A stretch of 64,000 nt of DNA, from NCBI GenBank assembly GCA_018402525.1, contig JAGYIR010000009.1, positions 186,001-250,000 of the forward strand, given 5' to 3'. The first letter of the stretch is position 1; each line of letters begins with the position of its first letter. Of the stretch, positions 1 to 64,000 are shown piece by piece. A program made the translations under genes and the position numbers. The DNA is from Crocinitomicaceae bacterium. GTDB lineage: Bacteria > Bacteroidota > Bacteroidia > Flavobacteriales_D > Crocinitomicaceae. The notes beneath the pieces were generated by a model that made no database searches, had not been told where the DNA came from, and saw nothing but the letters and a program-made list of their open reading frames with translations.

Positions 1-302
1 GCCATAATGTTTGAAGTAAAGTTAAAAAAAAGGAAGAATTACTGGATTCAAAATCCATGTTTATTCTCCAAATTTTCAACCCACTACTTAAATCGGAATA
101 GTATATTATTGACAATAAATTCAATCATAATTGGACTTTATTTATGATTGTCAATTAGCCGTAAACTGAGATTAAATAAGAAACAACAAAACGTTATAAT
201 CACGATTATTCTCATAGAATCAAACTAGCCAAGCTTTATAAAGAGAGAAGTAAGATAATACCAGATTCCAACCTCAATATTTATTACAGTACTACTGTTA
301 GT
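1..302. other. gene-free stretch with one hairpin
   Basis: I see no credible coding region here. It lies beyond the 3' end of the DUF3467 gene and is strongly AT-rich with stops in all frames. The only structure I can point to is a bulged inverted repeat near 109-154, listed separately. Confidence 0.5.
109..154. repeat. imperfect inverted repeat / hairpin
   Basis: TTGACA (109-114) pairs with TGTCAA (149-154), and ATCATAA (124-130) pairs with TTATGAT (142-148). This gives a 13-bp hairpin interrupted by a 9-nt bulge on the left arm. No T-tract follows on either strand, so it is not a standard terminator. The role is unknown. Confidence 0.35.
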
Positions 303-614
303 CTACGCTTCAGTAGTCGGTGTTCCAAAGTTCATTGGTGGCATCGGAGGGACATCTCCATTCTCAATTACTCCAAACGTTTGTTCAAACTTTTGTATGT
401 TTTCGCGCATGGCATTCATAAGACGCTTTGCATTTTGTGGCGTCATAATGACACGTGAACGCACTTTTCCTTTTGGCATTCCAGGCATCATTTGAATGAA
501 ATCACATACAAACTCTGATGGCGAATGCGTAATGATCGCAAGATTGGTATACACTCCTACTGAAATGTCTTCTGAAAGCTCAATATTCACCTGATTCTCG
601 TTTTTCTTTTCCAT
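303..614 (-). CDS. DUF3467 family protein
   Basis: A 103-residue cytoplasmic protein without signal peptide or membrane segment. It matches the DUF3467 family: an N-terminal beta-rich part with a VYTNLAIITHSPSEF stretch, a VRSRVIMTPQNAKRLM stretch, and a helical end containing FEQTFG, followed by a Pro/Met-rich tail. The function is not known. In Bacteroidota this gene commonly follows rpoC, as it does here, which suggests a link to transcription or co-expression with polymerase. A terminator lies between rpoC and this gene, so it depends on read-through or on a promoter in 615-707 that I could not identify. The start is an ATG at 612-614. Confidence 0.85.
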   Translation of the reverse strand: MEKKNENQVNIELSEDISVGVYTNLAIITHSPSEFVCDFIQMMPGMPKGKVRSRVIMTPQNAKRLMNAMRENIQKFEQTFGVIENGDVPPMPPMNFGTPTTEA

Positions 615-707
615 ACTTCAATTCTACTTACCGTTTGAATTGCTAATATAAGCAAACTGGATGAAAGAATGCATCTGTCTAAACGATTCGCATTGAAAAT
701 CTAGGAC

Positions 708-743
708 AAAAAAAATAGGGACTTACCAGTGGCAAATCCCTAT
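708..743 (-). terminator. Rho-independent terminator of the rpoBC operon
   Basis: On the minus strand ATAGGGA and TCCCTAT (715-721 and 737-743) form a 7-bp stem, followed by a run of eight T (708-715 as A on the plus strand). It lies about 20 nt past the rpoC stop codon. Confidence 0.85.
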
Positions 744-763
744 CTCTATTATTTCTATTGAAA

Positions 764-3700
764 TTATTCTACTTCTGTCACTTCTACCGTTTCCTCCATG
801 TCAGCTTTTGAGCCAACTAGCATTCTTTGGTATTCACGGATTCCTGTACCTGCAGGGATTAAGTGTCCAACAATTACGTTTTCTTTCAATCCAAGTAAGT
901 GATCTTCTTTACCAGAAATCGCAGCTTCGTTCAATACTTTCGTTGTTTCCTGGAAGGAAGCAGCCGAAATAAACGATTGCGTTTGAAGCGATGCTCTAGT
1001 AATACCTTGTAACAACGGTGTAGAAGTTGCAGGAACTGCATCTCTCGATTCAACAAGTTTCTTGTCAGCACGTTTCAATTGAGAATTTTCGTCTCTTAAT
1101 CTTCGCGCAGAAACAATTTGACCTGGTTTTAAAGCATCTGAATCGCCTGCATCGATAACAACTTTCATTCCGTAGATCGAGTTGTTTTCTTCGCTGATGT
1201 CTGCTTTATGCACCGATTGACCTTCTAAGAATTTAGTATCTCCAGAATCAACAATTTGTGCTTTCAACATCATTTGACGAACGATTACCTCAAAGTGCTT
1301 ATCGTTGATCTTCACCCCTTGTAAACGATATACCTCTTGTACTTCATTTACGATGTACTCTTGTACTTTGGTTGGTCCTTCAATGTTCAAGATGTCGTTT
1401 GGTGTAATTGCACCAACAGACAACGGTTGACCGGCTCTTACGAAATCATTCTCTTGTACAAGAATGTGTTTCGATAATGGCACCAAGTATTTACGTACTT
1501 CACCTGTTTTAGAAGTGATTTGAATTTCACGGTTACCACGTTTGATTTTACCGTATTCCGCCACACCATCAATTTCAGAAACAACTGCTGGATTCGAAGG
1601 ATTACGTGCTTCAAACAGCTCAGTAATACGTGGAAGACCACCCGTGATATCCCCAGACTTACCAGCCTTACGAGGAATTTTTACAAGGATCTCACCACCT
1701 TCAATTTTATCTCCTTCTCCAATCGAAATGTGTGCATCAACAGGTAAACTGTATTCTCTCAACACTTCTTTTGTTTTTGGATCGATGATATGAATTGCAG
1801 GGTTCTTTTTCTTATCACGAGATTCAGTAATTACTTTTTCAGTAAATCCTGTTTGCTCATCTACTTCTTCACGGTATGTAATTCCTTCCGTAACACTGTC
1901 AAATACAACAGTACCTTTTACTTCAGAAATAATTACCGCGTTGTATGGATCCCACTTACAAATCACATCGCCTTTAGCAATTTTAGAATTGTTGGTTGCA
2001 ACCAATTCAGCTCCATAAGGAATGTTTGCTGTCATTGTTACGTTCCCTTTCGCATCCGTAATTTTCACTTCAGCAGAACGTCCAACAACAATCGTTGCAG
2101 TACCAGTTTTCGTTTTACGCTCAATTGTTCTTAACGCCTCGATATCTAATGTTCCAGATGTTTTTGCTTTCAAATCTGATTCGTCAGCAATATTTGATGC
2201 TGTACCACCAACGTGGAACGTACGAAGCGTCAACTGCGTACCAGGCTCGCCAATTGATTGTGCTGCCACAACTCCAACTGCATCACCCCGTTGCGCCATT
2301 CTGTTTGTCGCCAAGTTCAATCCGTAACACTTAGAACATACTCCTCTACGCATTTCGCAGGTAAGAACAGATCTGATTTCCACTTCATCAATTTCTGCTG
2401 CGTCAATTGCAGCTGCAATTTCTTCAGTGATCAATGCTCCACCAGCAACGATTAACTCGTCCGTTTCTGGGTTAAATATATCGTGTACCGTTGAACGACC
2501 GATGATACGATCGCTTAATGGTTCAACAATCTCATCGTTTTTCTTCAATGCAGTTGCTACCAATCCTCTCAAAGTTCCACAATCGTCTGAATTAATCACG
2601 ACATCTTGTGCAACGTCAACCAAACGACGTGTAAGGTAACCCGCATCCGCCGTTTTAAGTGCTGTATCGGCAAGACCTTTACGCGCACCGTGAGTAGAAA
2701 TAAAGTACTCAAGAATTGAAAGTCCTTCCTTAAAGTTCGATAAAATTGGATTTTCAATAATATCTTGTGATGACGCACCAGATTTCTGAGGTTTTGCCAT
2801 CAGACCACGCATACCGGATAACTGACGAATTTGCTCTTTAGAACCACGGGCTCCAGAATCAAACATCATGTAAATTGAGTTAAATCCTTGCTTATCGTTC
2901 TTCAATTGCTCCATCAACGTGTGTGTCAAACGAGAATTGGTGTGTGTCCAGATATCAATGATTTGGTTATAACGCTCATTATTTGTAATAAGACCCATGT
3001 TATAATTCATCAATACATCTTTCACTTCATCTTCTGCCTTTTGGACAAGCTCCACTTTTTCCTTAGGAACGATAATATCATCTAGGTTAAACGACAACCC
3101 ACCTTTAAAGGCCATGTGGTAACCCAATTCTTTAATATCGTCCAAGAAAGCTGCTGAACGCGCTGTTCCACACGTTTTCAATACATTTCCGATCATATCA
3201 CGAAGTGCTTTCTTCGTCATTACATCATTGATATATCCTGCTTCATTCGGAACACGCTCGTTGAAAATTACACGTCCACATGTAGTTTCAATCAAACGAA
3301 CAACAATATCACCTTTTTCATCAAGGTCAGTTGTTCTTACTTTGATCGCTGCATGTAAATCCAATGCACCTTCATTGTACGCAATGATAACTTCTTCTGG
3401 AGAGTAGAATACACCACCTTCTCCTTTAACAATATCATCTTTTGTACTTTTCTTTCCTTTCGTGATGTAGTATAATCCCAAGACCATATCCTGAGAAGGT
3501 ACGGCGATAGGTGCACCATTCGCAGGGTTCAAAATGTTGTGAGATGCTAACATCAATAATTGCGCTTCCAAAATTGCCGCATTACCCAACGGTAAATGCA
3601 CAGCCATCTGGTCACCATCGAAATCGGCGTTGAATGCTGTTGTTACCAACGGGTGCAAACGAATCGCTTTTCCTTCAATCAATTTAGGTTGAAAAGCTTG

Positions 3701-5056
3701 AATCCCTAATCTGTGAAGCGTAGGGGCTCTATTCAGTAGTACAGGGTGTCCTTTTAGTACATTTTCTAAAATATCCCAAACTACTGGTTCTTTTCTATCT
3801 ACAATTTTCTTTGCTGATTTTACTGTTTTTACAATACCACGCTCAATCATCTTACGAATGATGAATGGTTTGTATAACTCGGCAGCCATTCCTTTTGGAA
3901 GACCACATTCATGCAATTTCAAATCTGGTCCAACAACAATTACCGAACGTGCTGAATAATCCACACGTTTTCCAAGTAAGTTTTGACGGAAACGACCTTG
4001 TTTACCTTTCAATGAATCAGAAAGCGATTTCAATGGTCTGTTTGATTCTGTTTTAACTGCAGAAGATTTTCTAGAGTTATCAAACAATGAATCTACCGAC
4101 TCTTGAAGCATACGTTTCTCATTTCGCAAGATAACTTCTGGCGCTTTAATTTCGATCAAACGCTTCAAACGGTTGTTACGGATGATTACTCTTCTGTACA
4201 AATCATTCAAATCCGACGTTGCAAAACGACCACCATCCAATGGAACCAAAGGCCGTAATTCTGGTGGAATTACAGGAACAACTTTAACAATCATCCATTC
4301 TGGTCTGTTCTCAATTCTTTCTTGAGATTCACGCATTGATTCAACAACTTGTAGACGTTTTAACGCCTCGTTTTTACGTTGAACCGATGTTTCAGTATTT
4401 GCTCTGTGACGTAAATCATATGAAGTAGATTCAAGGTCGATTGTTTTCAATAAATCGTACAATGCTTCAGCTCCCATTTTTGCCACAAACTTGTTTGGAT
4501 CTGAATCCTCCAAGTATTGATTTTCTTTAGGAAGTGTATCTAAAATATCAAGGTAATCCTCTTCCGTTAAGAAGTCTAAGCGATTTAATACTTCACCTTC
4601 CAAACCAGTTGCAATACCTGGTTGAATAACCACATATCTTTCATAATAAATGATCTGATCCAACTTCTTAGTCGGAAGACCAAGTAGGTATCCAATTTTA
4701 TTTGGCAACGATCTAAAGTACCAAATGTGCGCTACAGGAACAACCAATGAAATGTGTCCCATACGCTCACGACGTACTTTTTTCTCTGTTACTTCAACCC
4801 CACAACGGTCACAAACGATTCCTTTGTATCGGATTCTTTTGTATTTTCCACAGTGACATTCAAAATCCTTCACCGGTCCAAAAATACGCTCACAAAACAA
4901 ACCATCTCTCTCTGGTTTGTATGTACGGTAGTTAATTGTCTCCGGTTTAAGTACTTCACCACTTGATTTCTCAAGAATTGTTTCAGGTGAGGCCAACGAA
5001 ATCGTAATTTTGTTGAAGCTACTTTGTTTTTTCGGTGTTTCTTTTCTGTAAGCCAT
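764..5056 (-). CDS. rpoC: DNA-directed RNA polymerase subunit beta'
   Basis: The largest RNA polymerase subunit (1430 aa) and part of the catalytic core. The N-terminal zinc-binding cysteines are C67, C69, C82 and C85. The magnesium-binding active-site motif NADFDGDQ is at 476-483, with the three Asp residues intact. The bridge/trigger region shows [19 protein letters not shown], and the second zinc site has [15 protein letters not shown]. Length is normal for Bacteroidota. It lies 80 nt downstream of rpoB and is co-transcribed. A palindromic repeat sits in the rpoB-rpoC gap and a strong terminator follows. The ATG start gives MAYRKE. Confidence 0.99.
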
Positions 5057-5083
5057 AATATTGCCTTATTCTTTAATTATCTT

Positions 5084-5105
5084 CCCTGTCTGCCGGCAGT
5101 CAGGG
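5084..5105. repeat. REP-like palindrome between rpoB and rpoC
   Basis: CCCTGTCTGCCGGCAGTCAGGG is a near-perfect palindrome centred on TGCCGGCA, with one mismatched pair. It is GC-rich in an AT-rich gap. It resembles dispersed CCTGCCGGCAGG-type repeats seen in many Bacteroidota genomes. It could form a hairpin in the mRNA between the two subunits. No T-tract follows, so it is not a terminator. Confidence 0.6.
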
Positions 5106-5136
5106 ATGAGCTTTCGCTCGGTTCAACAACTGACGA

Positions 5137-8100
5137 TTAATCCATAGAGATATTGAGACACAATCCTCTTAACTCATGCAACAATACGTTGAACGATTCA
5201 GGAATTCCTGGTTCAGGAATATTGTCTCCCTTCACAATCGCTTCGTATGCTTTTGCACGACCAATGACATCATCAGACTTCACTGTCAAAATTTCTTGAA
5301 GGATGTTTGCAGCTCCAAATGCTTCTAGGGCCCAAACCTCCATCTCTCCAAATCTTTGACCTCCAAACTGCGCTTTACCACCAAGTGGTTGTTGCGTAAT
5401 CAATGAGTATGGTCCGATAGAACGCGCGTGCATCTTATCATCAACCATGTGCGCCAATTTCAACATGTAGATAACTCCTACCGTTGCAGGTTGATCGAAA
5501 CGCTCTCCAGTTCCACCATCGTACAAGTAAGTTTTACCTGATCTTGGAACTCCAGCTTTCTTCGTCAACTCATCAATTTCTAATGGATGTGCTCCGTCAA
5601 AAATTGGTGTAGCGAACTTCATTCCCAATTTCTCTCCTGCCCAACCTAGAACTGTTTCGTAAATCTGTCCAAGGTTCATACGTGAAGGTACCCCAAGTGG
5701 GTTCAACACGATATCAACAGGTGTTCCATCTTCTAAGAATGGCATATCTTCCGCACGAACGATATTGGCAACAATACCTTTATTTCCGTGACGTCCCGCC
5801 ATCTTATCTCCAACTTTCAACTTACGCTTCTTAGCCACGTAAACTTTAGCCATCTTAATGATTCCAGCTGGGAGTTCATCACCAACTGAGATATGAAATT
5901 TCTTACGTTTGTAAGTTCCCAATAAATCGTTTGACTTGATGTTGAAGTTATGAATAACTCTACCAATCAATAAGTTGGTTTTCGCATCATCCGTCCAATT
6001 TGTTGGATTAATTATTGAATAATCAATCGCGTTCAAATTCTTAGTAATGAATTTAGTTCCCTTCTTAATGATCTCCTCCTTAAAATTATTGAAAACTCCA
6101 GCAGACTTGTGATCTCCTGCAATTGCTAATAATTTTTCAATCAATGTATTTTTTAGTGCTGCGAATTCTTTTTCGTAATCAGCATCTAAATTTTCCAAAA
6201 TCGGTTTGTCCTGTGCTTTTGCTTTTCTATCCTTGATAGCACGAGAGAATAATTTTTTCTCTACAACGACACCTCTTAACGAAGGTCCAGCTTTCAACGA
6301 AGCATCTTTCACGTCACCTGCTTTGTCACCAAAAATTGCACGTAGCAATTTCTCTTCTGGAGATGGATCTGTTTCTCCTTTTGGTGTAATCTTACCAATA
6401 AGAATGTCCCCTTCTCTGATTTCGGCTCCAACGCGGATCAATCCGTTTTCATCCAAGTCTTTTGTTGCTTCTTCACTTACGTTAGGAATATCAGAAGTTA
6501 ATTCTTCCATTCCACGTTTCGTGTCACGCACGTCCAAAGAATACTCATCAATGTGGATAGATGTAAATACATCCTCACGCACTACGCGCTCAGAAATTAC
6601 AATCGCATCCTCAAAGTTATATCCTTTCCAAGGCATGAAGGCAACTTTTAAGTTTTGTCCAAGTGCAAGCTCACCTTGCTGTGTAGCGTACCCTTCGCAT
6701 AAAACTTGACCTTTTTCAACTTTATCTCCTTTTTGTACAATTGGTTTCAAGTTGATACAAGTACCTTGGTTGGTCTTAGCAAATTTTGTCAGTGGGTAAC
6801 GTGTTACTTCACCATCAAAACTTACCAATTTATCTTCTTTCGTCCAGTTGTATTTAATAACGATTTCATTCGCATCAACATACTCAACAACTCCTTCGCC
6901 TTCTGCGTTAATTAAAACACGAGAATCTTTCGCTACAAGTTCTTCAATACCTGTTCCAACGATTGGTGAATTTGGTTTCAACAATGGAACAGCTTGACGT
7001 TGCATGTTCGATCCCATCAAGGCACGGTTGGCATCATCGTGCTCAAGGAAAGGAATAGAAGATGCTGCGATAGATGCAATTTGATTTGCTCCAACGTCCA
7101 TCAAGTTAAGGTTTGAAGGCTCCACTACAGGAAAATCTCCCTCAAAACGCGCTTTTACAACCTCAGTTAAGAAATTTCCCTTTTCGTCAATTTTTGCATT
7201 CGCTTGCGCGATCATTTTTTGATCTTCCTCTTCTGCTGAAATGTAAACAGGTTCTTTATCCATGGATACTTTACCATTCACCACTTCGCGGTATGGAGTT
7301 TCAATAAACCCAAGTTTATTCACTTTCGCAAATACACACAATGAAGAAATCAAACCAATGTTTGGTCCCTCTGGTGTTTCAATTGTACACAAACGTCCGT
7401 AGTGTGTGTAGTGAACGTCACGCACCTCGAACCCAGCTCTTTCTCTAGAAAGACCCCCTGGTCCTAGTGCCGATAAACGGCGTTTATGTGTTACCTCAGA
7501 AAGTGGATTCGTTTGATCCATGAACTGAGACAACTGATTGGTACCAAAGAACGAGTTAATCACAGACGAAAGTGTTTTCGCGTTGATCAAATCGATTGGT
7601 GTAAAGACTTCGTTATCACGAACGTTCATACGCTCACGAATTGTTCTAGCCATACGTGCTAAACCAACTCCAAATTGAGAATACAATTGCTCACCAACTG
7701 TTCTTACTCGTCTATTTGAAAGGTGATCGATATCATCTACATCTGCTTTTGAATTTACTAATTCAATCAGATATTTGATGATAGAAATCATATCGGTTTT
7801 GGTCAATACACGAGATGTTTCATCCATGTTTTCACCTAACTTCTTATTCAATCTAAAACGACCTACTTCACCTAAATCATAACGCGTGTCAGAAAAGAAT
7901 AATTTTTCAAAAACTCCCTTTGCCGTTTCGTAATCTGGTGGCTCAGCATTTCTCAACTGACGGTAAATATGCTCAACGGCCTCTTTTTCAGAGTTTGAAG
8001 TATCTTTTTGTAAAGTATTGTAGATAATCGTAAAATCTGCACTATTAGCATCTTCTTTGTGCAAGATAATCGTTTTAGAACCCGAATCAACAATCAAGTC

Positions 8101-8955
8101 GATGTGCTCTTCTTCCAAAACAGTTTCACGATCCAATAAGACTTCATTTCTTTCGATAGAAACAACTTCACCTGTATCCTCATCTACGAAATCCTCTACC
8201 CAAGATTTCAGAACTCTGGCAGCCAATTTACGACCAAGCGCCTTTTTCAAGTTTGCTTTTGTCGCTTTCATTTCATCTGCAAGGTCGAAAATCTCTAGAA
8301 TATCCTTATCGCTTTCGTAACCGATGGCACGGAACAATGTTGTTACTGGTAATTTCTTTTTACGGTCGATGTATGCATACATAACACTGTTAATGTCAGT
8401 TGCAAACTCAATCCAAGATCCTTTGAAAGGGATCACACGCGCAGAGTACAATTTTGTACCATTAGCGTGACGACTTTGTCCAAAGAACACACCTGGAGAA
8501 CGATGTAATTGCGAAACGATAACTCGTTCTGCTCCGTTCACCACAAATGATCCTTTTGGGGTCATATATGGAATTGTACCTAAATATACATCCTGCACGA
8601 TAGTTTCAAAATCTTCGTGTTCTGGATCTGTACAGTACAATTTTAATTTCGCTTTAAGAGGGACACTGTAGGTTAAACCTCTATCAATACACTCTTCAAT
8701 AGTGTATCTCGGAGGATCAACGAAGTAATCCAAAAATTCCAATACAAATTGATTTCTCGTATCGGTAATTGGGAAGTTTTCTGCGAAAACTTTAAATAAT
8801 CCTTCGCTTTCTCTGTTGTCTGGAGTTGTTTCTAATTGAAAAAACTCTTGGAAAGACTTTAATTGTACATCCAAAAAATCTGGATATGCAAATTGATTTT
8901 TGCTAGACGCAAAATTCACTCTCTTCTGAATACTGTTTGATGATGCCAAGGCCAA
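5137..8955 (-). CDS. rpoB: DNA-directed RNA polymerase subunit beta
   Basis: The second largest polymerase subunit (1272 aa), which forms the catalytic cleft with beta'. The rifampicin-pocket region has [16 protein letters not shown] and [13 protein letters not shown], with the usual residues (Gln, Asp, His, Arg, Ser) in place, so the sequence is wild type and predicts rifampicin sensitivity. Conserved [11 protein letters not shown] and [12 protein letters not shown] motifs are present. It follows rplL after a 109-nt gap that contains a hairpin. Length and motifs are complete and no frameshift is seen. Confidence 0.99.
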
Positions 8956-9019
8956 ACGTTTTTAGTGAATAAAAAATAGTGTGCAAAATGCACTTAATAA
9001 TATAAAACAGGAATAGGTA

Positions 9020-9038
9020 TCCCGACATTTCGTCGGGA
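9020..9038. repeat. hairpin between rplL and rpoB
   Basis: TCCCGAC (9020-9026) and GTCGGGA (9032-9038) form a perfect 7-bp stem with a 5-nt loop. No T-tract follows on the minus strand, so read-through into rpoB is expected. It may be a REP-type repeat or a processing/attenuation site that sets the ratio of ribosomal proteins to polymerase. Confidence 0.6.
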
Positions 9039-9064
9039 CACCTTCCATTCTTGTAAGCAATAAA

Positions 9065-9439
9065 TTACTTAATTTCAACTTCAGCTCCTGCCTCTTCTAA
9101 TGAAGATTTAAGACCTTCTGCTTCGTCTTTAGAGACACCTGCTTTCAACGTAGCTGGTGCTGCGTCAACAAGTTCTTTAGACTCTTTCAAACCTGTTCCA
9201 GTCAATTCTTTCACAAGTTTAACAACTGCAAGTTTAGATGCACCTGCAGATTTAAGAATTACTTCGAATTCTGTTTGTGCTTCAGCAGCTTCACCACCAG
9301 CAGCAGGTCCAGCAGCAACCGCTACTGCAGCAGCAGCAGGTTCGATACCGTACTCATCTTTCAAAATTGTTGCTAGTTCGTTCACATCTTTTACCGTAAG
9401 ATTTACTAGCTCTTCTGCGATTTTCTTTAAATCAGCCAT
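9065..9439 (-). CDS. rplL: 50S ribosomal protein L7/L12
   Basis: The ribosomal stalk protein (124 aa), which recruits translational GTPases. It has the usual order: an N-terminal dimerisation domain, an Ala/Gly-rich hinge ([19 protein letters not shown]), and a C-terminal domain with [25 protein letters not shown]-type sequence (conserved Lys and Gly residues present). It lies 37 nt after rplJ, in the order found in most bacteria. Confidence 0.99.
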
Positions 9440-9476
9440 TTTTATTTAATTTTAATATAAATTCAACAATAATTTA

Positions 9477-9998
9477 CTATGCTCTCTCTTCGAGCGTTTT
9501 AAGGATTCCAGCGATTTTTCCGCCAGCACCTTTAAGTCCAGAAACAACGTTCTTAGCAGGACTTTGAAGTAATGCAATAAGATCTCCAAGTAATTCTTCC
9601 TTGCTCTTAACATCAGACAATGCAGACAACTGGTCATCACCAATATATACACAATCATCAATGTAAGCACCTTTAAGAATTGGCTTATCGTTTTTCTTAC
9701 GAAACTCTTTAATTAGTCGCGCAGGAACATTACCAACTTCTGCAAACATGATAGACGTTGCACCTGAAAGTGTGTCTTTCAAATTACCAAAGTCTTTACC
9801 TTCAACTTTTTCCATTGCCTTTTCGAGTAACGTATTCTTTACTACTCTTAGGCTAACGTTTGCGTTGAAAGCACGTCTTCTTAAGTTGTTTACTACTTCT
9901 ACTGTTAATTCCGCTGTGTCTGCTAAATAGATAACATTTGCTTCAGCCAATTGAGCTGTCAAATCATCTATATACTTTGCTTTTTCTTCTCTTGTCAT
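9477..9998 (-). CDS. rplJ: 50S ribosomal protein L10
   Basis: The stalk base protein (173 aa), which anchors L7/L12 dimers to 23S rRNA. The N-terminal MTREEKAKYIDDL, the RNA-binding region with VSLRVVKNTLLEKA, and a helical L12-binding C terminus (LLQSPAKNVVSGLKG onward) are visible. It starts 11 nt after the rplA stop codon. That leaves little room for the long L10 leader known from E. coli, so autoregulation, if present, must act within the operon. Confidence 0.99.
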   Translation of the reverse strand: MTREEKAKYIDDLTAQLAEANVIYLADTAELTVEVVNNLRRRAFNANVSLRVVKNTLLEKAMEKVEGKDFGNLKDTLSGATSIMFAEVGNVPARLIKEFRKKNDKPILKGAYIDDCVYIGDDQLSALSDVKSKEELLGDLIALLQSPAKNVVSGLKGAGGKIAGILKTLEERA

Positions 9999-10009
9999 TT
10001 TCGTAAGTT

Positions 10010-10705
10010 TTAAGCAATTACAGACTTAGTATCAATTTGAATACTAGGGCTCATTGTAGAACTGATATAAATACTCTTCACGTAAGCTCCTTTAGCCGCT
10101 GCGGGTTTTAATTTCATAATCGTTTGAATAAGCTCATTTGCATTATCCTTGATTTTGCTTCCCTCAAAGCTAGACTTCGCTACCATTGCGTGTACAATTC
10201 CGTATTTATCAACTTTAAAGTCGATTTTACCGGCCTTGATATCAGTTACAGCCTTCGCAATATCCATTGTTACAGTACCTGTTTTTGGATTTGGCATAAG
10301 TCCTCTTGGTCCCAAAACGCGACCTAAAGCACCAACCTTACCCATTACAGCAGGCATCGTAATAATCACATCGATATCTGTCCAACCACCTTTAATTTTT
10401 GCAATGTAATCGTCCAAACCAACGTGGTCAGCACCGGCAGCTTTTGCTTCTTCTTCCTTATCAGGAGTACAAAGAACCAACACTTTCATGTCCTTTCCAG
10501 TACCGTGAGGTAAAGCAACGCTACCTCTAACCATTTGATTTGCTTTTCTAGGATCTACTCCAAGACGAACACATACATCAACTGAGGCGTCAAATTTTGT
10601 AGTTGAAACTTCCTTAACCAAATTACATGCTTCCGTTAAGGTATAAGCTTTAGCTGAATCAATCTTTGCTAGAGCTTCTTTTCTCTTTTTAGATATTCTT
10701 CCCAT
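10010..10705 (-). CDS. rplA: 50S ribosomal protein L1
   Basis: A 231-aa ribosomal protein of the L1 protuberance. The signature [17 protein letters not shown] is intact. I chose the ATG at 10703-10705 (MGRISKKRK), because the longer reading frame from 10741 would run into the 3' end of rplK and adds a non-homologous extension. With this start the gap to the rplK stop is 10 nt. In other bacteria L1 represses the L11-L1 mRNA. No clear L1-binding site was identified here. Confidence 0.97.
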
Positions 10706-10715
10706 AACGTTACAA

Positions 10716-11162
10716 TTATTTAGTTTTCGGTGCTTCACCACCTTTTACAACAACTCCCATACTTCTTGCTGTACCAGCGATCATGCGCATTGCAGAATCT
10801 ACAGTAAAACAATTCATATCTTGCAACTTATCCTCGGCAATGGTACGCACTTTATCCCAAGAAAGTGTTGCTACTTTTGAACGGTTAGGTTCAGAAGAGC
10901 CCTTCTTAAGTTTAGTTTGTTCCATGATTTGGATTGCTGCAGGAGGTGTTTTTATTACAAAATCAAAAGATTTATCACTGTAAACTGTGATAACTGCTGG
11001 TAACACCTTTCCAGGTTTGTCCTGCGTACGCGCATTAAATTGCTTGCAGAACTCCATAATGTTAACCCCTTTTGCACCAAGTGCGGGACCAACAGGAGGA
11101 GCTGGATTAGCTGCACCACCTTTGATTTGTAGTTTAATCAAACCTGCTACTTCTTTAGCCAT
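10716..11162 (-). CDS. rplK: 50S ribosomal protein L11
   Basis: A 148-aa protein of the GTPase-associated centre. The N-terminal domain has the proline-rich [16 protein letters not shown] motif (thiostrepton region), and the C-terminal rRNA-binding domain contains GTARSMGV. It lies 82 nt downstream of nusG and directly ahead of rplA. Confidence 0.99.
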
Positions 11163-11244
11163 TTGTTTTTAAATTATGTAGTCAAACATGATTACTCACG
11201 GGAAGCTTTAATCGCTTTCATCACTCCTACGGTTAATATACTCT

Positions 11245-11796
11245 TTAAACCTCTTTCTCTACTTGCATATAGCTGAGCTCTAGCAAGTTCTTTCTACCAA
11301 ATATCTTTACCATTACTTTCAATTTCTTTTTGTCTTCGTTGATTTCATCAATCACACCAGAGAAATTGTTAAATGGACCATCTATTACTTTAACAGATTC
11401 ACCCACCACAAATGGTATTTTCATTTCTTCTTCTGATTCAGAAAGCTCATCGACTTTACCTAAAATTCGATTCACTTCTGACAAACGCATTGGCGATGGA
11501 TCTCCACCTTTTTCATTTCCTAAGAACCCAATTACATTTGGAATGCTTTTTATAACGTGAGGCACCTCACCGACAAGCGCAGCTTCAACCAAAACGTAAC
11601 CAGGCAAGTAGGATTTTTCCTTACTCACTTTTTTACCATTTCTAATTTGAAACACCTTTTCTGTTGGTATAAGTACTTGACCTATAAAATCGTTCAATTT
11701 TAAACGTGTGATTTCGACGTCAAGATATTCTTTTACCTTTTTTTCTTTCCCACTGATAGATCTTACGACATACCAGCGTTTTTTGATTTCCGCCAT
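11245..11796 (-). CDS. nusG: transcription termination/antitermination protein NusG
   Basis: A 183-aa elongation factor that binds the polymerase clamp and links it to ribosomes or Rho. The N-terminal NGN domain begins with KKRWYVVRSISGKEKKV and contains SYLPGYVLVEA. A C-terminal KOW domain (VKVIDGPFNNFSGVIDEI) is present. It starts 7 nt after the secE stop, as usual for the secE-nusG pair. Confidence 0.98.
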   Translation of the reverse strand: MAEIKKRWYVVRSISGKEKKVKEYLDVEITRLKLNDFIGQVLIPTEKVFQIRNGKKVSKEKSYLPGYVLVEAALVGEVPHVIKSIPNVIGFLGNEKGGDPSPMRLSEVNRILGKVDELSESEEEMKIPFVVGESVKVIDGPFNNFSGVIDEINEDKKKLKVMVKIFGRKNLLELSYMQVEKEV

Positions 11797-11803
11797 CGCT
11801 TAA

Positions 11804-12025
11804 TTAAAACATTTTATAAATCAATCCTAATACTCCCTTCCAGAAAGAATCCTTATCACCTGTAATTCCAAACACAAAATCCATTGCGAAAATAACTAGC
11901 GATAAAAGCACAGAAGCAACAACGACAATAATCGTGTTACTTTGCAATTCCTTCCATGTAGGCCATGTGACTCTGTGAACCATCTCGGTCACTGTCTCAT
12001 TGATATATTCTTTTACTTTTGACAT
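11804..12025 (-). CDS. secE: preprotein translocase subunit SecE
   Basis: A small SecYEG subunit (73 aa) with one C-terminal membrane segment (about residues 30-50) and the conserved cytoplasmic motif VHRVTWPTWKELQ. I chose the ATG at 12023-12025 (MSKVKEY). The longer reading frame would begin inside the upstream tRNA-Trp gene, which cannot be protein-coding. Confidence 0.95.
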   Translation of the reverse strand: MSKVKEYINETVTEMVHRVTWPTWKELQSNTIIVVVASVLLSLVIFAMDFVFGITGDKDSFWKGVLGLIYKMF

Positions 12026-12038
12026 CTCATCAATTTTG

Positions 12039-12111
12039 CACGGGCGGTAGGATTCGAACCCACGACCAATGGTTTTGGAGACCACTACTCTACCAGCTGA
12101 GCTACACCCGT
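12039..12111 (-). tRNA. tRNA-Trp (CCA)
   Basis: A full cloverleaf of 73 nt. The acceptor stem ACGGGTG pairs with CGCCCGT (one G-T pair), the anticodon loop is CTCCAAA (anticodon CCA) and the T-loop is GGTTCGAATCC. CCA is not encoded. It lies between tuf and secE, immediately after the tuf terminator. Confidence 0.97.
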
Positions 12112-12113
12112 AT

Positions 12114-12140
12114 AAAAAGGGGAGCGAACTCCCCTTTTAT
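12114..12140 (-). terminator. strong hairpin terminator after tuf
   Basis: A 10-bp perfect stem, AAAAGGGGAG (12115-12124) with CTCCCCTTTT (12129-12138), has a TTCG tetraloop on the minus strand and ends in a T-run. The T-run touches the mature 5' end of tRNA-Trp (12111). It should reduce transcription from tuf into tRNA-Trp-secE-nusG and may also help expose the tRNA 5' end for RNase P. Confidence 0.88.
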
Positions 12141-12162
12141 ATACTTATTTATTATATCTTAA

Positions 12163-13350
12163 TTAAGATACGATCTCTGTAACCTGACCAGCACCTACTG
12201 TTCTACCACCCTCACGAATAGCGAAACGTAAACCTTTGTCCATTGCTACAGGTACAATCAATTTAACAGTAATTGAAACGTTATCTCCTGGCATAACCAT
12301 TTCACGTCCATCCGTCAAGAAAATCTCTCCAGTAACGTCAGTTGTTCTAAAGTAGAACTGTGGACGGTATTTGTTATGGAATGGAGTGTGACGTCCACCT
12401 TCTTCTTTTTTCAATACGTAGATCTCAGCTTTAAACTCAGTGTGAGGAGTTGTAGATCCTGGCTTACAAATAACCATACCACGTTTGATTTCAGATTTCT
12501 CAATACCACGTAGTAATAGACCAACGTTATCTCCAGCTTCACCTCTATCCAAGATTTTACGGAACATCTCAACACCTGTTACAGTAGACGATAATTTAAC
12601 GTCACCCATACCTAGGATGTCAACTGCTTCACCTGAATTGATAACTCCAGTTTCGATACGTCCTGTTGCAACTGTACCACGACCAGTAATCGTAAATACG
12701 TCCTCAACTGGCATCAAGAAAGGCTTATCAATATCACGTGGAGGAAGTTCGATATAAGTATCAACTGCTTCCATCAATTCGTTGATAGCGTTAACCCATT
12801 TCTCTTCACCGTTCAATGCTCCAAGAGCCGAACCAGCAATTACAGGTGCGTTATCTCCATCGTAATCGTAGAAAGAAAGCAATTCTCTTATTTCCATTTC
12901 TACCAATTCCAATAATTCCTCATCATCAACCATATCCACTTTGTTCATGAATACAACCATTCTTGGAACACCAACTTGACGTCCTAAAAGGATGTGCTCA
13001 CGCGTTTGTGGCATTGGTCCATCAGTAGCCGCAACCACCAAGATAGCACCATCCATCTGTGCAGCTCCAGTAACCATGTTCTTTACGTAATCCGCGTGAC
13101 CTGGACAGTCAACGTGTGCGTAGTGACGGTTTTTTGTAGCATACTCAATGTGAGATGTGTTAATAGTAATACCACGCTCTTTTTCTTCAGGTGCATTATC
13201 AATAGAAGAGAAGTCACGAGTTTCAGCAAGACCTTGAGATGCTAATACGCTTGATATTGCAGCAGTCAAAGTAGTTTTACCGTGATCGACGTGACCGATT
13301 GTCCCGATGTTCACGTGTGGTTTGGAGCGGTCAAAATTTTCCTTAGCCAT
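12163..13350 (-). CDS. tuf: elongation factor Tu
   Basis: The GTPase (395 aa) that delivers aminoacyl-tRNA to the ribosome. G1 is GHVDHGKT, the switch II region is [12 protein letters not shown], and the guanine motif is NKVD. Domains 2 and 3 are complete, ending [13 protein letters not shown]. It is flanked by tRNA genes (Thr-GGT upstream, Trp downstream), an arrangement shared with many Bacteroidota. No separate promoter was recognised, so it is probably transcribed from the tRNA cluster promoter. Confidence 0.99.
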
Positions 13351-13440
13351 TGTTCTGTGTGTTTCTTAGTTAAAAAATAAACTTTTATATATACAAAATT
13401 CCACCCTACTTGAGTGAAAAAATTTTCAATCATTTCTTAG

Positions 13441-13512
13441 AGCCAATGACGAGAATTGAACTCGTGACCTCTTCCTTACCAAGGAAGCGCTCTACCCCTG
13501 AGCTACATCGGC
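13441..13512 (-). tRNA. tRNA-Thr (GGT)
   Basis: A 72-nt cloverleaf. The acceptor GCCGATG pairs with CATTGGC, the anticodon loop TTGGTAA gives anticodon GGT, and the T-arm contains GTTCAATTC. The 3' CCA is not encoded. It is the last tRNA before tuf. Confidence 0.97.
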
Positions 13513-13533
13513 ACTTTGCCTTTAAAAAAATTG

Positions 13534-13606
13534 AGCGGGAGACGAGATTCGAACTCGCGACCCTCAGCTTGGAAGGCTGACGCTCTACCAACTGAGCTAC
13601 TCCCGC
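13534..13606 (-). tRNA. tRNA-Gly (TCC)
   Basis: A 73-nt cloverleaf. The acceptor GCGGGAG pairs with CTCCCGC, and the anticodon loop CTTCCAA gives TCC. The T-loop GTTCGAATC is present. CCA is not encoded. Confidence 0.97.
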
Positions 13607-13630
13607 TTATTATATGCGATAAAAACACTG

Positions 13631-13712
13631 TGGGGAGAGCAGGATTCGAACCTGCGAAGGTGAAACCAGCAGATTTACAGTCTGCCCTCGTTGGCCGCTT
13701 GAGTATCTCCCC
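13631..13712 (-). tRNA. tRNA-Tyr (GTA)
   Basis: An 82-nt class II tRNA with a long variable arm. The acceptor GGGGAGA pairs with TCTCCCC, and the anticodon loop CTGTAAA gives GTA. CCA is not encoded. Confidence 0.97.
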
Positions 13713-13723
13713 TAAGAACTTTG

Positions 13724-13797
13724 AGCCGATGGAGGGACTCGAACCCCCGACCTGCTGATTACAAATCAGCTGCTCTAGCCAGCTGAGCTACATCGGC
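13724..13797 (-). tRNA. tRNA-Thr (TGT)
   Basis: A 74-nt cloverleaf. The acceptor GCCGATG pairs with CATCGGC, and the anticodon loop TTTGTAA gives TGT. It is the first gene of the tRNA-tuf-rpo transcript and shares its acceptor and D-arm sequence closely with the second tRNA-Thr 212 nt downstream. Confidence 0.97.
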
Positions 13798-13860
13798 ACT
13801 TAAGTGTTTTTATCAGTATTTTAAAGAACTTTTAATTGTTTTCCCTTCAATTAGGGAGTG

Positions 13861-13891
13861 CAAATTTATGAAAGAATTTCTTTATAACAAG
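13861..13891 (-). promoter_or_regulatory. promoter of the tRNA-tuf-secE-rpo operon
   Basis: On the minus strand CTTG (13891-13888), a 19-nt spacer and TAAATTTG (13868-13861) match the Bacteroidota -33 TTTG / -7 TAnnTTTG consensus. Transcription would begin near 13855, about 60 nt ahead of tRNA-Thr. Confidence 0.75.
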
Positions 13892-13909
13892 CATATTTTA
13901 TTTTTTTTT

Positions 13910-13943
13910 CAAAAAAAGATGGGGAGTGATTAACTCCCCATCT
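13910..13943 (-). terminator. terminator after hpf
   Basis: A perfect 11-bp stem, AGATGGGGAGT (13917-13927) with ACTCCCCATCT (13933-13943), has a 5-nt loop and is followed on the minus strand by seven T. It ends the rpsU-xerC-hpf transcript just upstream of the tRNA operon promoter. Confidence 0.92.
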
Positions 13944-13965
13944 CTAAATGCTTTAAAAATAAGCA

Positions 13966-14259
13966 TTAACTTACTTTCTCCTTATGGCGTGAAACTTGTT
14001 TTTTTAGTGCTTGAACTGCAAGATCTGCTGCTTCTTCAAAACTTTTACACTGCTTTCTAGCGAACAATTCATTGCCTGGTAACAAAATTTTGACCTCAGC
14101 AACTTTATTCTCATTGCTCTCATTATTTTCAAGCTTCAAATACACGTCACTTGCAATAATGTTATCGTACATTAACTCCAATTTGCCAATTTTTTCTCGA
14201 ATGAAGTTGATCAACTTCTGGTCTGCTGTAAAATTTACGGTGTTTACTCTAAAATCCAT
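13966..14259 (-). CDS. hpf: ribosome hibernation-promoting factor (short form, HPF/YfiA family)
   Basis: A 97-aa protein of the sigma-54 modulation / S30EA family. It binds the 30S decoding site and inactivates ribosomes in stationary phase. It starts MDFRVNTVNFTADQKLINFI and ends with a basic helix (FEEAADLAVQALKKQVSRHK). It lacks the C-terminal dimerisation domain of long HPF. It lies 4 nt after xerC with the terminator just behind it. rpsU, xerC and hpf in this order are common in the phylum. Confidence 0.92.
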   Translation of the reverse strand: MDFRVNTVNFTADQKLINFIREKIGKLELMYDNIIASDVYLKLENNESNENKVAEVKILLPGNELFARKQCKSFEEAADLAVQALKKQVSRHKEKVS

Positions 14260-14263
14260 GACC

Positions 14264-15139
14264 TTACTTTTTATGTCCCCGTGGGTGGGACTGTGAATAA
14301 ATACTTGTTAATTGCGCAAACGAGTTATGGGTATATATTTGAGTTGCTGATAAATTTGCATGCCCTAATATCTCCTTCAATACTTCTAACCCAGCACCAT
14401 TGTTTAACATATGCGTTGCAAAGGTATGTCTCAGTATGTGAGGACTCTTCTTCCGTAACCCTGTCACCCTTCCAAGGTAATCATTTATTTTTCTATAGAC
14501 AAACTTCGGATATAGTTTTTTACCACTTTTTAACACTAGCAGGCAATCGGTCTGAACGTTGATTTCACTTTTTAAATTTTCGTACCTTTTTATGTGGTTG
14601 AATAGCTCTGTTGATATAGGAATGATTCGCTCTTTATTGCGTTTTCCAAGGACTTTAATTTTATCCAATTGAATGTTGCCGCTTTTAAGTTCCACCAGTT
14701 CATTTGATCGCATTCCAGTTTGATACAGAAGTTCAAATATGAGATGGTCACGCATCCCTTCAAAGTCATCTTCAAATAGTGATTCCATTTTTTCGACTTC
14801 AAGTTCATTCTCCTGAGCAAATGATGGAATTTGTTTTTTTGTTTTTGGACCAACCACTGTTTGCGTTGGGTTCATTTGAATAATTCCCTCCTTGGACAAC
14901 CATTTAAAATAGGTTCTTAATGAGGATAATTTTCTATTGACTGAAGAAGGCGATATATCCTTTTCAAGCAGCTCAACCATCCAACCACGTATCACTTTGC
15001 TGTTAATCTCAGAAATTGAATGCTTGTCGACTGCGCCTATGAACTCAAAAAATTGAGTAAGGTCTTTATTATACGCAAGGGTCGTGTGTTCTGAAAATCG
15101 CTTTTCAGTCTGAGCATACTTCAAAAAATCATCGCGCAT
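14264..15139 (-). CDS. xerC: tyrosine recombinase XerC-like
   Basis: A site-specific recombinase (291 aa) expected to resolve chromosome dimers at dif. It has an N-terminal SAM-like core-binding domain and a C-terminal catalytic domain with the Arg of YQTGMRSNEL, the Lys of KVLGKRNKER, the HILRHTFATHML box, the second His in ILGHANLSATQIY, and the Tyr nucleophile (IYTH). The ATG at 15137-15139 (MRDDFLKY) is preferred, because the upstream ATG at 15154 lies in the loop of the rpsU terminator hairpin. The chosen start codon follows that terminator's T-run directly, so expression requires read-through from rpsU. Confidence 0.93.
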   Translation of the reverse strand: MRDDFLKYAQTEKRFSEHTTLAYNKDLTQFFEFIGAVDKHSISEINSKVIRGWMVELLEKDISPSSVNRKLSSLRTYFKWLSKEGIIQMNPTQTVVGPKTKKQIPSFAQENELEVEKMESLFEDDFEGMRDHLIFELLYQTGMRSNELVELKSGNIQLDKIKVLGKRNKERIIPISTELFNHIKRYENLKSEINVQTDCLLVLKSGKKLYPKFVYRKINDYLGRVTGLRKKSPHILRHTFATHMLNNGAGLEVLKEILGHANLSATQIYTHNSFAQLTSIYSQSHPRGHKK

Positions 15140-15164
15140 AAAAAAAGGAGCCATATAGCTCCTT
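15140..15164 (-). terminator. terminator/attenuator between rpsU and xerC
   Basis: AAGGAGC and GCTCCTT (15145-15151 and 15158-15164) form a 7-bp stem with a 6-nt loop, followed on the minus strand by seven T that run directly into the xerC start codon. It probably makes most transcripts rpsU only. Confidence 0.8.
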
Positions 15165-15193
15165 AACGTATTTTTAGATAATTATGTTTCAAA

Positions 15194-15385
15194 TTAAATC
15201 TCAGCAGACTGCATTCGTTGCTTATAGGCAGCACGAATTTTCTCTTGTCTTTTAATTACAGAAGGTTTCGTAAACTCGCGACGCTCTCTCAATTCTCTCA
15301 TCACTTTCGTTTTCTCGAATTTCTTCTTGTACTTCTTAATCGCTCTTTCGATGTTTTCTCCTTCTTTAACTGGAATAATTAACAT
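15194..15385 (-). CDS. rpsU: 30S ribosomal protein S21
   Basis: A 63-aa, very basic small-subunit protein beginning MLIIPVKEGENIERAIKKYK with the usual RELRERREFTKPS segment. It is needed for initiation near the 3' end of 16S rRNA. It is the first gene of the rpsU-xerC-hpf unit and has its own promoter about 90 nt upstream. Confidence 0.97.
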   Translation of the reverse strand: MLIIPVKEGENIERAIKKYKKKFEKTKVMRELRERREFTKPSVIKRQEKIRAAYKQRMQSAEI

Positions 15386-15471
15386 ATCTTATTCTATTTA
15401 ATCTTTTATATCTCTTCGAATTCTAACTGTTTCCTCTTCAAAATCAATCTACTCTCAGCTGAATTGGACGG

Positions 15472-15501
15472 CAAATATACAACTATAAATTAAATTGCAA
15501 C
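15472..15501 (-). promoter_or_regulatory. promoter of rpsU
   Basis: On the minus strand GTTG (15501-15498), 18 nt and then TATATTTG (15479-15472), a perfect -7 TAnnTTTG element. Confidence 0.65.
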
Positions 15502-15505
15502 ACCT

Positions 15506-16645
15506 TTATTTTAAAATTTCTCTCGAAATCACAACTTTTTGTATCTCGGAGGTTCCTTCTCCAATGGTCATCAACTTTGCATCACGTAAATACTTCTCCG
15601 CTGGATATTCTTTCGTGTAACCGTATCCTCCCATAATTTGAACAGCTTCATTGCCACATTTTACCGCCACTTCACTGGCGTAATATTTGGCGTATGCACC
15701 TTCCTTGGTCATTGGAAGTTTGTTGTTTTTCATATAAGCTGCTTGAAACGTCAACAATTCTGCTGCTTCGACTTCAGTCGCCATATCTGCTAGCTTAAAA
15801 GCAATGGCTTGAAATGAACCAATCGGCTTTCCGAATTGCTCTCTTTCCTTTGCATACTTCACTGATGCTTCGTATGCTCCACGTGCAACACCACAACTTA
15901 AAGCGGCGATTGAAATTCTTCCGCCATCCAGTACTTGCATAGCTTGAATAAATCCTTGTCCGACTTCACCAATAACATTATCTTCCGGAACACGTACGTT
16001 ATCGAAAATCAATTCGGCAGTCTCACTTGCACGAACTCCTAATTTATCTTTGATCTTCACTGCTGAAAATCCTGGTGTTCCTTTTTCAATAATGAAAGCT
16101 GTGATTCCTTTGCTGTCAAGTAATTCACCTGTTCGAACTAAAACGACAGAAACATCTCCTGAAAGCCCATGAGTAATCCAGTTTTTTGCCCCATTGATCA
16201 CCCACTCATTCCCCTCTTTCACTGCAGTAGTTTTCATACGCATTGCGTCTGAACCTGTATTTGGTTCTGTCAACCCCCATGCGCCAATAAATTCGCCCGA
16301 CGCCAATTTCGGAAGGTACTTTTGTTTTTGTGCTTCAGTCCCGTGGTAATAAATATGCCCTGTACACAATGAATTATGCGCTGCAACACTTAAACCTACT
16401 CCACCGCAGACTTTACCTAGCTCCATCAATGCTGTTGCATACTCGAAGTAACCAAATCCACTTCCACCATATTGCTCAGGAATATAAATTCCTAGCAATC
16501 CAAGTTCACCCATTTTTTTCATGGTATCGACAGGGAAAAATTCCTCGTCATCCCACTTGTTCATATTTGGTCGGATTTCCTTCTCTGCAAAGTCTCGCAC
16601 CATTTGTGCAATCATTTCTTGATTTTCGTTTAAGTCGAAATTCAT
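15506..16645 (-). CDS. acyl-CoA dehydrogenase (short-chain/butyryl type)
   Basis: A flavoprotein (379 aa) that oxidises acyl-CoA to trans-2-enoyl-CoA in fatty-acid or branched-chain amino-acid breakdown. N-terminal, middle (WGLTEPNTGSDA, FAD-binding) and C-terminal domains are all complete. The signature GGYGYTKEYPAEKYLRDAK and the catalytic Glu in TIGEGTSEIQ are present. Length and motif set fit the short/branched-chain group. Exact substrate cannot be told. It starts 37 nt before apt with no terminator between. Confidence 0.93.
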   Translation of the reverse strand: MNFDLNENQEMIAQMVRDFAEKEIRPNMNKWDDEEFFPVDTMKKMGELGLLGIYIPEQYGGSGFGYFEYATALMELGKVCGGVGLSVAAHNSLCTGHIYYHGTEAQKQKYLPKLASGEFIGAWGLTEPNTGSDAMRMKTTAVKEGNEWVINGAKNWITHGLSGDVSVVLVRTGELLDSKGITAFIIEKGTPGFSAVKIKDKLGVRASETAELIFDNVRVPEDNVIGEVGQGFIQAMQVLDGGRISIAALSCGVARGAYEASVKYAKEREQFGKPIGSFQAIAFKLADMATEVEAAELLTFQAAYMKNNKLPMTKEGAYAKYYASEVAVKCGNEAVQIMGGYGYTKEYPAEKYLRDAKLMTIGEGTSEIQKVVISREILK

Positions 16646-16681
16646 CGTTGTTTTCTATTTAAAATTGTTGATTAGTCATTT

Positions 16682-17212
16682 TTAATAAGTCGCTAAATTA
16701 ACAATATTGTCAGAAAATGATGTTAATTTTTTGATTCCATCCAAAAAACTTAATTCCACCAGGAAATTGAAGCCGTGAATTGCTCCTCCAGACTTTGTAA
16801 TGAGTACAGCTGCAGCTTCTGCTGACCCACCTGTGGCCAATAAATCATCGTGGAGTAAAATGCGTTGCCCAGGTTTTAGAGCATCTGTATGCATTTCAAT
16901 GGATGCCGTACCGTACTCGAGTGCATAATCGTGACTGATTTTATCATACGGAAGCTTGCCCTTTTTACGAACTAGGATAAATGGAATCCCCAAACGCATC
17001 GCGAGTGGATAACCAAACAAAAAACCACGACTTTCAATGCCAGCAATAGCATCGATAGACTGATTTTGATAGACTTCAACCAGATGATTTAACACCAAAT
17101 TGGATAGTTCTGGATTCATCATGATAGGAGTGATATCCTTAAACATGATTCCCGGCTTAGGGAAATCAGGCACGTCTCTGATGCTCTGCTTTAATAATTG
17201 TTCGATATTCAT
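16682..17212 (-). CDS. apt: adenine phosphoribosyltransferase
   Basis: A 176-aa purine salvage enzyme making AMP from adenine and PRPP. The PRPP-binding loop is seen in ILLHDDLLATGGSAEAA, and the adenine pocket region in GIESRGFLFGYPLA. Its ATG overlaps the stop codon of the upstream ComEA-like gene by 4 nt (ATGA), implying translational coupling. Confidence 0.96.
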   Translation of the reverse strand: MNIEQLLKQSIRDVPDFPKPGIMFKDITPIMMNPELSNLVLNHLVEVYQNQSIDAIAGIESRGFLFGYPLAMRLGIPFILVRKKGKLPYDKISHDYALEYGTASIEMHTDALKPGQRILLHDDLLATGGSAEAAAVLITKSGGAIHGFNFLVELSFLDGIKKLTSFSDNIVNLATY

Positions 17213-18057
17213 TTACATTCCAGATAGGGCGCTATTTTATTGAATAGTTCCTGATTTATAATTTTTGATTCTTTGATATCACTGACTTTAGTATAGGACT
17301 GTCGCTGTGCTCTCATTTTAACTATCGAATTGGCAACAGCATAAGATATGTACGGATGATTCTTTAATTCCTCAACCGTAGCAGTATTAATATTTAGTGG
17401 CGATAACTTCGGTGATAATGTGATTTGTCCCTTTATCTTTTCAAATTTCTCATTGTCAAAATTCCAAATTTCTAACAATTGTTGTGACGAAGTATAACCT
17501 CCCAATTGATTACGATATTCCACTATTTTTTTTGCAAAATAAGGTCCAATACCTGGAAGCGCTTCCAATTCTTCTTGATTCGATGAATTAATATCAACAA
17601 TCACTTGAACGCGTTTCTCGTATTCCTTTGCTTCAAATTGTTTAGGCGTCGAATAAATAATTGAGTCCTTTATCAGGCGAAACAGTTGCTCTGGAATGAC
17701 AAATATAGAAGCTAACTCGTCCTCTGAGCGAATTCCGCGTTTTGAAAATTTGACCACGATCTCCGCTTGCTTATGAGATAACCCCAATTGTTCCCAATCA
17801 GGTGCCGAATAAGTTTTAGGGTCAAATTTGGCCCTGGGAGCACTGAACCTACTTTTTTTCGGCTTCTTTTGTGCGAATCCCTTTGATTTCTGCTTATTCT
17901 TTACAATATCTAAATGCAACTCTTTGGCCTCTGTGAAGCTAATAGATATGTCTTGATTCGAAAATGAACTAGTTAAAACGCGCGGTGTTATCACTATCAA
18001 TAAACATAAGACAATAAGCCAAAAAACGGCTCTTCTATTGCGCTTAGAGATTGGCAT
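17209..18057 (-). CDS. ComEA-like helix-hairpin-helix protein
   Basis: A 282-aa protein with an N-terminal membrane anchor (residues about 10-30, after a short basic start) and a basic linker. The C-terminal part contains two helix-hairpin-helix repeats (EALPGIGPYFAKKIVEYR, and INTATVEELKNHPYISYAVA). This resembles ComEA DNA receptors for natural transformation, but the long middle region also has a degenerate HhH repeat (LSHKQAEIVVKFSKRG). DNA binding at the outer face of the inner membrane is an inference. It overlaps apt by 4 nt. Confidence 0.8.
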   Translation of the reverse strand: MPISKRNRRAVFWLIVLCLLIVITPRVLTSSFSNQDISISFTEAKELHLDIVKNKQKSKGFAQKKPKKSRFSAPRAKFDPKTYSAPDWEQLGLSHKQAEIVVKFSKRGIRSEDELASIFVIPEQLFRLIKDSIIYSTPKQFEAKEYEKRVQVIVDINSSNQEELEALPGIGPYFAKKIVEYRNQLGGYTSSQQLLEIWNFDNEKFEKIKGQITLSPKLSPLNINTATVEELKNHPYISYAVANSIVKMRAQRQSYTKVSDIKESKIINQELFNKIAPYLECK

Positions 18058-18065
18058 CGTTACCG

Positions 18066-19673
18066 TTACTTTTTCTTTATCGCCTTCTTGTAGCGAATTA
18101 ACTCTTCTCGAACCCTCGGAGCTAAAATAATTAAACCTATGACGTTCGGAAATACCATGGCAAAAATCATGGCGTCTGAGAAATCAATCACTGCACCGAG
18201 GCTAATAGAGGCTCCAACAACAATAAAGAAAACAAACAACGCCTTGTATATAATGTCTGTAACTCTACCTTTTCCAAATAAAAATTTCCAAGCTTGTAGT
18301 CCATAATACGACCAAGAAAGCATGGTTGAAATTGCAAAAAGAATGACTGCAATTGTTAAAACAATAGAAAAATTTGGAATGACAGAGTCAAATGCCACAG
18401 AAGTTAAATCCACACCACCCAAATGCTCACCTGTATTCATGACCACATTTTTTGTAGCATCGAGATTTCCATAATCAAACAAACCAAATTTTAGGTTCGT
18501 CACGATCATCACGAGCGCCGTCATAGTGCAAATAACCACTGTATCAATGAACGGTTCCAACAAGGCAACAATACCTTCACTAGCCGCATATTTAGTTTTA
18601 ACTGCTGAGTGAGCGATTGCCGCAGATCCTACTCCGGCTTCATTTGAAAAAGCAGCTCGTTGAAATCCTACAATCAACACGCCAATAAACCCGCCTATTC
18701 CAGCGTCCAAGTTAAAGGCACCATCGAAAATCAAACCAAAGGATGCTGGAATCAAGGAATAATTCATACTTAGAATAACAAGTGCTGCCAAAACGTAAAT
18801 TACCGCCATGAAAGGCACAACTTTCTCTGTTACTTTTCCAATCTTCTTGATTCCACCAATAATGACAAATCCTACAATAATTGCAACAACGATCCCAAAA
18901 AAGAAACTTGCATAACCTGATTCAAAACCTGCCATTTTGGTAAATTGCGAAGCAGCTTGATTGGCTTGAAACATATTTCCACCTCCAAACGATCCACCAA
19001 CGGCCATGATAGCAAAGAAAATTGCCAGTCCCTTACCTAATTTCGCAAGACCTCTCTCTTTTAATCCTTTGGATAAATAATACATCGGTCCGCCGTGCAC
19101 CGTTCCATCAGCATCAATGTCTCGATACTTAACTCCTAGCGTACATTCAACAAATTTCGAAGCCATCCCTATAAAACCTGCTACAATCATCCAAAATGTT
19201 GCACCCGGTCCACCCATAGCAATTGCAACAGCCACACCAGCAATATTCCCTAAACCGACAGTTGCAGATAAGGCTGCTGTCAATGCTTGAAAATGGGTAA
19301 CTTCCCCATCGTTTCCTTCAACTTTAATCGTATCTGGTAAATCTCCCTCGTTCGTATTTATGTTGTCCTCATCAATGTATGCATCATGATGATCGACATC
19401 ATCATATTTTCCGCCCACAATTCGAATCGCAGTGCGAAATAATCGAATATTTGGGAATCTAAAATAGAAAGTGAAAAATAATGCGCCTCCTATCAAAACC
19501 AACAATACGATGGGCACATCAGTTCCAATAATATTAATTGGATAAAAAATATAACTTCCCAAAAAGTCAGCTATTGGTCGAAAGAAAGCATCAATTTTTT
19601 GATCGACTCCTTGCTCTTGCGCAAAATTGATAAATGGAAACATAGTAGCGAATACTCCTAAAAGTAATTTCAT
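18066..19673 (-). CDS. alanine/glycine:sodium (cation) symporter, AGCS family
   Basis: A polytopic inner-membrane transporter (535 aa, about 10-11 hydrophobic segments). Family signatures include TVGLGNIAGVAVAIAMGGPG and GGPMYYLSKGL. An acidic cytoplasmic insert of about 35 residues (YDDVDHHDAYIDEDN onward) follows the first transmembrane segments. It lies 8 nt upstream of the ComEA-like gene and has a recognisable promoter. Substrate is predicted to be alanine or glycine with sodium. Confidence 0.93.
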   Translation of the reverse strand: MKLLLGVFATMFPFINFAQEQGVDQKIDAFFRPIADFLGSYIFYPINIIGTDVPIVLLVLIGGALFFTFYFRFPNIRLFRTAIRIVGGKYDDVDHHDAYIDEDNINTNEGDLPDTIKVEGNDGEVTHFQALTAALSATVGLGNIAGVAVAIAMGGPGATFWMIVAGFIGMASKFVECTLGVKYRDIDADGTVHGGPMYYLSKGLKERGLAKLGKGLAIFFAIMAVGGSFGGGNMFQANQAASQFTKMAGFESGYASFFFGIVVAIIVGFVIIGGIKKIGKVTEKVVPFMAVIYVLAALVILSMNYSLIPASFGLIFDGAFNLDAGIGGFIGVLIVGFQRAAFSNEAGVGSAAIAHSAVKTKYAASEGIVALLEPFIDTVVICTMTALVMIVTNLKFGLFDYGNLDATKNVVMNTGEHLGGVDLTSVAFDSVIPNFSIVLTIAVILFAISTMLSWSYYGLQAWKFLFGKGRVTDIIYKALFVFFIVVGASISLGAVIDFSDAMIFAMVFPNVIGLIILAPRVREELIRYKKAIKKK

Positions 19674-19713
19674 AAGTATGGTCTTGTTTTTTTTAGTTCA
19701 TTCTTAGTTCAAA

Positions 19714-19744
19714 CAAATATAACAATATAATTGAAGTGCTAAAA
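19714..19744 (-). promoter_or_regulatory. promoter of the AGCS symporter gene
   Basis: On the minus strand TTTT (19744-19741), 19 nt, then TATATTTG (19721-19714), a perfect -7 element about 40 nt before the ATG. Confidence 0.65.
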
Positions 19745-19769
19745 GTGTAAGCTATGAACGGTTTGAAAT

Positions 19770-20657
19770 CTATTTAAACAGCAACCCCAACGATTCTTCC
19801 AGTGTTTTGGGATTGTAATCCAATTCTTGTTTTGCTTTTGTTAAATCAAAACCTGTTTTTGGTGGCCGCTTTGCAGGTTGATTTAATTCAGTACTTGAAA
19901 TGCGCTTTACGTTTTTCATCGAATAATGGAGGTGGTTTGCTATGCGCTCAACAATGGTGTATATAGACAATGTCTCTGGTCCTGAAATATGAAAGATGCC
20001 CAATTTATCACGCAATACAATTTCTGCACATGCTTCTGCTAAATCCTCGACAAAGGTGGGGGCTCGAAATTGATCGTCAATGACATTGATGGATGTCCCA
20101 TTTTGCAGTGCCTCTTTCGCCCACAAAATCAAGTTAGATCGTGACAGATTATTACCAATTCCATACACGATAATGGTTCTTACAATCGACCAATTGGAGT
20201 AACTGCTAGCATTAAGAATTGTCTCAGCGTCCAGTTTTGATTGTCCGTAGATACTGATTGGAGCGGGAGTATCCATTTCTGAATAATTTCCAGTTGCGCC
20301 ATCAAACACAAAATCAGTTGACACCAATTGAAAGTGTATATTTCGTGCAGCGCAAGCTTCAAAAAGATAGGCGCTTGCTTGGACGTTCACCTCGCGACAT
20401 TCATGCTCGTTCAGTTCGCAATAATCGACGTTAGTGATCGCAGCAGTGTGAATAACATGCGTTGGGTTAGTTCTATCAAACACTTGGGTTACTTCAGAAA
20501 GCTGGGTAATATCCAACGGGAAGTAGTATTCATTAGGACAATTCTCATTGCGATTCGTTCCTTTGGAAGTCGCCACGAAATCAATTTGGCGCGTTTGAAA
20601 GTATGTAACCAACTTCTGTCCTAACAAACCATTTGAACCTGTAATTAAAATTCTCAT
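19770..20657 (-). CDS. SDR-family sugar-nucleotide reductase (RmlD-like)
   Basis: A 295-aa extended short-chain dehydrogenase. It has the Rossmann motif GSNGLLGQKLV at residues 7-17, the catalytic Ser/Tyr/Lys region with STDFVFDG and YGQSKLDAE, and the C-terminal NAD(P)-sugar binding part. It resembles dTDP-4-dehydrorhamnose reductase (RmlD). No other rml genes are nearby, so the substrate is uncertain. Its ATG overlaps the K+ channel stop by 4 nt, so the two are co-translated. Confidence 0.85.
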   Translation of the reverse strand: MRILITGSNGLLGQKLVTYFQTRQIDFVATSKGTNRNENCPNEYYFPLDITQLSEVTQVFDRTNPTHVIHTAAITNVDYCELNEHECREVNVQASAYLFEACAARNIHFQLVSTDFVFDGATGNYSEMDTPAPISIYGQSKLDAETILNASSYSNWSIVRTIIVYGIGNNLSRSNLILWAKEALQNGTSINVIDDQFRAPTFVEDLAEACAEIVLRDKLGIFHISGPETLSIYTIVERIANHLHYSMKNVKRISSTELNQPAKRPPKTGFDLTKAKQELDYNPKTLEESLGLLFK

Positions 20658-21679
20658 CCTTTTTGAATCCCAAAATGGGTGTTTAAATGTTGTATTTGCT
20701 CACTGCTACCAAGCACAAATATTTTTGACCCAGGAACTACCTTAAGGTGAATATCAGGATTAATTTGGTAGGTTCCATCACTCCCTTTATATCCAATGAT
20801 TGTGACACCAGTAATTTTTTTAGAATCAAGTTCTCCCACTGTTTTTCCCTGAAAATCAATCGGAAGTTCTTCATAAGTAATCGACTCCACATTCGTTCCC
20901 CGATTTCCTTGTACCCTAATACCATCCAAAAATTCCATCACATCAGGGTTTACAACCAGCGATGCCATGTGTGAACCTCCTATTAAATCTGGCATAATGA
21001 TATTATTTGCGCCAGCAAGTTTTAGTTTACTCACTGCGTTTGCATTTGACGCTCTAGAAATGATCAAAACATTCGGATTAAACTCTCTAGCCGTAAGCAC
21101 TGTATATAAATTGTCTGCATCTTTAGGCAGGCATGCTATGAGACTCCTTGCTGTAGCGATGCCAGCTCGTTTTAGATTATCATCATTGGTAGCGTCCCCC
21201 TTTACAAAGGCATACTCTGTTCTTGTTGAATAATCGTCAATTAAGTCTTGGTTAGTTTCAATTACAACAAACGGAACGCCTTGAGATTTCAAATCTTCCG
21301 CCGCTTGTTTACCAACCCTACCAAAACCGCAGATGATTACGTGATTTTCCATCATATTTACCTTTTTTATGGTTTTATATTCATTCAGGTACTTTTTATA
21401 TTCGCCTCCAACCAAACTTTTCGTAATGGCCGTAAGCACATAGGCAAAGGTTCCAAAACTTGAGATGATCAAAAACGAGGTGAATAATTTACCTGACACA
21501 GACAATTCACCAAGTTCTCTAAACCCGACAGTCGAGATGGTAATAATGGTCATGTAAAACGAGTCGATGAGCGACCAACCTTCGATGAGTATATAACCGA
21601 CTGTACCACCACTTGTTATTATAACGAGCAGCAGGATGAAAAAATATATTCTCTTAAAAAATTGATATCTTAAAAGCAT
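20654..21679 (-). CDS. potassium channel with RCK (TrkA-N/TrkA-C) domains
   Basis: A 341-aa protein with two membrane segments around a pore loop (TISTVGF), followed by a cytoplasmic RCK domain with NAD-binding motif GFGRVGKQAAEDL and a TrkA-C domain (about residues 240-341). The filter region reads TVGFRE, where most K+ channels have TVGYGD or TVGFGD, so selectivity may be altered. The ATG at 21677-21679 (MLLRYQFF) is preferred: it starts one base after the stop of the PspC gene, and the longer frame overlaps that gene. Confidence 0.88.
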   Translation of the reverse strand: MLLRYQFFKRIYFFILLLVIITSGGTVGYILIEGWSLIDSFYMTIITISTVGFRELGELSVSGKLFTSFLIISSFGTFAYVLTAITKSLVGGEYKKYLNEYKTIKKVNMMENHVIICGFGRVGKQAAEDLKSQGVPFVVIETNQDLIDDYSTRTEYAFVKGDATNDDNLKRAGIATARSLIACLPKDADNLYTVLTAREFNPNVLIISRASNANAVSKLKLAGANNIIMPDLIGGSHMASLVVNPDVMEFLDGIRVQGNRGTNVESITYEELPIDFQGKTVGELDSKKITGVTIIGYKGSDGTYQINPDIHLKVVPGSKIFVLGSSEQIQHLNTHFGIQKG

Positions 21680-21680
21680 C

Positions 21681-21911
21681 CTACAATTCCCAAATGGTGT
21701 TTCTTCTCTTTCTCTGAAGTTTAAAGTAATGCTTGTGTTCAAGTATCCAAGCCATAATAAGGTAGATCAACAAAGGTGAACCCAACGCTATAAATGATGA
21801 GTAAATGAACCCAAGTCGAACTTTTGAGCTATTTATACCCAACTTTCGCGCCCACCAAGCACAGACACCGAACGAACGCATTTCAAAAAAGAAAACAATT
21901 TTCTGTATCAT
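21681..21911 (-). CDS. PspC-domain protein
   Basis: A 76-aa protein of the PspC family, known from envelope-stress systems. It has the N-terminal motif RSFGVCAWWARKLGI and one or two hydrophobic stretches (LGFIYSSFIALGSPLLIYLIM, about residues 33-53). The ATG follows the stop codon of the DUF2851 gene with no gap. It shares an operon with the K+ channel, which suggests a membrane-related role. Confidence 0.8.
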   Translation of the reverse strand: MIQKIVFFFEMRSFGVCAWWARKLGINSSKVRLGFIYSSFIALGSPLLIYLIMAWILEHKHYFKLQRKRRNTIWEL

Positions 21912-23081
21912 TTATGTTTTTCCAATCAATTTAAACCCCACCTCGCAATCGAGGCATTTCTTACGACAACAATAATAGTTATATAAACCCAAAAGTCCTT
22001 GCGAATCAAAGCTGTTTTTTGGTATAATGTTTAACCGCTTCCATTTTGCCATGACTGAATTATTCTCTGCGGGAAGAAGCTCTAATAATTCAATTGCTTT
22101 ATCTCTCAATAACTCGTCCTCACTCAGCTCTGCCTTATACCACAACAGTGGAACAACAGCATTAATAATAAGCTGCTCAATCATTCCAATAGAAAATTTG
22201 GGAGTTGATAAATGCCAATGGACTTCTGTTCGCTTTATAAGTTGTTTAAACTCATCCAGCAAATCTTTGCTCGACAAGTATAAAAATGCGGTGTCAAAAT
22301 CGTAGTGCGCAGCAATCGTAGCAAACTGCTTTACGCGAACCGTTGGGAAGTTCTTTGGTCGAGTACCTTTAAAATGCCACAAGTGGGAATGTGCCGTTTC
22401 ATTTCCCAGGTGTACCAATCCGCTTTCGGCCATAATTAGTCGATAGCGTTCTTTACTAGTTTTAATAGTACTCAATTCCTCCAAAGGCACTTTTCTAATC
22501 AGTTCAAGAAATCCATGTTTGTTGATAGACGTACCGAACGCATTTGCCAGCAGATGGTAAAAAACACTAGCATCCGAGCAATTAAGTTCCTTTAACAAGC
22601 TGAGCTTACTGTCTAAGCGCTGCGTAACCATTTTGTTTTTCATGACTTCCAAAAAAACAGGATCTAGATCGTGGATTAATTTGGCGCATGGAAAATCATA
22701 GATTTTGATAAACTTCTTAATGGATTTCTTATAATGGTCCATATCAATAATATCTTTCAACTCAACCGTAGGAAGTAAATAGTTATTCTGGTACACCGGC
22801 TTATCATACTCGTAGACAACGTGCAGAATAACTCCGTTGTAGAGGTTATCGCTATGGTGATTGTGTTTGTACCAATCGGAACTTTTTACATGAACTTCTA
22901 TCTGTCCATGAAACAGCACACCATCTATTTTAACGCATCCCAAACTGAAATCTGGTCCCTTTTGGGCCTCGTTATGTAGTCCGACATCAATTATCTCAAT
23001 GGTACTTGCGTTGATGGGTTTAAGTTGATGAAAAGGAAGACGCTTGTCTCTCCATAGCTGTTGTATATAATCTTCGTGCAT
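21912..23081 (-). CDS. DUF2851 family protein
   Basis: A 389-aa protein specific to Bacteroidota, of unknown function. It has no signal peptide. The N-terminal part contains QKGPDFSLGCVKIDG and HGQIEVHVKSSDWYKH, whose conserved Asp, Glu and His residues recall a PD-(D/E)xK-like nuclease core; that reading is mine and unproven. A Cys cluster (CCRKKCLDCEVG) lies at the very C terminus and may bind metal. The ATG at 23079-23081 (MHEDYIQQLW) is the start, as the longer frame runs into the terminator hairpin. Confidence 0.85.
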   Translation of the reverse strand: MHEDYIQQLWRDKRLPFHQLKPINASTIEIIDVGLHNEAQKGPDFSLGCVKIDGVLFHGQIEVHVKSSDWYKHNHHSDNLYNGVILHVVYEYDKPVYQNNYLLPTVELKDIIDMDHYKKSIKKFIKIYDFPCAKLIHDLDPVFLEVMKNKMVTQRLDSKLSLLKELNCSDASVFYHLLANAFGTSINKHGFLELIRKVPLEELSTIKTSKERYRLIMAESGLVHLGNETAHSHLWHFKGTRPKNFPTVRVKQFATIAAHYDFDTAFLYLSSKDLLDEFKQLIKRTEVHWHLSTPKFSIGMIEQLIINAVVPLLWYKAELSEDELLRDKAIELLELLPAENNSVMAKWKRLNIIPKNSFDSQGLLGLYNYYCCRKKCLDCEVGFKLIGKT

Positions 23082-23107
23082 ACTTGTTAGGTTTGTATTG
23101 AAGATAC

Positions 23108-23145
23108 AAAAAAAAAGCATCAACTAATGTCGATGCTTTTTTTTT
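23108..23145 (-). terminator. terminator after the PorE-like gene
   Basis: GCATC (23117-23121) and GATGC (23132-23136) form the stem base, flanked by nine A on one side and nine T on the other, so it can act on both strands. It lies 18 nt past the stop codon of the OmpA-family gene. Confidence 0.82.
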
Positions 23146-23163
23146 GTAAGAAATTCTTTAGAA

Positions 23164-25293
23164 TTATGGATATTTCACAAATTCCAACAACTTAGGATCT
23201 GCTTCTGCTGCCGTAGCTGGATCAAAATCCATTGTGATTACTCTACCTTCCGTACGTCTATTGAATTGGTGAAGTAATTCAAATGTTATTTTGTCTGTTT
23301 TTCTATACTTGTTAATATAAGCTTCGGTAAGTTTGATTTCTTCAACACCTTCCATTTCTACTGGTTGGTCTACTAAGTAAACATCACCTTTTTTCCATAT
23401 AGTACGTGGCTCAGCTTCTCCTTTACCGACAGGAATCAATCTTCTTGGATCTACCCCTTTGTTCTCAACTAGATACTTATAACAAGCTTTCGCACGATTT
23501 TCAGATAATTTTTGGTTAGCTGCATCACTACCACGCGAATCCGTGTGTGAACTTAACTCAAGTACCATTCCTGGGTACTCCTCCAATAGGTCAAATACAA
23601 ACAACAATGAATCTGGTGAATTGATTGTTGAATCAACCAATAAGTCCCATTTGTTCAAAGGATAACGTACCTCTGGAAGACGAATCGGTTTTTTCGGCAA
23701 CAATGCCATGTCAATTACGAAGTTTTGATCGTAATACAATCCTTCTGTAGAGAAAGACGATCCATTTTTATCTTCATGGAATCCTTCTTTGGAAATATTG
23801 ATTTTGTATGACGTCTCTTCGTTAATGTATCTATCTCCTTGTGGACGCTTATCCCAGAACACAGCACCAGAAGCATCTGTATAACCTTCCCATGAAACAT
23901 TGTTGTTATCTGTTACGACAACTTTAACCTCTTCAATTTTCTTCTCTTTGTTTCCAAGTTCACTAACAATAACTTTCAAATCGAAAATATTTGGAGGAAG
24001 CACATACGAATAAATGTCTGGAACATATTCTCCATTGCTACTTTTTCTTTCTGAAGTAAAGTAACCCTTTTTCTCAGTCTCTTCAATCAATGCATAATCA
24101 TTATTAATACTGTTGATTGGCGCACCTAGGTTCGTCGGGTTTTCCCATTTGTTCTCTTCGCCAACTCGAGCCGCACGAAAGATATCCAAACCACCCATTC
24201 CTGGCATTCCGTCGGTCGCATAAATTAAATCGCCATTCATTGCAAACGTTGGAAATAATTCATTTCCTTTCGTATTAATCTCTGGCCCCATATTTACAGG
24301 TGCTGACCAAGAATCAGATTTTCTATCGTATTCAGTATACCATAAATCTCTTCCTCCAAAACCACCTGGCATATCGGATGCGAAAATCAAATACTTACCG
24401 TCCATTGTACAAGGGTGACCTACAGAAATTGAATCGTGATTTTTTAGATTCAATTTTGTTGGCTCTTTCCATTCCTCTTTACCCTTTGCTTCAGACATCC
24501 AGATATCACAACCTAAGTTCGACTTCTTGACATTTGGACAACGCGTAAAAAACATCGTCTTGTAGCGAGCATCGAAACACACAGTCCCTTCATTATCTTC
24601 CGTATTGATTCCCTCGCCTTTCACTAGGTAAGGTTCCGTCCAGTTGCCCTTTTTATCCAATTCAGAAACCCAAATATTCATGTAAGGCTCTCCAGTTCGT
24701 GGATCTTTATCACTACTAATTCCGCTCTCACGACCAGAACCAAAATAGAATTTTGAGGTTTTACGATCACCAATCATTGGTGCCATATCAAATTCCTTCT
24801 TATTTAACGCTTGTTGATTTTCAATGACGTGTCTTGTCTTTTCAGCAACAAATTCCTTGTTCATTTTACAGGACTCAATTCCAGCCAAAGCAACTTGATC
24901 ACCCGGAACTAACTTTAAAAATTCTTCGAAATTCTCTTGAGCTTTCTTATATTCTGCCATCATCAACAACATCTCACCGTTGTACAAATAAACCTCAGGT
25001 GCAATGTCTTGATAGTCCAATAGTAGGCATCTATCGTACCACTCATTGGCATCACGGTATCGCTCTGTCAAACGAAAAGACTCTGCCGTTTTAAAAGCCA
25101 TTTCTGCCTTTTTCTTCAAAGCTCCCTTTCCCTTTCTGGTCAACTTCGTATAAGCTTCAGCACAGAGTTTGGCTGATTCAAAATAATTTTCACTTGCGTA
25201 TGCCAATTCCGCCTTTGCCACTTGTTTGCTTTGAGCAAATACAGGAACTGAAAAGCTCATTAAAAAAAACGCTAAAACAACTTTTATCTTCAT
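23164..25293 (-). CDS. OmpA-family protein with TPR, PD40 propeller and CRD (PorE-like T9SS component)
   Basis: A 709-aa exported protein with signal peptide (residues 1-20, cleavage after VFA). In order it has TPR-like helices (about 22-140), a PD40 beta-propeller with repeats such as YFGSGRESG and IFASDMPGGFGGRDLW, a carboxypeptidase-regulatory-like domain (about 440-540), and an OmpA-like peptidoglycan-binding domain with HTDSRGSD and LSENRAKACYKYL (about 580-625). This is the architecture of PorE, a type IX secretion component of Porphyromonas. Paralogues with the same layout exist, so the exact role is uncertain. Confidence 0.85.
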   Translation of the reverse strand: MKIKVVLAFFLMSFSVPVFAQSKQVAKAELAYASENYFESAKLCAEAYTKLTRKGKGALKKKAEMAFKTAESFRLTERYRDANEWYDRCLLLDYQDIAPEVYLYNGEMLLMMAEYKKAQENFEEFLKLVPGDQVALAGIESCKMNKEFVAEKTRHVIENQQALNKKEFDMAPMIGDRKTSKFYFGSGRESGISSDKDPRTGEPYMNIWVSELDKKGNWTEPYLVKGEGINTEDNEGTVCFDARYKTMFFTRCPNVKKSNLGCDIWMSEAKGKEEWKEPTKLNLKNHDSISVGHPCTMDGKYLIFASDMPGGFGGRDLWYTEYDRKSDSWSAPVNMGPEINTKGNELFPTFAMNGDLIYATDGMPGMGGLDIFRAARVGEENKWENPTNLGAPINSINNDYALIEETEKKGYFTSERKSSNGEYVPDIYSYVLPPNIFDLKVIVSELGNKEKKIEEVKVVVTDNNNVSWEGYTDASGAVFWDKRPQGDRYINEETSYKINISKEGFHEDKNGSSFSTEGLYYDQNFVIDMALLPKKPIRLPEVRYPLNKWDLLVDSTINSPDSLLFVFDLLEEYPGMVLELSSHTDSRGSDAANQKLSENRAKACYKYLVENKGVDPRRLIPVGKGEAEPRTIWKKGDVYLVDQPVEMEGVEEIKLTEAYINKYRKTDKITFELLHQFNRRTEGRVITMDFDPATAAEADPKLLEFVKYP

Positions 25294-25437
25294 AAAATGT
25301 CTTTTTCAAATTTGGTTAATACTAACCCACTAGATGTTAGTAATAGTTTTCAAGAATGTAAAAGTAACAAAAAATCCAATTACAAAAAGCAATGTTAAAG
25401 TTATTTCACCTTACCATGAAAGAACCAATTAAATGAA

Positions 25438-26475
25438 CTATTCCGTTTTAGCGAATTTTTCCCATTTTTCAAGGACTCTAGCGAAACCTTCTGGCAACTC
25501 CGAATTTAATTCTATAAAATTATTTTTCACGGGATGTTGGAATCCTATCGTCTTAGCATGCAGGGCTTGTCCCGGAAGAAGATCGAAGCAATTCTCTATA
25601 AACTTTTTGTACTTAGCGCTGGTTGTCCCCTTGAGAATACTATCGCCGCCATATTCCAAATCGTGGAAAAGCGGGTGACCTATGTGCTTCATGTGAACGC
25701 GAATTTGGTGTGTTCTACCCGTTTCCAGCTTACATTCCACAAGTGTCACGTAGCCAAATCGTTTTATTACTTTGTAGTGAGTGACAGCATGTTTTCCCAT
25801 GTCGCCTTCGGGAAATACGTTCATTACTTTTCGGTTCTTGATTGACCTTCCTATGTTTCCCGTAACAGTGCCATCCTCTTCGACATCGCCCCAGACAAGC
25901 GCCCAATACCTTCGGTCGGTCGTTCTATCGTAAAATTGTTTTGCCAAATGCGTCAAGGCGTGCTCGGTTTTCGCAATGACCAATAGACCCGTCGTATGCT
26001 TATCCAATCGATGGACCAACCCAGGTCGTCCAAAATAATCTTGATTACGCTGTGGCAAGTGCTCAAAATGATAAACCAGCGCATTTACCATCGTTCCGGT
26101 ATAATTGCCGTAACCCGGGTGGACGACCATATTTGCAGGTTTATTTACCACGATAAGATCCTCATCTTCATACGCAATATCCAATGGAATATCCTCGGGA
26201 ATAAGTTCAATTTCGCGCACAGGATATGGCAACACAATACTCACCTCATCCCGTGCTTTAATTTTATAATTCTGTTTGACTTTTGCGCCATTCACCAAGA
26301 TGTTTCCGTTTCTTGCAGCAACCTGAATTTTATTGCGTGAAGTATTCGGAATTCTATCCATCAAGAATTTATCAATCCTCAACGTTTCCTGACCTGGATC
26401 GGCCACAAAACGATAATGTTCATACAATTCTTCAGACGTTGAGTCGTCTTCAACCTCTTCTATCTCCTCGGTCAT
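25438..26475 (-). CDS. RluA-family pseudouridine synthase (RluD-like)
   Basis: A 345-aa enzyme that isomerises uridine in 23S rRNA. It has an N-terminal S4 RNA-binding domain (about residues 32-80) and a catalytic domain with the signature PGLVHRLDKHTTGLLV, in which Asp158 is the catalytic residue. Family placement is certain, but the exact uridine position is not. Its start codon overlaps the stop of the upstream T9SS cargo gene by one base (TAATG). Confidence 0.92.
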   Translation of the reverse strand: MTEEIEEVEDDSTSEELYEHYRFVADPGQETLRIDKFLMDRIPNTSRNKIQVAARNGNILVNGAKVKQNYKIKARDEVSIVLPYPVREIELIPEDIPLDIAYEDEDLIVVNKPANMVVHPGYGNYTGTMVNALVYHFEHLPQRNQDYFGRPGLVHRLDKHTTGLLVIAKTEHALTHLAKQFYDRTTDRRYWALVWGDVEEDGTVTGNIGRSIKNRKVMNVFPEGDMGKHAVTHYKVIKRFGYVTLVECKLETGRTHQIRVHMKHIGHPLFHDLEYGGDSILKGTTSAKYKKFIENCFDLLPGQALHAKTIGFQHPVKNNFIELNSELPEGFARVLEKWEKFAKTE

Positions 26476-28703
26476 TAGTGTTTAATTAATTTGAATGTTT
26501 TGGACGACTCAGGAATTCTTACGAAATAAACTCCACTTGGATAATCGCTTAGATTTATCATTGGATCGGTCACCTGCATGATCAATTGACCTTGAATATT
26601 TCGGACTTCTGCCGTAGTGAATTCTCCTGCATCCATGCGAATATTCACCACACCAGAAGTTGGATTTGGATAGAGGACAAAAGATAACTCTTCTGATGTT
26701 TTCATCGTAATTCCTAGCAATGGATCCAAAGAAGTTGAAAAAATAGGTCGAATCATTACTGATCCTTCAATCTGCGATTCGTTCCAGCTTATGCCATTAT
26801 CGACACTAAAAAATGTTTTGTCATTGTTGATAATGTTTCTATCCAAACCAACGTTTAATCGTTCTGGTCCAAATTGTCTCCAACCAATATAAAATGTACC
26901 ACCTACGTGCACCTTCATGGTATCTAAAAAGTAGTATGTAGAAAAGAGGTTCTTTCCAATCCGATATTCTGGAGAACGCGGGAAAAATAGTTGATCTTCG
27001 TACAACACCGTTCCTGGAACACCCCCGTTATCTGCCCAAACGGTGAGTAAGAACAATTTATCAGAAACATCATCAACAGATTGCACAAAATGAATCATTG
27101 CTCCTATCAAGGAGTCCGCCTCGTAAGGCGTGTACTTGATGGCTAATCTGGCTTGATTTCCTGTTGGGCCATAGGCCGCTTCAGCGGAACCATCGTCATA
27201 GCTGTAGTAATTTTGAAAATACTGCTTGGAAATGGTCGAATCGTTCAATGTGAAATTCGAATTTTGATGTGTCGCTCTCGAAATAAATTCAAATTCCTCC
27301 ATCAAACCCGGTTTTGTTTCATCATAAAACGCACCTCCAGTAAAATCATGAAATGAATGGTAAGTCGTCCATGGCGAATAATTTAAATCGGCATTGTTCA
27401 GCGTATTTTCATCCAGTATAAAACTTCCTTCCTCAACTCCACCATACACAAGAGAAACACTTCCGTTTTCCTCATTCTCTGGAACATTATCACTATTTCT
27501 GACTACTACATGAACATTACTCGACATTTTACTTCCTGGATCCGTTTTGTAATGATCCCAAGGAATTGAAGTGAATGTTTCCAATAAGGTGTGTACTGGA
27601 TAAACGAAAGCAAAATCGCGAATCACAGTATCTTGATGCCCTGAAAACTGCCGCAAATTCACATAATCGATATGAAAATGGTCTAAACTCCCAGAGAGAC
27701 CACCGTAATTCTTAAAGCGGAATTGAAAACCACGCTTAAAGTAGTCCGTATTTTCAATAAGAATATGCCCTTGCTGAAAACTGGAAACTCCTTCACCATT
27801 TACACTCCAAACCCTATTCCATTGATCTAAATCTTTTGCATAAAACTCTAAAACCAGTGAATCTCCAGTTTCGGGAATGTCTCCAAAGCCTTCAGCCTGC
27901 CACAAGAAACTAAAGTACACTGAGTCTGCTGCAGACGTGACTGACATATCAATCGGTTTAGAGGTCAGATAATCCGCATATCCTGTAGTGGTGGTGTTAA
28001 TGGCGTAAGGAATGCCATTTTCATCTAATCCATCAAAGGAAACCACTCCAAGCGACCAAGGCTCAACTGCCCATGAGTAATTGTGATAAGCGTGATGATC
28101 TAACCAAATCAAATCAGGATCATTGACAGAAGTGAAAAATTGAGTTGCTGAGTCTTGAAACACATCGGGTTCTGGAATCCAAATTGTATCTACATCATTG
28201 GGGTAATCTAATGTGTCGTATATATAAAATGGTGGATACACATTGGTTGGAACATGTGTAACTGGATATGATGCCAATGAACCAATACGAATTTGAGTTG
28301 GTGTAAATGCTTCGTCGAAAAATGTTCCTTCTGCGACATTGATTGTTCTTTTAAAGGTCTGTTGCATCGTAAACGCAGCATCACTTGCTAATGGAACACT
28401 GGACATGTCCAATAGTTTGTAAACCTTATCAAAGGTGACTCCGGCGTCAGAGTAATCCGCATTGTAAACCTGAAATTTGTTCGTGCTAAACTCATCAAAA
28501 ACGGGAAGAGCAATAGTGTCCGGAGCGTATATAAACGTAGAATCGAAGGTGTTGGGATTCGCCTTCAATATATTGGAACTTTCTTTTTGAATATGAGGAT
28601 TGGCAGTTAACGGTCCGACTTCTTCCCACTGAGCCAAACTGGTTGTGTGCGTCAGTAAACCTACTACGAGTGTTAAAAAAAATCCTCTTGCCATACCTTT
28701 CAT
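26475..28703 (-). CDS. T9SS type A sorting domain-containing exported protein
   Basis: A 742-aa secreted or surface protein. It has a signal peptide (1-24, ending SLA) and a long beta-rich body with MAM/jelly-roll-like stretches (YFSFLWQAEGFGD, FQFRFKNYGG). The C terminus is a type A sorting domain with LYPNPTSGVVNI and a final GVYFVRI. It is probably exported through the type IX system and anchored to the surface. No enzyme signature is visible. It lies between the PASTA gene and the rluD-like gene in one operon, which is an unusual place for a cargo protein. Confidence 0.85.
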   Translation of the reverse strand: MKGMARGFFLTLVVGLLTHTTSLAQWEEVGPLTANPHIQKESSNILKANPNTFDSTFIYAPDTIALPVFDEFSTNKFQVYNADYSDAGVTFDKVYKLLDMSSVPLASDAAFTMQQTFKRTINVAEGTFFDEAFTPTQIRIGSLASYPVTHVPTNVYPPFYIYDTLDYPNDVDTIWIPEPDVFQDSATQFFTSVNDPDLIWLDHHAYHNYSWAVEPWSLGVVSFDGLDENGIPYAINTTTTGYADYLTSKPIDMSVTSAADSVYFSFLWQAEGFGDIPETGDSLVLEFYAKDLDQWNRVWSVNGEGVSSFQQGHILIENTDYFKRGFQFRFKNYGGLSGSLDHFHIDYVNLRQFSGHQDTVIRDFAFVYPVHTLLETFTSIPWDHYKTDPGSKMSSNVHVVVRNSDNVPENEENGSVSLVYGGVEEGSFILDENTLNNADLNYSPWTTYHSFHDFTGGAFYDETKPGLMEEFEFISRATHQNSNFTLNDSTISKQYFQNYYSYDDGSAEAAYGPTGNQARLAIKYTPYEADSLIGAMIHFVQSVDDVSDKLFLLTVWADNGGVPGTVLYEDQLFFPRSPEYRIGKNLFSTYYFLDTMKVHVGGTFYIGWRQFGPERLNVGLDRNIINNDKTFFSVDNGISWNESQIEGSVMIRPIFSTSLDPLLGITMKTSEELSFVLYPNPTSGVVNIRMDAGEFTTAEVRNIQGQLIMQVTDPMINLSDYPSGVYFVRIPESSKTFKLIKH

Positions 28704-28707
28704 TTAT

Positions 28708-29505
28708 TTATTCTGAAAAATTCTTATCTGCAAAAACGGATATGCTAGAGCCTGACATCACCACTCCCTCTTCTTCAAACTCTGGAGATTGGGACGTGAT
28801 TCTGGCAACCAAACTATCCGCTTCATTCTCACAACTCGGACAAGAAAGAATTAACTCCATATTCAGCATTCCCGCAACACGCTGACGCGCTTCAGAAATA
28901 GTTAAACCATACAAGTTTGGAAGCGCTTGAACAACTCCTCCTTCATTTCTTCCAACTACTAGAACGATTTTCGACCCAATAGGAATGCGCGTACCGCCCT
29001 TAATTGGTTTCCCTTTGTACTTTTGTTCCAGTACCGCGCCGTGCGACTCTTGCGAAGGTTGATACTCCAATTGATAACGGAACTCTCTGTTGCGAAGAAT
29101 TCCTTCCGCAAATCGTTGGGACTTATCTACCAAATCAGGCATTTCAACAAGCAAAGTACGTTTTGAAACCCGCACTTTAATTACTCTTCCTTCTTTTACG
29201 TATATACTAGAAATGGAAGTCGGTGCAGGATCTTGTTCTAAAATTGTTCCTTCCACCTTTGTTGGATCGTAAATGGCATCCAACACCTCGTATTTTAAAT
29301 CTGTATTCGCTAAAAGGTTGTTCAAGTTGTTTTGATTTTTTCCAATCAAATTCGGCACTTCTATTTTTTCACCATTGTTCGTTCGATAATCCAAACACGA
29401 GCGCAAAATGAAAACGCCAACAACATAAATGAGAACGATCAACCCAAAGTTGATTAAAAAGCGTTTGCTCCAAATGAAATTCCCAATTTTTTTAAGTAGT
29501 ATCAT
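28708..29505 (-). CDS. membrane-anchored PASTA-domain protein
   Basis: A 265-aa protein with a short cytoplasmic start, one membrane anchor (about residues 16-36) and three PASTA repeats (VPNLIGKNQNNLNNLL, MPDLVDKSQRFAEGIL and LPNLYGLTISEARQRV). PASTA domains bind peptidoglycan or beta-lactam-like ligands. There is no kinase or transpeptidase domain attached. In Bacteroidota this gene usually precedes rluD, as here, with one extra gene between. Confidence 0.88.
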   Translation of the reverse strand: MILLKKIGNFIWSKRFLINFGLIVLIYVVGVFILRSCLDYRTNNGEKIEVPNLIGKNQNNLNNLLANTDLKYEVLDAIYDPTKVEGTILEQDPAPTSISSIYVKEGRVIKVRVSKRTLLVEMPDLVDKSQRFAEGILRNREFRYQLEYQPSQESHGAVLEQKYKGKPIKGGTRIPIGSKIVLVVGRNEGGVVQALPNLYGLTISEARQRVAGMLNMELILSCPSCENEADSLVARITSQSPEFEEEGVVMSGSSISVFADKNFSE

Positions 29506-29536
29506 AAATATCTTTCGCTATAGCAAATATAAGGAA

Positions 29537-30220
29537 TTAGAAGTTTGGAGATAATTGATGTGACTTGTAAAAATCTTCAATTGCGTCATAAGCCTCCTGT
29601 GGAGTATCTACCAATGTAATATAATCCAAATCGCCAGCAGAAATATTGTTCTCTTGCTCCAACATCGCTGATTTAATCCACTCAATCAATCCCTCCCAAT
29701 ATTTTTTTCCTATCAAAACGACGGGTCTTCGATTGATTTTTTTCGTTTGCATCAATGTCAGAGCTTCAAAAAACTCGTCCAACGTTCCAAATCCTCCTGG
29801 TAAAACGACAAAACCTTGCGCATATTTCACAAACATCACTTTTCTGACAAAGAAATAATCGAATTCAAGATTGTGTTCTGGATCAATGTATTGGTTGTGA
29901 TTCTGCTCAAACGGCAAATCAATGTTTAATCCAACAGATTTCCCACCGCCTTCTTGCGCACCTTTATTTCCTGCTTCCATGATACCTGGCCCACCACCTG
30001 TGATAACACCATAGCCTCCTTCAGCAAGTAGACGGGACACCTCCACACCCATTTCGTAGTAGGGATTATCAGCTTGTGTTCGTGCCGATCCAAAAACAGA
30101 TACACACGGTCCGATTCGCGCCATACGCTCGTATCCGTCTACAAACTCTGCAAGAATTTTAAATATTGCCCAACTATCGTTGATTTTAATTTCGTTCCAA
30201 TCCTTTACTATTTTATTCAT
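29537..30220 (-). CDS. LOG family protein (TIGR00730)
   Basis: A 227-aa Rossmann-fold protein of the lysine-decarboxylase-like LOG family. It has GGGPGIMEAGNKGA and PGGFGTLDEFFE motifs, the signatures of nucleotide 5'-monophosphate phosphoribohydrolases (which release the base from AMP or cytokinin ribotides). Older annotations call this family lysine decarboxylase, which is not supported. It is transcribed alone, divergent from the DUF2279 gene across a 200-nt gap. Confidence 0.9.
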   Translation of the reverse strand: MNKIVKDWNEIKINDSWAIFKILAEFVDGYERMARIGPCVSVFGSARTQADNPYYEMGVEVSRLLAEGGYGVITGGGPGIMEAGNKGAQEGGGKSVGLNIDLPFEQNHNQYIDPEHNLEFDYFFVRKVMFVKYAQGFVVLPGGFGTLDEFFEALTLMQTKKINRRPVVLIGKKYWEGLIEWIKSAMLEQENNISAGDLDYITLVDTPQEAYDAIEDFYKSHQLSPNF

Positions 30221-30420
30221 GCCTAGATTCCAAATTATTTTTAAGTCGTATAAATTATATCCATCAAAACATCCACAATAAAACTCGTTGCTCGAATTTT
30301 TATTATGCTCCTTTCGACAACTTCGATTTTCGCGACCAAAAATACTATTTTAAGGTACAAATCGCGTTAAAATGAGTTGGCTTTAATAAAGATTAACGCA
30401 AATAACTTAACTTGGTCGCC

Positions 30421-31323
30421 ATGTTGCGCACCACAACTCTGATCTGCTTTTTGCTTTTTTGTTTTCATTCGAAAACACAAAGTACATTTTTTTTACCAAC
30501 CGATTCACTACATAAGGGAAGATTTATTGGCGTGGCGACTGGCGTCGGCGCTGTATGGGCTGGAAGTATGATAGGGCTCTCCCAAGTGTGGTATGTAGAT
30601 TCTGAAAAAACAAGCTGGCACACCTTTGATGATTCCAAAGATTGGTTGCAAATGGACAAAGTCGGACATTTTTACACGGCTCATAAAATCAATCAATTAA
30701 CAACAGATTTATTCAGGTGGTCGGGGTACGATCGACGCAAATCGTTGTGGATTGGATCAGGCGTAAGTTTAGGGTTTCAGACGACACTAGAAATGCTGGA
30801 TGCTTACAATGTAGACTGGGGATTTTCTTGGGCAGATATGCTCGCGAATGGATTGGGAACAGCCTCCTACATGACGCAACAATTGGTTTGGGACGAAGAG
30901 CGAATCATTCCTAAGTTCTCTGCTTACCCAACAAAATATGCTGCGGTTCGACCAGATGTATTAGGAAGTTCATTTTCAGAATCTCTTCTGAAAGATTACA
31001 ACGGTCAAAAATATTGGTTGAGCGTTAGTCCAGGTACATTTTTAAAAGATAGCAAATTTCCGAAATGGCTCTGTTTTTCTATGGGTTATGGCGTTGATGA
31101 AAAACTAGTTGGATCCGAAGAATACTATTTAGACCCAGCTACAGGAACTGAATATTTCTCCAAACGTGAATTTTTGTTTTCGCTGGACATTGACTTCAGT
31201 AGAATTCCTGTTAAAAGACCTTGGTTGAAAACACTGCTAAAACAACTCAATTACGTAAAAGTTCCGTTTCCAGTTATAGGCATTAGAAATGGGGAAGTAT
31301 TTGGAAGCATTTTAGGGTATTAA
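30421..31323 (+). CDS. DUF2279 (YfiM-like) exported protein
   Basis: A 300-aa predicted exported protein with a signal peptide (1-19). The conserved DUF2279 block is visible (KVGHFYTAHKINQLTTDLF and WADMLANGLG). Function is unknown; the family is probably outer-membrane or periplasmic. The start is the ATG at 30421. Its TAA stop overlaps the TAA of the convergent TonB receptor gene in the palindrome TTAA (31320-31323). Confidence 0.85.
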   Translation: MLRTTTLICFLLFCFHSKTQSTFFLPTDSLHKGRFIGVATGVGAVWAGSMIGLSQVWYVDSEKTSWHTFDDSKDWLQMDKVGHFYTAHKINQLTTDLFRWSGYDRRKSLWIGSGVSLGFQTTLEMLDAYNVDWGFSWADMLANGLGTASYMTQQLVWDEERIIPKFSAYPTKYAAVRPDVLGSSFSESLLKDYNGQKYWLSVSPGTFLKDSKFPKWLCFSMGYGVDEKLVGSEEYYLDPATGTEYFSKREFLFSLDIDFSRIPVKRPWLKTLLKQLNYVKVPFPVIGIRNGEVFGSILGY

Positions 31324-33329
31324 AATCCAAAGGTAAAGTTCAACTCAAAACTCCTTCCTTGTCTTGAGATTCTCATCAAATCTAAATGTTCAAAATAAAC
31401 TCTGTCAAAAATATTGTTCGCAGAAAATCGAATTATATACGAAAATCTATTCACTTTAAATGACTTCGAAACTCCTGCATTCATTATGTGAAACTCCCTT
31501 GATTTACTGTCTCCATATCTTTCAAAATCAACATGACCTTGGCGCGCTGCTGCGATATATTCGACATTGAATTTAAAGCCTTTTAAATTGTATATTAACT
31601 GATTAACTGATCTGAAAGGAGGTATAAACGGTAATGCAGCATGACTTCCATCTTCTCCATAAGAAAAAGAGTTGGATGTGTTAAATTGTAATGATTTTAA
31701 TAATTGGTAATTACCAGTAACCTCAAATCCTGTTAATACAGCTGAATTAAGATTGGAATATTGCTTTACACCACTAGCACCAATTGTCATCGCACTATAG
31801 TCATCCAGTTTTAACCCAGCGATATAATTGCTAAAGAAATAAGCGAATAATTTCGCTTCAACATACACTCGTTTTGAAGAGTATGAAGCACCTAAATTAA
31901 AGTTCCACGACGTTTCCGTTTTTAGGTCTGGATTCCCTAAGTAATCGTAATTATCCATGCGATTAAATAAATAAAAGCCATATTGCTCTTGCAAAGTAGG
32001 ATTTCTAGATGCTCTTGCAGCACCACTATGAAGAGAGAATTGTTTATTTATTTTATAATTTGATTGAAGAAATGCGCTCCAGATTAAATTATCCTTCACT
32101 AAATCATCATTGTAAAAGCTGGTCATCGTTTGCCTCCCCATTAATGTAGTAATTTCCGACCTGGAAACTTCCACTCTTCCTCCATATTCTAAACTTACTT
32201 TTTTATTTACCAACCACTTATCACTTACATCAAGACCTAATATTGATCTTCTTGTATCAGGAATAGTCAACATAAACATTTCCTTTCCTGCTTTAGGATA
32301 CATCGTCATTTCTGCATGTAAGTCGTTTTGGTAACCGTTGACTTTTATTTTGGCAAAGTGATTTTGACCAAACCTCCAATCGCTATTACTATAAAAACCG
32401 AAAGTTTGCGAAGTCCCTGGCATATCCATGTGCATTGGAACTAATTCTGCAGGACGTTTCGTGTCATCCATAGCGTGATCAATGTAATTGTAATAAACTT
32501 TCGTTTCAAGCGCATAAAATGTCTTTCCAGATCGCTTCAGAACGTGACTAATTGCTCCAGCCTTCGCATTTGCAAAAGAAACGTCCATTGTAAGTGCTGG
32601 GTATCCAATGTTACGTCCATCATCTTGTAAATAATCTAAAACAATTGAATTTTGCGTATTAACCGCAAAGATGGCATTTCCACTTATGTTCCACTTTTCA
32701 TAGGCTGAAAAATCAATTTTCTGACGGTTTCCTGCATAGTAATCATTTGCTTCTCTATATATCGAGTTTACCTGCAGTGCAAATCTCTTTTTACTGATCT
32801 GAATACCTCCTAAAAAACGAAAAGCATTGCTGTTCGACTCGAAACCGACACCTGCAATTCCTGATATCACATACTTTTGGTTTAGTTTTGCCTTGTTTAA
32901 TTTAAAGTTAAGCCCACCACCAATTCCACTCCCAAACTGACTGCCGTTAGGTCCGGTTGCTAGACTAATACTTTCCAAATTTATCGGTTCAACATACGAA
33001 CTAATTGGATCCATGCGATCTGTGCACGCACCGAACATTTGCATCCCATCAATTGTTGTGTTGATTTGCCCTGCATTTAACCCACGAATTGTTGGTTCTT
33101 GAGCATAATTACCACGTTTAATTAAGGTTACGCTACTCATGTTTTCGAGCATTTTATCCGTTAACAAATGCTCTTGTGTATTATTTTTGAATTGATCTTT
33201 AATTCCGTCAAACGAAACTTCACGAATAACAACTTCCTCCAATAACATATTCTTGACTACAGATGTATCGCTCTGGGCCAATGAATAAAATACCGCACAG
33301 GAAATTATTAGACAACTTATTATTTTCAT
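31320..33329 (-). CDS. TonB-dependent copper receptor (OprC/NosA-like)
   Basis: A 669-aa outer-membrane receptor with a signal peptide (about 1-19), a plug domain (about 50-155) and a 22-strand barrel ending in Phe (ELNFTFGF). The plug contains MFGACTDRMDP, giving C102-x3-M106. A barrel loop contains IDHAMDD, giving H285-x-M287. These match the CxxxM plus HxM copper site of OprC in residues and in spacing. A further HMDM cluster follows at 300-303. It is therefore likely to import copper. Its neighbours, a Met-rich lipoprotein and a Cys-rich small protein, agree. A terminator-like hairpin separates it from the lipoprotein gene upstream. Confidence 0.88.
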   Translation of the reverse strand: MKIISCLIISCAVFYSLAQSDTSVVKNMLLEEVVIREVSFDGIKDQFKNNTQEHLLTDKMLENMSSVTLIKRGNYAQEPTIRGLNAGQINTTIDGMQMFGACTDRMDPISSYVEPINLESISLATGPNGSQFGSGIGGGLNFKLNKAKLNQKYVISGIAGVGFESNSNAFRFLGGIQISKKRFALQVNSIYREANDYYAGNRQKIDFSAYEKWNISGNAIFAVNTQNSIVLDYLQDDGRNIGYPALTMDVSFANAKAGAISHVLKRSGKTFYALETKVYYNYIDHAMDDTKRPAELVPMHMDMPGTSQTFGFYSNSDWRFGQNHFAKIKVNGYQNDLHAEMTMYPKAGKEMFMLTIPDTRRSILGLDVSDKWLVNKKVSLEYGGRVEVSRSEITTLMGRQTMTSFYNDDLVKDNLIWSAFLQSNYKINKQFSLHSGAARASRNPTLQEQYGFYLFNRMDNYDYLGNPDLKTETSWNFNLGASYSSKRVYVEAKLFAYFFSNYIAGLKLDDYSAMTIGASGVKQYSNLNSAVLTGFEVTGNYQLLKSLQFNTSNSFSYGEDGSHAALPFIPPFRSVNQLIYNLKGFKFNVEYIAAARQGHVDFERYGDSKSREFHIMNAGVSKSFKVNRFSYIIRFSANNIFDRVYFEHLDLMRISRQGRSFELNFTFGF

Positions 33330-33348
33330 GTCTAATTATTTTAATGAT

Positions 33349-33376
33349 AAAAAAACAAGGAGTAAAATACTCCTTG
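33349..33376 (-). terminator. terminator/attenuator between the YtkA-like lipoprotein and the copper receptor
   Basis: CAAGGAGTA (33356-33364) and TACTCCTTG (33368-33376) form a perfect 9-bp stem with a 3-nt loop and are followed by seven T on the minus strand. It lies 23 nt past the lipoprotein stop and 20 nt before the receptor start, so it should limit receptor expression relative to the lipoprotein. Confidence 0.85.
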
Positions 33377-33399
33377 CTTTAAAGATAAACCGTGTATTC

Positions 33400-34191
33400 T
33401 TAGAATAAGATATCTAAATATGCATCAGAATGAATTACCGTGCTATTTTGCGATAATTCAAAGTGCAATCTCCAATCTCCAGTCATTGTATAGTTTACCG
33501 TTCCTTGGTAGTGTCCGTTAGAAACGAATACTGGAGATACGTTATTTGGCGAACCATGTCCCATTGAAATCATTTCAGGTGTCATAACAACATCAAAATC
33601 ATTTACAGATGGAAAACTCATCATACTTTCTCGTTTATGAATTAAAATTTCAATATCGTTCATTCCAACTGTCCAATTAACTGGTCGAAGGAGTGATATA
33701 AAATATGTAATCCCATCTGTTCCAGTATAAGCACCAACCATTTTTGTGTCAGATTCAATCACATTTAAATCAAATATTACTGATTCACCATCAACACCCA
33801 CTTCTAATGTCCATGTTCCAGAATCAGATGACATAATAAACACCGCCAAACCTTTGTACATGCCAAGAGTAGAACTGTACATTGGATTTTCAACAGGACA
33901 TGTATGAGACATTGAAGTCATTTGCATCATTGGCATATACATAACCATTGCGTTCGTAATTGCAGCTCCTGAAGCATCAGTGACTTTCACATACAAATTA
34001 TTTGCCCCAGTATAAAGGTTAGTATTATCAGCAAACAATGTTACCGTTTTATTTGATATTGTTGTTTTTGAATCTATTTGAACTTTAGACTCTGTTGTAG
34101 GAGTAACTATTTCTTCTGGAGTAACTTCTTCCTTTTTACACGATGTTAACACTACTCCACCAAGAAGTAGACTCAATATAATTTTTTTCAT
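33400..34191 (-). CDS. Met-rich YtkA/FixH-like lipoprotein
   Basis: A 263-aa lipoprotein: signal sequence with lipobox LTSC and acylated Cys18. It has two Ig-like/YtkA-like halves. Residues about 82-112 are strikingly rich in Met with one His and one Cys (MVMYMPMMQMTSMSHTCP), a likely copper(I)-binding patch at or near the family's conserved site. It probably passes copper to or from the adjacent TonB receptor. The ATG at 34189-34191 (MKKIILSLLL) fits the signal peptide; the longer frame adds an unlikely extension. Confidence 0.8.
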   Translation of the reverse strand: MKKIILSLLLGGVVLTSCKKEEVTPEEIVTPTTESKVQIDSKTTISNKTVTLFADNTNLYTGANNLYVKVTDASGAAITNAMVMYMPMMQMTSMSHTCPVENPMYSSTLGMYKGLAVFIMSSDSGTWTLEVGVDGESVIFDLNVIESDTKMVGAYTGTDGITYFISLLRPVNWTVGMNDIEILIHKRESMMSFPSVNDFDVVMTPEMISMGHGSPNNVSPVFVSNGHYQGTVNYTMTGDWRLHFELSQNSTVIHSDAYLDILF

Positions 34192-34303
34192 TTTATTTAT
34201 TCTAAATTGTTTAATTCCAATCATTTTTCTTTACTTAAAAATGACACATACAAGACAAACTACCTACCAAATAAGTAGATCATATTGCATTAATTCATGA
34301 AAA

Positions 34304-34675
34304 TTAAACAGTTAAACTGGGTGGATGGAAAACATCACTTTGGAAGCCATTTGTTTTTACTTCTGGCAATTCAAAAAAGTGTTTTTCTTGTTCGATAAAA
34401 CAGTGTTCTTTTACAATTTCAATCGTTTGAGATTGGAAATAAAGCAATACCTCAGAAACAACAATTTTATCATTCCCTTTTTGCTTTTCATCCTCCTTCA
34501 ACTTCTTCATTAAATAACACTTACCATTACATTCAAGTTCTGGTTTCGCAACGTTTTCGCAAAGATTTATAGCAATGAAGTCTTGATTTGAAAGGAAATT
34601 AATAATAATAGCGAATTGGCTAAACGTAAAACTAATTACAATTACCAATAAAAAATATCCGCTTATCCTCCTCAT
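34304..34675 (-). CDS. small Cys-rich membrane protein of the copper locus
   Basis: A 123-aa protein with one N-terminal hydrophobic segment (residues about 5-28) and a conserved-looking motif NLCENVAKPELECNGKCYLM (residues 37-56) with three Cys. The rest is charged and helical. I recognise this pattern from small hypothetical proteins near metal-uptake genes in Bacteroidota, but know of no assigned function. It is the first gene of the copper locus, with the lipoprotein and receptor downstream. Metal binding by the Cys cluster is an inference. Confidence 0.75.
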   Translation of the reverse strand: MRRISGYFLLVIVISFTFSQFAIIINFLSNQDFIAINLCENVAKPELECNGKCYLMKKLKEDEKQKGNDKIVVSEVLLYFQSQTIEIVKEHCFIEQEKHFFELPEVKTNGFQSDVFHPPSLTV

Positions 34676-34740
34676 TATAAAATCGAAGGTAGGTAATAAC
34701 TTCAGAATAAAATATGACTTAAGTTAGTTTTTTTTAGTTT

Positions 34741-36273
34741 TTATTCCACTAATTCCACTTCAAAGCTGAACGTCACAACATTCCCTTCTGTTGCACTAGG
34801 TGACATTCCAAATTCTCTTCTGTCAATTTTACCTTTTCCACTGAGTTTTAGCTTGTCATCCTCAAAACGGTAAAGCGTCACGCTGATTTTCTGGGTAACT
34901 CCAAGCATGGTGAAATCGCCTTGCACTTCATAGATATTATCACCGAGCGATTTAAAACCAGTCGCTTTGTAGTTCATCGTTGGGAATTTATCAGCGCTGA
35001 AATAATCGTCTCCGCGCAACGATTCATCACGAAACTTATTGAATGTTGTAAAATGATCCATAGCCATTTCAATGTTCAGGCTGGAATTCTCCATGTTTTC
35101 AGCGAGGTTAATCGTACCCTTCACTTCAGTAAATGCCCCTTTCGTTTCACCCTTTTTCCCAAGGAAAAATCGTACCACTGAGTTTGCAGGATTCAGTTTA
35201 TAATTTCCCACAGCATCGTCCAGCGAAATAGCAGTTGGTTGATTTTCACCCTCACCATCCGAACTAGTCGTTTGCCCTGAGCTATTCATCTCTTCAAATT
35301 CCTGCAATTCTGTATTGACCATCGTTGGAGAGATAAGCATTCCACCAGCCATAAGAACTGGAAAAACACTAAGTCCCATATATTCCTTTCCCATCACGAA
35401 ATTAACGATAGCGGCTCCTATCAAAACGCCAATAAATGCATCCATCCCTCCCATTTGGTCGTAGACAGTACCTAAAAAGAGGATGCCAAAAGAAATTCCA
35501 AAAAACAAGAAATATCCAGCACCAAGAATTAATGCATTTGCTTTCGATTTCATCCAAAGTTGAACCAAGAAAAATACTCCAAACGCTCCAATCAATAATC
35601 CTTCCAGTACATCGGCACTCGCCAAATTCACCTCTGTCAACGAAGTAAGTGACAACAAAAGCGGAAATAGTACTATTGGAAAGAGAGAAGTCAACAAACC
35701 ATTATCTTCCTCTTTTCTGTAAAAGGATGTCATCAAAAACGCTGCGGCAATGACATAAACACCCATCGTTCCAGCAGCAAAACTTCCAAAGAACACTGCT
35801 AGAGCCAGCAACAACAAAAGAATCGATTTTTGAATTCCTTCTTCGCTGAGTCCATCAAATAGTTTACGCAGAACAGCCATTTTCATCACGCCAATCTCAC
35901 TAGCTATCACAGCAAGAACTGTCCCCATGACCAAAAACTTGTTCACCAAGGTGTATTCTTCTTCCAAAAACACAACTGTTTGTCCCGACAAAAAGAAAAA
36001 ATAGGCGCCAAGGGAAATCAATGGTATAACAATCCGTACAAACTTTTTTTGCAACACACTCCACTGGGCAGCAATAAAATTGATGGCTACCAATGAGAGC
36101 AAAAGGAATAACGATGTTGTGTTTCCCTCATCATTGCTGGTACTCAACAAAAGTGTGGTGACTGCGAAAAGCAATACGTGAACAACGTCCACAAATCGCG
36201 TTTGTTTCTTCCATTGCAGCACACTGCTCGTGATTCCTAAAACAATTAAACTAGCTATAATCAACATGTTCAT
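34741..36273 (-). CDS. polytopic membrane protein fused to a C-terminal YceI domain
   Basis: A 510-aa protein in two parts. Residues 1-315 form about 10-11 membrane segments, resembling ion-transporter-like membrane domains without a clear family. After an acidic linker (SSGQTTSSDGEGENQ, about 331-345), residues 356-510 are a YceI domain (YKLNPANSVVRFF, FPTMNYKATGF, LTMLGVTQKISV-like strand), a lipid-binding barrel normally found as a stand-alone periplasmic protein. It is transcribed alone. The promoter carries an operator-like palindrome. Confidence 0.82.
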   Translation of the reverse strand: MNMLIIASLIVLGITSSVLQWKKQTRFVDVVHVLLFAVTTLLLSTSNDEGNTTSLFLLLSLVAINFIAAQWSVLQKKFVRIVIPLISLGAYFFFLSGQTVVFLEEEYTLVNKFLVMGTVLAVIASEIGVMKMAVLRKLFDGLSEEGIQKSILLLLLALAVFFGSFAAGTMGVYVIAAAFLMTSFYRKEEDNGLLTSLFPIVLFPLLLSLTSLTEVNLASADVLEGLLIGAFGVFFLVQLWMKSKANALILGAGYFLFFGISFGILFLGTVYDQMGGMDAFIGVLIGAAIVNFVMGKEYMGLSVFPVLMAGGMLISPTMVNTELQEFEEMNSSGQTTSSDGEGENQPTAISLDDAVGNYKLNPANSVVRFFLGKKGETKGAFTEVKGTINLAENMENSSLNIEMAMDHFTTFNKFRDESLRGDDYFSADKFPTMNYKATGFKSLGDNIYEVQGDFTMLGVTQKISVTLYRFEDDKLKLSGKGKIDRREFGMSPSATEGNVVTFSFEVELVE

Positions 36274-36288
36274 ATTCTATTTTTTTGT

Positions 36289-36320
36289 CAAATATACAAT
36301 TTATTTACCATGGTAACTAA
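36289..36320 (-). promoter_or_regulatory. promoter with overlapping operator-like palindrome
   Basis: The -7 element TATATTTG (36296-36289, minus strand) is perfect. The spacer upstream contains the palindrome TTACCATGGTAA (36305-36316), and a weak -33 region (TTAG) lies just beyond. A repressor bound to the palindrome would cover the promoter. Confidence 0.6.
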
Positions 36321-36340
36321 TTTAGTTGACCAGAGAATAA
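36301..36340. promoter_or_regulatory. tandem overlapping palindromes (candidate operator)
   Basis: TTATTTACCATGGTAACTAA (36301-36320) is a 20-bp palindrome with one mismatched pair. A second palindrome, AACTAA-T-TTAGTT (about 36315-36327), overlaps its right arm. The shape suits a MarR-type dimeric regulator. No regulator gene is in the window. Confidence 0.55.
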
Positions 36341-36359
36341 ATTTTAACAATTTCTAACG

Positions 36360-37601
36360 TTAATATAGTAAATATTTTGATCGGGTCAGTTTAAACTGTT
36401 CTATTCCCTCCTGCCATTCTACTCTGATTTGATCTTCTGACCACCCTTGTTCAATGCGTTTGCGGAGAGTCGTATTTCCAGCTAGCAAGTCAAAGAAGTT
36501 GTTCTTTAGAAAAAACGTAGGTTTGCTTCCCAGCTCTTTATAGAAGTCAATCAATGGATCCAAATAAAGTTGATTGGGCGGAATGGAATCACGGAAATCA
36601 ATCCCTCTGCACAATTCGCCTTTCAAAAGAGGGTCTTTTGCTCCATAGCTAGATTTGGGTGTAAATGTGAATTCTCCCTTCTTGTACGTTGGATGTCCAA
36701 CCACCTCAAATGGAGATTCAGTACCTCTTCCAACGCTAACTAGTGTTCCTTCAAAAAAGCACAAGCTTGGGTACCAAGCAATGGCATTGTCTGTGCGTAG
36801 ATTTGGACTCGGAGCGACAGGCAGTGAATACGGCGTACCGTGTGCGTAACCTTCACAGAGAATGATCGTCAAATCGCAATGTGTCGAAATCCATTTTTCT
36901 CCATTGATCATCTGTGCATACTCGCCAATGGTCATTCCATAAACGACAGGAACAGGGTGCATGCCAATAAACGATTTTTGCGCTGTTTCGAGCAATGGAC
37001 CGTCAATGTAATGTGCATTCGGATTGGGTCTATCAAGTACAATAACAGGAATTCCAATTTCTGCACAAGCTTCCATTACATAATGCAACGTTGAGATATA
37101 GGTGTAAAATCGAACACCGACATCCTGCAAGTCAAAAATCATCACTTCAATCCCCTTCAATTGTTCACCATTCGGTTTTTTGTTCTTTCCGTACAAAGAA
37201 ACGAGTGGCAATCCTGTTTTAGCGTCGACTGAAGAATTTACCTTTTCACCTGCGTCTGCATCTCCACGGAATCCGTGTTCTGGGGAGAAAACTTTTAGAA
37301 TATCAACCTTTGAAGCGATGAGTGAATCTACCAAGTGCGTGGAACCAATTACCGAGGTTTGATTGGCAACAATTCCCACTTTTTTGTCTTTCACCAATTC
37401 TAGAAGATTCAACATGTTCTCGGCACCGACGCGAACCTGCTTCGGAACAATCGTTTTTGACGAATCATCCAACCCAGAATACGAATTTGTTCCACCATAA
37501 CTGCACGACGCCACTAAAAAAATAAAAATGCTTTTCAGGCAGAAAACCTTTGTGTACTTTAGTCGAAAAGTTAGAGGTAAATTGGGATTTGAATATTTCA
37601 T
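36360..37601 (-). CDS. namZ: DUF1343 / NamZ-type exo-beta-N-acetylmuramidase, lipoprotein
   Basis: A 413-aa protein with a lipoprotein signal (lipobox LVASC). The mature part has the DUF1343 motifs VGIVANQTSVIG, FSPEHGFRGDADAG and MIFDLQDVGVRFYTYIST. NamZ enzymes remove terminal N-acetylmuramic acid from peptidoglycan fragments for recycling. The start is the ATG at 37599-37601 (MKYSNPN), because no downstream start precedes the lipobox. This places its 5' end inside the 5' end of the divergent permease gene. Confidence 0.88.
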   Translation of the reverse strand: MKYSNPNLPLTFRLKYTKVFCLKSIFIFLVASCSYGGTNSYSGLDDSSKTIVPKQVRVGAENMLNLLELVKDKKVGIVANQTSVIGSTHLVDSLIASKVDILKVFSPEHGFRGDADAGEKVNSSVDAKTGLPLVSLYGKNKKPNGEQLKGIEVMIFDLQDVGVRFYTYISTLHYVMEACAEIGIPVIVLDRPNPNAHYIDGPLLETAQKSFIGMHPVPVVYGMTIGEYAQMINGEKWISTHCDLTIILCEGYAHGTPYSLPVAPSPNLRTDNAIAWYPSLCFFEGTLVSVGRGTESPFEVVGHPTYKKGEFTFTPKSSYGAKDPLLKGELCRGIDFRDSIPPNQLYLDPLIDFYKELGSKPTFFLKNNFFDLLAGNTTLRKRIEQGWSEDQIRVEWQEGIEQFKLTRSKYLLY

Positions 37602-39279
37602 ATCAAAAAAAACACTTAAAACGGTAGCACAAGGTAAGAAAGTTTCTAAACCTATCGTGCGCATTTCGATTATCAGCATTGCGTTGGCAGTCATCGTTAA
37701 CCTCGTCACAATAGCTGTTGTTTCAGGGTTTCAGCAAGAAGTACGCCAAAAAATAAGCGGATTCGGTTCACACCTCTTTATCATGAGTGCTGGTGAGAAT
37801 AGTATTTTCGAAAGTGAACCCATTCGCAAAGAACAGAAGTTTCTCGAACAACTCAAGAAGAATAAATCCATTCAGACGATCCAACCAGTTGGATACAAGC
37901 CTGTTTTGCTTCAATCGAAATTGAACGAAATCACCTACCAACTTCCTAGTGGAAAAGACACTACAGAAGTCCAACAACAGGTCTTCGGCGCAGTAATCAA
38001 AGGTGTTGACGAAAAATTCGACTGGAGTTTTTTTAAGGAGCATTTGAAGGAAGGTCGATTGCCGAATTTAAAAGGTAATGTTACCATTCCACAACTATTG
38101 ATTTCCAGTAAAATAAGTGGTGATTTGCAATTTAAAGTGAACGACACCATCGTCGCGTTTTTTGTGAAAAATCAACCTGTGAAAAAACAATTTGTAATTG
38201 CGGGAATTTACGAAACAGGCTTGGAAGAATTTGACAAGAAATTCATCTTAGGCGATCTTTCCGTTGTGCAGGATTTAAACGACTGGGGAATTAAAGCAGC
38301 CATCGAGGTAGCTGATACCATGACCAGCGATCAATTGATTATTCGCGGCAACATTGCAGGTGGCAACGGCAATTTTAAATACGACTGGGGGAAAGGCTTT
38401 GATACGTATACAGGATTTACCCTTTGTCCACTCAAGGACACAATGATTCGATTAATTGCAGGCGATTACTGGTCGAGTTTGACGGAAGATGAAATTGATA
38501 CGAGCATTCCTGACACGGCGTATTTAAACATATCAATCAAGGGCACTGCGTACAGTCCGTGCGATTTTAAACACAACGATTTCAATGAGCTTGAACGTAC
38601 TTTTTTAAACGAAGATGGGACAAAGTTCTCACTGGAAGCATCGCAAAAGACTGTGGTGTTTGAAATGACGAATGGAAAAGGAAGTTCGCACAATTATGTT
38701 GGAGGATACGAAATCTTTGTCAACGATTGGGAGCAGCTTGAAGCAGTTTACACGAGTACAAAAAAAATGACAGACTTCATTCCAACAGAAAACGAGGAAC
38801 TGCTGAAAACAACAAGTATCATGGACAATCAAAAAGACATTTTTGTTTGGTTGGATTTCTTAGATATTAATGTGTTTATCATTTTGACGCTGATGATTCT
38901 GATTGGCATCATCAACATGGGTTCTGCGCTATTGGTGCTCATTCTTATTCGTTCTAATTTTATTGGAATGATGAAAGCAATGGGCGCGACAAACTGGAGT
39001 ATTCGCAAGATCTTTTTAATTCAAGCTGGGTTTTTAATCAGTCGTGGAATGCTATGGGGAAACATCATCGGCTTGGGAATTTGTTTTATTCAGAAGTACA
39101 CAGGTATTTTTACATTGAATCCTGAAGTCTATTATTTAACGGAAGTCCCGATTGAGCTTAACATTGTCCACTGGTTGCTATTAAACGCCTGTACGCTGCT
39201 AGTTTGTATGCTTGCGCTAGTGATTCCAAGTATTGTGATCACTCGAATTAAACCTGTCAAGTCGATAAAATTCAACTAA
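37528..39279 (+). CDS. LolC/FtsX-type ABC transporter permease
   Basis: A 583-aa inner-membrane protein of the MacB/FtsX permease family. It has a first membrane segment (about 45-68, ISIISIALAVIVNLVTIAVV), a large periplasmic domain (about 69-445) and three C-terminal segments (about 450-580). Bacteroidota LolC-like proteins begin close to the FEYFISKK motif, so a TTG at 37582 is an alternative start to the ATG at 37528. It probably moves lipoproteins with an ATPase encoded elsewhere. Either start overlaps the 5' end of the divergent namZ gene. Confidence 0.88.
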   Translation: MLFRQKTFVYFSRKVRGKLGFEYFISKKTLKTVAQGKKVSKPIVRISIISIALAVIVNLVTIAVVSGFQQEVRQKISGFGSHLFIMSAGENSIFESEPIRKEQKFLEQLKKNKSIQTIQPVGYKPVLLQSKLNEITYQLPSGKDTTEVQQQVFGAVIKGVDEKFDWSFFKEHLKEGRLPNLKGNVTIPQLLISSKISGDLQFKVNDTIVAFFVKNQPVKKQFVIAGIYETGLEEFDKKFILGDLSVVQDLNDWGIKAAIEVADTMTSDQLIIRGNIAGGNGNFKYDWGKGFDTYTGFTLCPLKDTMIRLIAGDYWSSLTEDEIDTSIPDTAYLNISIKGTAYSPCDFKHNDFNELERTFLNEDGTKFSLEASQKTVVFEMTNGKGSSHNYVGGYEIFVNDWEQLEAVYTSTKKMTDFIPTENEELLKTTSIMDNQKDIFVWLDFLDINVFIILTLMILIGIINMGSALLVLILIRSNFIGMMKAMGATNWSIRKIFLIQAGFLISRGMLWGNIIGLGICFIQKYTGIFTLNPEVYYLTEVPIELNIVHWLLLNACTLLVCMLALVIPSIVITRIKPVKSIKFN

Positions 39280-39281
39280 GC

Positions 39282-40805
39282 TTATTCAGTCGAGAGCTGA
39301 ACGAATTGAAATGGCTCGTACTTTTCTTTGTTTTTCGCATCATCTTCATAGGTTGGTCCTGTGACAACAGACGATTCAATTACCACGTTCACTTTGCCTT
39401 TGAACTCTTTCTTTTTCTCAAAATGACCAATGATATCGTACTTGATATTCTCCGCACGCATCGCAGCTAATTCTTGATTTGAAGCAAATTTCTTTGTCGG
39501 AACATTGGATGCTGAAGATCGAACTTTTATTGTAATACTTGGTCTACCATCCTTCAATTGCGCTTCGATTTCCTTAATGAACAATTTAAAATCTCCTCTA
39601 GAAACGTTCAACTTATTCTTGTTGTAAGAAAATGTTTCCATGAAGTCCAAATTGGAATAATCCGAAGCAACTACTGTTGGCAAATCTACTATAATCTCCT
39701 CTGGTTCATCAATTACGCACTCCGCTGTCGCTTTTTGACCCGCTTGATCCGTAACAATAACGCTGTAATCTCCTTTGCTCAACGCGCGAAGATCCTTGTC
39801 CTTTTCACCATTCGACCAGTTGAACGAATAAGGCGAAACTCCACCTTGCACCTCCAAGTTTGTGGTGCCATCACCTTCATTGTAAGCTGTAATGTCTGTA
39901 CAAGAAATCTTAACAACCAATGGTGGGGGCGTGTAAATATCGATGCGGTAGATATCACTTAATTCGCTTTCACGGTTACTCGACCAAAATGCTTGATTTC
40001 CAGAATAAATAAAATACGCGTCAAATTTTGGTGAGTTAATGCGGTCTCCTAGATTAATTGGTGCTGACCAATCCGTCCAACTTCCTTGTTTCACTGCATA
40101 AAAAATATCTGCATCTCCATGACCGCCAAAACCGGTGCTGGAAAAATACAGGGTGTCTTGCGAGGGCGACAAGAACGGTGCAATTTCATATCCTGCTGAG
40201 TTAATCGCATTCCCCATGTGCTGTGGAGTTGACCATTGTTCACCTGTCTTCGTACTGACATAAAAATCTTCCTCACCTAATGAATTTGGTCCCTTGTGTG
40301 AAATAATAATCACGTTTTCGTCTTCATTGACATGAAAACCGTAAAAGTCACCTTCTATTGATAAACCAGGGATTTCAATCTTCTCCGGTGATGACCAGCT
40401 TCCGTTGTTATAAGTGGAAACTGCAATTCCCTTGTCAGTATCTTTCTTGCCATCGTAAGAGTTAAGAAGATACATCGTAGTTCCTGTTTTATTCAACCCA
40501 AGAACCGCGTTGTTGTACTTATTATTGACTGCTTTCACCAGTTCACTCGATACATAATTTCCATTCTCATCGAGTTGACTTCGCCAAATATCCTGATCAT
40601 TCTCCCCTCCTTTGTTGGCAGCATCAAACGTTCTTACAAAATAGAGAAATGAACTGTCTTTTGAGAAAACCGGAATACTTTCTTCAGCTTCTGAGTTAAC
40701 ATCTCCCCCCAATTTTTCAGGTTCTGAATGATCCCAAAACTGCGCTTGGGAGACTGAGATAAGTCCAAATGATAGGATGGTAAATAGTAGTTTAGCGTTG
40801 TTCAT
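39282..40805 (-). CDS. PD40-propeller protein with SprB repeat and OmpA-like C terminus
   Basis: A 507-aa exported protein with signal peptide (1-21). It has a PD40 beta-propeller of about 250 residues (repeats such as SKDSSFLYFVRTFD and SPSQDTLYFSSTGFGGHGD), then one SprB repeat (about 310-365, with GGVSPYSFNWSNG and GDYSVIVTD), and a C-terminal domain (about 385-507) that weakly resembles OmpA. It lies 66 nt downstream of the PorP/SprF gene. Such pairs are typical of T9SS and gliding loci, where SprF helps export of a SprB-like partner. Confidence 0.82.
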   Translation of the reverse strand: MNNAKLLFTILSFGLISVSQAQFWDHSEPEKLGGDVNSEAEESIPVFSKDSSFLYFVRTFDAANKGGENDQDIWRSQLDENGNYVSSELVKAVNNKYNNAVLGLNKTGTTMYLLNSYDGKKDTDKGIAVSTYNNGSWSSPEKIEIPGLSIEGDFYGFHVNEDENVIIISHKGPNSLGEEDFYVSTKTGEQWSTPQHMGNAINSAGYEIAPFLSPSQDTLYFSSTGFGGHGDADIFYAVKQGSWTDWSAPINLGDRINSPKFDAYFIYSGNQAFWSSNRESELSDIYRIDIYTPPPLVVKISCTDITAYNEGDGTTNLEVQGGVSPYSFNWSNGEKDKDLRALSKGDYSVIVTDQAGQKATAECVIDEPEEIIVDLPTVVASDYSNLDFMETFSYNKNKLNVSRGDFKLFIKEIEAQLKDGRPSITIKVRSSASNVPTKKFASNQELAAMRAENIKYDIIGHFEKKKEFKGKVNVVIESSVVTGPTYEDDAKNKEKYEPFQFVQLSTE

Positions 40806-40871
40806 GCATTAAAATTTAATTCATTTCTAATTGCGTCGAGCGACTTAGCTATGTAACAGAAGAAATTGCTA

Positions 40872-41849
40872 CTATCTGCCAAGCATTATCCCGAGAACGA
40901 CTTCATGTCCCCCAGAACTGTACTGATTGAAACGAGACACCGAAAAATCGAACGAATAGCCAAACTTAAATCGTTGACTTACATTTAAACCAACCATTCC
41001 GATAACTGCATCCGTGTTTCTGTATGAAAGTCCGTACCACAACCATTCTTTGTACTCAAACACAACAGAACCTTCGATGGAAAGTGGTGATGGATAAATG
41101 TATTTGGCCAATACAGATGGCGTTAAAGTCAAATTATTGTTGAGATCAAATTTGTAGCCTGCTGTGATGTTGAAGTGCATTCTAGGATCAACGTGTACTG
41201 CATTTGAACCAATTCGAATGTAATCTTCGGTCAATTGATTTGCTGCCAATCCGACAAACAAACGTTGTGAATAAAAATAAAGTCCAGCTCCGACGTCAAT
41301 CGTGTTGAGATCACCTTGCGCTGCGTATTGGTCATAAGTTGCATCCGTTCCAATCCCATTGATCATGTTCAGTGTTTGTGCACGTTCTTGAATAAATGCT
41401 CGGTTTGAAAATCCAACGGTTGTTCCAAAAGACAAGTTGTAATCTCGTGACAGCGGCATGTGGATCGCATAGGTCAATCCTGCACGCAAATGACGAAAAG
41501 CACCATATTCATCTGCAACAACTGAACCACCAAGCCCATGTTTTAGTCTTCCCGTATTTACTTGCGGATTTCGAACTGGGCCATGACTTGTTCTTAACGA
41601 CGGATTGTATTTCGAACGTTTATTTCTTTTCAATTCAGTCGCTGCATATAGATAAGCCGTTTTTGGTGCATCATCAAATCCTAACCATTGCATTCTCCCG
41701 CCTGCTGTAATGTCAACAAAGTCGTACACACCAGCAGCACCTGGATTCACCATGTACTGATTTCTCATGTACTGACTGTATTGCGGCAATTGCTGTGCAA
41801 TCGCTGATGTCAACGAAAAAGTAACGATTAAAGCAAGAATTTTACGCAT
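40872..41849 (-). CDS. PorP/SprF family type IX secretion membrane protein
   Basis: A 325-aa outer-membrane beta-barrel with a signal peptide (1-18, ending AIA). The family start is visible: QYSQYMRNQYMVNPGAAGVY, followed by RMQWLGFDDAPKT. PorP/SprF proteins assist secretion or surface retention of specific T9SS cargos. The ATG at 41847-41849 (MRKILAL) is chosen, as it gives the normal signal peptide. It is transcribed with the PD40/SprB-repeat gene downstream. Confidence 0.92.
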   Translation of the reverse strand: MRKILALIVTFSLTSAIAQQLPQYSQYMRNQYMVNPGAAGVYDFVDITAGGRMQWLGFDDAPKTAYLYAATELKRNKRSKYNPSLRTSHGPVRNPQVNTGRLKHGLGGSVVADEYGAFRHLRAGLTYAIHMPLSRDYNLSFGTTVGFSNRAFIQERAQTLNMINGIGTDATYDQYAAQGDLNTIDVGAGLYFYSQRLFVGLAANQLTEDYIRIGSNAVHVDPRMHFNITAGYKFDLNNNLTLTPSVLAKYIYPSPLSIEGSVVFEYKEWLWYGLSYRNTDAVIGMVGLNVSQRFKFGYSFDFSVSRFNQYSSGGHEVVLGIMLGR

Positions 41850-41870
41850 TGGATTTTCCATAAGTGTTCT

Positions 41871-41901
41871 CAAATATACACTATTTCCAGAAAAACTGAA
41901 A
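41871..41901 (-). promoter_or_regulatory. promoter of the PorP/SprF gene
   Basis: On the minus strand TTTC (41901-41898), 19 nt, then TATATTTG (41878-41871), a perfect -7 element. The start codon lies about 22 nt downstream. Confidence 0.6.
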
Positions 41902-41955
41902 ATAAGTGCGAATTTGTTTCAATTGACGAGGATGAAAGAGGAAAAGTTGGGTATT

Positions 41956-42537
41956 CTACTTTATACAATCGCACGGTGCATCAAATACCAACTTGACGTT
42001 CGGCAACAATTTTGTCCATGATTCCTGAAAATTGGGACTAAAGCGAATGCCTGTGAAATCAATTTCTTGTAAGTTCTTTAGTGTGACCAACGATTCGGGA
42101 AGTTTATTAATAGGTGTGTCGATCAAATCGATGTACTCCAGCGTTTGGACGTTTCCGATGCACTCGGGAATTTGTTCAAAGTAATTTTTTCCGATAATCA
42201 GACGTTTGAGTGCATTCATACGACAAATTTGAAGTGGGAAAATCTCCAATTCGTTCTTCTCGAGATTCAATACTTCCAGGTATTCGAAGTCGGTGATGAA
42301 ATCAGGAAGACGGTCCAATTTATTTTTTTGCAAATGCAGTTCCTTAAGGTACTTGTATTTTTTTACTTCCTCTGGGAGTTCAGTCAACTTTAATTTACTT
42401 AACGAAAGACCGAAAATCGTATCAGGAGAAGCTTGTTGCACCTCTTCCCATTCGTAGATTACGACGGGTGACTCCTGACCAAACGCAAAAGCGCTAGACG
42501 TGAGTAGAAAAATAAGTGCGAATCGTTTGCTTATCAT
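41956..42537 (-). CDS. exported leucine-rich repeat protein
   Basis: A 193-aa protein with signal peptide (1-20, ending AFG) and about five LRR units (such as LKELHLQKNKLDRLPDFI and LEVLNLEKNELEIFPLQI), ending with a CDC motif. Consistent with a small periplasmic or surface binding protein; ligand unknown. Its 5' end overlaps the 3' end of ribF by 44 nt in a different frame, so the two are tightly coupled. Confidence 0.85.
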   Translation of the reverse strand: MISKRFALIFLLTSSAFAFGQESPVVIYEWEEVQQASPDTIFGLSLSKLKLTELPEEVKKYKYLKELHLQKNKLDRLPDFITDFEYLEVLNLEKNELEIFPLQICRMNALKRLIIGKNYFEQIPECIGNVQTLEYIDLIDTPINKLPESLVTLKNLQEIDFTGIRFSPNFQESWTKLLPNVKLVFDAPCDCIK

Positions 42538-43432
42538 TTTCCAGTTGTCCTTTTAATTCTTCAAGCGAATTGAATTTAACTTCATCTCGGAAACGCGACA
42601 ATAACTGTACCGTAACCATTTTGTCGTACAAATCGCCCTCATAATCGAACAAATGCACTTCAATTTTGGTGACGTGTTCCTCGTCGATTGTCGGTCGAAC
42701 GCCAAGGTTCATCATACCTACATATTTTTTGTCGTCCACCAATACATTCACTGCGTAAACTCCAGTGGCTGGCATGAGTTTAATTTCGCTCAGCACCTCA
42801 ATATTTGCGGTGGGAAATCCTAATTCTCGACCAAGTGCGTTACCTTTCACAACCGTTCCTTGCAATTCGAATGGTTCACCAAGATAAGTGTTCGCTAGTT
42901 CCATCTCCCCTGCTTTGATCGCGTTTCTAATTTTTGTGGAACTTACGTTCACCTCATCAATTTCTTGCGCAGCAATTTCAATCACTTCAAATCCGTACGT
43001 ATCGCAAACGTCCAACAAAAATTCAATGGATCCTTCACGGTTCTTACCAAATTGATGATCGTAACCGATGACCAATTTTTTGACGTGGAGTTTATTGACT
43101 AAGAAATCACGCACAAATTCAACTGCAGATAAGCGAGAAAACTCAGGTGTAAACGGGTGAATGATGATGTTTTGAAGTCCCATACGACGCAACTTGTCAA
43201 TTTTCTCGACTTGCGTTTGAATCAACCTCAAATTGTGACTTTCTGGATACAACACCATCCGCGGGTGTGGGTAAAAGGTGAACAAGACAGATTCACCATC
43301 GATCTTTTTCGCTTCCTCGTTCAGTTGATTGATGATTTTCTGATGCCCAAGATGAACACCGTCAAACGTCCCAATGGTCAATACGGGATTTTTGATTTTA
43401 CTCAACTCATCAAAACCTTGAAAAACTTTCAT
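42494..43432 (-). CDS. ribF: bifunctional riboflavin kinase / FMN adenylyltransferase
   Basis: A 312-aa enzyme making FMN and FAD from riboflavin. The N-terminal adenylyltransferase domain shows GTFDGVHLGHQKII and the C-terminal kinase domain GRELGFPTANIE. Both catalytic parts are complete. The ATG at 43430-43432 (MKVFQGF) is preferred over the longer frame from 43453. A TAAATTTG -7-like element sits at 43458-43451 but no matching -33 was seen. Confidence 0.95.
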   Translation of the reverse strand: MKVFQGFDELSKIKNPVLTIGTFDGVHLGHQKIINQLNEEAKKIDGESVLFTFYPHPRMVLYPESHNLRLIQTQVEKIDKLRRMGLQNIIIHPFTPEFSRLSAVEFVRDFLVNKLHVKKLVIGYDHQFGKNREGSIEFLLDVCDTYGFEVIEIAAQEIDEVNVSSTKIRNAIKAGEMELANTYLGEPFELQGTVVKGNALGRELGFPTANIEVLSEIKLMPATGVYAVNVLVDDKKYVGMMNLGVRPTIDEEHVTKIEVHLFDYEGDLYDKMVTVQLLSRFRDEVKFNSLEELKGQLENDKQTIRTYFSTHV

Positions 43433-43555
43433 GTTCGCCTCTTTCTTTTGCAAATTTATTCAAATAAGCGGACCAATGGATTAGCAGCAGCAAAATCTTG
43501 GTCGTACAAAAATTCGAGAGAAAAAAATAATTTCCACAGATAAACCATTCTTTTG

Positions 43556-43587
43556 TTTGCATCAATACCATAAATTAGGTATTTTTG
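43556..43587 (+). promoter_or_regulatory. promoter of the suf operon
   Basis: TTTG (43556-43559), 20 nt, then TATTTTTG (43580-43587), close to the Bacteroidota consensus. Start of transcription is predicted near 43594, about 60 nt ahead of sufA. Confidence 0.75.
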
Positions 43588-43654
43588 CCCTTAAATAACG
43601 TTACTATTTATAATTAGTCTAAATAAAAACGTTTAGAAATTAAAATCGAGTACA

Positions 43655-43978
43655 ATGATAACTGTCACAGATTCAGCAAAAAAGCAAGCACTCAGACTTA
43701 TGGAAGAGGATGAGAAAGATGGGTTGTTCATTCGTGTTGGTGTTGATGGAGGTGGATGCTCAGGTTTGATGTATCAACTGAAATTCGACAACGAACTGAA
43801 AGATGACGACAAAACCTTTGAGGACAATGGTATTCAAATCGTAGTCGACAAAAAGAGCTATCTGTACCTCATTGGTACTACCCTTGATTTTTCGGGTGGG
43901 TTAAATGGAAAAGGATTTGTGTTCGTAAATCCAAATGCAGACAGAACGTGTGGATGTGGAGAATCATTCTCAGTCTAA
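43655..43978 (+). CDS. sufA: A-type iron-sulfur carrier protein (SufA/IscA family)
   Basis: A 107-aa A-type Fe-S scaffold/carrier with the three conserved Cys ligands: C35 in [10 protein letters not shown], and C99 and C101 in [10 protein letters not shown]. It delivers clusters or iron to apo-proteins. It is the first gene of the suf operon, with sufB starting 19 nt downstream. Confidence 0.94.
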
Positions 43979-43997
43979 ATTAAAGGAGATAAAGGCA

Positions 43998-45452
43998 ATG
44001 TCAAATTATACAGAAGATCAATTAGCGAAGGACCTAGAAGGGCAGGAGTATAAATATGGATTTACTTCTAATTTTGATTCCGATAAAGCTCCGAAAGGAT
44101 TAAACGAGGACATCATTCGTTTTATTTCTGCAAAAAAAGAAGAACCCGAATGGCTCTTGAAACATCGCTTGGATGCATTTGAAGTTTGGAAAACGATGAT
44201 TGAACCAGATTGGGCACATGTGAACTACAAAAAGCCCGATTTTCAAGATATTACCTATTATTCAGCGCCAAAGCAATCGAAAAAATACGAAAGTTGGGAC
44301 GATGTTGATCCGGAAATGAAAGAAACCATGAAAAAATTGGGGATTTCACTAGAAGAGCAACAACGCCTAACGGGAACCAACGTAGCAGTAGATTTTGTTA
44401 TGGACTCCGTTTCTGTAGCGACTTCGTTCAAAGCGAAATTGAAAGAATTGGGAATTATTTTCTGTTCATTTTCAGATGCAGTCAAAGAACATCCAGATTT
44501 GGTGCGTGAAAACATGGGAACAGTTGTTCCGACTTCAGATAATTTTTATGCAGCATTGAACTCTGCTGTATTTACCGATGGTTCGTTTTGCTACATCCCA
44601 AAAGGTGTTCGATGTCCCATGGAACTTTCGACGTACTTTAGAATCAATGAAGGTGGAACAGGACAGTTTGAACGCACGCTTGTCGTTGCGGACGAAGGAT
44701 CATACGTTTCCTATTTGGAAGGTTGTACAGCTCCTCAGCGAGATGAAAATCAATTGCATGCCGCTGTGGTCGAATTGATAGCAAAAGACAATGCAGAGAT
44801 TAAATATTCGACGGTACAAAATTGGTATCCAGGAGATAAAAATGGATTGGGCGGTGTGTTCAATTTCGTGACGAAGCGTGGTATGTGCCACACCAATTCA
44901 AAGATTTCATGGACGCAAGTCGAAACAGGTTCAGCTGTGACGTGGAAATATCCTTCGTGTATTTTGAGAGGTGACAACTCTGTGGGTGAATTTTACTCTG
45001 TAGCTGTGACGAATAACTACCAGCAAGCAGATACGGGTACAAAAATGATTCACCTCGGCAAAAACACAAAAAGCACGATTATTTCGAAAGGAATATCTGC
45101 AGGGAAGTCGCACAATTCGTACAGAGGATTGGTACAAATTCATAAAAATGCGCACAACGCTCGAAATTTCTCTCAATGCGATTCGCTGTTGATGACTGAT
45201 CAGTGTGGTGCTCACACCTTTCCGTACATTGAGTGCAAGAACAGTTCAGCGAAAATAGAACACGAAGCAACGACTTCAAAAATTGGTGAAGATCAGTTGT
45301 TTTATTGCAAGCAACGAGGAATCAGTGAAGAAAAAGCGATTGGTTTGATTGTAAATGGATATTGCAAAGAAGTATTGAATCAATTGCCAATGGAGTTTGC
45401 GGTTGAAGCGCAGAAGTTGTTGACGATAAGTTTGGAAGGCTCGGTGGGGTAG
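43998..45452 (+). CDS. sufB: Fe-S cluster assembly protein SufB
   Basis: A 484-aa component of the SufBC2D scaffold on which Fe-S clusters are built. The family region [20 protein letters not shown] and the C-terminal [20 protein letters not shown] block are present. The conserved Cys and Glu residues of the beta-helix core are intact. The ATG at 43998 (MSNYTEDQ) is preferred; the longer frame overlaps sufA. The next gene is an inserted four-helix-bundle cassette and not sufC, which is unusual. Confidence 0.96.
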
Positions 45453-45454
45453 TA

Positions 45455-45501
45455 GAATTAGCTAATTGCTGATTGACGAATTAGCGAATTAAGGAAATTG
45501 G
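45455..45501. repeat. left flank repeat of the S23 cassette
   Basis: An AT-rich stretch between the sufB stop and the S23 gene. It holds GAATTAGC twice (45455-45462 and 45478-45485). The part CTAATTGCTGATTG (45462-45475) is the reverse complement of CAATCAGCTAATTAG on the right flank, apart from one extra base. Confidence 0.7.
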
Positions 45502-45897
45502 ATGGCAACGATTAATAAATATGAAGATCTAGAAGTTTGGAAACTGAGCATGGATTTATGCCTTGAAGTGTACAATGCGACAAATCAAGAACAGTTTTCA
45601 AAAGATTTTGGATTGAAAGATCAAATACGTAGATGTTCGGTTTCAATTCCTTCAAATATTGCTGAAGGATTTGAGCGAGATAGCACCAATCAGTTTTTGT
45701 ACTTTTTGACAATTGCAAAGGGTTCGGCAGGTGAATTAAGAACACAGCTTATTATTGCAAGCAGATTAAATTACATTGACAGTACTCAATTTGAACTGTT
45801 AGTTAACAAGTGCATTGAAACCGAAAAACAATTAGGCGGTTTTAAAAATTACCTTATTAAAATTAAGAATAGTAAAAAACAAGTAGTTTCTAATTAG
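45502..45897 (+). CDS. four-helix-bundle protein (S23/IVP family) inserted in the suf operon
   Basis: A 131-aa protein of the 23S rRNA intervening-sequence-protein family (TIGR02436-like). Signature stretches are YEDLEVWKLSMDLCLEVY, RRCSVSIPSNIAEGFER and FLTIAKGSAGELRTQL. It has no known enzymatic activity and is related to the accessory protein of diversity-generating retroelements. It sits between sufB and sufC in the same direction but has no role in Fe-S assembly. Inverted AT-rich repeats bracket it, and its stop codon (45895-45897) is inside the right repeat. It probably arrived as a mobile cassette and is co-transcribed with suf. Confidence 0.88.
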   Translation: MATINKYEDLEVWKLSMDLCLEVYNATNQEQFSKDFGLKDQIRRCSVSIPSNIAEGFERDSTNQFLYFLTIAKGSAGELRTQLIIASRLNYIDSTQFELLVNKCIETEKQLGGFKNYLIKIKNSKKQVVSN

Positions 45898-45932
45898 CAA
45901 TCAGCTAATTAGAAATCAGTTAATTGAAATAG
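45889..45932. repeat. right flank repeat of the S23 cassette
   Basis: AT-rich repeat at the 3' end of the S23 gene, ahead of sufC. It contains CTAATTAG twice (45890-45897 and 45905-45912) and CAATCAGCTAATTAG (45898-45912), the inverted partner of the left flank, plus ATCAGTTAATTG (45916-45927). Confidence 0.7.
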
Positions 45933-45933
45933 A

Positions 45934-46686
45934 ATGATTGAAATAATAGACTTACACGCTTCCGTTGAAGGAAAGGAAATTTTGAAAGGGTTGACGCTAA
46001 CTGTAAATCCAGGTGAAGTGCATGCGATTATGGGGCCGAATGGTGCTGGTAAAAGCACGTTAGCTTCGGTTCTTGCAGGACGTGAGGAATTTGAAGTGAC
46101 TCAAGGTTCAGTGACGTTTGAAGTAAAAGATTTGCTTGAAATGGAAACGGAGGATCGCGCGCGTGAAGGTGTGTTTTTGGCTTTTCAGTACCCTGTTGAA
46201 ATCCCAGGCGTATCGAATGTGAACTTTTTGAAGACTGCTATTAACGAAATCAGAGAGCACAAAGGCGAAGATCCAATTTCTGCGAAAGATTTTATGGCAA
46301 TGGTGCGTGAGAAATCAGCGTTGGTTGAATTGGACTCAAAACTAGCCTCTCGAAGTGTCAACGAGGGATTTTCAGGCGGTGAAAAAAAGCGAAACGAAAT
46401 ATTTCAAATGGCCATGTTAAATCCCAAACTTTCGATTCTTGATGAAACGGATTCAGGATTGGATATTGATGCTTTGCGCATTGTCGCAAATGGTGTCAAC
46501 AAGTTGAAAACGCCAAACAATGCAACGATCATAATTACACACTATCAGCGTCTATTGGATTACATCGTTCCAGATTTTGTACACGTGCTTTACAATGGGA
46601 AAATTGTGAAAACAGGTCCAAAAGAATTGGCATTGGAACTTGAAGAGAAAGGATACGACTGGATCAAAGAAGAATTAGCACTTTAA
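45934..46686 (+). CDS. sufC: Fe-S cluster assembly ATPase SufC
   Basis: A 250-aa ABC-type ATPase of the SufBCD complex that drives the scaffold's structural change. Walker A is GPNGAGKST, the signature is GFSGGEKKRNEI, and Walker B is LSILDETDSGLD (typical of SufC). The ATG follows the right flank repeat of the S23 cassette by one base. sufD begins 11 nt after its stop. Confidence 0.98.
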   Translation: MIEIIDLHASVEGKEILKGLTLTVNPGEVHAIMGPNGAGKSTLASVLAGREEFEVTQGSVTFEVKDLLEMETEDRAREGVFLAFQYPVEIPGVSNVNFLKTAINEIREHKGEDPISAKDFMAMVREKSALVELDSKLASRSVNEGFSGGEKKRNEIFQMAMLNPKLSILDETDSGLDIDALRIVANGVNKLKTPNNATIIITHYQRLLDYIVPDFVHVLYNGKIVKTGPKELALELEEKGYDWIKEELAL

Positions 46687-46697
46687 CCAAGAGAAGA

Positions 46698-47954
46698 ATG
46701 ACCGTAATTGAAGGAAACAACATCAGTTTTACTGAGAAGTTAAAAGGAACTTCCTTACCCATACAACAGGAGGACCTAGCTACCGCATTGGAGACGCTTG
46801 CAGTTACATCCATGCCGACTACACGTGTAGAAGCATGGAAATATACGCGATTGACAAAGATTGGGAAAGTCAACTTTACCAACGAAGAAGTAGCGGTAAA
46901 CTCGATTGACAATTACAGAATTTGTGCATCAGAAATAACGTTGGTATTCGTCAACGGGCATTATTCGGAAGTTTTATCAAGTCGGCAATTACCAGAAGGT
47001 GTTAATGTTGAACTAATTTCTAAATCGACGCATCAACTTGAAAAGACTTCAGTTAAACTGGAAGGAGAAATATTTAATGCAACAAATACGGCTTTTCTCA
47101 ACGATGGTGTAATCATTCGTATTGCAGCAAATGCGGTGATTGAACAACCGATTCAAATGGTGCATATTTTGAAAGGTGATCATGTCATCTCAAATTTCAA
47201 AACGATCATTCACGCTGAAAAATTCTCCAAAGCGGAAATTGTACAAGGATTTTTTACTGATGAAGGGACTTCAAATTTCTGTAATTCAATCTCGGAAATC
47301 AATGTGGCTGAAAATGCGCATTTGACAATCAATAAAATCCAATACGAGTCGGAAGAATCGTTTCATATCAGTACGGAGGAAGTGCAACAAGCGACAGATT
47401 CCAACTTCAAAATAAACACATTTACCTTGAACGGTGGTTTGGTTCGAAACAACTTACACATTAATGTCAACGGAAAAAACTGTGAAAGTCACTTGAACGG
47501 CGCTTACCTTTTGAAGAACAAGCAACATGTCGACAATCACTCAGTGGTGGATCACAAAGTACCGAATTGCGAATCGCATGAACTGTACAAAGGAGTTATT
47601 GACGAAAACGCAACAGCAGTATTTAACGGTAAGGTGTATGTGCGCCCAGATGCGCAAAAAATCAACGCTTTTCAGTCCAACGCGAACGTGTTACTTTCTG
47701 ACAATGCAACAATTTACTCTAAGCCGGAATTAGAGATCTATGCAGACGATGTAAAATGCTCACATGGTTCGACTACAGGACAATTGGACGAAGAGGCAGT
47801 ATTTTACCTACGAGCTCGAGGATTGTCTGAGAAATCTGCTCGACAGTTGGTCGTTTCTGCATTTATCGGAGAAGTGATCGAAAAAGTGGAAAACGAGGAA
47901 GTCGTGACCTTCATCAATAAAAAATTGAAGGAACGTTTTGACTGGAATATCTAA
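46698..47954 (+). CDS. sufD: Fe-S cluster assembly protein SufD
   Basis: A 418-aa partner of SufB in the SufBC2D scaffold. The C-terminal block SHGSTTGQLDEEAVFYLRARG, shortened here to its core, is the family mark (C-S-H-G-S followed by LRARG). The last gene of the operon. No sufS or sufE follows, since the next gene runs the other way, so the cysteine desulfurase must be encoded elsewhere. Confidence 0.95.
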   Translation: MTVIEGNNISFTEKLKGTSLPIQQEDLATALETLAVTSMPTTRVEAWKYTRLTKIGKVNFTNEEVAVNSIDNYRICASEITLVFVNGHYSEVLSSRQLPEGVNVELISKSTHQLEKTSVKLEGEIFNATNTAFLNDGVIIRIAANAVIEQPIQMVHILKGDHVISNFKTIIHAEKFSKAEIVQGFFTDEGTSNFCNSISEINVAENAHLTINKIQYESEESFHISTEEVQQATDSNFKINTFTLNGGLVRNNLHINVNGKNCESHLNGAYLLKNKQHVDNHSVVDHKVPNCESHELYKGVIDENATAVFNGKVYVRPDAQKINAFQSNANVLLSDNATIYSKPELEIYADDVKCSHGSTTGQLDEEAVFYLRARGLSEKSARQLVVSAFIGEVIEKVENEEVVTFINKKLKERFDWNI

Positions 47955-47973
47955 TTGAATTTTTCGAGAAGCA

Positions 47974-48525
47974 TCAATCCATTAAGCTTTGATCAAATTC
48001 TTTGAGTTTGATCGCAATCTCACTTAAAATATGTGTTTTCTGATCATCTCGTTCACCACTTTCAAGGTAATTCTTGAGGTGTAATTGACACTCCAAAATG
48101 TCCTCCTCCAAAAAAGGCCCATCTAGGTTTTCAATGATTGTTAAGCAATCGAGCGCTTCTAAAAAATCTCCTTCCACAGCAATTTGAACAAAATCATCAA
48201 TGTAATTGCTGAAATCAACCTTCATATTCCAAACGGTAGAAAGTAATGGTTGACGCACCTCCAAAAAGTGCTCATCTGTAATCACCTCAATCATCTCAAC
48301 GGCAATTGTTGAATCTTTGAGACTACTCAATAATTCCATAATTTCCGACTTATTCACCTCCGAGCTTGTATTCAACAAACATTCAGCTAGATCTTTTATC
48401 ACCGTAGCATTTCCATGTGCTTCCAGGGATTTAATTGCCTTTGATGCCTTCTTTTCATCTCCTGAATGAAGATCAATTAAAATACTTTGTAGTTTCTGGG
48501 ATTGCTTTTTTACCGCCATAATCAT
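47974..48525 (-). CDS. hypothetical HEAT-like alpha-helical protein
   Basis: A 183-aa acidic, all-helical cytoplasmic protein. Repeating helix pairs (KASKAIKSLEAHGNATVIKD, VNKSEIMELLSSLKDSTIAV) resemble HEAT repeats. No motif gives a function. It is convergent with sufD, 19 nt apart. An ATG three codons inward (48519) is equally good as a start. Confidence 0.7.
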   Translation of the reverse strand: MIMAVKKQSQKLQSILIDLHSGDEKKASKAIKSLEAHGNATVIKDLAECLLNTSSEVNKSEIMELLSSLKDSTIAVEMIEVITDEHFLEVRQPLLSTVWNMKVDFSNYIDDFVQIAVEGDFLEALDCLTIIENLDGPFLEEDILECQLHLKNYLESGERDDQKTHILSEIAIKLKEFDQSLMD

Positions 48526-48602
48526 TCAATTTCACCACAAAAGTACTGGATTATATTTAACTCCAGTGATTTAATGTCACCACAAATAAATATCTTTACA
48601 AG

Positions 48603-49556
48603 ATGCAGAAGACATTTCAAATAGCATCGTTTTTAATTCTACTCAGTGTGTTATGGAGTTGTCGCCTAGAGACGGCCCAGCCAGTCAAACAAAAACAATT
48701 GGTAATTGCTTCTGACTATTTAAGTGAAGGTGACACGCTATTGTTTCGTAGTTTTTCAGAAAGTTCGAACACGCGCATAACGATTCTGCCCTGGAAGAAG
48801 AGTAAAATAATTGGAGAATTTCGGAATAACAAATACAACACAGGAATAGATGTAATTATGATGAAATCAATGTACGACGTGCATGATCTTCATAAGAGAA
48901 AATTATTCCAACCTTTAAAAGTATCGGTAAATTTAAAAGAAGAGTACCTCGACTTCTCTTCAGAACGTTACGACTATTTCGGATTTGGATATGACCCCTA
49001 CATCGTAGCCTATCCGCAAAACGAGCGTGCGACTATCAAAATGTACAATGATCTTAAGCGCTATAAGTACATAAAAGATCTCAATGAATCGGAACTCATT
49101 CCTATGATTGCACCAATACTGGGTAAAATGAAGAAAACGGAAGCTCACCTGTGGATCAAACGGATGTATGAGCACAATTATGCTGATAGTCTATTGAGCG
49201 ATTCACTTGTATCTCGAATGCCTATCTTGACGAACTATAGTAACTTTCAGAAAAATAGAAATGGCAAGTTGTATAAAAATAAGGTGGTTCTAATGCCCAA
49301 CAATAAATCCACTGGGACGTTTTACAACTTGAGAACAATGGCCATCGCCTTTCAAGCAGAGCACTATACCGAAGCCACTGAATTTATCGACTTTCATCTT
49401 TCTGAAGAAAATAACCGCTCGCTCAATAAGAAAATGAAAACAATAGCAATTAACTCTTCTGAAGCTGGTTTTAGAAAGTATTATGTGCATTCCGAAGAAA
49501 TGTTAGAGTACTATACGTTGATAGAGCGCTCATTAAATCGATTTAGCGAAAATTAG
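48603..49556 (+). CDS. lipoprotein with a periplasmic solute-binding-protein fold
   Basis: A 317-aa lipoprotein (lipobox WSC at residue 20) whose mature part looks like a bacterial extracellular solute-binding protein: QLVIASDYLSEGD at the start, then YDYFGFGYDPYIVAYP, and a C-terminal region rich in aromatic residues. This recalls iron- or polyamine-binding proteins. There is no permease or ATPase gene next to it. The ligand is unknown, and it may be a sensor or scavenger. The following gene is in the same direction but 99 nt away. Confidence 0.65.
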   Translation: MQKTFQIASFLILLSVLWSCRLETAQPVKQKQLVIASDYLSEGDTLLFRSFSESSNTRITILPWKKSKIIGEFRNNKYNTGIDVIMMKSMYDVHDLHKRKLFQPLKVSVNLKEEYLDFSSERYDYFGFGYDPYIVAYPQNERATIKMYNDLKRYKYIKDLNESELIPMIAPILGKMKKTEAHLWIKRMYEHNYADSLLSDSLVSRMPILTNYSNFQKNRNGKLYKNKVVLMPNNKSTGTFYNLRTMAIAFQAEHYTEATEFIDFHLSEENNRSLNKKMKTIAINSSEAGFRKYYVHSEEMLEYYTLIERSLNRFSEN

Positions 49557-49655
49557 GTCATTTGTTCATGCTTCTTGAAGTTTTTGTTCAATTTTAGTTG
49601 TTTTGTTAGAAAATTTAGTTCATATTTGCTTAATATCAATAACCACAACACTATT

Positions 49656-50174
49656 ATGAACCAAAAAAGGATCATTTTATCACAGCTCTTGTCTCGAAAG
49701 CGCGTCGATGTAACATCAAAAAACTACATCAATCAAATTCGCAATGTAAGTTTGTTATTTTTCGCTTTAATTATTGTGTTTATTGGTTTCTATTTGTATG
49801 TCAACAATTTAACCTTTGTGACAATTGCCGTTGCAGCAGCTACTTTAGTTTTTTTTGGAGGAATTTTAATTTTTCTCCGCAACCAAATATCAGGTACTGC
49901 CATCAAAGGTGATACCCTTATTTTGAACAAGGATAATAAACGATTTTGTGTGACATCGCTAAGGAGTATAAAAGAAATAAAATCATTTTCACTGTTATTC
50001 TTTCAAGTCACTAGATTGCATTACAAGTTAGACGGAAGAACACAATCTACGCTGATATTTACAGTGAAAAATAGGTGTCAATTCACCCCAGAAACGTTAC
50101 TGCGTCATGCAGTGATATTGAGTAAAAAACAAAAGGCAAATCATAAGCCGGATCCTGTTCTCATCCAAGGATAA
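49656..50174 (+). CDS. hypothetical two-pass membrane protein
   Basis: A 172-aa protein with two adjacent membrane segments (about 30-50 and 55-75) and a C-terminal cytoplasmic or periplasmic beta-rich domain of about 90 residues (YKLDGRTQSTLIFTVKNR). I do not recognise the family. The ATG at 49656 (MNQKRII) is preferred over the frame from 49575, since upstream sequence is not hydrophobic-signal-like and looks like leader. Its stop codon abuts the 3' end of rnpB, encoded on the other strand. Confidence 0.6.
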   Translation: MNQKRIILSQLLSRKRVDVTSKNYINQIRNVSLLFFALIIVFIGFYLYVNNLTFVTIAVAAATLVFFGGILIFLRNQISGTAIKGDTLILNKDNKRFCVTSLRSIKEIKSFSLLFFQVTRLHYKLDGRTQSTLIFTVKNRCQFTPETLLRHAVILSKKQKANHKPDPVLIQG

Positions 50175-50175
50175 G

Positions 50176-50530
50176 TGTCTATCATTTATCTAGTACTGAC
50201 GTCACCATCAGCATCTATCGACCTACCCTCCTAGTTTGAGCGAGCAGCTCTACAAACGCACATCTTACGACATGCGTTAACCTAGGTTTACATGGTCTTT
50301 CAGCCCGTAAGGTTTACCTTGCAATTTCGATCACTCGAAACACGGTGAGCTCTTACCTCACCTTTTCACCTTTTCTCAAACAAGCGAACTCGTCTAAGTA
50401 GTTTTCCTTTCTGCGGCACTTTCTGTTCCCTATAGCTCTCGCAAAAGAGACCTTCCCGTTAGGAAGTACGGTGCTCTATGCTGTCCAGACTTTCCTCTTC
50501 AAACTAAATCTGAAGCGATAGACTGATTTG
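50176..50530 (-). ncRNA. rnpB: RNase P RNA
   Basis: Minus-strand RNA of about 350 nt, bacterial type A. The conserved 5' part GAGGAAAGTCTGGACAGC and AGAGCACCGT, the CGCAAAAGAGA-type region, and the 3' P4 region are recognisable, with GGTAAACCTTACGGGCTGAAAG-type sequence between. P1 is closed by GTCTATC (50523-50517) with GATAGAC (50183-50177). It processes the 5' ends of tRNAs, including those in this window. Ends are approximate. Confidence 0.9.
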
Positions 50531-50538
50531 CCTTTCCA

Positions 50539-50546
50539 CAAAGGTA
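50539..50546 (-). promoter_or_regulatory. promoter -7 element of rnpB
   Basis: TACCTTTG on the minus strand matches the TAnnTTTG element, 10-15 nt before the RNase P RNA 5' end and just outside the stop codon of the T9SS cargo gene. The -33 region (about TTCG) is weak. Confidence 0.55.
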
Positions 50547-50550
50547 CGAT

Positions 50551-51633
50551 TTAATCCTGTTTCACGAATGTTTTGCTTCCAATTTGATGTCCATCACCAA
50601 CAATAAGTTGGTACATTCCATTTTGAAGCGCAGCGATATTAATCGTTGCTACGGGACCAGTAAGTGTTCCCTGCATGACTTGCGATCCTTTCATATCAAT
50701 AATTGAATAATTAACGTTCGGTAACAAGTTTTTGACTGAAAGAATATCAGTTGCAGGATTTGGATAAATCTCGATTTCGGCACTAAGCTCATTCACGCCC
50801 AAGCCATAATCGTAATCCTTGTATTCAATTCCTGTGACAACTTCATTTCCCATAATATTGTTGGTAGTAATTCTCATGATGGCATCACGTTCACCATTCG
50901 CTAGCCACTCATAAATGTATGAATCAGGCACTGGAATAGGTATCCATGTTTGATTACCGAAAACATCGATTCTGATGGAGTCCACTTCACTAATCGTATG
51001 CTTTACACGCAGTACATCAAAAGTTCCATAGGGCGTAGTCACAGTTCCCCATCCATCAACTTGCGACTCGCGCTGACGGTATTGACGAAAAATAGCATCG
51101 AAAAATGGGTTCATATCAAAATTTGTATACCCTCTGGACGAATAGGTATCACCAAAATTCATAGGTAACTTATACCTCGTCTCAATCGTATCAGATTTAA
51201 CTGGAAGCGATGTTCCTTCTATGTTGACTGAATACCCCACGGAAGTTATCCCATTTGACGCTTTTCTCGTATACTGGTATAAATCTGTTATCGAAATTGG
51301 TAAAAATGCACCTGCTTGATCCAACGGCAAATCGGTTGATGGAAGGTGATAAGTGGCCTGATATTGCGTCAGAATAGTGGCAACATATACCGCATTAATG
51401 AACATGGGTAAACCAGACATTCCCATAAAACCTCTAAATCTTTGCGTTTCTGGTGTCAGGTGTGTAAAATCCCACGAATAATTTGCTCCCGTTGAAGCAA
51501 AATCAATGGAATTGTCTACTGCGATACTCATGATCAGACTTTCATCTCCCCCAGCAAAATCGGCTTCGGTAAGCGTGATTTGTGCCATCAACATGGTAGG
51601 AAATAGAGTACAAAGTAGTAGGATTGCTTTCAT
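50551..51633 (-). CDS. T9SS type A sorting domain-containing exported protein
   Basis: A 360-aa secreted protein with a signal peptide (1-17, ending LMA). The body is beta-rich (SWDFTHLTPETQRFRGF and YGTFDVLRVKHTI), a pattern common in hypothetical secreted proteins of the phylum. The C-terminal sorting domain shows IYPNPATDILSVKN and NGMYQLIV. No enzyme signature is seen. It lies 10 nt upstream of the rnpB promoter element. Confidence 0.82.
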   Translation of the reverse strand: MKAILLLCTLFPTMLMAQITLTEADFAGGDESLIMSIAVDNSIDFASTGANYSWDFTHLTPETQRFRGFMGMSGLPMFINAVYVATILTQYQATYHLPSTDLPLDQAGAFLPISITDLYQYTRKASNGITSVGYSVNIEGTSLPVKSDTIETRYKLPMNFGDTYSSRGYTNFDMNPFFDAIFRQYRQRESQVDGWGTVTTPYGTFDVLRVKHTISEVDSIRIDVFGNQTWIPIPVPDSYIYEWLANGERDAIMRITTNNIMGNEVVTGIEYKDYDYGLGVNELSAEIEIYPNPATDILSVKNLLPNVNYSIIDMKGSQVMQGTLTGPVATINIAALQNGMYQLIVGDGHQIGSKTFVKQD

Positions 51634-51672
51634 ATTTTTTTTCGTAAAAGTAAGTAAAACTTTTTATTAAAG

Positions 51673-52740
51673 TTATTTGACTTCAACGCCAAAAACTATG
51701 TTCATCGATAGGTTCATTTCGGAACCACTTGCTGGATGTTGTAATTTTCCTCCAATAGTTCCTGACACCTTGAAAACAGCAAAACCTGCATCATTTAATC
51801 CAAAATATTCTACTGCACTAATAATGACTTTGGACGAGCTATTGTCCGACAAATCTGAATAATACGCTTCACCGTTCTTTGTAACTTTAATTCTAATGTT
51901 ATAATCTCTTGGAATAAAACCAAGGCCTTCATTTTCAAACATCGTAAAGTCATTCACCACTTTTTGCGAATCGTATCCATTTAGCACAACACTTTTTGTT
52001 CTCACTACGCCGTTTGCGAAATGGACATCAGCCGTGACCGTTGCAAGTGCGGTAGAAAAGGTAGTTTCAAACTCAAGCGATTGGCCAACATACACGCTGT
52101 CCACATACCAGTTGATAAAATCAATGTCAGCAGTCGCATTAGCGGGAGCGACATTTACCAATCCGCCTCCAAGGACATCAACGTTCAATTCACAATTTGC
52201 ATTGCGATTGTAACCGACAATTATTTTATCACATACTGTTTTTTGATATCCATCATAGAACGTAATCTCAGCACATACGTCATAAATACCTGGCGCATAA
52301 ATTGAATAGTTATTGAGTCCCATATAGTTTCCATCCACGTACCAAGCGATGGATGAAATGTTTTGTGCATTTTCGAATGCATTCTTTGAGAGTACAGTAA
52401 GCGGTGTACTACTTACTTGAGAAAACACAGGCAAAATCGTCGTTGGTTCAGGTGTGGTGGACATGAGGTCGATATTGCCATCGTAAACACCAATCTCAAT
52501 ACTCAAATCTTGACCAGCCATTCTTCCTGAAAACACACTGACACCGTTTTCTTCAAGCGTCATTGTTTCCATATAGACATTGTTATCCCCAGCAACTAGG
52601 CCGAAGGATTCTCCATCAATCATCCCTTCGACATGAAAAATTGGCGAATTCGATTCTGGAATTTCAATGATATCCTTTTTACAGGAGCTCGCAATAGCAA
52701 GGATAAGACCAGCAAAAAAGTAGGCGTATTTTAACTTCAT
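51673..52740 (-). CDS. exported lipoprotein with PKD-like domains
   Basis: A 355-aa lipoprotein (lipobox SSC at residue 20). After a first Ig-like part it has two PKD-like units with the WYVDG and WYVDS motifs near residues 138 and 195, and a C-terminal beta domain. The function is unknown. It is the third gene of the ECF sigma operon and follows the membrane regulator by 2 nt, so it is probably controlled by that sigma factor. Confidence 0.7.
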   Translation of the reverse strand: MKLKYAYFFAGLILAIASSCKKDIIEIPESNSPIFHVEGMIDGESFGLVAGDNNVYMETMTLEENGVSVFSGRMAGQDLSIEIGVYDGNIDLMSTTPEPTTILPVFSQVSSTPLTVLSKNAFENAQNISSIAWYVDGNYMGLNNYSIYAPGIYDVCAEITFYDGYQKTVCDKIIVGYNRNANCELNVDVLGGGLVNVAPANATADIDFINWYVDSVYVGQSLEFETTFSTALATVTADVHFANGVVRTKSVVLNGYDSQKVVNDFTMFENEGLGFIPRDYNIRIKVTKNGEAYYSDLSDNSSSKVIISAVEYFGLNDAGFAVFKVSGTIGGKLQHPASGSEMNLSMNIVFGVEVK

Positions 52741-52742
52741 AA

Positions 52743-53975
52743 TTATCTTTTAAATCTAAGTGATTTTCTAATATACAATTGTCCATCAATAGGCAAGTTA
52801 TTATTCCCACCTACCAAATAACCATCTTGAACCATCGGCATCAGTTGCACTCCAACGTTCATTCCCAATTTTAACGAAGGGGATAAATCGAATGCATAAC
52901 CCAAGAACGGTTTAACTCCAAATCGATTAAGACCATCCATATTTCCGTAATACGTTCTTCTTTCCTCCGTTTTTTCATTCACAGAAGATGAAATCCCCAC
53001 TTTTGTTCCTACTACATAAGAAGGACGGGCACCAACATTCAGGGTATGCTTACCAAACTTGTAACCCAAACTGATTTCTGCTTCCAATGAATAAATTTCC
53101 TTGTAATCGAAATCATAACTGTATTCATTGGAACCAAAGCTGTAGACTTTAGCTCTTCGGTTGAGGATTAAATCTTGGTGGTTGGACCAAATACCATTTA
53201 CACCAGCGGTTAATAACCATTTTCCCTTTTGAATTTGTGTTCCTACCCCTACACCAAACGAACTAGATAGTTTATCCGAAGGTGTGATGAACGATTGTGA
53301 TAATCCTCCGAAAGCACCAACATAAAGTGTGGCCTTCATGGGAAGGTGTTGCTCGACAAAAAACTGACTCGACACAAGTTCGGGGTTCCAATCATTCGCT
53401 GGTAATCCAAGAAGAGGCAGTTGATTAACCTCGCAAAGTATTTCTTGTTCAGGAGTAGTAGATCCATCCGTTTCTTGTTTTTCGTCTGACCCATAAACCC
53501 CATTTTTTACTACTGGTAAAGCAGGTGTGCTTGCCATCAACTCATTTCGCGTCGACACCAAACTAGAGGTAGTATTTACCTTTGGATTTTCTGAAGATGC
53601 GACCCGCATGTTGTGTTGTTGTGGAGAAATTGCGTTCACTTCTTCGACTTCAAGTCCTTCCGAGGAGTTGATTATCAGCCCATTACTATCATCAGCCGAC
53701 TCTTCAGATTGTTCTGTTTGATTGTATAATTCTTTTGTACTTGCTTGCGAATTTATCGTTGAAACATTTAATTCTATCACTGGATTGTAGAAGGCGGATA
53801 CCGTTATCAAACCAACAAATAGTAATGCCGTAAAAAACCATAAAAAATCCTTTTTTCTCGAAACAGGAGGTAGGATTGCCTCCATCTCTTTCCAGTATTC
53901 ATCTTTGTACTCAAATGATGAACCACCTGCCGCTTCTTGCGCAAATTTGTCTATTTCTTCATCTGTCCAGCTCAT
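52743..53975 (-). CDS. membrane protein with anti-sigma-like N terminus and barrel-like C terminus
   Basis: A 410-aa protein with a cytoplasmic part (1-42, DEEIDKFAQEAAGGSSFEYK), one membrane segment (about 43-63), a long Ser/Thr/Glu-rich region (64-190), and a C-terminal half (about 215-410) with alternating beta strands that resemble a small outer-membrane barrel (MKATLYVGAFGGLSQSF). The position overlapping the sigma gene stop by 4 nt suggests it acts as the sigma factor's partner. A protein with an inner-membrane anchor and an outer-membrane-type barrel is topologically odd. Confidence 0.65.
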   Translation of the reverse strand: MSWTDEEIDKFAQEAAGGSSFEYKDEYWKEMEAILPPVSRKKDFLWFFTALLFVGLITVSAFYNPVIELNVSTINSQASTKELYNQTEQSEESADDSNGLIINSSEGLEVEEVNAISPQQHNMRVASSENPKVNTTSSLVSTRNELMASTPALPVVKNGVYGSDEKQETDGSTTPEQEILCEVNQLPLLGLPANDWNPELVSSQFFVEQHLPMKATLYVGAFGGLSQSFITPSDKLSSSFGVGVGTQIQKGKWLLTAGVNGIWSNHQDLILNRRAKVYSFGSNEYSYDFDYKEIYSLEAEISLGYKFGKHTLNVGARPSYVVGTKVGISSSVNEKTEERRTYYGNMDGLNRFGVKPFLGYAFDLSPSLKLGMNVGVQLMPMVQDGYLVGGNNNLPIDGQLYIRKSLRFKR

Positions 53976-54541
53976 ATCACCATCCGTTGATTATTGTTCT
54001 CCAATAGTTCCAGTTTATATCGTAACATTTTACGCGCAGTGGACAGGTGCCATTTCGATGTACCTTCCGACATTTGAAGTAATTCTGCAATTTCCTTGTG
54101 TGAATATCCATCTATCACATACAAGTTGAATACTTGACCTGTCGTTGTCGGAAGTTCTTTTATCAAAACCATGATGTTTTCAACGCCAAGATTACTCTCA
54201 GCATCATTATTACTTCCAGTAGCATAAAAATCTAACTCTGCTTCACTATCGCTTTTGGTTACTTGCGTATTGTATTTTTTATTTTTTCTGTACTCATCAA
54301 TTAAAGAGTTGACCATGATTCGCTTTGCCCAAGCGTCAAAATTGAACTCCTTATCAATTTTTTCTAGGCTATTAAGTATCTTTATGAACCCTGCATTAAA
54401 CGAAGCTCTTGCATCTTCTTCGTTCTTGTTGTATCGAAAACAAATGGGCATAAGCATTTTGAAACCATACTCGTACAACAAGTTGATTGCTTTGCGATCA
54501 TCACGCATACATGCCTTTATAACTTCATGGGTGATGTCCAT
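53972..54541 (-). CDS. ECF-type RNA polymerase sigma-70 factor
   Basis: A 189-aa extracytoplasmic-function sigma factor. Region 2 shows FDAWAKRIMVNSLIDEYRKNK and region 4 GYSHKEIAELLQMSEGTSKWHLS. The start is the ATG at 54539-54541 (MDITHEV), because the longer frame begins with a TTG. The stop overlaps the start of the next gene by 4 nt (ATGA), so it is coupled to the membrane protein downstream, a likely anti-sigma partner. Confidence 0.92.
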   Translation of the reverse strand: MDITHEVIKACMRDDRKAINLLYEYGFKMLMPICFRYNKNEEDARASFNAGFIKILNSLEKIDKEFNFDAWAKRIMVNSLIDEYRKNKKYNTQVTKSDSEAELDFYATGSNNDAESNLGVENIMVLIKELPTTTGQVFNLYVIDGYSHKEIAELLQMSEGTSKWHLSTARKMLRYKLELLENNNQRMVI

Positions 54542-54682
54542 TGGTTTTTTCAACGATCTTATCTTCAATATTATACGTAAATTACATAGAATTAATTAAA
54601 TTTCATCACTTTCAACCTCTCATTTTTTTTTACTTTCAGCACTTCAATTAACTAGACGCAAATAATTATAGAAAGGTTGGGA

Positions 54683-55150
54683 ATGAAATTACATCTGATT
54701 AGACACGCAAAAGCCTTGCAACCTGAGTTAAATCAACATGACTTTAAAAGATCCTTATCCGACCGTGGAAAACAGCAAGCAAAAGCGTTGGGGGAATACC
54801 TTAACGACAAAGGTTTACCTTCGGAGGTATGGTGCAGTGATGCAGTTCGAACAAAACAGACACTGGAAATTATTGGATTGGAAAACAGATTTGAGAAAAT
54901 CACCTTTTTCAATGAATTTTATTTGTGTCCAAAACAAACGTTTTTAGAGAAACTATGGTTGGATGATTCTGAAAAAGATATCGTCATAGTTGGACATAAT
55001 TTTGGTATTTCAGATTTAGCGAACTACTTTTTGGACGACGTCATCGAAATGCGGACCTGCGAATACCTATGTATTGAATTTAAAACCGAAAAACGCAATG
55101 AGACTTCTAGAGATAGTGGAATGATTGTGGATCGTTGGAAATACGACTAG
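54683..55150 (+). CDS. histidine phosphatase family protein (SixA-like)
   Basis: A 155-aa histidine phosphatase with the catalytic motif LHLIRHAKA at the N terminus and the second His in VIVGHNFGISD. SixA-type proteins remove phosphate from His-phosphotransfer domains. The start is the ATG at 54683. Its TAG stop overlaps the TAG of the convergent gene in CTAG (55147-55150). Confidence 0.9.
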   Translation: MKLHLIRHAKALQPELNQHDFKRSLSDRGKQQAKALGEYLNDKGLPSEVWCSDAVRTKQTLEIIGLENRFEKITFFNEFYLCPKQTFLEKLWLDDSEKDIVIVGHNFGISDLANYFLDDVIEMRTCEYLCIEFKTEKRNETSRDSGMIVDRWKYD

Positions 55151-55773
55151 TAACTTGGCTTGATGTGTGGCATTTTTTCTGCAAGTGTAGACATTAAGAA
55201 ATCCTCATAGGTGTCAATGTCATTTTTAGTTTCTAGTAAATGGAACTTAAGTTGCTGATTTTTCAACTCTTCAATGGTTATTTGCAATAAATTTTCTGTA
55301 CTCCACAATTTATTTTCAAACACGGAAGCATGCAATTGATTCATGCCCAACAAATAATAGCCACCATCCTCAGCAGGACCGAAAACCAATTCGTTACAAT
55401 CAAGTTTTGTGATCGCTTTGTGAATAATTTCAGCCGTCAAATCCGGTAAATCCGTTCCTATCCCGACTATGCGATTGTAACCCGAGCTAAAGCCAGCCTC
55501 GAATGCCTGTCGCATGCGCTCACCCAAATCTTCTCCCTGTTGTAAAAATTTTGAAATTCCTGCAAACGATGACTCATCCGTGCTTTCAGTAAAATAAACA
55601 TGGACATCACAATTATTCAATTTCTTAACAATGCACTCAGTAGTTTGGAATAAATGCCTGTAGATTTCAAGTGCTTGCTCTTTTCCAATCATTTCTGCAA
55701 GGCGCGTTTTAACGCTCCCATAATGTGGATTCTTCGCAAATACAATCAATAAGTTTGCTGATTTCTTAATCAC
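55147..55773 (-). CDS. DUF2064 (TIGR04282) glycosyltransferase-like protein
   Basis: A 208-aa protein of the GT-A-like DUF2064 family (TIGR04282, in some loci linked to arsenosugar synthesis). Visible motifs are FAKNPHYGSVKTRLA, GIGTDLPDLTAEII and VFGPAEDGGYYLLG. The start is a GTG at 55771-55773. No arsenic genes are nearby, so the substrate is not known. Confidence 0.85.
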   Translation of the reverse strand: MIKKSANLLIVFAKNPHYGSVKTRLAEMIGKEQALEIYRHLFQTTECIVKKLNNCDVHVYFTESTDESSFAGISKFLQQGEDLGERMRQAFEAGFSSGYNRIVGIGTDLPDLTAEIIHKAITKLDCNELVFGPAEDGGYYLLGMNQLHASVFENKLWSTENLLQITIEELKNQQLKFHLLETKNDIDTYEDFLMSTLAEKMPHIKPSY

Positions 55774-55785
55774 GTTTATCCCAAT

Positions 55786-56013
55786 TTAACTTTGGCCTTC
55801 TTCCGATTTACGCTTTTTCCTTTCGAGAAAACCATCCAAGAAACTTAATAACAATCCACCCATTAGTCCACCATACAAAGTACTGTTGACAGGTTTTGAT
55901 GTGATTGAACAACTTCCGCTGCTACAACCTACAAAATGATAATACGCATAACCAGCGGCTAAACCAAGAATGACGCCCAGTACAGCAAATTTATTCTTTA
56001 TAAGAAGTTTCAT
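55786..56013 (-). CDS. small DUF6132-like membrane protein
   Basis: A 75-aa protein with two hydrophobic segments (about 8-25 and 42-60), the conserved CSSGSCSITSKP stretch between them and a basic C-terminal tail (ERKKRKSEE). It matches a small Bacteroidota family (DUF6132) of unknown function, often near redox or sulfur genes. The ATG at 56011-56013 (MKLLIKNK) is chosen over a longer frame. It lies 12 nt ahead of the DUF2064 gene. Confidence 0.75.
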   Translation of the reverse strand: MKLLIKNKFAVLGVILGLAAGYAYYHFVGCSSGSCSITSKPVNSTLYGGLMGGLLLSFLDGFLERKKRKSEEGQS

Positions 56014-56160
56014 TATTTTTCTTTCAAAATTAGTTGTTTCTCGTCGGTTCAATGTAATCTTTGTCACATTGGATACATATCTCTTTCCGCTTCTCTAATA
56101 AAACGCTATGCCATTCCCTCAAGAATCGTTAAATTCGCAGCTACGATTCAACAGAAAACA

Positions 56161-58602
56161 ATGAAAATTTCATACAATTGGTTAAAGCAATACGTTGCGC
56201 TGGACTTATCACCTGAAGCTGCTGGGAAAATTCTTACTGACACTGGACTTGAAGTAGAAGGTATTCAAAAGATTGAAGCTGTAAAAGGTGGATTGGAAGG
56301 AGTAGTTGTAGGTGAAGTGCTCACCTGTGAGCAACACCCTGATGCGGATCGCTTAAAAGTGACTACCGTGACTATTGGCACGGAAACTCTACAAATCGTA
56401 TGTGGTGCACCAAATGTGGCTATTGGACAAAAAGTAATTGTTGCAACTGTAGGTTGTACGCTTTACCCAACGCCCGATGAACCGTTTAAAATTAAAAAGT
56501 CAAAAATCCGTGGTGTTGAATCTGAGGGAATGTTATGCGCTGAGGATGAGTTGGGTCTCGGAAAAGGACACGATGGAATTCTCGTGCTAGACGCAAACGT
56601 GAGCGTTGGAACTCCAGCAGCATCCTATTTTGAGCTGGAAGACGATTACACCATTGAAATCGGATTGACACCAAATAGAGCAGATGCTATGGGGCATATA
56701 GGTGTAGCACGCGATTTAATTGCATATCTAAATGTGCACAAAAAGTTAGGCTTAGCGCTTTCCATGCCCGCAGTCGATGCTTTTAGGATTGAAGGAAATG
56801 ACTTAAAAATAAATATTGCTATAGAAAATGCTGAGTTGTGCCTCCGATATACAGGGACATCCATAAAGGGAGTGAAAATTGATACTTCTCCCGCTTGGTT
56901 GCAAAAACGCCTGCGCGCCATAGGCATTGCTCCAATCAATAATGTTGTTGATGTTACGAATTTTGTCATGCACGAATTGGGAACTCCGCTTCATGCGTTT
57001 GATGCGGCACAAGTAAACGGAAAAATTGTCGTGAAAAATGCGAAAAACGGAGACCTTTTCACAACTTTAGACGAAGTCGAACGTAAATTAGACGATTCCA
57101 ATCTCATGATCACCAACGGAACAGATCACTTATGCATTGCAGGTGTTTTTGGCGGGATTAACTCGGGAATTAAAGATACGACAACCGACGTATTCCTAGA
57201 ATCAGCCTATTTCCATCCGGTTTCAGTCAGAAAAACTGCAAAAATGCACGGTTTAAATACGGATGCTTCGTTTCGTTTTGAGCGTGGTGTAGACCCCAAC
57301 TTGACAGCATATGCTCTGAAAAGAGCGGCGCTACTTATACAGGAAGTAGCAGGAGGGATGATCAGTATGGAGGTATTTGACTCAAATGAAAAACCCTTAA
57401 AAAATAAGACAGTAGAATTTAGTTACACGCGTTGCAACAAGCTAATTGGCGCAGAGCTTTCAAAGGATATGATCAATTCGATTTTATCAAACCTCGATAT
57501 CCACTTGCTTTCCGTTAATGGAGACACTGCGCTATTGGAAATTCCAGCGTACCGAGTAGATGTCACACGTGAAGCAGACGTTGTTGAAGAAGTTTTAAGG
57601 ATTTACGGATTTAACAACGTTCCAATTCCGACAAAATTGAATACTTCGCTCTCCTATATGAAAAAACCAGACAGCGAAAAGGTACAACATACCATCTCAG
57701 AAATGCTTGTAGGCTTGGGCTGTGTTGAAACCCTCAATAACTCACTCACGAAGTCTGAGTATGCCGTTAAACTCGGCGGTGACGTTATGACCGATGAACG
57801 AAACGTACGATTGCTGAACCCGTTAAGTCAAGACCTAGATGTAATGCGCCAGTCGCTGTTATTTAATGCACTTGAAACAGTTGAACACAATCAAAATCGT
57901 CAAAATGCAGATTTGAAACTGTTCGAATTCGGTAAGGTTTATCATAAGTATGAATCCTACCAAGAAAACAAACGGTTGATGATTACATTGACAGGAGATA
58001 AGGAACGCGAAAATTGGAATTCAACCAAGGACAAAAACAAAACTAAAACGTCCTATTTCACCGCAAAAGGAATCGCTCTGACTGTATTCAATAGATTAGG
58101 ACTAGGTGATATGTTCAAAGAAAAGTCTCTGAAAAATTCACTTTTCCAGGACGGAATTCAACTTTTTATTTTGAAAGATAAGGTCGGAGAAATCGGTTGG
58201 GTATCAGAAAAAATGAAAAAGCATTTTGGGATAAAGCAAGACGTTTTTGTGGTTGATCTTGATTGGGATGCGGTACTCGAAAGCTTGAAATTTACAAAAA
58301 TAGTTTACAAAGAAATTCCTAAAACGTTTGCAGTACGCAGGGATTTCTCGCTTTTAATTGATACTCAAACCAACTTTTCAGAAATTGAAGAAATTGCCCG
58401 CAAATGCGACAATAAACTCTTGAAGGAAGTCGGATTGTTTGATGTGTACGAAGGAGAAAACCTTGAAGCTGGAAAAAAATCTTATGCTGTTTCATTTAAA
58501 TTTCAAGACACCGAAAACACGTTGAAGGATCAGCAAATCGATGTAATTATGGATAAAATACGGGTTCAATTGGAAACTACATTGAACGCTCAATTAAGAT
58601 AA
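56161..58602 (+). CDS. pheT: phenylalanine-tRNA ligase beta subunit
   Basis: The beta subunit (813 aa) that pairs with PheS to charge tRNA-Phe. In order: N-terminal tRNA-binding domain (about 40-150, with EQHPDADRLKVTTV), B3/B4 editing domain (about 210-390), B5 DNA-binding-like domain (about 405-475), catalytic-core-like region and C-terminal FDX-ACB domain (about 720-813, with FAVRRDFSLLIDTQTNFSEI). Length is normal and no frame break is seen. bioD follows 20 nt later in the same direction. Confidence 0.98.
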   Translation: MKISYNWLKQYVALDLSPEAAGKILTDTGLEVEGIQKIEAVKGGLEGVVVGEVLTCEQHPDADRLKVTTVTIGTETLQIVCGAPNVAIGQKVIVATVGCTLYPTPDEPFKIKKSKIRGVESEGMLCAEDELGLGKGHDGILVLDANVSVGTPAASYFELEDDYTIEIGLTPNRADAMGHIGVARDLIAYLNVHKKLGLALSMPAVDAFRIEGNDLKINIAIENAELCLRYTGTSIKGVKIDTSPAWLQKRLRAIGIAPINNVVDVTNFVMHELGTPLHAFDAAQVNGKIVVKNAKNGDLFTTLDEVERKLDDSNLMITNGTDHLCIAGVFGGINSGIKDTTTDVFLESAYFHPVSVRKTAKMHGLNTDASFRFERGVDPNLTAYALKRAALLIQEVAGGMISMEVFDSNEKPLKNKTVEFSYTRCNKLIGAELSKDMINSILSNLDIHLLSVNGDTALLEIPAYRVDVTREADVVEEVLRIYGFNNVPIPTKLNTSLSYMKKPDSEKVQHTISEMLVGLGCVETLNNSLTKSEYAVKLGGDVMTDERNVRLLNPLSQDLDVMRQSLLFNALETVEHNQNRQNADLKLFEFGKVYHKYESYQENKRLMITLTGDKERENWNSTKDKNKTKTSYFTAKGIALTVFNRLGLGDMFKEKSLKNSLFQDGIQLFILKDKVGEIGWVSEKMKKHFGIKQDVFVVDLDWDAVLESLKFTKIVYKEIPKTFAVRRDFSLLIDTQTNFSEIEEIARKCDNKLLKEVGLFDVYEGENLEAGKKSYAVSFKFQDTENTLKDQQIDVIMDKIRVQLETTLNAQLR

Positions 58603-58622
58603 CTGAACTAATTACATCCCCA

Positions 58623-59235
58623 ATGAGAAAGTTTGTTGTTACAGGTATTGGAACGGATGTGGGTAAAACCGTCGTAAGCGCCATCATAGCAGAATCAATG
58701 GCTGCGGCTTATTGGAAGCCCGTTCAGGCAGGAGATCTGGATAATTCAGACTCCATTAAAATACAACAACTTACTTCTAGCGTTGAAGTTTTACCTGAAG
58801 CTTTTCGCCTTTCTCAGCCGATGTCACCTCATGCAGCTGCTGATATTGATAACGTGCAAATCGCATTAAATGATTTGATAATTCCAGATTGTTAATAAAG
58901 ATTTGATCATCGAAGGCGCTGGAGGAATTATGGTCCCAATAAACTCAAGTGGCTTGATCTATGCAGATGTATTCGAAGCCTGGAAGATTCCTGTAATCAT
59001 CGTTTCACGTCATTATCTAGGGAGTATTAACCACACCCTCATGACGGCAGAAATATTGCAAAAAAGAGGTGTTGAAATCGCTGGTTTTGTGTTTGTAGGA
59101 GATGAGAATCGTTACACAGAAGACATTATTTGTTTCAAATCAGGTATTTCAATGCTGGCCCGAATTCCAGAAGTCGATGTCGTTAACCATGAGTTTATAG
59201 CAGAACAGGCAAGTAAAATTAAGTTGAATTTATGA
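58623..59235 (+). pseudogene. bioD: dethiobiotin synthetase, interrupted by a single-base frameshift
   Basis: BioD makes dethiobiotin from DAPA, CO2 and ATP. The first part has the P-loop GTDVGKT, the KPVQAG motif and SQPMSPHAAA, then hits TAA at 58893-58895. The other frame resumes with DLIIEGAGGIMVPI. Removing one T from the TT at 58892-58893 joins the two into a normal 203-aa protein (reading PDCNKDLIIEGAGG across the join). All motifs survive, so the lesion is recent or a sequencing error. Its final ATGA overlaps the bioA start. It is the first of two adjacent biotin genes with the same kind of defect. Confidence 0.85.
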
Positions 59236-60549
59236 GCGAATCCAGTAATAAATCTGTTAATTCACAATTACTTGAGGACGACAAAAAATACGTCTGGCAT
59301 CCTTTTACGCAAGAATTGACGGCACTTAGCCCACTTGAAATTATTAGAGCTGAAGGAGCTACTCTCATCGACTCCAAGGGAAAAGAATACATTGATGCCA
59401 ATTCTTCCTGGTGGGTAAACGTGCACGGTCATGGACACCCGCACATTGGAAAAGCAATTTGCAGAGCAATTTAAAACAATTGACCACGTAGTTTTTGCTG
59501 GTGTAACACATCCGAAAGCAGTTGAACTCGCAAAACGCATCGTGGAAATACTTCCTGATCACTTCAGTAAAGTCTTCTTTTCTGACAACGGTTCGACATC
59601 TGTTGAAGTCGCCTTAAAAATGGCCTTTCAATATTTTCATAACCAAGGGATTTCAAAACACCGTATTCTCGCAATGCATGGCGCATATCACGGGGATACT
59701 TTTGGTGCAATGTCGGTCGGACAGCGCGGGTACTTTAACGCTCCATTTGAGCCCTATTTCTTTGATGTCGACTACATCGATTTTCCAGAAAGGGAAAACG
59801 AAGATGTTATTCTTACGGAAGCAGAACGTCTTTTTGAATCAGAGGAGTTTGCCGCAATGATTGTAGAACCACTTGTGCAAGGTGCGGCTGGAATGCGGAT
59901 GTATTCTCCCGTATTTTTAGATCGTTTGACATCATTGGCAAGAAAACATGATGTACTCGTCATTTTTGATGAAGTCATGACTGGTTTCGGTCGTACCGGA
60001 AAACTCTTTGCAATGGATTATTGCGTTCAAAAACCAGACATTGTAGCTTTATCAAAAGGGCTTACAGGAGGCGTTATGGCCTTAGGACTGACCGTTGCGA
60101 CAGAAAAAATTTACAATGCCTTTTTGTCAAACGAACTTTCGAAGGCTTTTTTACACGGACATTCATTTACTGCAAATCCAATCGCTTGTGCGGTGGCCTG
60201 TGCAAGCCTTGATCTGTTTGAATCGGAAGCAACTTGGGTAGGCATAAACAATGTTGCTATGTGGCATGAAAATCTTGCAAACATTCTTAGGGAAGATAAA
60301 TACGTTACAAATGTGCGTCAACAAGGAACGATTTTAGCATTTGATATTTCAATAAATGGAGAAAATAGCTACTTTTCTTCGGTTCGAGATAAGGCCTATC
60401 AATTCTTTTTGGAAAGAGGAGTATTGCTTCGACCTTTAGGAAATACAATTTTTATTAATGCACCCTATTGCCTTTCAAAAGGTGAATACGAAAAAATCAG
60501 GGTGGCAATCCACGAACTTCTTGACCTATTGAATTCGCCTAAAATTTAG
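59232..60549 (+). pseudogene. bioA: adenosylmethionine-8-amino-7-oxononanoate aminotransferase, interrupted by a single-base frameshift
   Basis: BioA makes DAPA from KAPA in biotin synthesis. The start is normal (VWHPFTQ, then SSWWVNVHGHGHPHIGKAI), but the frame then runs to a stop at 59472-59474. Removing one T from TTT at 59458-59460 restores KAIAEQFKTIDHVVFAGVTH and a full 438-aa protein. The rest is intact: HGAYHGDTFGAMSVG, DEVMTGFGRTGK and the PLP-binding Lys in ALSKGLTGG. The gene ends 11 nt inside the 3' end of the convergent outer-membrane gene. Confidence 0.86.
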
Positions 60550-61399
60550 CACCGATGCTAACGCTCATAACGTTCATTGTTCTTTTTTCTTGAACGTAAT
60601 CCAAATTCCCCTCCATCCGCGAATAGTCCAATCCTACCGCCAATGCCTTAAATCGGAACTTAACTTCGGCTCCATAATTAATGCCTACTGCAGGCTGATT
60701 GTTAAATGGAGGCAACATACTCATGATATTAAACCCAACATTTGCATTCGCTTCTAATCCCATGTTTTCGGTTAGCTTAAATGCATTAGCAAATCCAAGG
60801 TTACCGATAGAAACAGAATTTGTAAAACCAATGTTTGAATTAGGATTCACATAAATCCCAAGTTTTAGATACGTCGCTTGGAGACCGGGCCTCCACTTCT
60901 CACGTTGACCAAAATACCATTTATTTCCAAGTCTAATACTCACACTGGTTAGCGTACTTTCATCAATGGATTGAATTGTTTCATATCCATTTGGATAGTA
61001 ATTACCCTGAGGATCATAATAGGATAGGTAGTTATTTCGTTCAGAATATAGGTTGACACCTATTAGGCCTTCTACAAAAAAACCATTGCTAAGTATAAAA
61101 TCCTTCTTCTTGCGCTCTTCCGTAACTCTAGGTGTACTGGTTTCCTCTGGTTTAGTCACCGTTACTTTTTCAAACTTCTCCCAGCTTCCATCGTTGTAGA
61201 TAATCTCATCGACATCGTTAATAGCGATATTTCGGATAGGCCCATCTGGTTGGTCAAAATTGCGATACTTTATAGTCGTTGCTGTAATTTCAATGACATT
61301 GGCGTCAATTTTAGTTCCATCGCGCTTCATGATCACATCCTGAGAAAAGCTTAAAAAGCTAAAAAGTGAAAAAATAAAAATGGCGGTTAACTTTATCAT
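60539..61399 (-). CDS. outer-membrane beta-barrel protein, hypothetical
   Basis: A 286-aa exported protein with signal peptide (1-19, ending SFS). An N-terminal stretch of about 90 residues has VIMKRDGTKIDANVIEITA, seen in Bacteroidota proteins that precede a barrel. The C-terminal half (about 115-286) has alternating amphipathic strands ending in Phe (SVSIGAKF). The function is unknown. It is convergent with bioA. Confidence 0.75.
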   Translation of the reverse strand: MIKLTAIFIFSLFSFLSFSQDVIMKRDGTKIDANVIEITATTIKYRNFDQPDGPIRNIAINDVDEIIYNDGSWEKFEKVTVTKPEETSTPRVTEERKKKDFILSNGFFVEGLIGVNLYSERNNYLSYYDPQGNYYPNGYETIQSIDESTLTSVSIRLGNKWYFGQREKWRPGLQATYLKLGIYVNPNSNIGFTNSVSIGNLGFANAFKLTENMGLEANANVGFNIMSMLPPFNNQPAVGINYGAEVKFRFKALAVGLDYSRMEGNLDYVQEKRTMNVMSVSIGAKF

Positions 61400-61468
61400 A
61401 ATTAGTGTTGTTTATTCTGCTAAATGTACATAAAAAAGTAGTGCGCTGCGCAATTCAGCTTTAAAACG

Positions 61469-62656
61469 CTATTTGGTCTCATCTATTGCGTCCCTAATAA
61501 TTTTTGCTGCTTCTTTGATTTCCTCCTCTGAAATCGTCAACGGTGGTGATAACCTAAAACTATATGGGTGCGAAAGAAACCAAAAGCTAATCAATCCCTT
61601 TTCCAGGCAGCTCTTCACGACTTTTTCTACTCGTTCAAAGGATACCATGTCAAAAGCGTACATCATTCCAATTCGTCTAATTTCTTTGATTTCTGAAATG
61701 TCAGCTAATAAATCTACCAAGAGTTTTCCTTTGCGTTCGATTTCTTCAAAATCAATTTCAGTTTGTAGAATCTCCAAACAAGCGTCAGCAGCGGCACATA
61801 CAACAGGATGGCCTCCAAAAGTGGTAATATGACCAAGCATTGGGTCATGTGTAAACGAATTCAATAATCTTTGAGATGCTACCAACGCACCGATTGGCAT
61901 TCCACCCCCGAGTGCTTTACCGAGAGTTAAAATATCAGGAACCACATTAAAGTGTTCAAAAGCAAACAATCGAGCTGTTCTTCCAATACCACATTGAATT
62001 TCGTCAAAAATAAGCTGGGCCCCTACTTCTGTGCAACGATCTCTTAGCGCCTGCATAAATTGCTGACTCGGAATCCGAACTCCAGCATCACCTTGAATTG
62101 TTTCGATGATAACACCTGCTGTTTTTGAGGTAATCTGAGAGAGTTCATGAATGGAGTTAAACGTCAGAAAACGAACGTCTGGCAATAATGGTCGAAAACT
62201 TTCTTTCTTTGTTTCATTTCCAGAAACGCTCATGGATCCATGTGTACTTCCGTGGTAGGATCCTCGAAAGGAAATCAATTCGGTTCGTCCCGTGATACGT
62301 TTGGCTAGTTTTAATGCAGCTTCGTTGGCTTCTGTTCCAGAGTTGACAGGATAGACAGCGTTCAACGTTGGTGGCAGTAATGAGGTTAATCGCTTGGCGA
62401 AGTTCAATTGCGCATCTTGAATAAATTCACCATACACCATAACATGCAAGTGTCGATCAATCTGATTTTTCATTGCAGCAACGACTTTAGGGTGGTTGTG
62501 TCCAATGTTGTTCACCGCCACCCCTGCTATCATGTCGTAGAAACGCTTTTGGTTTTTATCGTAGATAAAGATTCCCTCTGCCCGTTCAACATCAATTAGA
62601 TAGGGAAAAGGATTCGTTTGTCCTTGCAATCTTAAAAACGCTTCTTCTGAATTCAT
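61469..62656 (-). CDS. class III aminotransferase (aspartate aminotransferase family)
   Basis: A 395-aa PLP enzyme. Motifs include GTEANEAALKLAKRITGR, the SYHGSTHGS region, IFDEIQCGIGRT, and the PLP-binding Lys in LTLGKALGGGMPIGAL. This layout fits acetylornithine/ornithine-type or related omega-aminotransferases; the exact substrate cannot be assigned. It is 110 nt downstream of the transketolase subunit in the same direction. Confidence 0.9.
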   Translation of the reverse strand: MNSEEAFLRLQGQTNPFPYLIDVERAEGIFIYDKNQKRFYDMIAGVAVNNIGHNHPKVVAAMKNQIDRHLHVMVYGEFIQDAQLNFAKRLTSLLPPTLNAVYPVNSGTEANEAALKLAKRITGRTELISFRGSYHGSTHGSMSVSGNETKKESFRPLLPDVRFLTFNSIHELSQITSKTAGVIIETIQGDAGVRIPSQQFMQALRDRCTEVGAQLIFDEIQCGIGRTARLFAFEHFNVVPDILTLGKALGGGMPIGALVASQRLLNSFTHDPMLGHITTFGGHPVVCAAADACLEILQTEIDFEEIERKGKLLVDLLADISEIKEIRRIGMMYAFDMVSFERVEKVVKSCLEKGLISFWFLSHPYSFRLSPPLTISEEEIKEAAKIIRDAIDETK

Positions 62657-62766
62657 TGAAAATTAGTTCCTTTTGTCGTGACCATTATTGATCATTTCAG
62701 ATCTTTTATTAAACCACACACTCGTCTCAAGTTCGCTCATGACCACTTCACAAGAAAATATTTCGA

Positions 62767-63729
62767 TTACTTTCGTTCAATCACCTTTAGCGCTGCTTTG
62801 ACAACGTCAGCTGTATCGATTCCGTATTTCGTCATCAATTCATCAGGTGTTCCACTTTCTCCAAATGTATCGTTCACACCAACATACTCTTGTGGAACAG
62901 GATTGTTCTTCACCAAAACTTGCGCTATTGAATCACCTAGACCTCCATTCAACATGTGCTCCTCGGCAGAAACTATGCAGCCTGTTTTCGCAATAGAATC
63001 AAGAATTGCCTTTTCATCCAAAGGTTTAATCGTATGCATATTGATCACTTCTGCAGAGATTCCCTTCTCAGCTAATTCTTGAGCTGCCTCGATAGATTTC
63101 CATACAAGATGTCCACACGCAATAATTGTGACATCTGTTCCTTCCATGATAACATCCGCCTTTCCAATTTGGAAATTCGCATCAGGTTTTACGAAAATCG
63201 GCACCGAAGGTCGTCCAAAACGCAAGTAAACTGGCCCAACGTGATCAGCAATAGCAATTGTTGCCTGTTTCGTTTGATTAAAATCAGCAGGAACGATAAC
63301 CGTCATATTTGGTAACATTTTCATCATTCCAATATCTTCCAAAATTTGATGTGTGGCGCCATCTTCGCCGAGTGTCAAACCTGCGTGAGAAGCACAAATC
63401 TTGACATTTTTCTGTGAGTATGCGATGGATTGTCTAATTTGATCGTACACTCGACCAGTTGAGAAATTAGCAAATGTTCCAGTGTAGGGTATTTTTCCAC
63501 CTATGGTCATTCCAGCAGCCATACCCATCATGTTCGCCTCTGCTATTCCTACTTGAAAAAACCGTTCTGGAAACTCATTTTCAAAATCGTTCATTTTTAG
63601 TGAACCGGTAAGGTCTGCGCACAAGGCTACAACATCCTTGTTTCGTTTCCCTACTTCCAATAGACCTTCACCAAATCCAGAACGGGTGTCCTTTTTTCCC
63701 AATACTTCGATTTCAATTGTTTTCGTCAT
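62767..63729 (-). CDS. transketolase C-terminal subunit
   Basis: A 320-aa protein matching the pyrimidine-binding and C-terminal domains of transketolase (split type), with [17 protein letters not shown] (cofactor Glu) and [15 protein letters not shown] (thiamine region). The N-terminal half is not next to it, so it must lie elsewhere. The start overlaps the TGA of the truncated gene upstream (ATGA). It would supply the pentose phosphate pathway if partnered. Confidence 0.9.
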
Positions 63730-63923
63730 AACCTTAATGCTACTGTTTTATTTGAATTGATTCTAAAATTTTGCTCCATCGTATAGGTAGAAGATTTTAA
63801 TTGTTTTTGTCTATATACAATGCGATAGGCACCAGGTTGAAGCTGCCATTCACCAGATTTGGAGTGTTCTCCAATGTTACACACCCAATCCCAAGTACCA
63901 TTGGTGTTTTCGGTAAAAATCTT
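63726..63923 (-). pseudogene. C-terminal fragment of an exported or VWA-type protein
   Basis: A 65-codon open frame without start codon, reading WDWVCNIGEHSKSGEWQLQ then PGAYRIVYRQKQLKSS and [14 protein letters not shown], and ending with TGA at the transketolase start. The pattern of a carboxy-terminal beta sandwich (W..L.PG.Y.IVYR) resembles the ends of VWA-domain or other exported Bacteroidota proteins, but I cannot name it. Upstream of 63923 the frame is closed by TAG at 63926-63924 and the sequence becomes AT-rich and non-coding, so the gene looks broken at the inverted repeat. Confidence 0.45.
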
Positions 63924-63933
63924 CTACCTATAC
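63781..63933. repeat. perfect 18-bp inverted repeat flanking 117 nt
   Basis: GTATAGGTAGAAGATTTT (63781-63798) and its exact reverse complement AAAATCTTCTACCTATAC (63916-63933). The left copy lies in the truncated reading frame, and the right copy marks where that frame ends. It could be a site of DNA inversion or a folded-back rearrangement. Confidence 0.85.
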
Positions 63934-63955
63934 ATTAATAAATAAATAATAAGTA

Positions 63956-63978
63956 GAGCAGCTAATTATCAGCTAATG
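63956..63978. repeat. CAGCTAAT-type AT-rich repeat
   Basis: CAGCTAAT occurs twice (63959-63966 and 63970-63977) in the stretch GCAGCTAATTATCAGCTAATG. It resembles the right flank repeat of the S23 cassette at 45898-45912 (CAGCTAATTAG). Confidence 0.5.
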
Positions 63979-64000
63979 AAAAAAGACACCATTTGATAGT

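Follow-up and report, generated by a model that had tools for sequence, protein, structure and literature searches.

S23/IVP (intervening-sequence) proteins form a common family for which structures have been solved and to which no function is assigned. In rRNA, intervening sequences (IVS) with an S23 open reading frame end in complementary stretches and are removed by RNase III, and an old proposal holds that the reading frame serves mobility (Ralph and McClelland 1993, cited in the accessible part of PMC4990558). The target of diversity-generating retroelements (DGRs) is recognised via a hairpin or cruciform, the stem of which is free to vary in sequence if it stays paired (accessible sections of PMC3240598). 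Insertion sequences (IS) and MITEs have terminal inverted repeats common to their copies. Cyanobacteria carry STRR heptanucleotide repeats. The P6b stems of the Nostoc trnL intron consist of TDNGATT and NNTGAGT heptanucleotides (PMC4476775, in its accessible portion), and TAACTGA heptamers are found in Beggiatoaceae, cyanobacteria and Bacteroidetes, intergenic and in many cases near start codons, with the comment that for their horizontal spread 'no mechanism is evident' (accessible text of PMC4679880). In the accessible part of PMC4679880 a text search for S23, intervening or helix bundle comes up empty; the accessible parts of PMC8700078 and PMC5524665 list four helix bundle proteins as genes and hold nothing on flank repeats. 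The literature search, with subscription papers mostly outside its scope, gave no link between S23/IVP genes and inverted or heptanucleotide repeats outside rRNA.

The locus described here lies in the suf operon of a Crocinitomicaceae genome of 3.16 Mb, within a window of 64,000 nucleotides (the whole stretch of DNA analysed). On the forward strand, sufB (43998–45452; PF01458 and PF19295; its longest reading frame runs from 43935 and the start at 43998 is our choice) is followed, 2 bases past its stop codon, by a left array of degenerate 7–8 nt units (GAATTAGC, TAATTGC, TGATTGAC and similar; 45455–45495, ends approximate). The S23/IVP gene (45502–45897) comes next, then a right array mirroring the left (CTAATTAG, CAATCAG, CTAATTAG, AAATCAG, TTAATTG; 45887–45930, ends approximate), sufC (45934–46686; PF00005) and sufD as the remainder of the operon (46698–47954; PF01458 and PF19295), all on the same strand. 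The whole cassette of about 470 bp is thus a G-rich array, an IVP gene and a mirror-image C-rich array. An initial annotation of this DNA had placed a 131-codon S23-type gene in the sufB–sufC spacer, with imperfect inverted repeats around it that are doubled on each side and with the stop codon of the gene inside the right repeat, and all of this is borne out with correct coordinates: the arms lie at 45456–45474 and 45892–45910, copies of GAATTAGC start at 45455 and 45478 in the left array, and in the right one CTAATTAG starts at 45890 and again at 45905. Beyond what was described there, these repeats are parts of arrays of 7–8 nt units.

The 19-nt arms are 89% complementary and form the longest local inverted repeat among those listed. 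Gauged with four dinucleotide shuffles, arms of 19 nt with at least 17 complementary positions and a loop of 300–600 nt have two centres in the window and 0, 0, 1 and 0 in the shuffles. The only other inverted repeat of like strength and spacing, at 13850–13868 and 14351–14369, is near a tRNA cluster. In the flank test described below the window locus scores 16 (z 3.6); cross-paired flanks reach this value in 9% of cases and control genes in 13.5%. As such a score is only moderate by itself, the case for mirrored flanks rests on the population of IVP loci.

The window protein is a member of the S23/IVP family (PF05635, E=1.8e-38, 131.5 bits against a curated cut-off of 33.8; TIGR02436, 3.1e-37, 127.1 bits against a curated cut-off of 24). 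Its AF2 model (pLDDT 94.1) has the four-helix bundle fold of 2GSC and 2RLD, with TM scores of 0.80/0.89 to 2gsc_B and 0.74/0.89 to 2rld_E. The relationship to the DGR accessory protein Avd, which the initial annotation had stated, is real, with a PHROG Avd match at 2.6e-6 and a TM score of 0.72/0.86 to 4dwl, and the protein is accordingly predicted to have the Avd fold. No IVP match was found in phage records at E 1e-4 and no PADLOC match at E 0.01. Kinship with Avd would suggest that the cassette is a satellite of a retroelement, copied by reverse transcription with the enzyme supplied in trans. The IVP gene is the only long reading frame of the cassette, which agrees with the annotated lack of a transposase, and a profile search of the genome for RVT_1 reverse transcriptases gave 0 matches. 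RVT_1 is present in 5 of 14 genomes with IVP genes and 2 of 9 genomes with none (p 0.66), and the nine IVP genomes that lack it include this one, with four IVP genes, and another (G020) with nine. Given a single long reading frame, no RVT_1 here and no association over the 23 genomes, a reverse transcriptase partner was rejected and a DGR-like route must be regarded as very improbable.

To assemble a population, IVP genes were taken from 28 of 40 searched genomes (our own and relatives) that gave a match, from 7 of 9 further genomes of the genus, and from named loci over many phyla, of which the best 80 of 586 were used. The total of 174 genes left 154 usable after 20 were dropped for short flanks or a partial domain. 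For each, the 150 nt before the start codon were aligned to the reverse complement of a right region running from 30 nt before the end of the stop codon to 150 nt after it; the early start of the region takes in right arms, many of which begin within the reading frame. The initial annotation had proposed that the cassette carries its own end repeats, and this holds for the family at large: mirrored flanks with a score of at least 18 occur at 106 of 154 IVP genes (69%, in a sample that includes the best 80 of 586 named loci), leaving 48 below that score. Among mismatched left-right pairs 4.4% attain the same score, as do 9.4% of 341 other genes from the same loci and 16 of 235 size-matched open reading frames; of the ten such frames scoring at least 20, two are IVP genes earlier removed as duplicates. 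An earlier version of the test with 65 genes, in which the right flank began after the stop codon, gave 30/65. Direct-repeat scores of at least 18 were found at 31 of the 154 genes. Mirrored flanks extend to 24 of 30 loci from outside Bacteroidota (as judged by record titles) and to 15 of 24 members of a second IVP subfamily. A separate search yielded 31 plasmid records with an IVP match, many of them cyanobacterial, and nine of ten fetched cyanobacterial plasmid loci score at least 19, the tenth having long direct arrays on both sides. Among the 106 mirrored loci, 38 have a right arm that begins before the IVP reading frame has ended. At two loci (L122 and L168) the right array seems to continue into the reading frame of the downstream gene, whose N-terminus it would encode. 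By eye, an AT-rich motif like TTCTTAACTTAAAT recurs between the left arm and the start codon at loci of the genus (e.g. L010, L012, L026, L071, L082 and L103); it was not seen at the window locus and is perhaps the gene's own promoter.

Across the 106 loci each arm is an array built of degenerate units 7 nt long, along with some of 8 nt, and the unit sequence varies by locus. The excess of identity at a lag of 7 is 0.19 in left arms and 0.205 in right arms, with a peak at a lag of 14 too, and this is the degenerate unit typical of STRR-like heptanucleotide repeats, the window arms having units of 7–8 nt. The arms are also oriented. G exceeds C in the left arm at 99 loci and C exceeds G at 5, and the right arm is C-rich by 96 loci to 5.

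This orientation bears on whether the arms act as RNA. An RNA element, in which the arms are selected as a stem of the polycistronic transcript and RNase III separates the cistrons by excising the IVP part, would follow the precedent of rRNA IVS with their complementary ends (PMC4990558, accessible part). Folded as RNA, the window cassette does better than 100 shuffled versions (z -4.7), and in 118 of 158 cases the IVP gene shares its strand with the neighbours on both sides, as against 162 of 256 control triples from the same loci that all run in the same direction (p 0.017). Selection for pairing in the sense RNA would favour the mismatches that such pairing tolerates, yet the arms contain 217 mismatches of the G.U type and 226 of the A.C type, and with no excess of the former it is not selection for pairing of the sense RNA that keeps the arms mirrored. 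Nor do the arms depend on transcription of the neighbourhood. The ratio of loci with G before and C after the gene is 69:5 where both neighbours share its direction, 11:0 where both run opposite to it, and 9:0 and 6:0 where it sits between diverging or converging genes; the skew tracks the IVP gene. An RNA element is, on this evidence, rather unlikely. Further, the two arms of a locus change together, since left and right arms at the same operon site score at least 18 in 30 of 45 pairs from one locus and in 46 of 198 pairs across species. Some of this likeness is expected from a unit shared by both sides. Simulated arrays with a shared heptamer give register/shift identities of 0.76/0.58 at a lag-7 identity of 0.58 and of 0.76/0.54 at 0.52, and the observed arms give 0.81/0.59 at a lag-7 identity of 0.54, so that mirroring beyond the shared unit has only mild support. 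Copying of the arms from the end sequences of the target was also considered and found no support (p 0.07 and 0.18, with other loci as the comparison).

The four IVP genes of this genome each have their own type of short repeat on both sides. At the suf locus it is AATTAGC. The IVP gene at what we take to be hisH|hisA has CTAATCAC/CTAGTCAC repeats in direct orientation, one of the loci of this genome (L002) scoring 6 for inverted and 42 for direct flanks; that upstream of a putative rpoN has AGTTCAAAG plus its mirror image; and that at the presumed cysD|cysN site has GAATTTAGAG plus its mirror image, these gene names being putative readings of the sequence. The idea that a common flank repeat travels with the S23 gene did not hold. 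Mean likeness of arms is 12.95 within genomes and 12.81 between them, and as arms are no more alike within than between genomes over 65 loci, one flank repeat for all IVP copies was rejected. The initial annotation would have been contradicted by a gene fixed at the same place in all relatives or by flank sequences confined to this locus, and we observed neither: most relatives lack the gene at the suf site, and clusters of AATTAGC-type arrays occur at three other places in the genome, none with a visible IVP gene and one preceding a gene taken for rpmI. The AATTAGC pattern has 15 matches in the genome, the same number as its reversed control; nine of the 15 fall in the three clusters and the control matches are scattered.

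The gene was correctly annotated as an insert of patchy occurrence. Of 34 genomes of the genus searched for the sufB–sufC junction, 4 gave no suf locus and 30 loci were fetched, one of which (L045) lacks the end of sufB. Among the 29 readable spacers, 14 are 10–51 nt long (10–13 nt in five relatives) and 13 are 64–172 nt long and lack an IVP gene, several of these resembling gene-less mirrored arrays by eye. Two hold an IVP gene, in our genome and in that of another species (G013), with proteins 66% identical and arm units that differ. At fadB|fadA, where 25 loci less one without the fadB end (L241) left 24 readable spacers, eight are 1–13 nt long and four contain IVP cassettes of 477–597 nt as measured, some of these four lengths and two other fad spacers counting a downstream start codon. 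Other fadB|fadA spacers hold solo mirrored arrays (G043, G021 and G013, by eye) or a different palindromic repeat. As spacers elsewhere are only a few nucleotides long, the cassettes sit between stop and start codons that are otherwise nearly adjacent. The different repeat, CTTCGACTCCGCTCA plus its mirror image, occurs in G008, G023 and G040 at the same intercistronic sites (suf spacers L036, L039 and L060; fad spacers L245, L247 and L249).

The suf, sdh, fad, cysDN and like operons generally count as essential. IVP genes are found in all four and in other operons, in keeping with the annotated tolerance of insertion into essential operons. Recurrent sites, whose names we presume from the protein sequences (profile tests cover the suf genes of the window), are sufB|sufC, just before sufB, fadB|fadA, fadA|acyl-CoA dehydrogenase, sdhA|sdhB, cysD|cysN, scoA|scoB, hisH|hisA, thiD|thiE and sucB|lpd, among others. 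Two IVP genes can occur in one fad operon, before and after fadA, with differing proteins (L067, L144, L152 and L184).

This attachment to sites raises the alternative that the IVP gene is a resident of its operons, an old and vertically inherited accessory gene that is often lost, the arrays being neutral by-products of slippage and quasi-palindrome correction and not the ends of an element. In a tree of 160 IVPs, lineages tend to stay with their sites across families, forming suf and sdh groups, and the window IVP is sister to the same-site copy of G013 (support 100/95); the window copy therefore looks inherited here and not newly inserted. On a quick tree of the same rows, 54 site-labelled genes require 17 site changes (minimum 10; mean of 37.6 in shuffles), with one entry each at suf, panB and leu sites. 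Such site-faithful lineages fit long residence as well as homing. The same tree, however, has more than one entry at fadB|fadA, cysD|cysN, hisH|hisA and sucB|lpd, so that some sites are held by separate IVP lineages, and the sufB|sufC and fadB|fadA sites are down to a few nucleotides in relatives. IVP genes also occur in unrelated places, in a conjugation cluster, between nrdB and nrdA and antisense to both on an annotated plasmid, and between cas6 and cas4. The last of these was seen in CRISPR operons of two cyanobacterial plasmids (L300:380-2544 and L306:313-2561). Neutral by-products would, in addition, leave unexplained why such arms are rare at size-matched reading frames and why G-richness follows the direction of the gene. 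Long residence with neutral arrays is unlikely on balance, though it retains some weight.

We consider it an even chance that the feature is an S23/IVP hairpin cassette, a member of a selfish, IVS-like class that is present in many phyla, outside rRNA and between the cistrons of operons. Of the mobility annotated for it, patchy occupation and the repeated entry of some sites stand. The end repeats are not shared between copies, no target duplication could be defined at two spacers with filled and empty sites, where the array ends are degenerate, and neither a transposition event nor a junction pair of near-identical strains was found; that cassettes move is thus something we infer. The 48 IVP genes below the flank score, the 31 with high direct-repeat scores and the failure of arms within one genome to form a family also count against this reading. 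As the arms are mirrored, oriented and free in sequence, the ends would be recognised by structure, as a DNA hairpin or cruciform, and not by sequence. The hairpin or cruciform of DGR targets, taken together with arms of this kind, leads us to propose that the Avd-fold IVP protein, whose relatives of solved structure are pentamers, may bind the hairpin structure of the arms. Host replication or repair enzymes would carry out the cutting and joining for insertion and loss, DNA-level copying between the arms, by template switching in the hairpin, could keep them mirrored, and loss of the gene would leave solo arrays. The fixed anatomy, with mirrored 7-nt arrays and the G-rich side before the gene, provides a handle on what the IVP protein may bind. 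If cassettes do move, they would do so with ends invisible to sequence-based search and by means of a small protein lacking any known catalytic domain.

Compared with the described systems, the cassette shares with 23S rRNA IVS the complementary, stem-forming ends, the S23 reading frame in the loop and a sporadic distribution (PMC4990558, accessible part). Unlike them, it lies between protein cistrons, sufB and sufC in the window, and has locus-specific 7-nt arrays and no RNA-pairing signature; an Rfam search at gathering scores detected rRNA neither in the window nor in another 20 IVP loci that have few genes around them. With DGRs it shares an Avd-type protein, by fold and remote sequence similarity, and the precedent of structure-based recognition (PMC3240598, accessible sections). 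It differs in having no RVT_1 reverse transcriptase in the genome and in its stems, which are long, have a 7-nt period and lie on either side of the gene itself. Like IS and MITEs, cassettes come in full and in gene-less, short inverted versions at similar sites; unlike them, they have no transposase, no end sequence common to the IVP copies and no defined target duplication. The cassette therefore falls outside IVS by location, outside DGRs by reverse transcriptase and outside IS and MITEs by shared ends. STRR and P6b repeats resemble the cassette arms in their degenerate 7-nt units and complementary arms, and the arrays at cyanobacterial plasmid IVP genes share this look. They differ in that no protein partner is named for them in the accessible portion of PMC4476775. 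The TAACTGA repeats differ in being a single fixed heptamer in direct repeats (PMC4679880, accessible text). This anatomy ties S23/IVP genes to the heptanucleotide repeats of cyanobacteria, Beggiatoaceae and Bacteroidetes. A broader reading, which we regard as possible but doubtful, is that S23/IVP genes define a widespread class of mobile hairpin cassettes lacking both transposase and reverse transcriptase, with ends defined by structure and a 7-nt period, and that they are the source of dispersed heptanucleotide repeats such as STRR, trnL P6b stems and Bacteroidetes spacer repeats. If true, the cassettes would supply a mechanism for dispersed repeats that have so far had none.

In spacers of the genus, solo arrays occur in 20 of 340 from IVP genomes and 3 of 315 from genomes with none, but 17 of the 20 come from two genomes (G020 and G021), without which the counts are 3/225 and 3/315 (p 0.70). 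The association has p 0.06 over 21 genomes and p 0.089 in a second genus set; pooled, it has p 0.0005 for the genus stretches and p 0.006 for every stretch (22/421 in IVP genomes, 6/382 in IVP-zero genomes). Of the latter six matches, five look like AT-rich chance and the sixth, in G028, is convincing despite no IVP gene having been found in that genome. Array-like remnants at fadB|fadA in G007 likewise count against the cassette reading. Spacers of at least 60 nt at sufB|sufC are found in 0 of 8 IVP-zero genomes and in 13 of 19 IVP genomes that have no IVP gene there (p 0.002, ignoring kinship), and at fadB|fadA in 2 of 8 and 9 of 12 (p 0.065), four of these nine holding the different palindromic repeat. 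Taken together, the association of solo arrays with IVP genomes is suggestive only. Their resemblance to the IVP arms of their own genome is modest: 3 of 20 are individually similar at p<0.05, the Fisher combined value is 1.5e-4 and the median p is 0.27. At one locus (L197:1-900) a PEP-CTERM gene lies between two gene-less hairpin arrays with near-identical arms and differing loops, and the IVP cassette about 2 kb away uses similar units.
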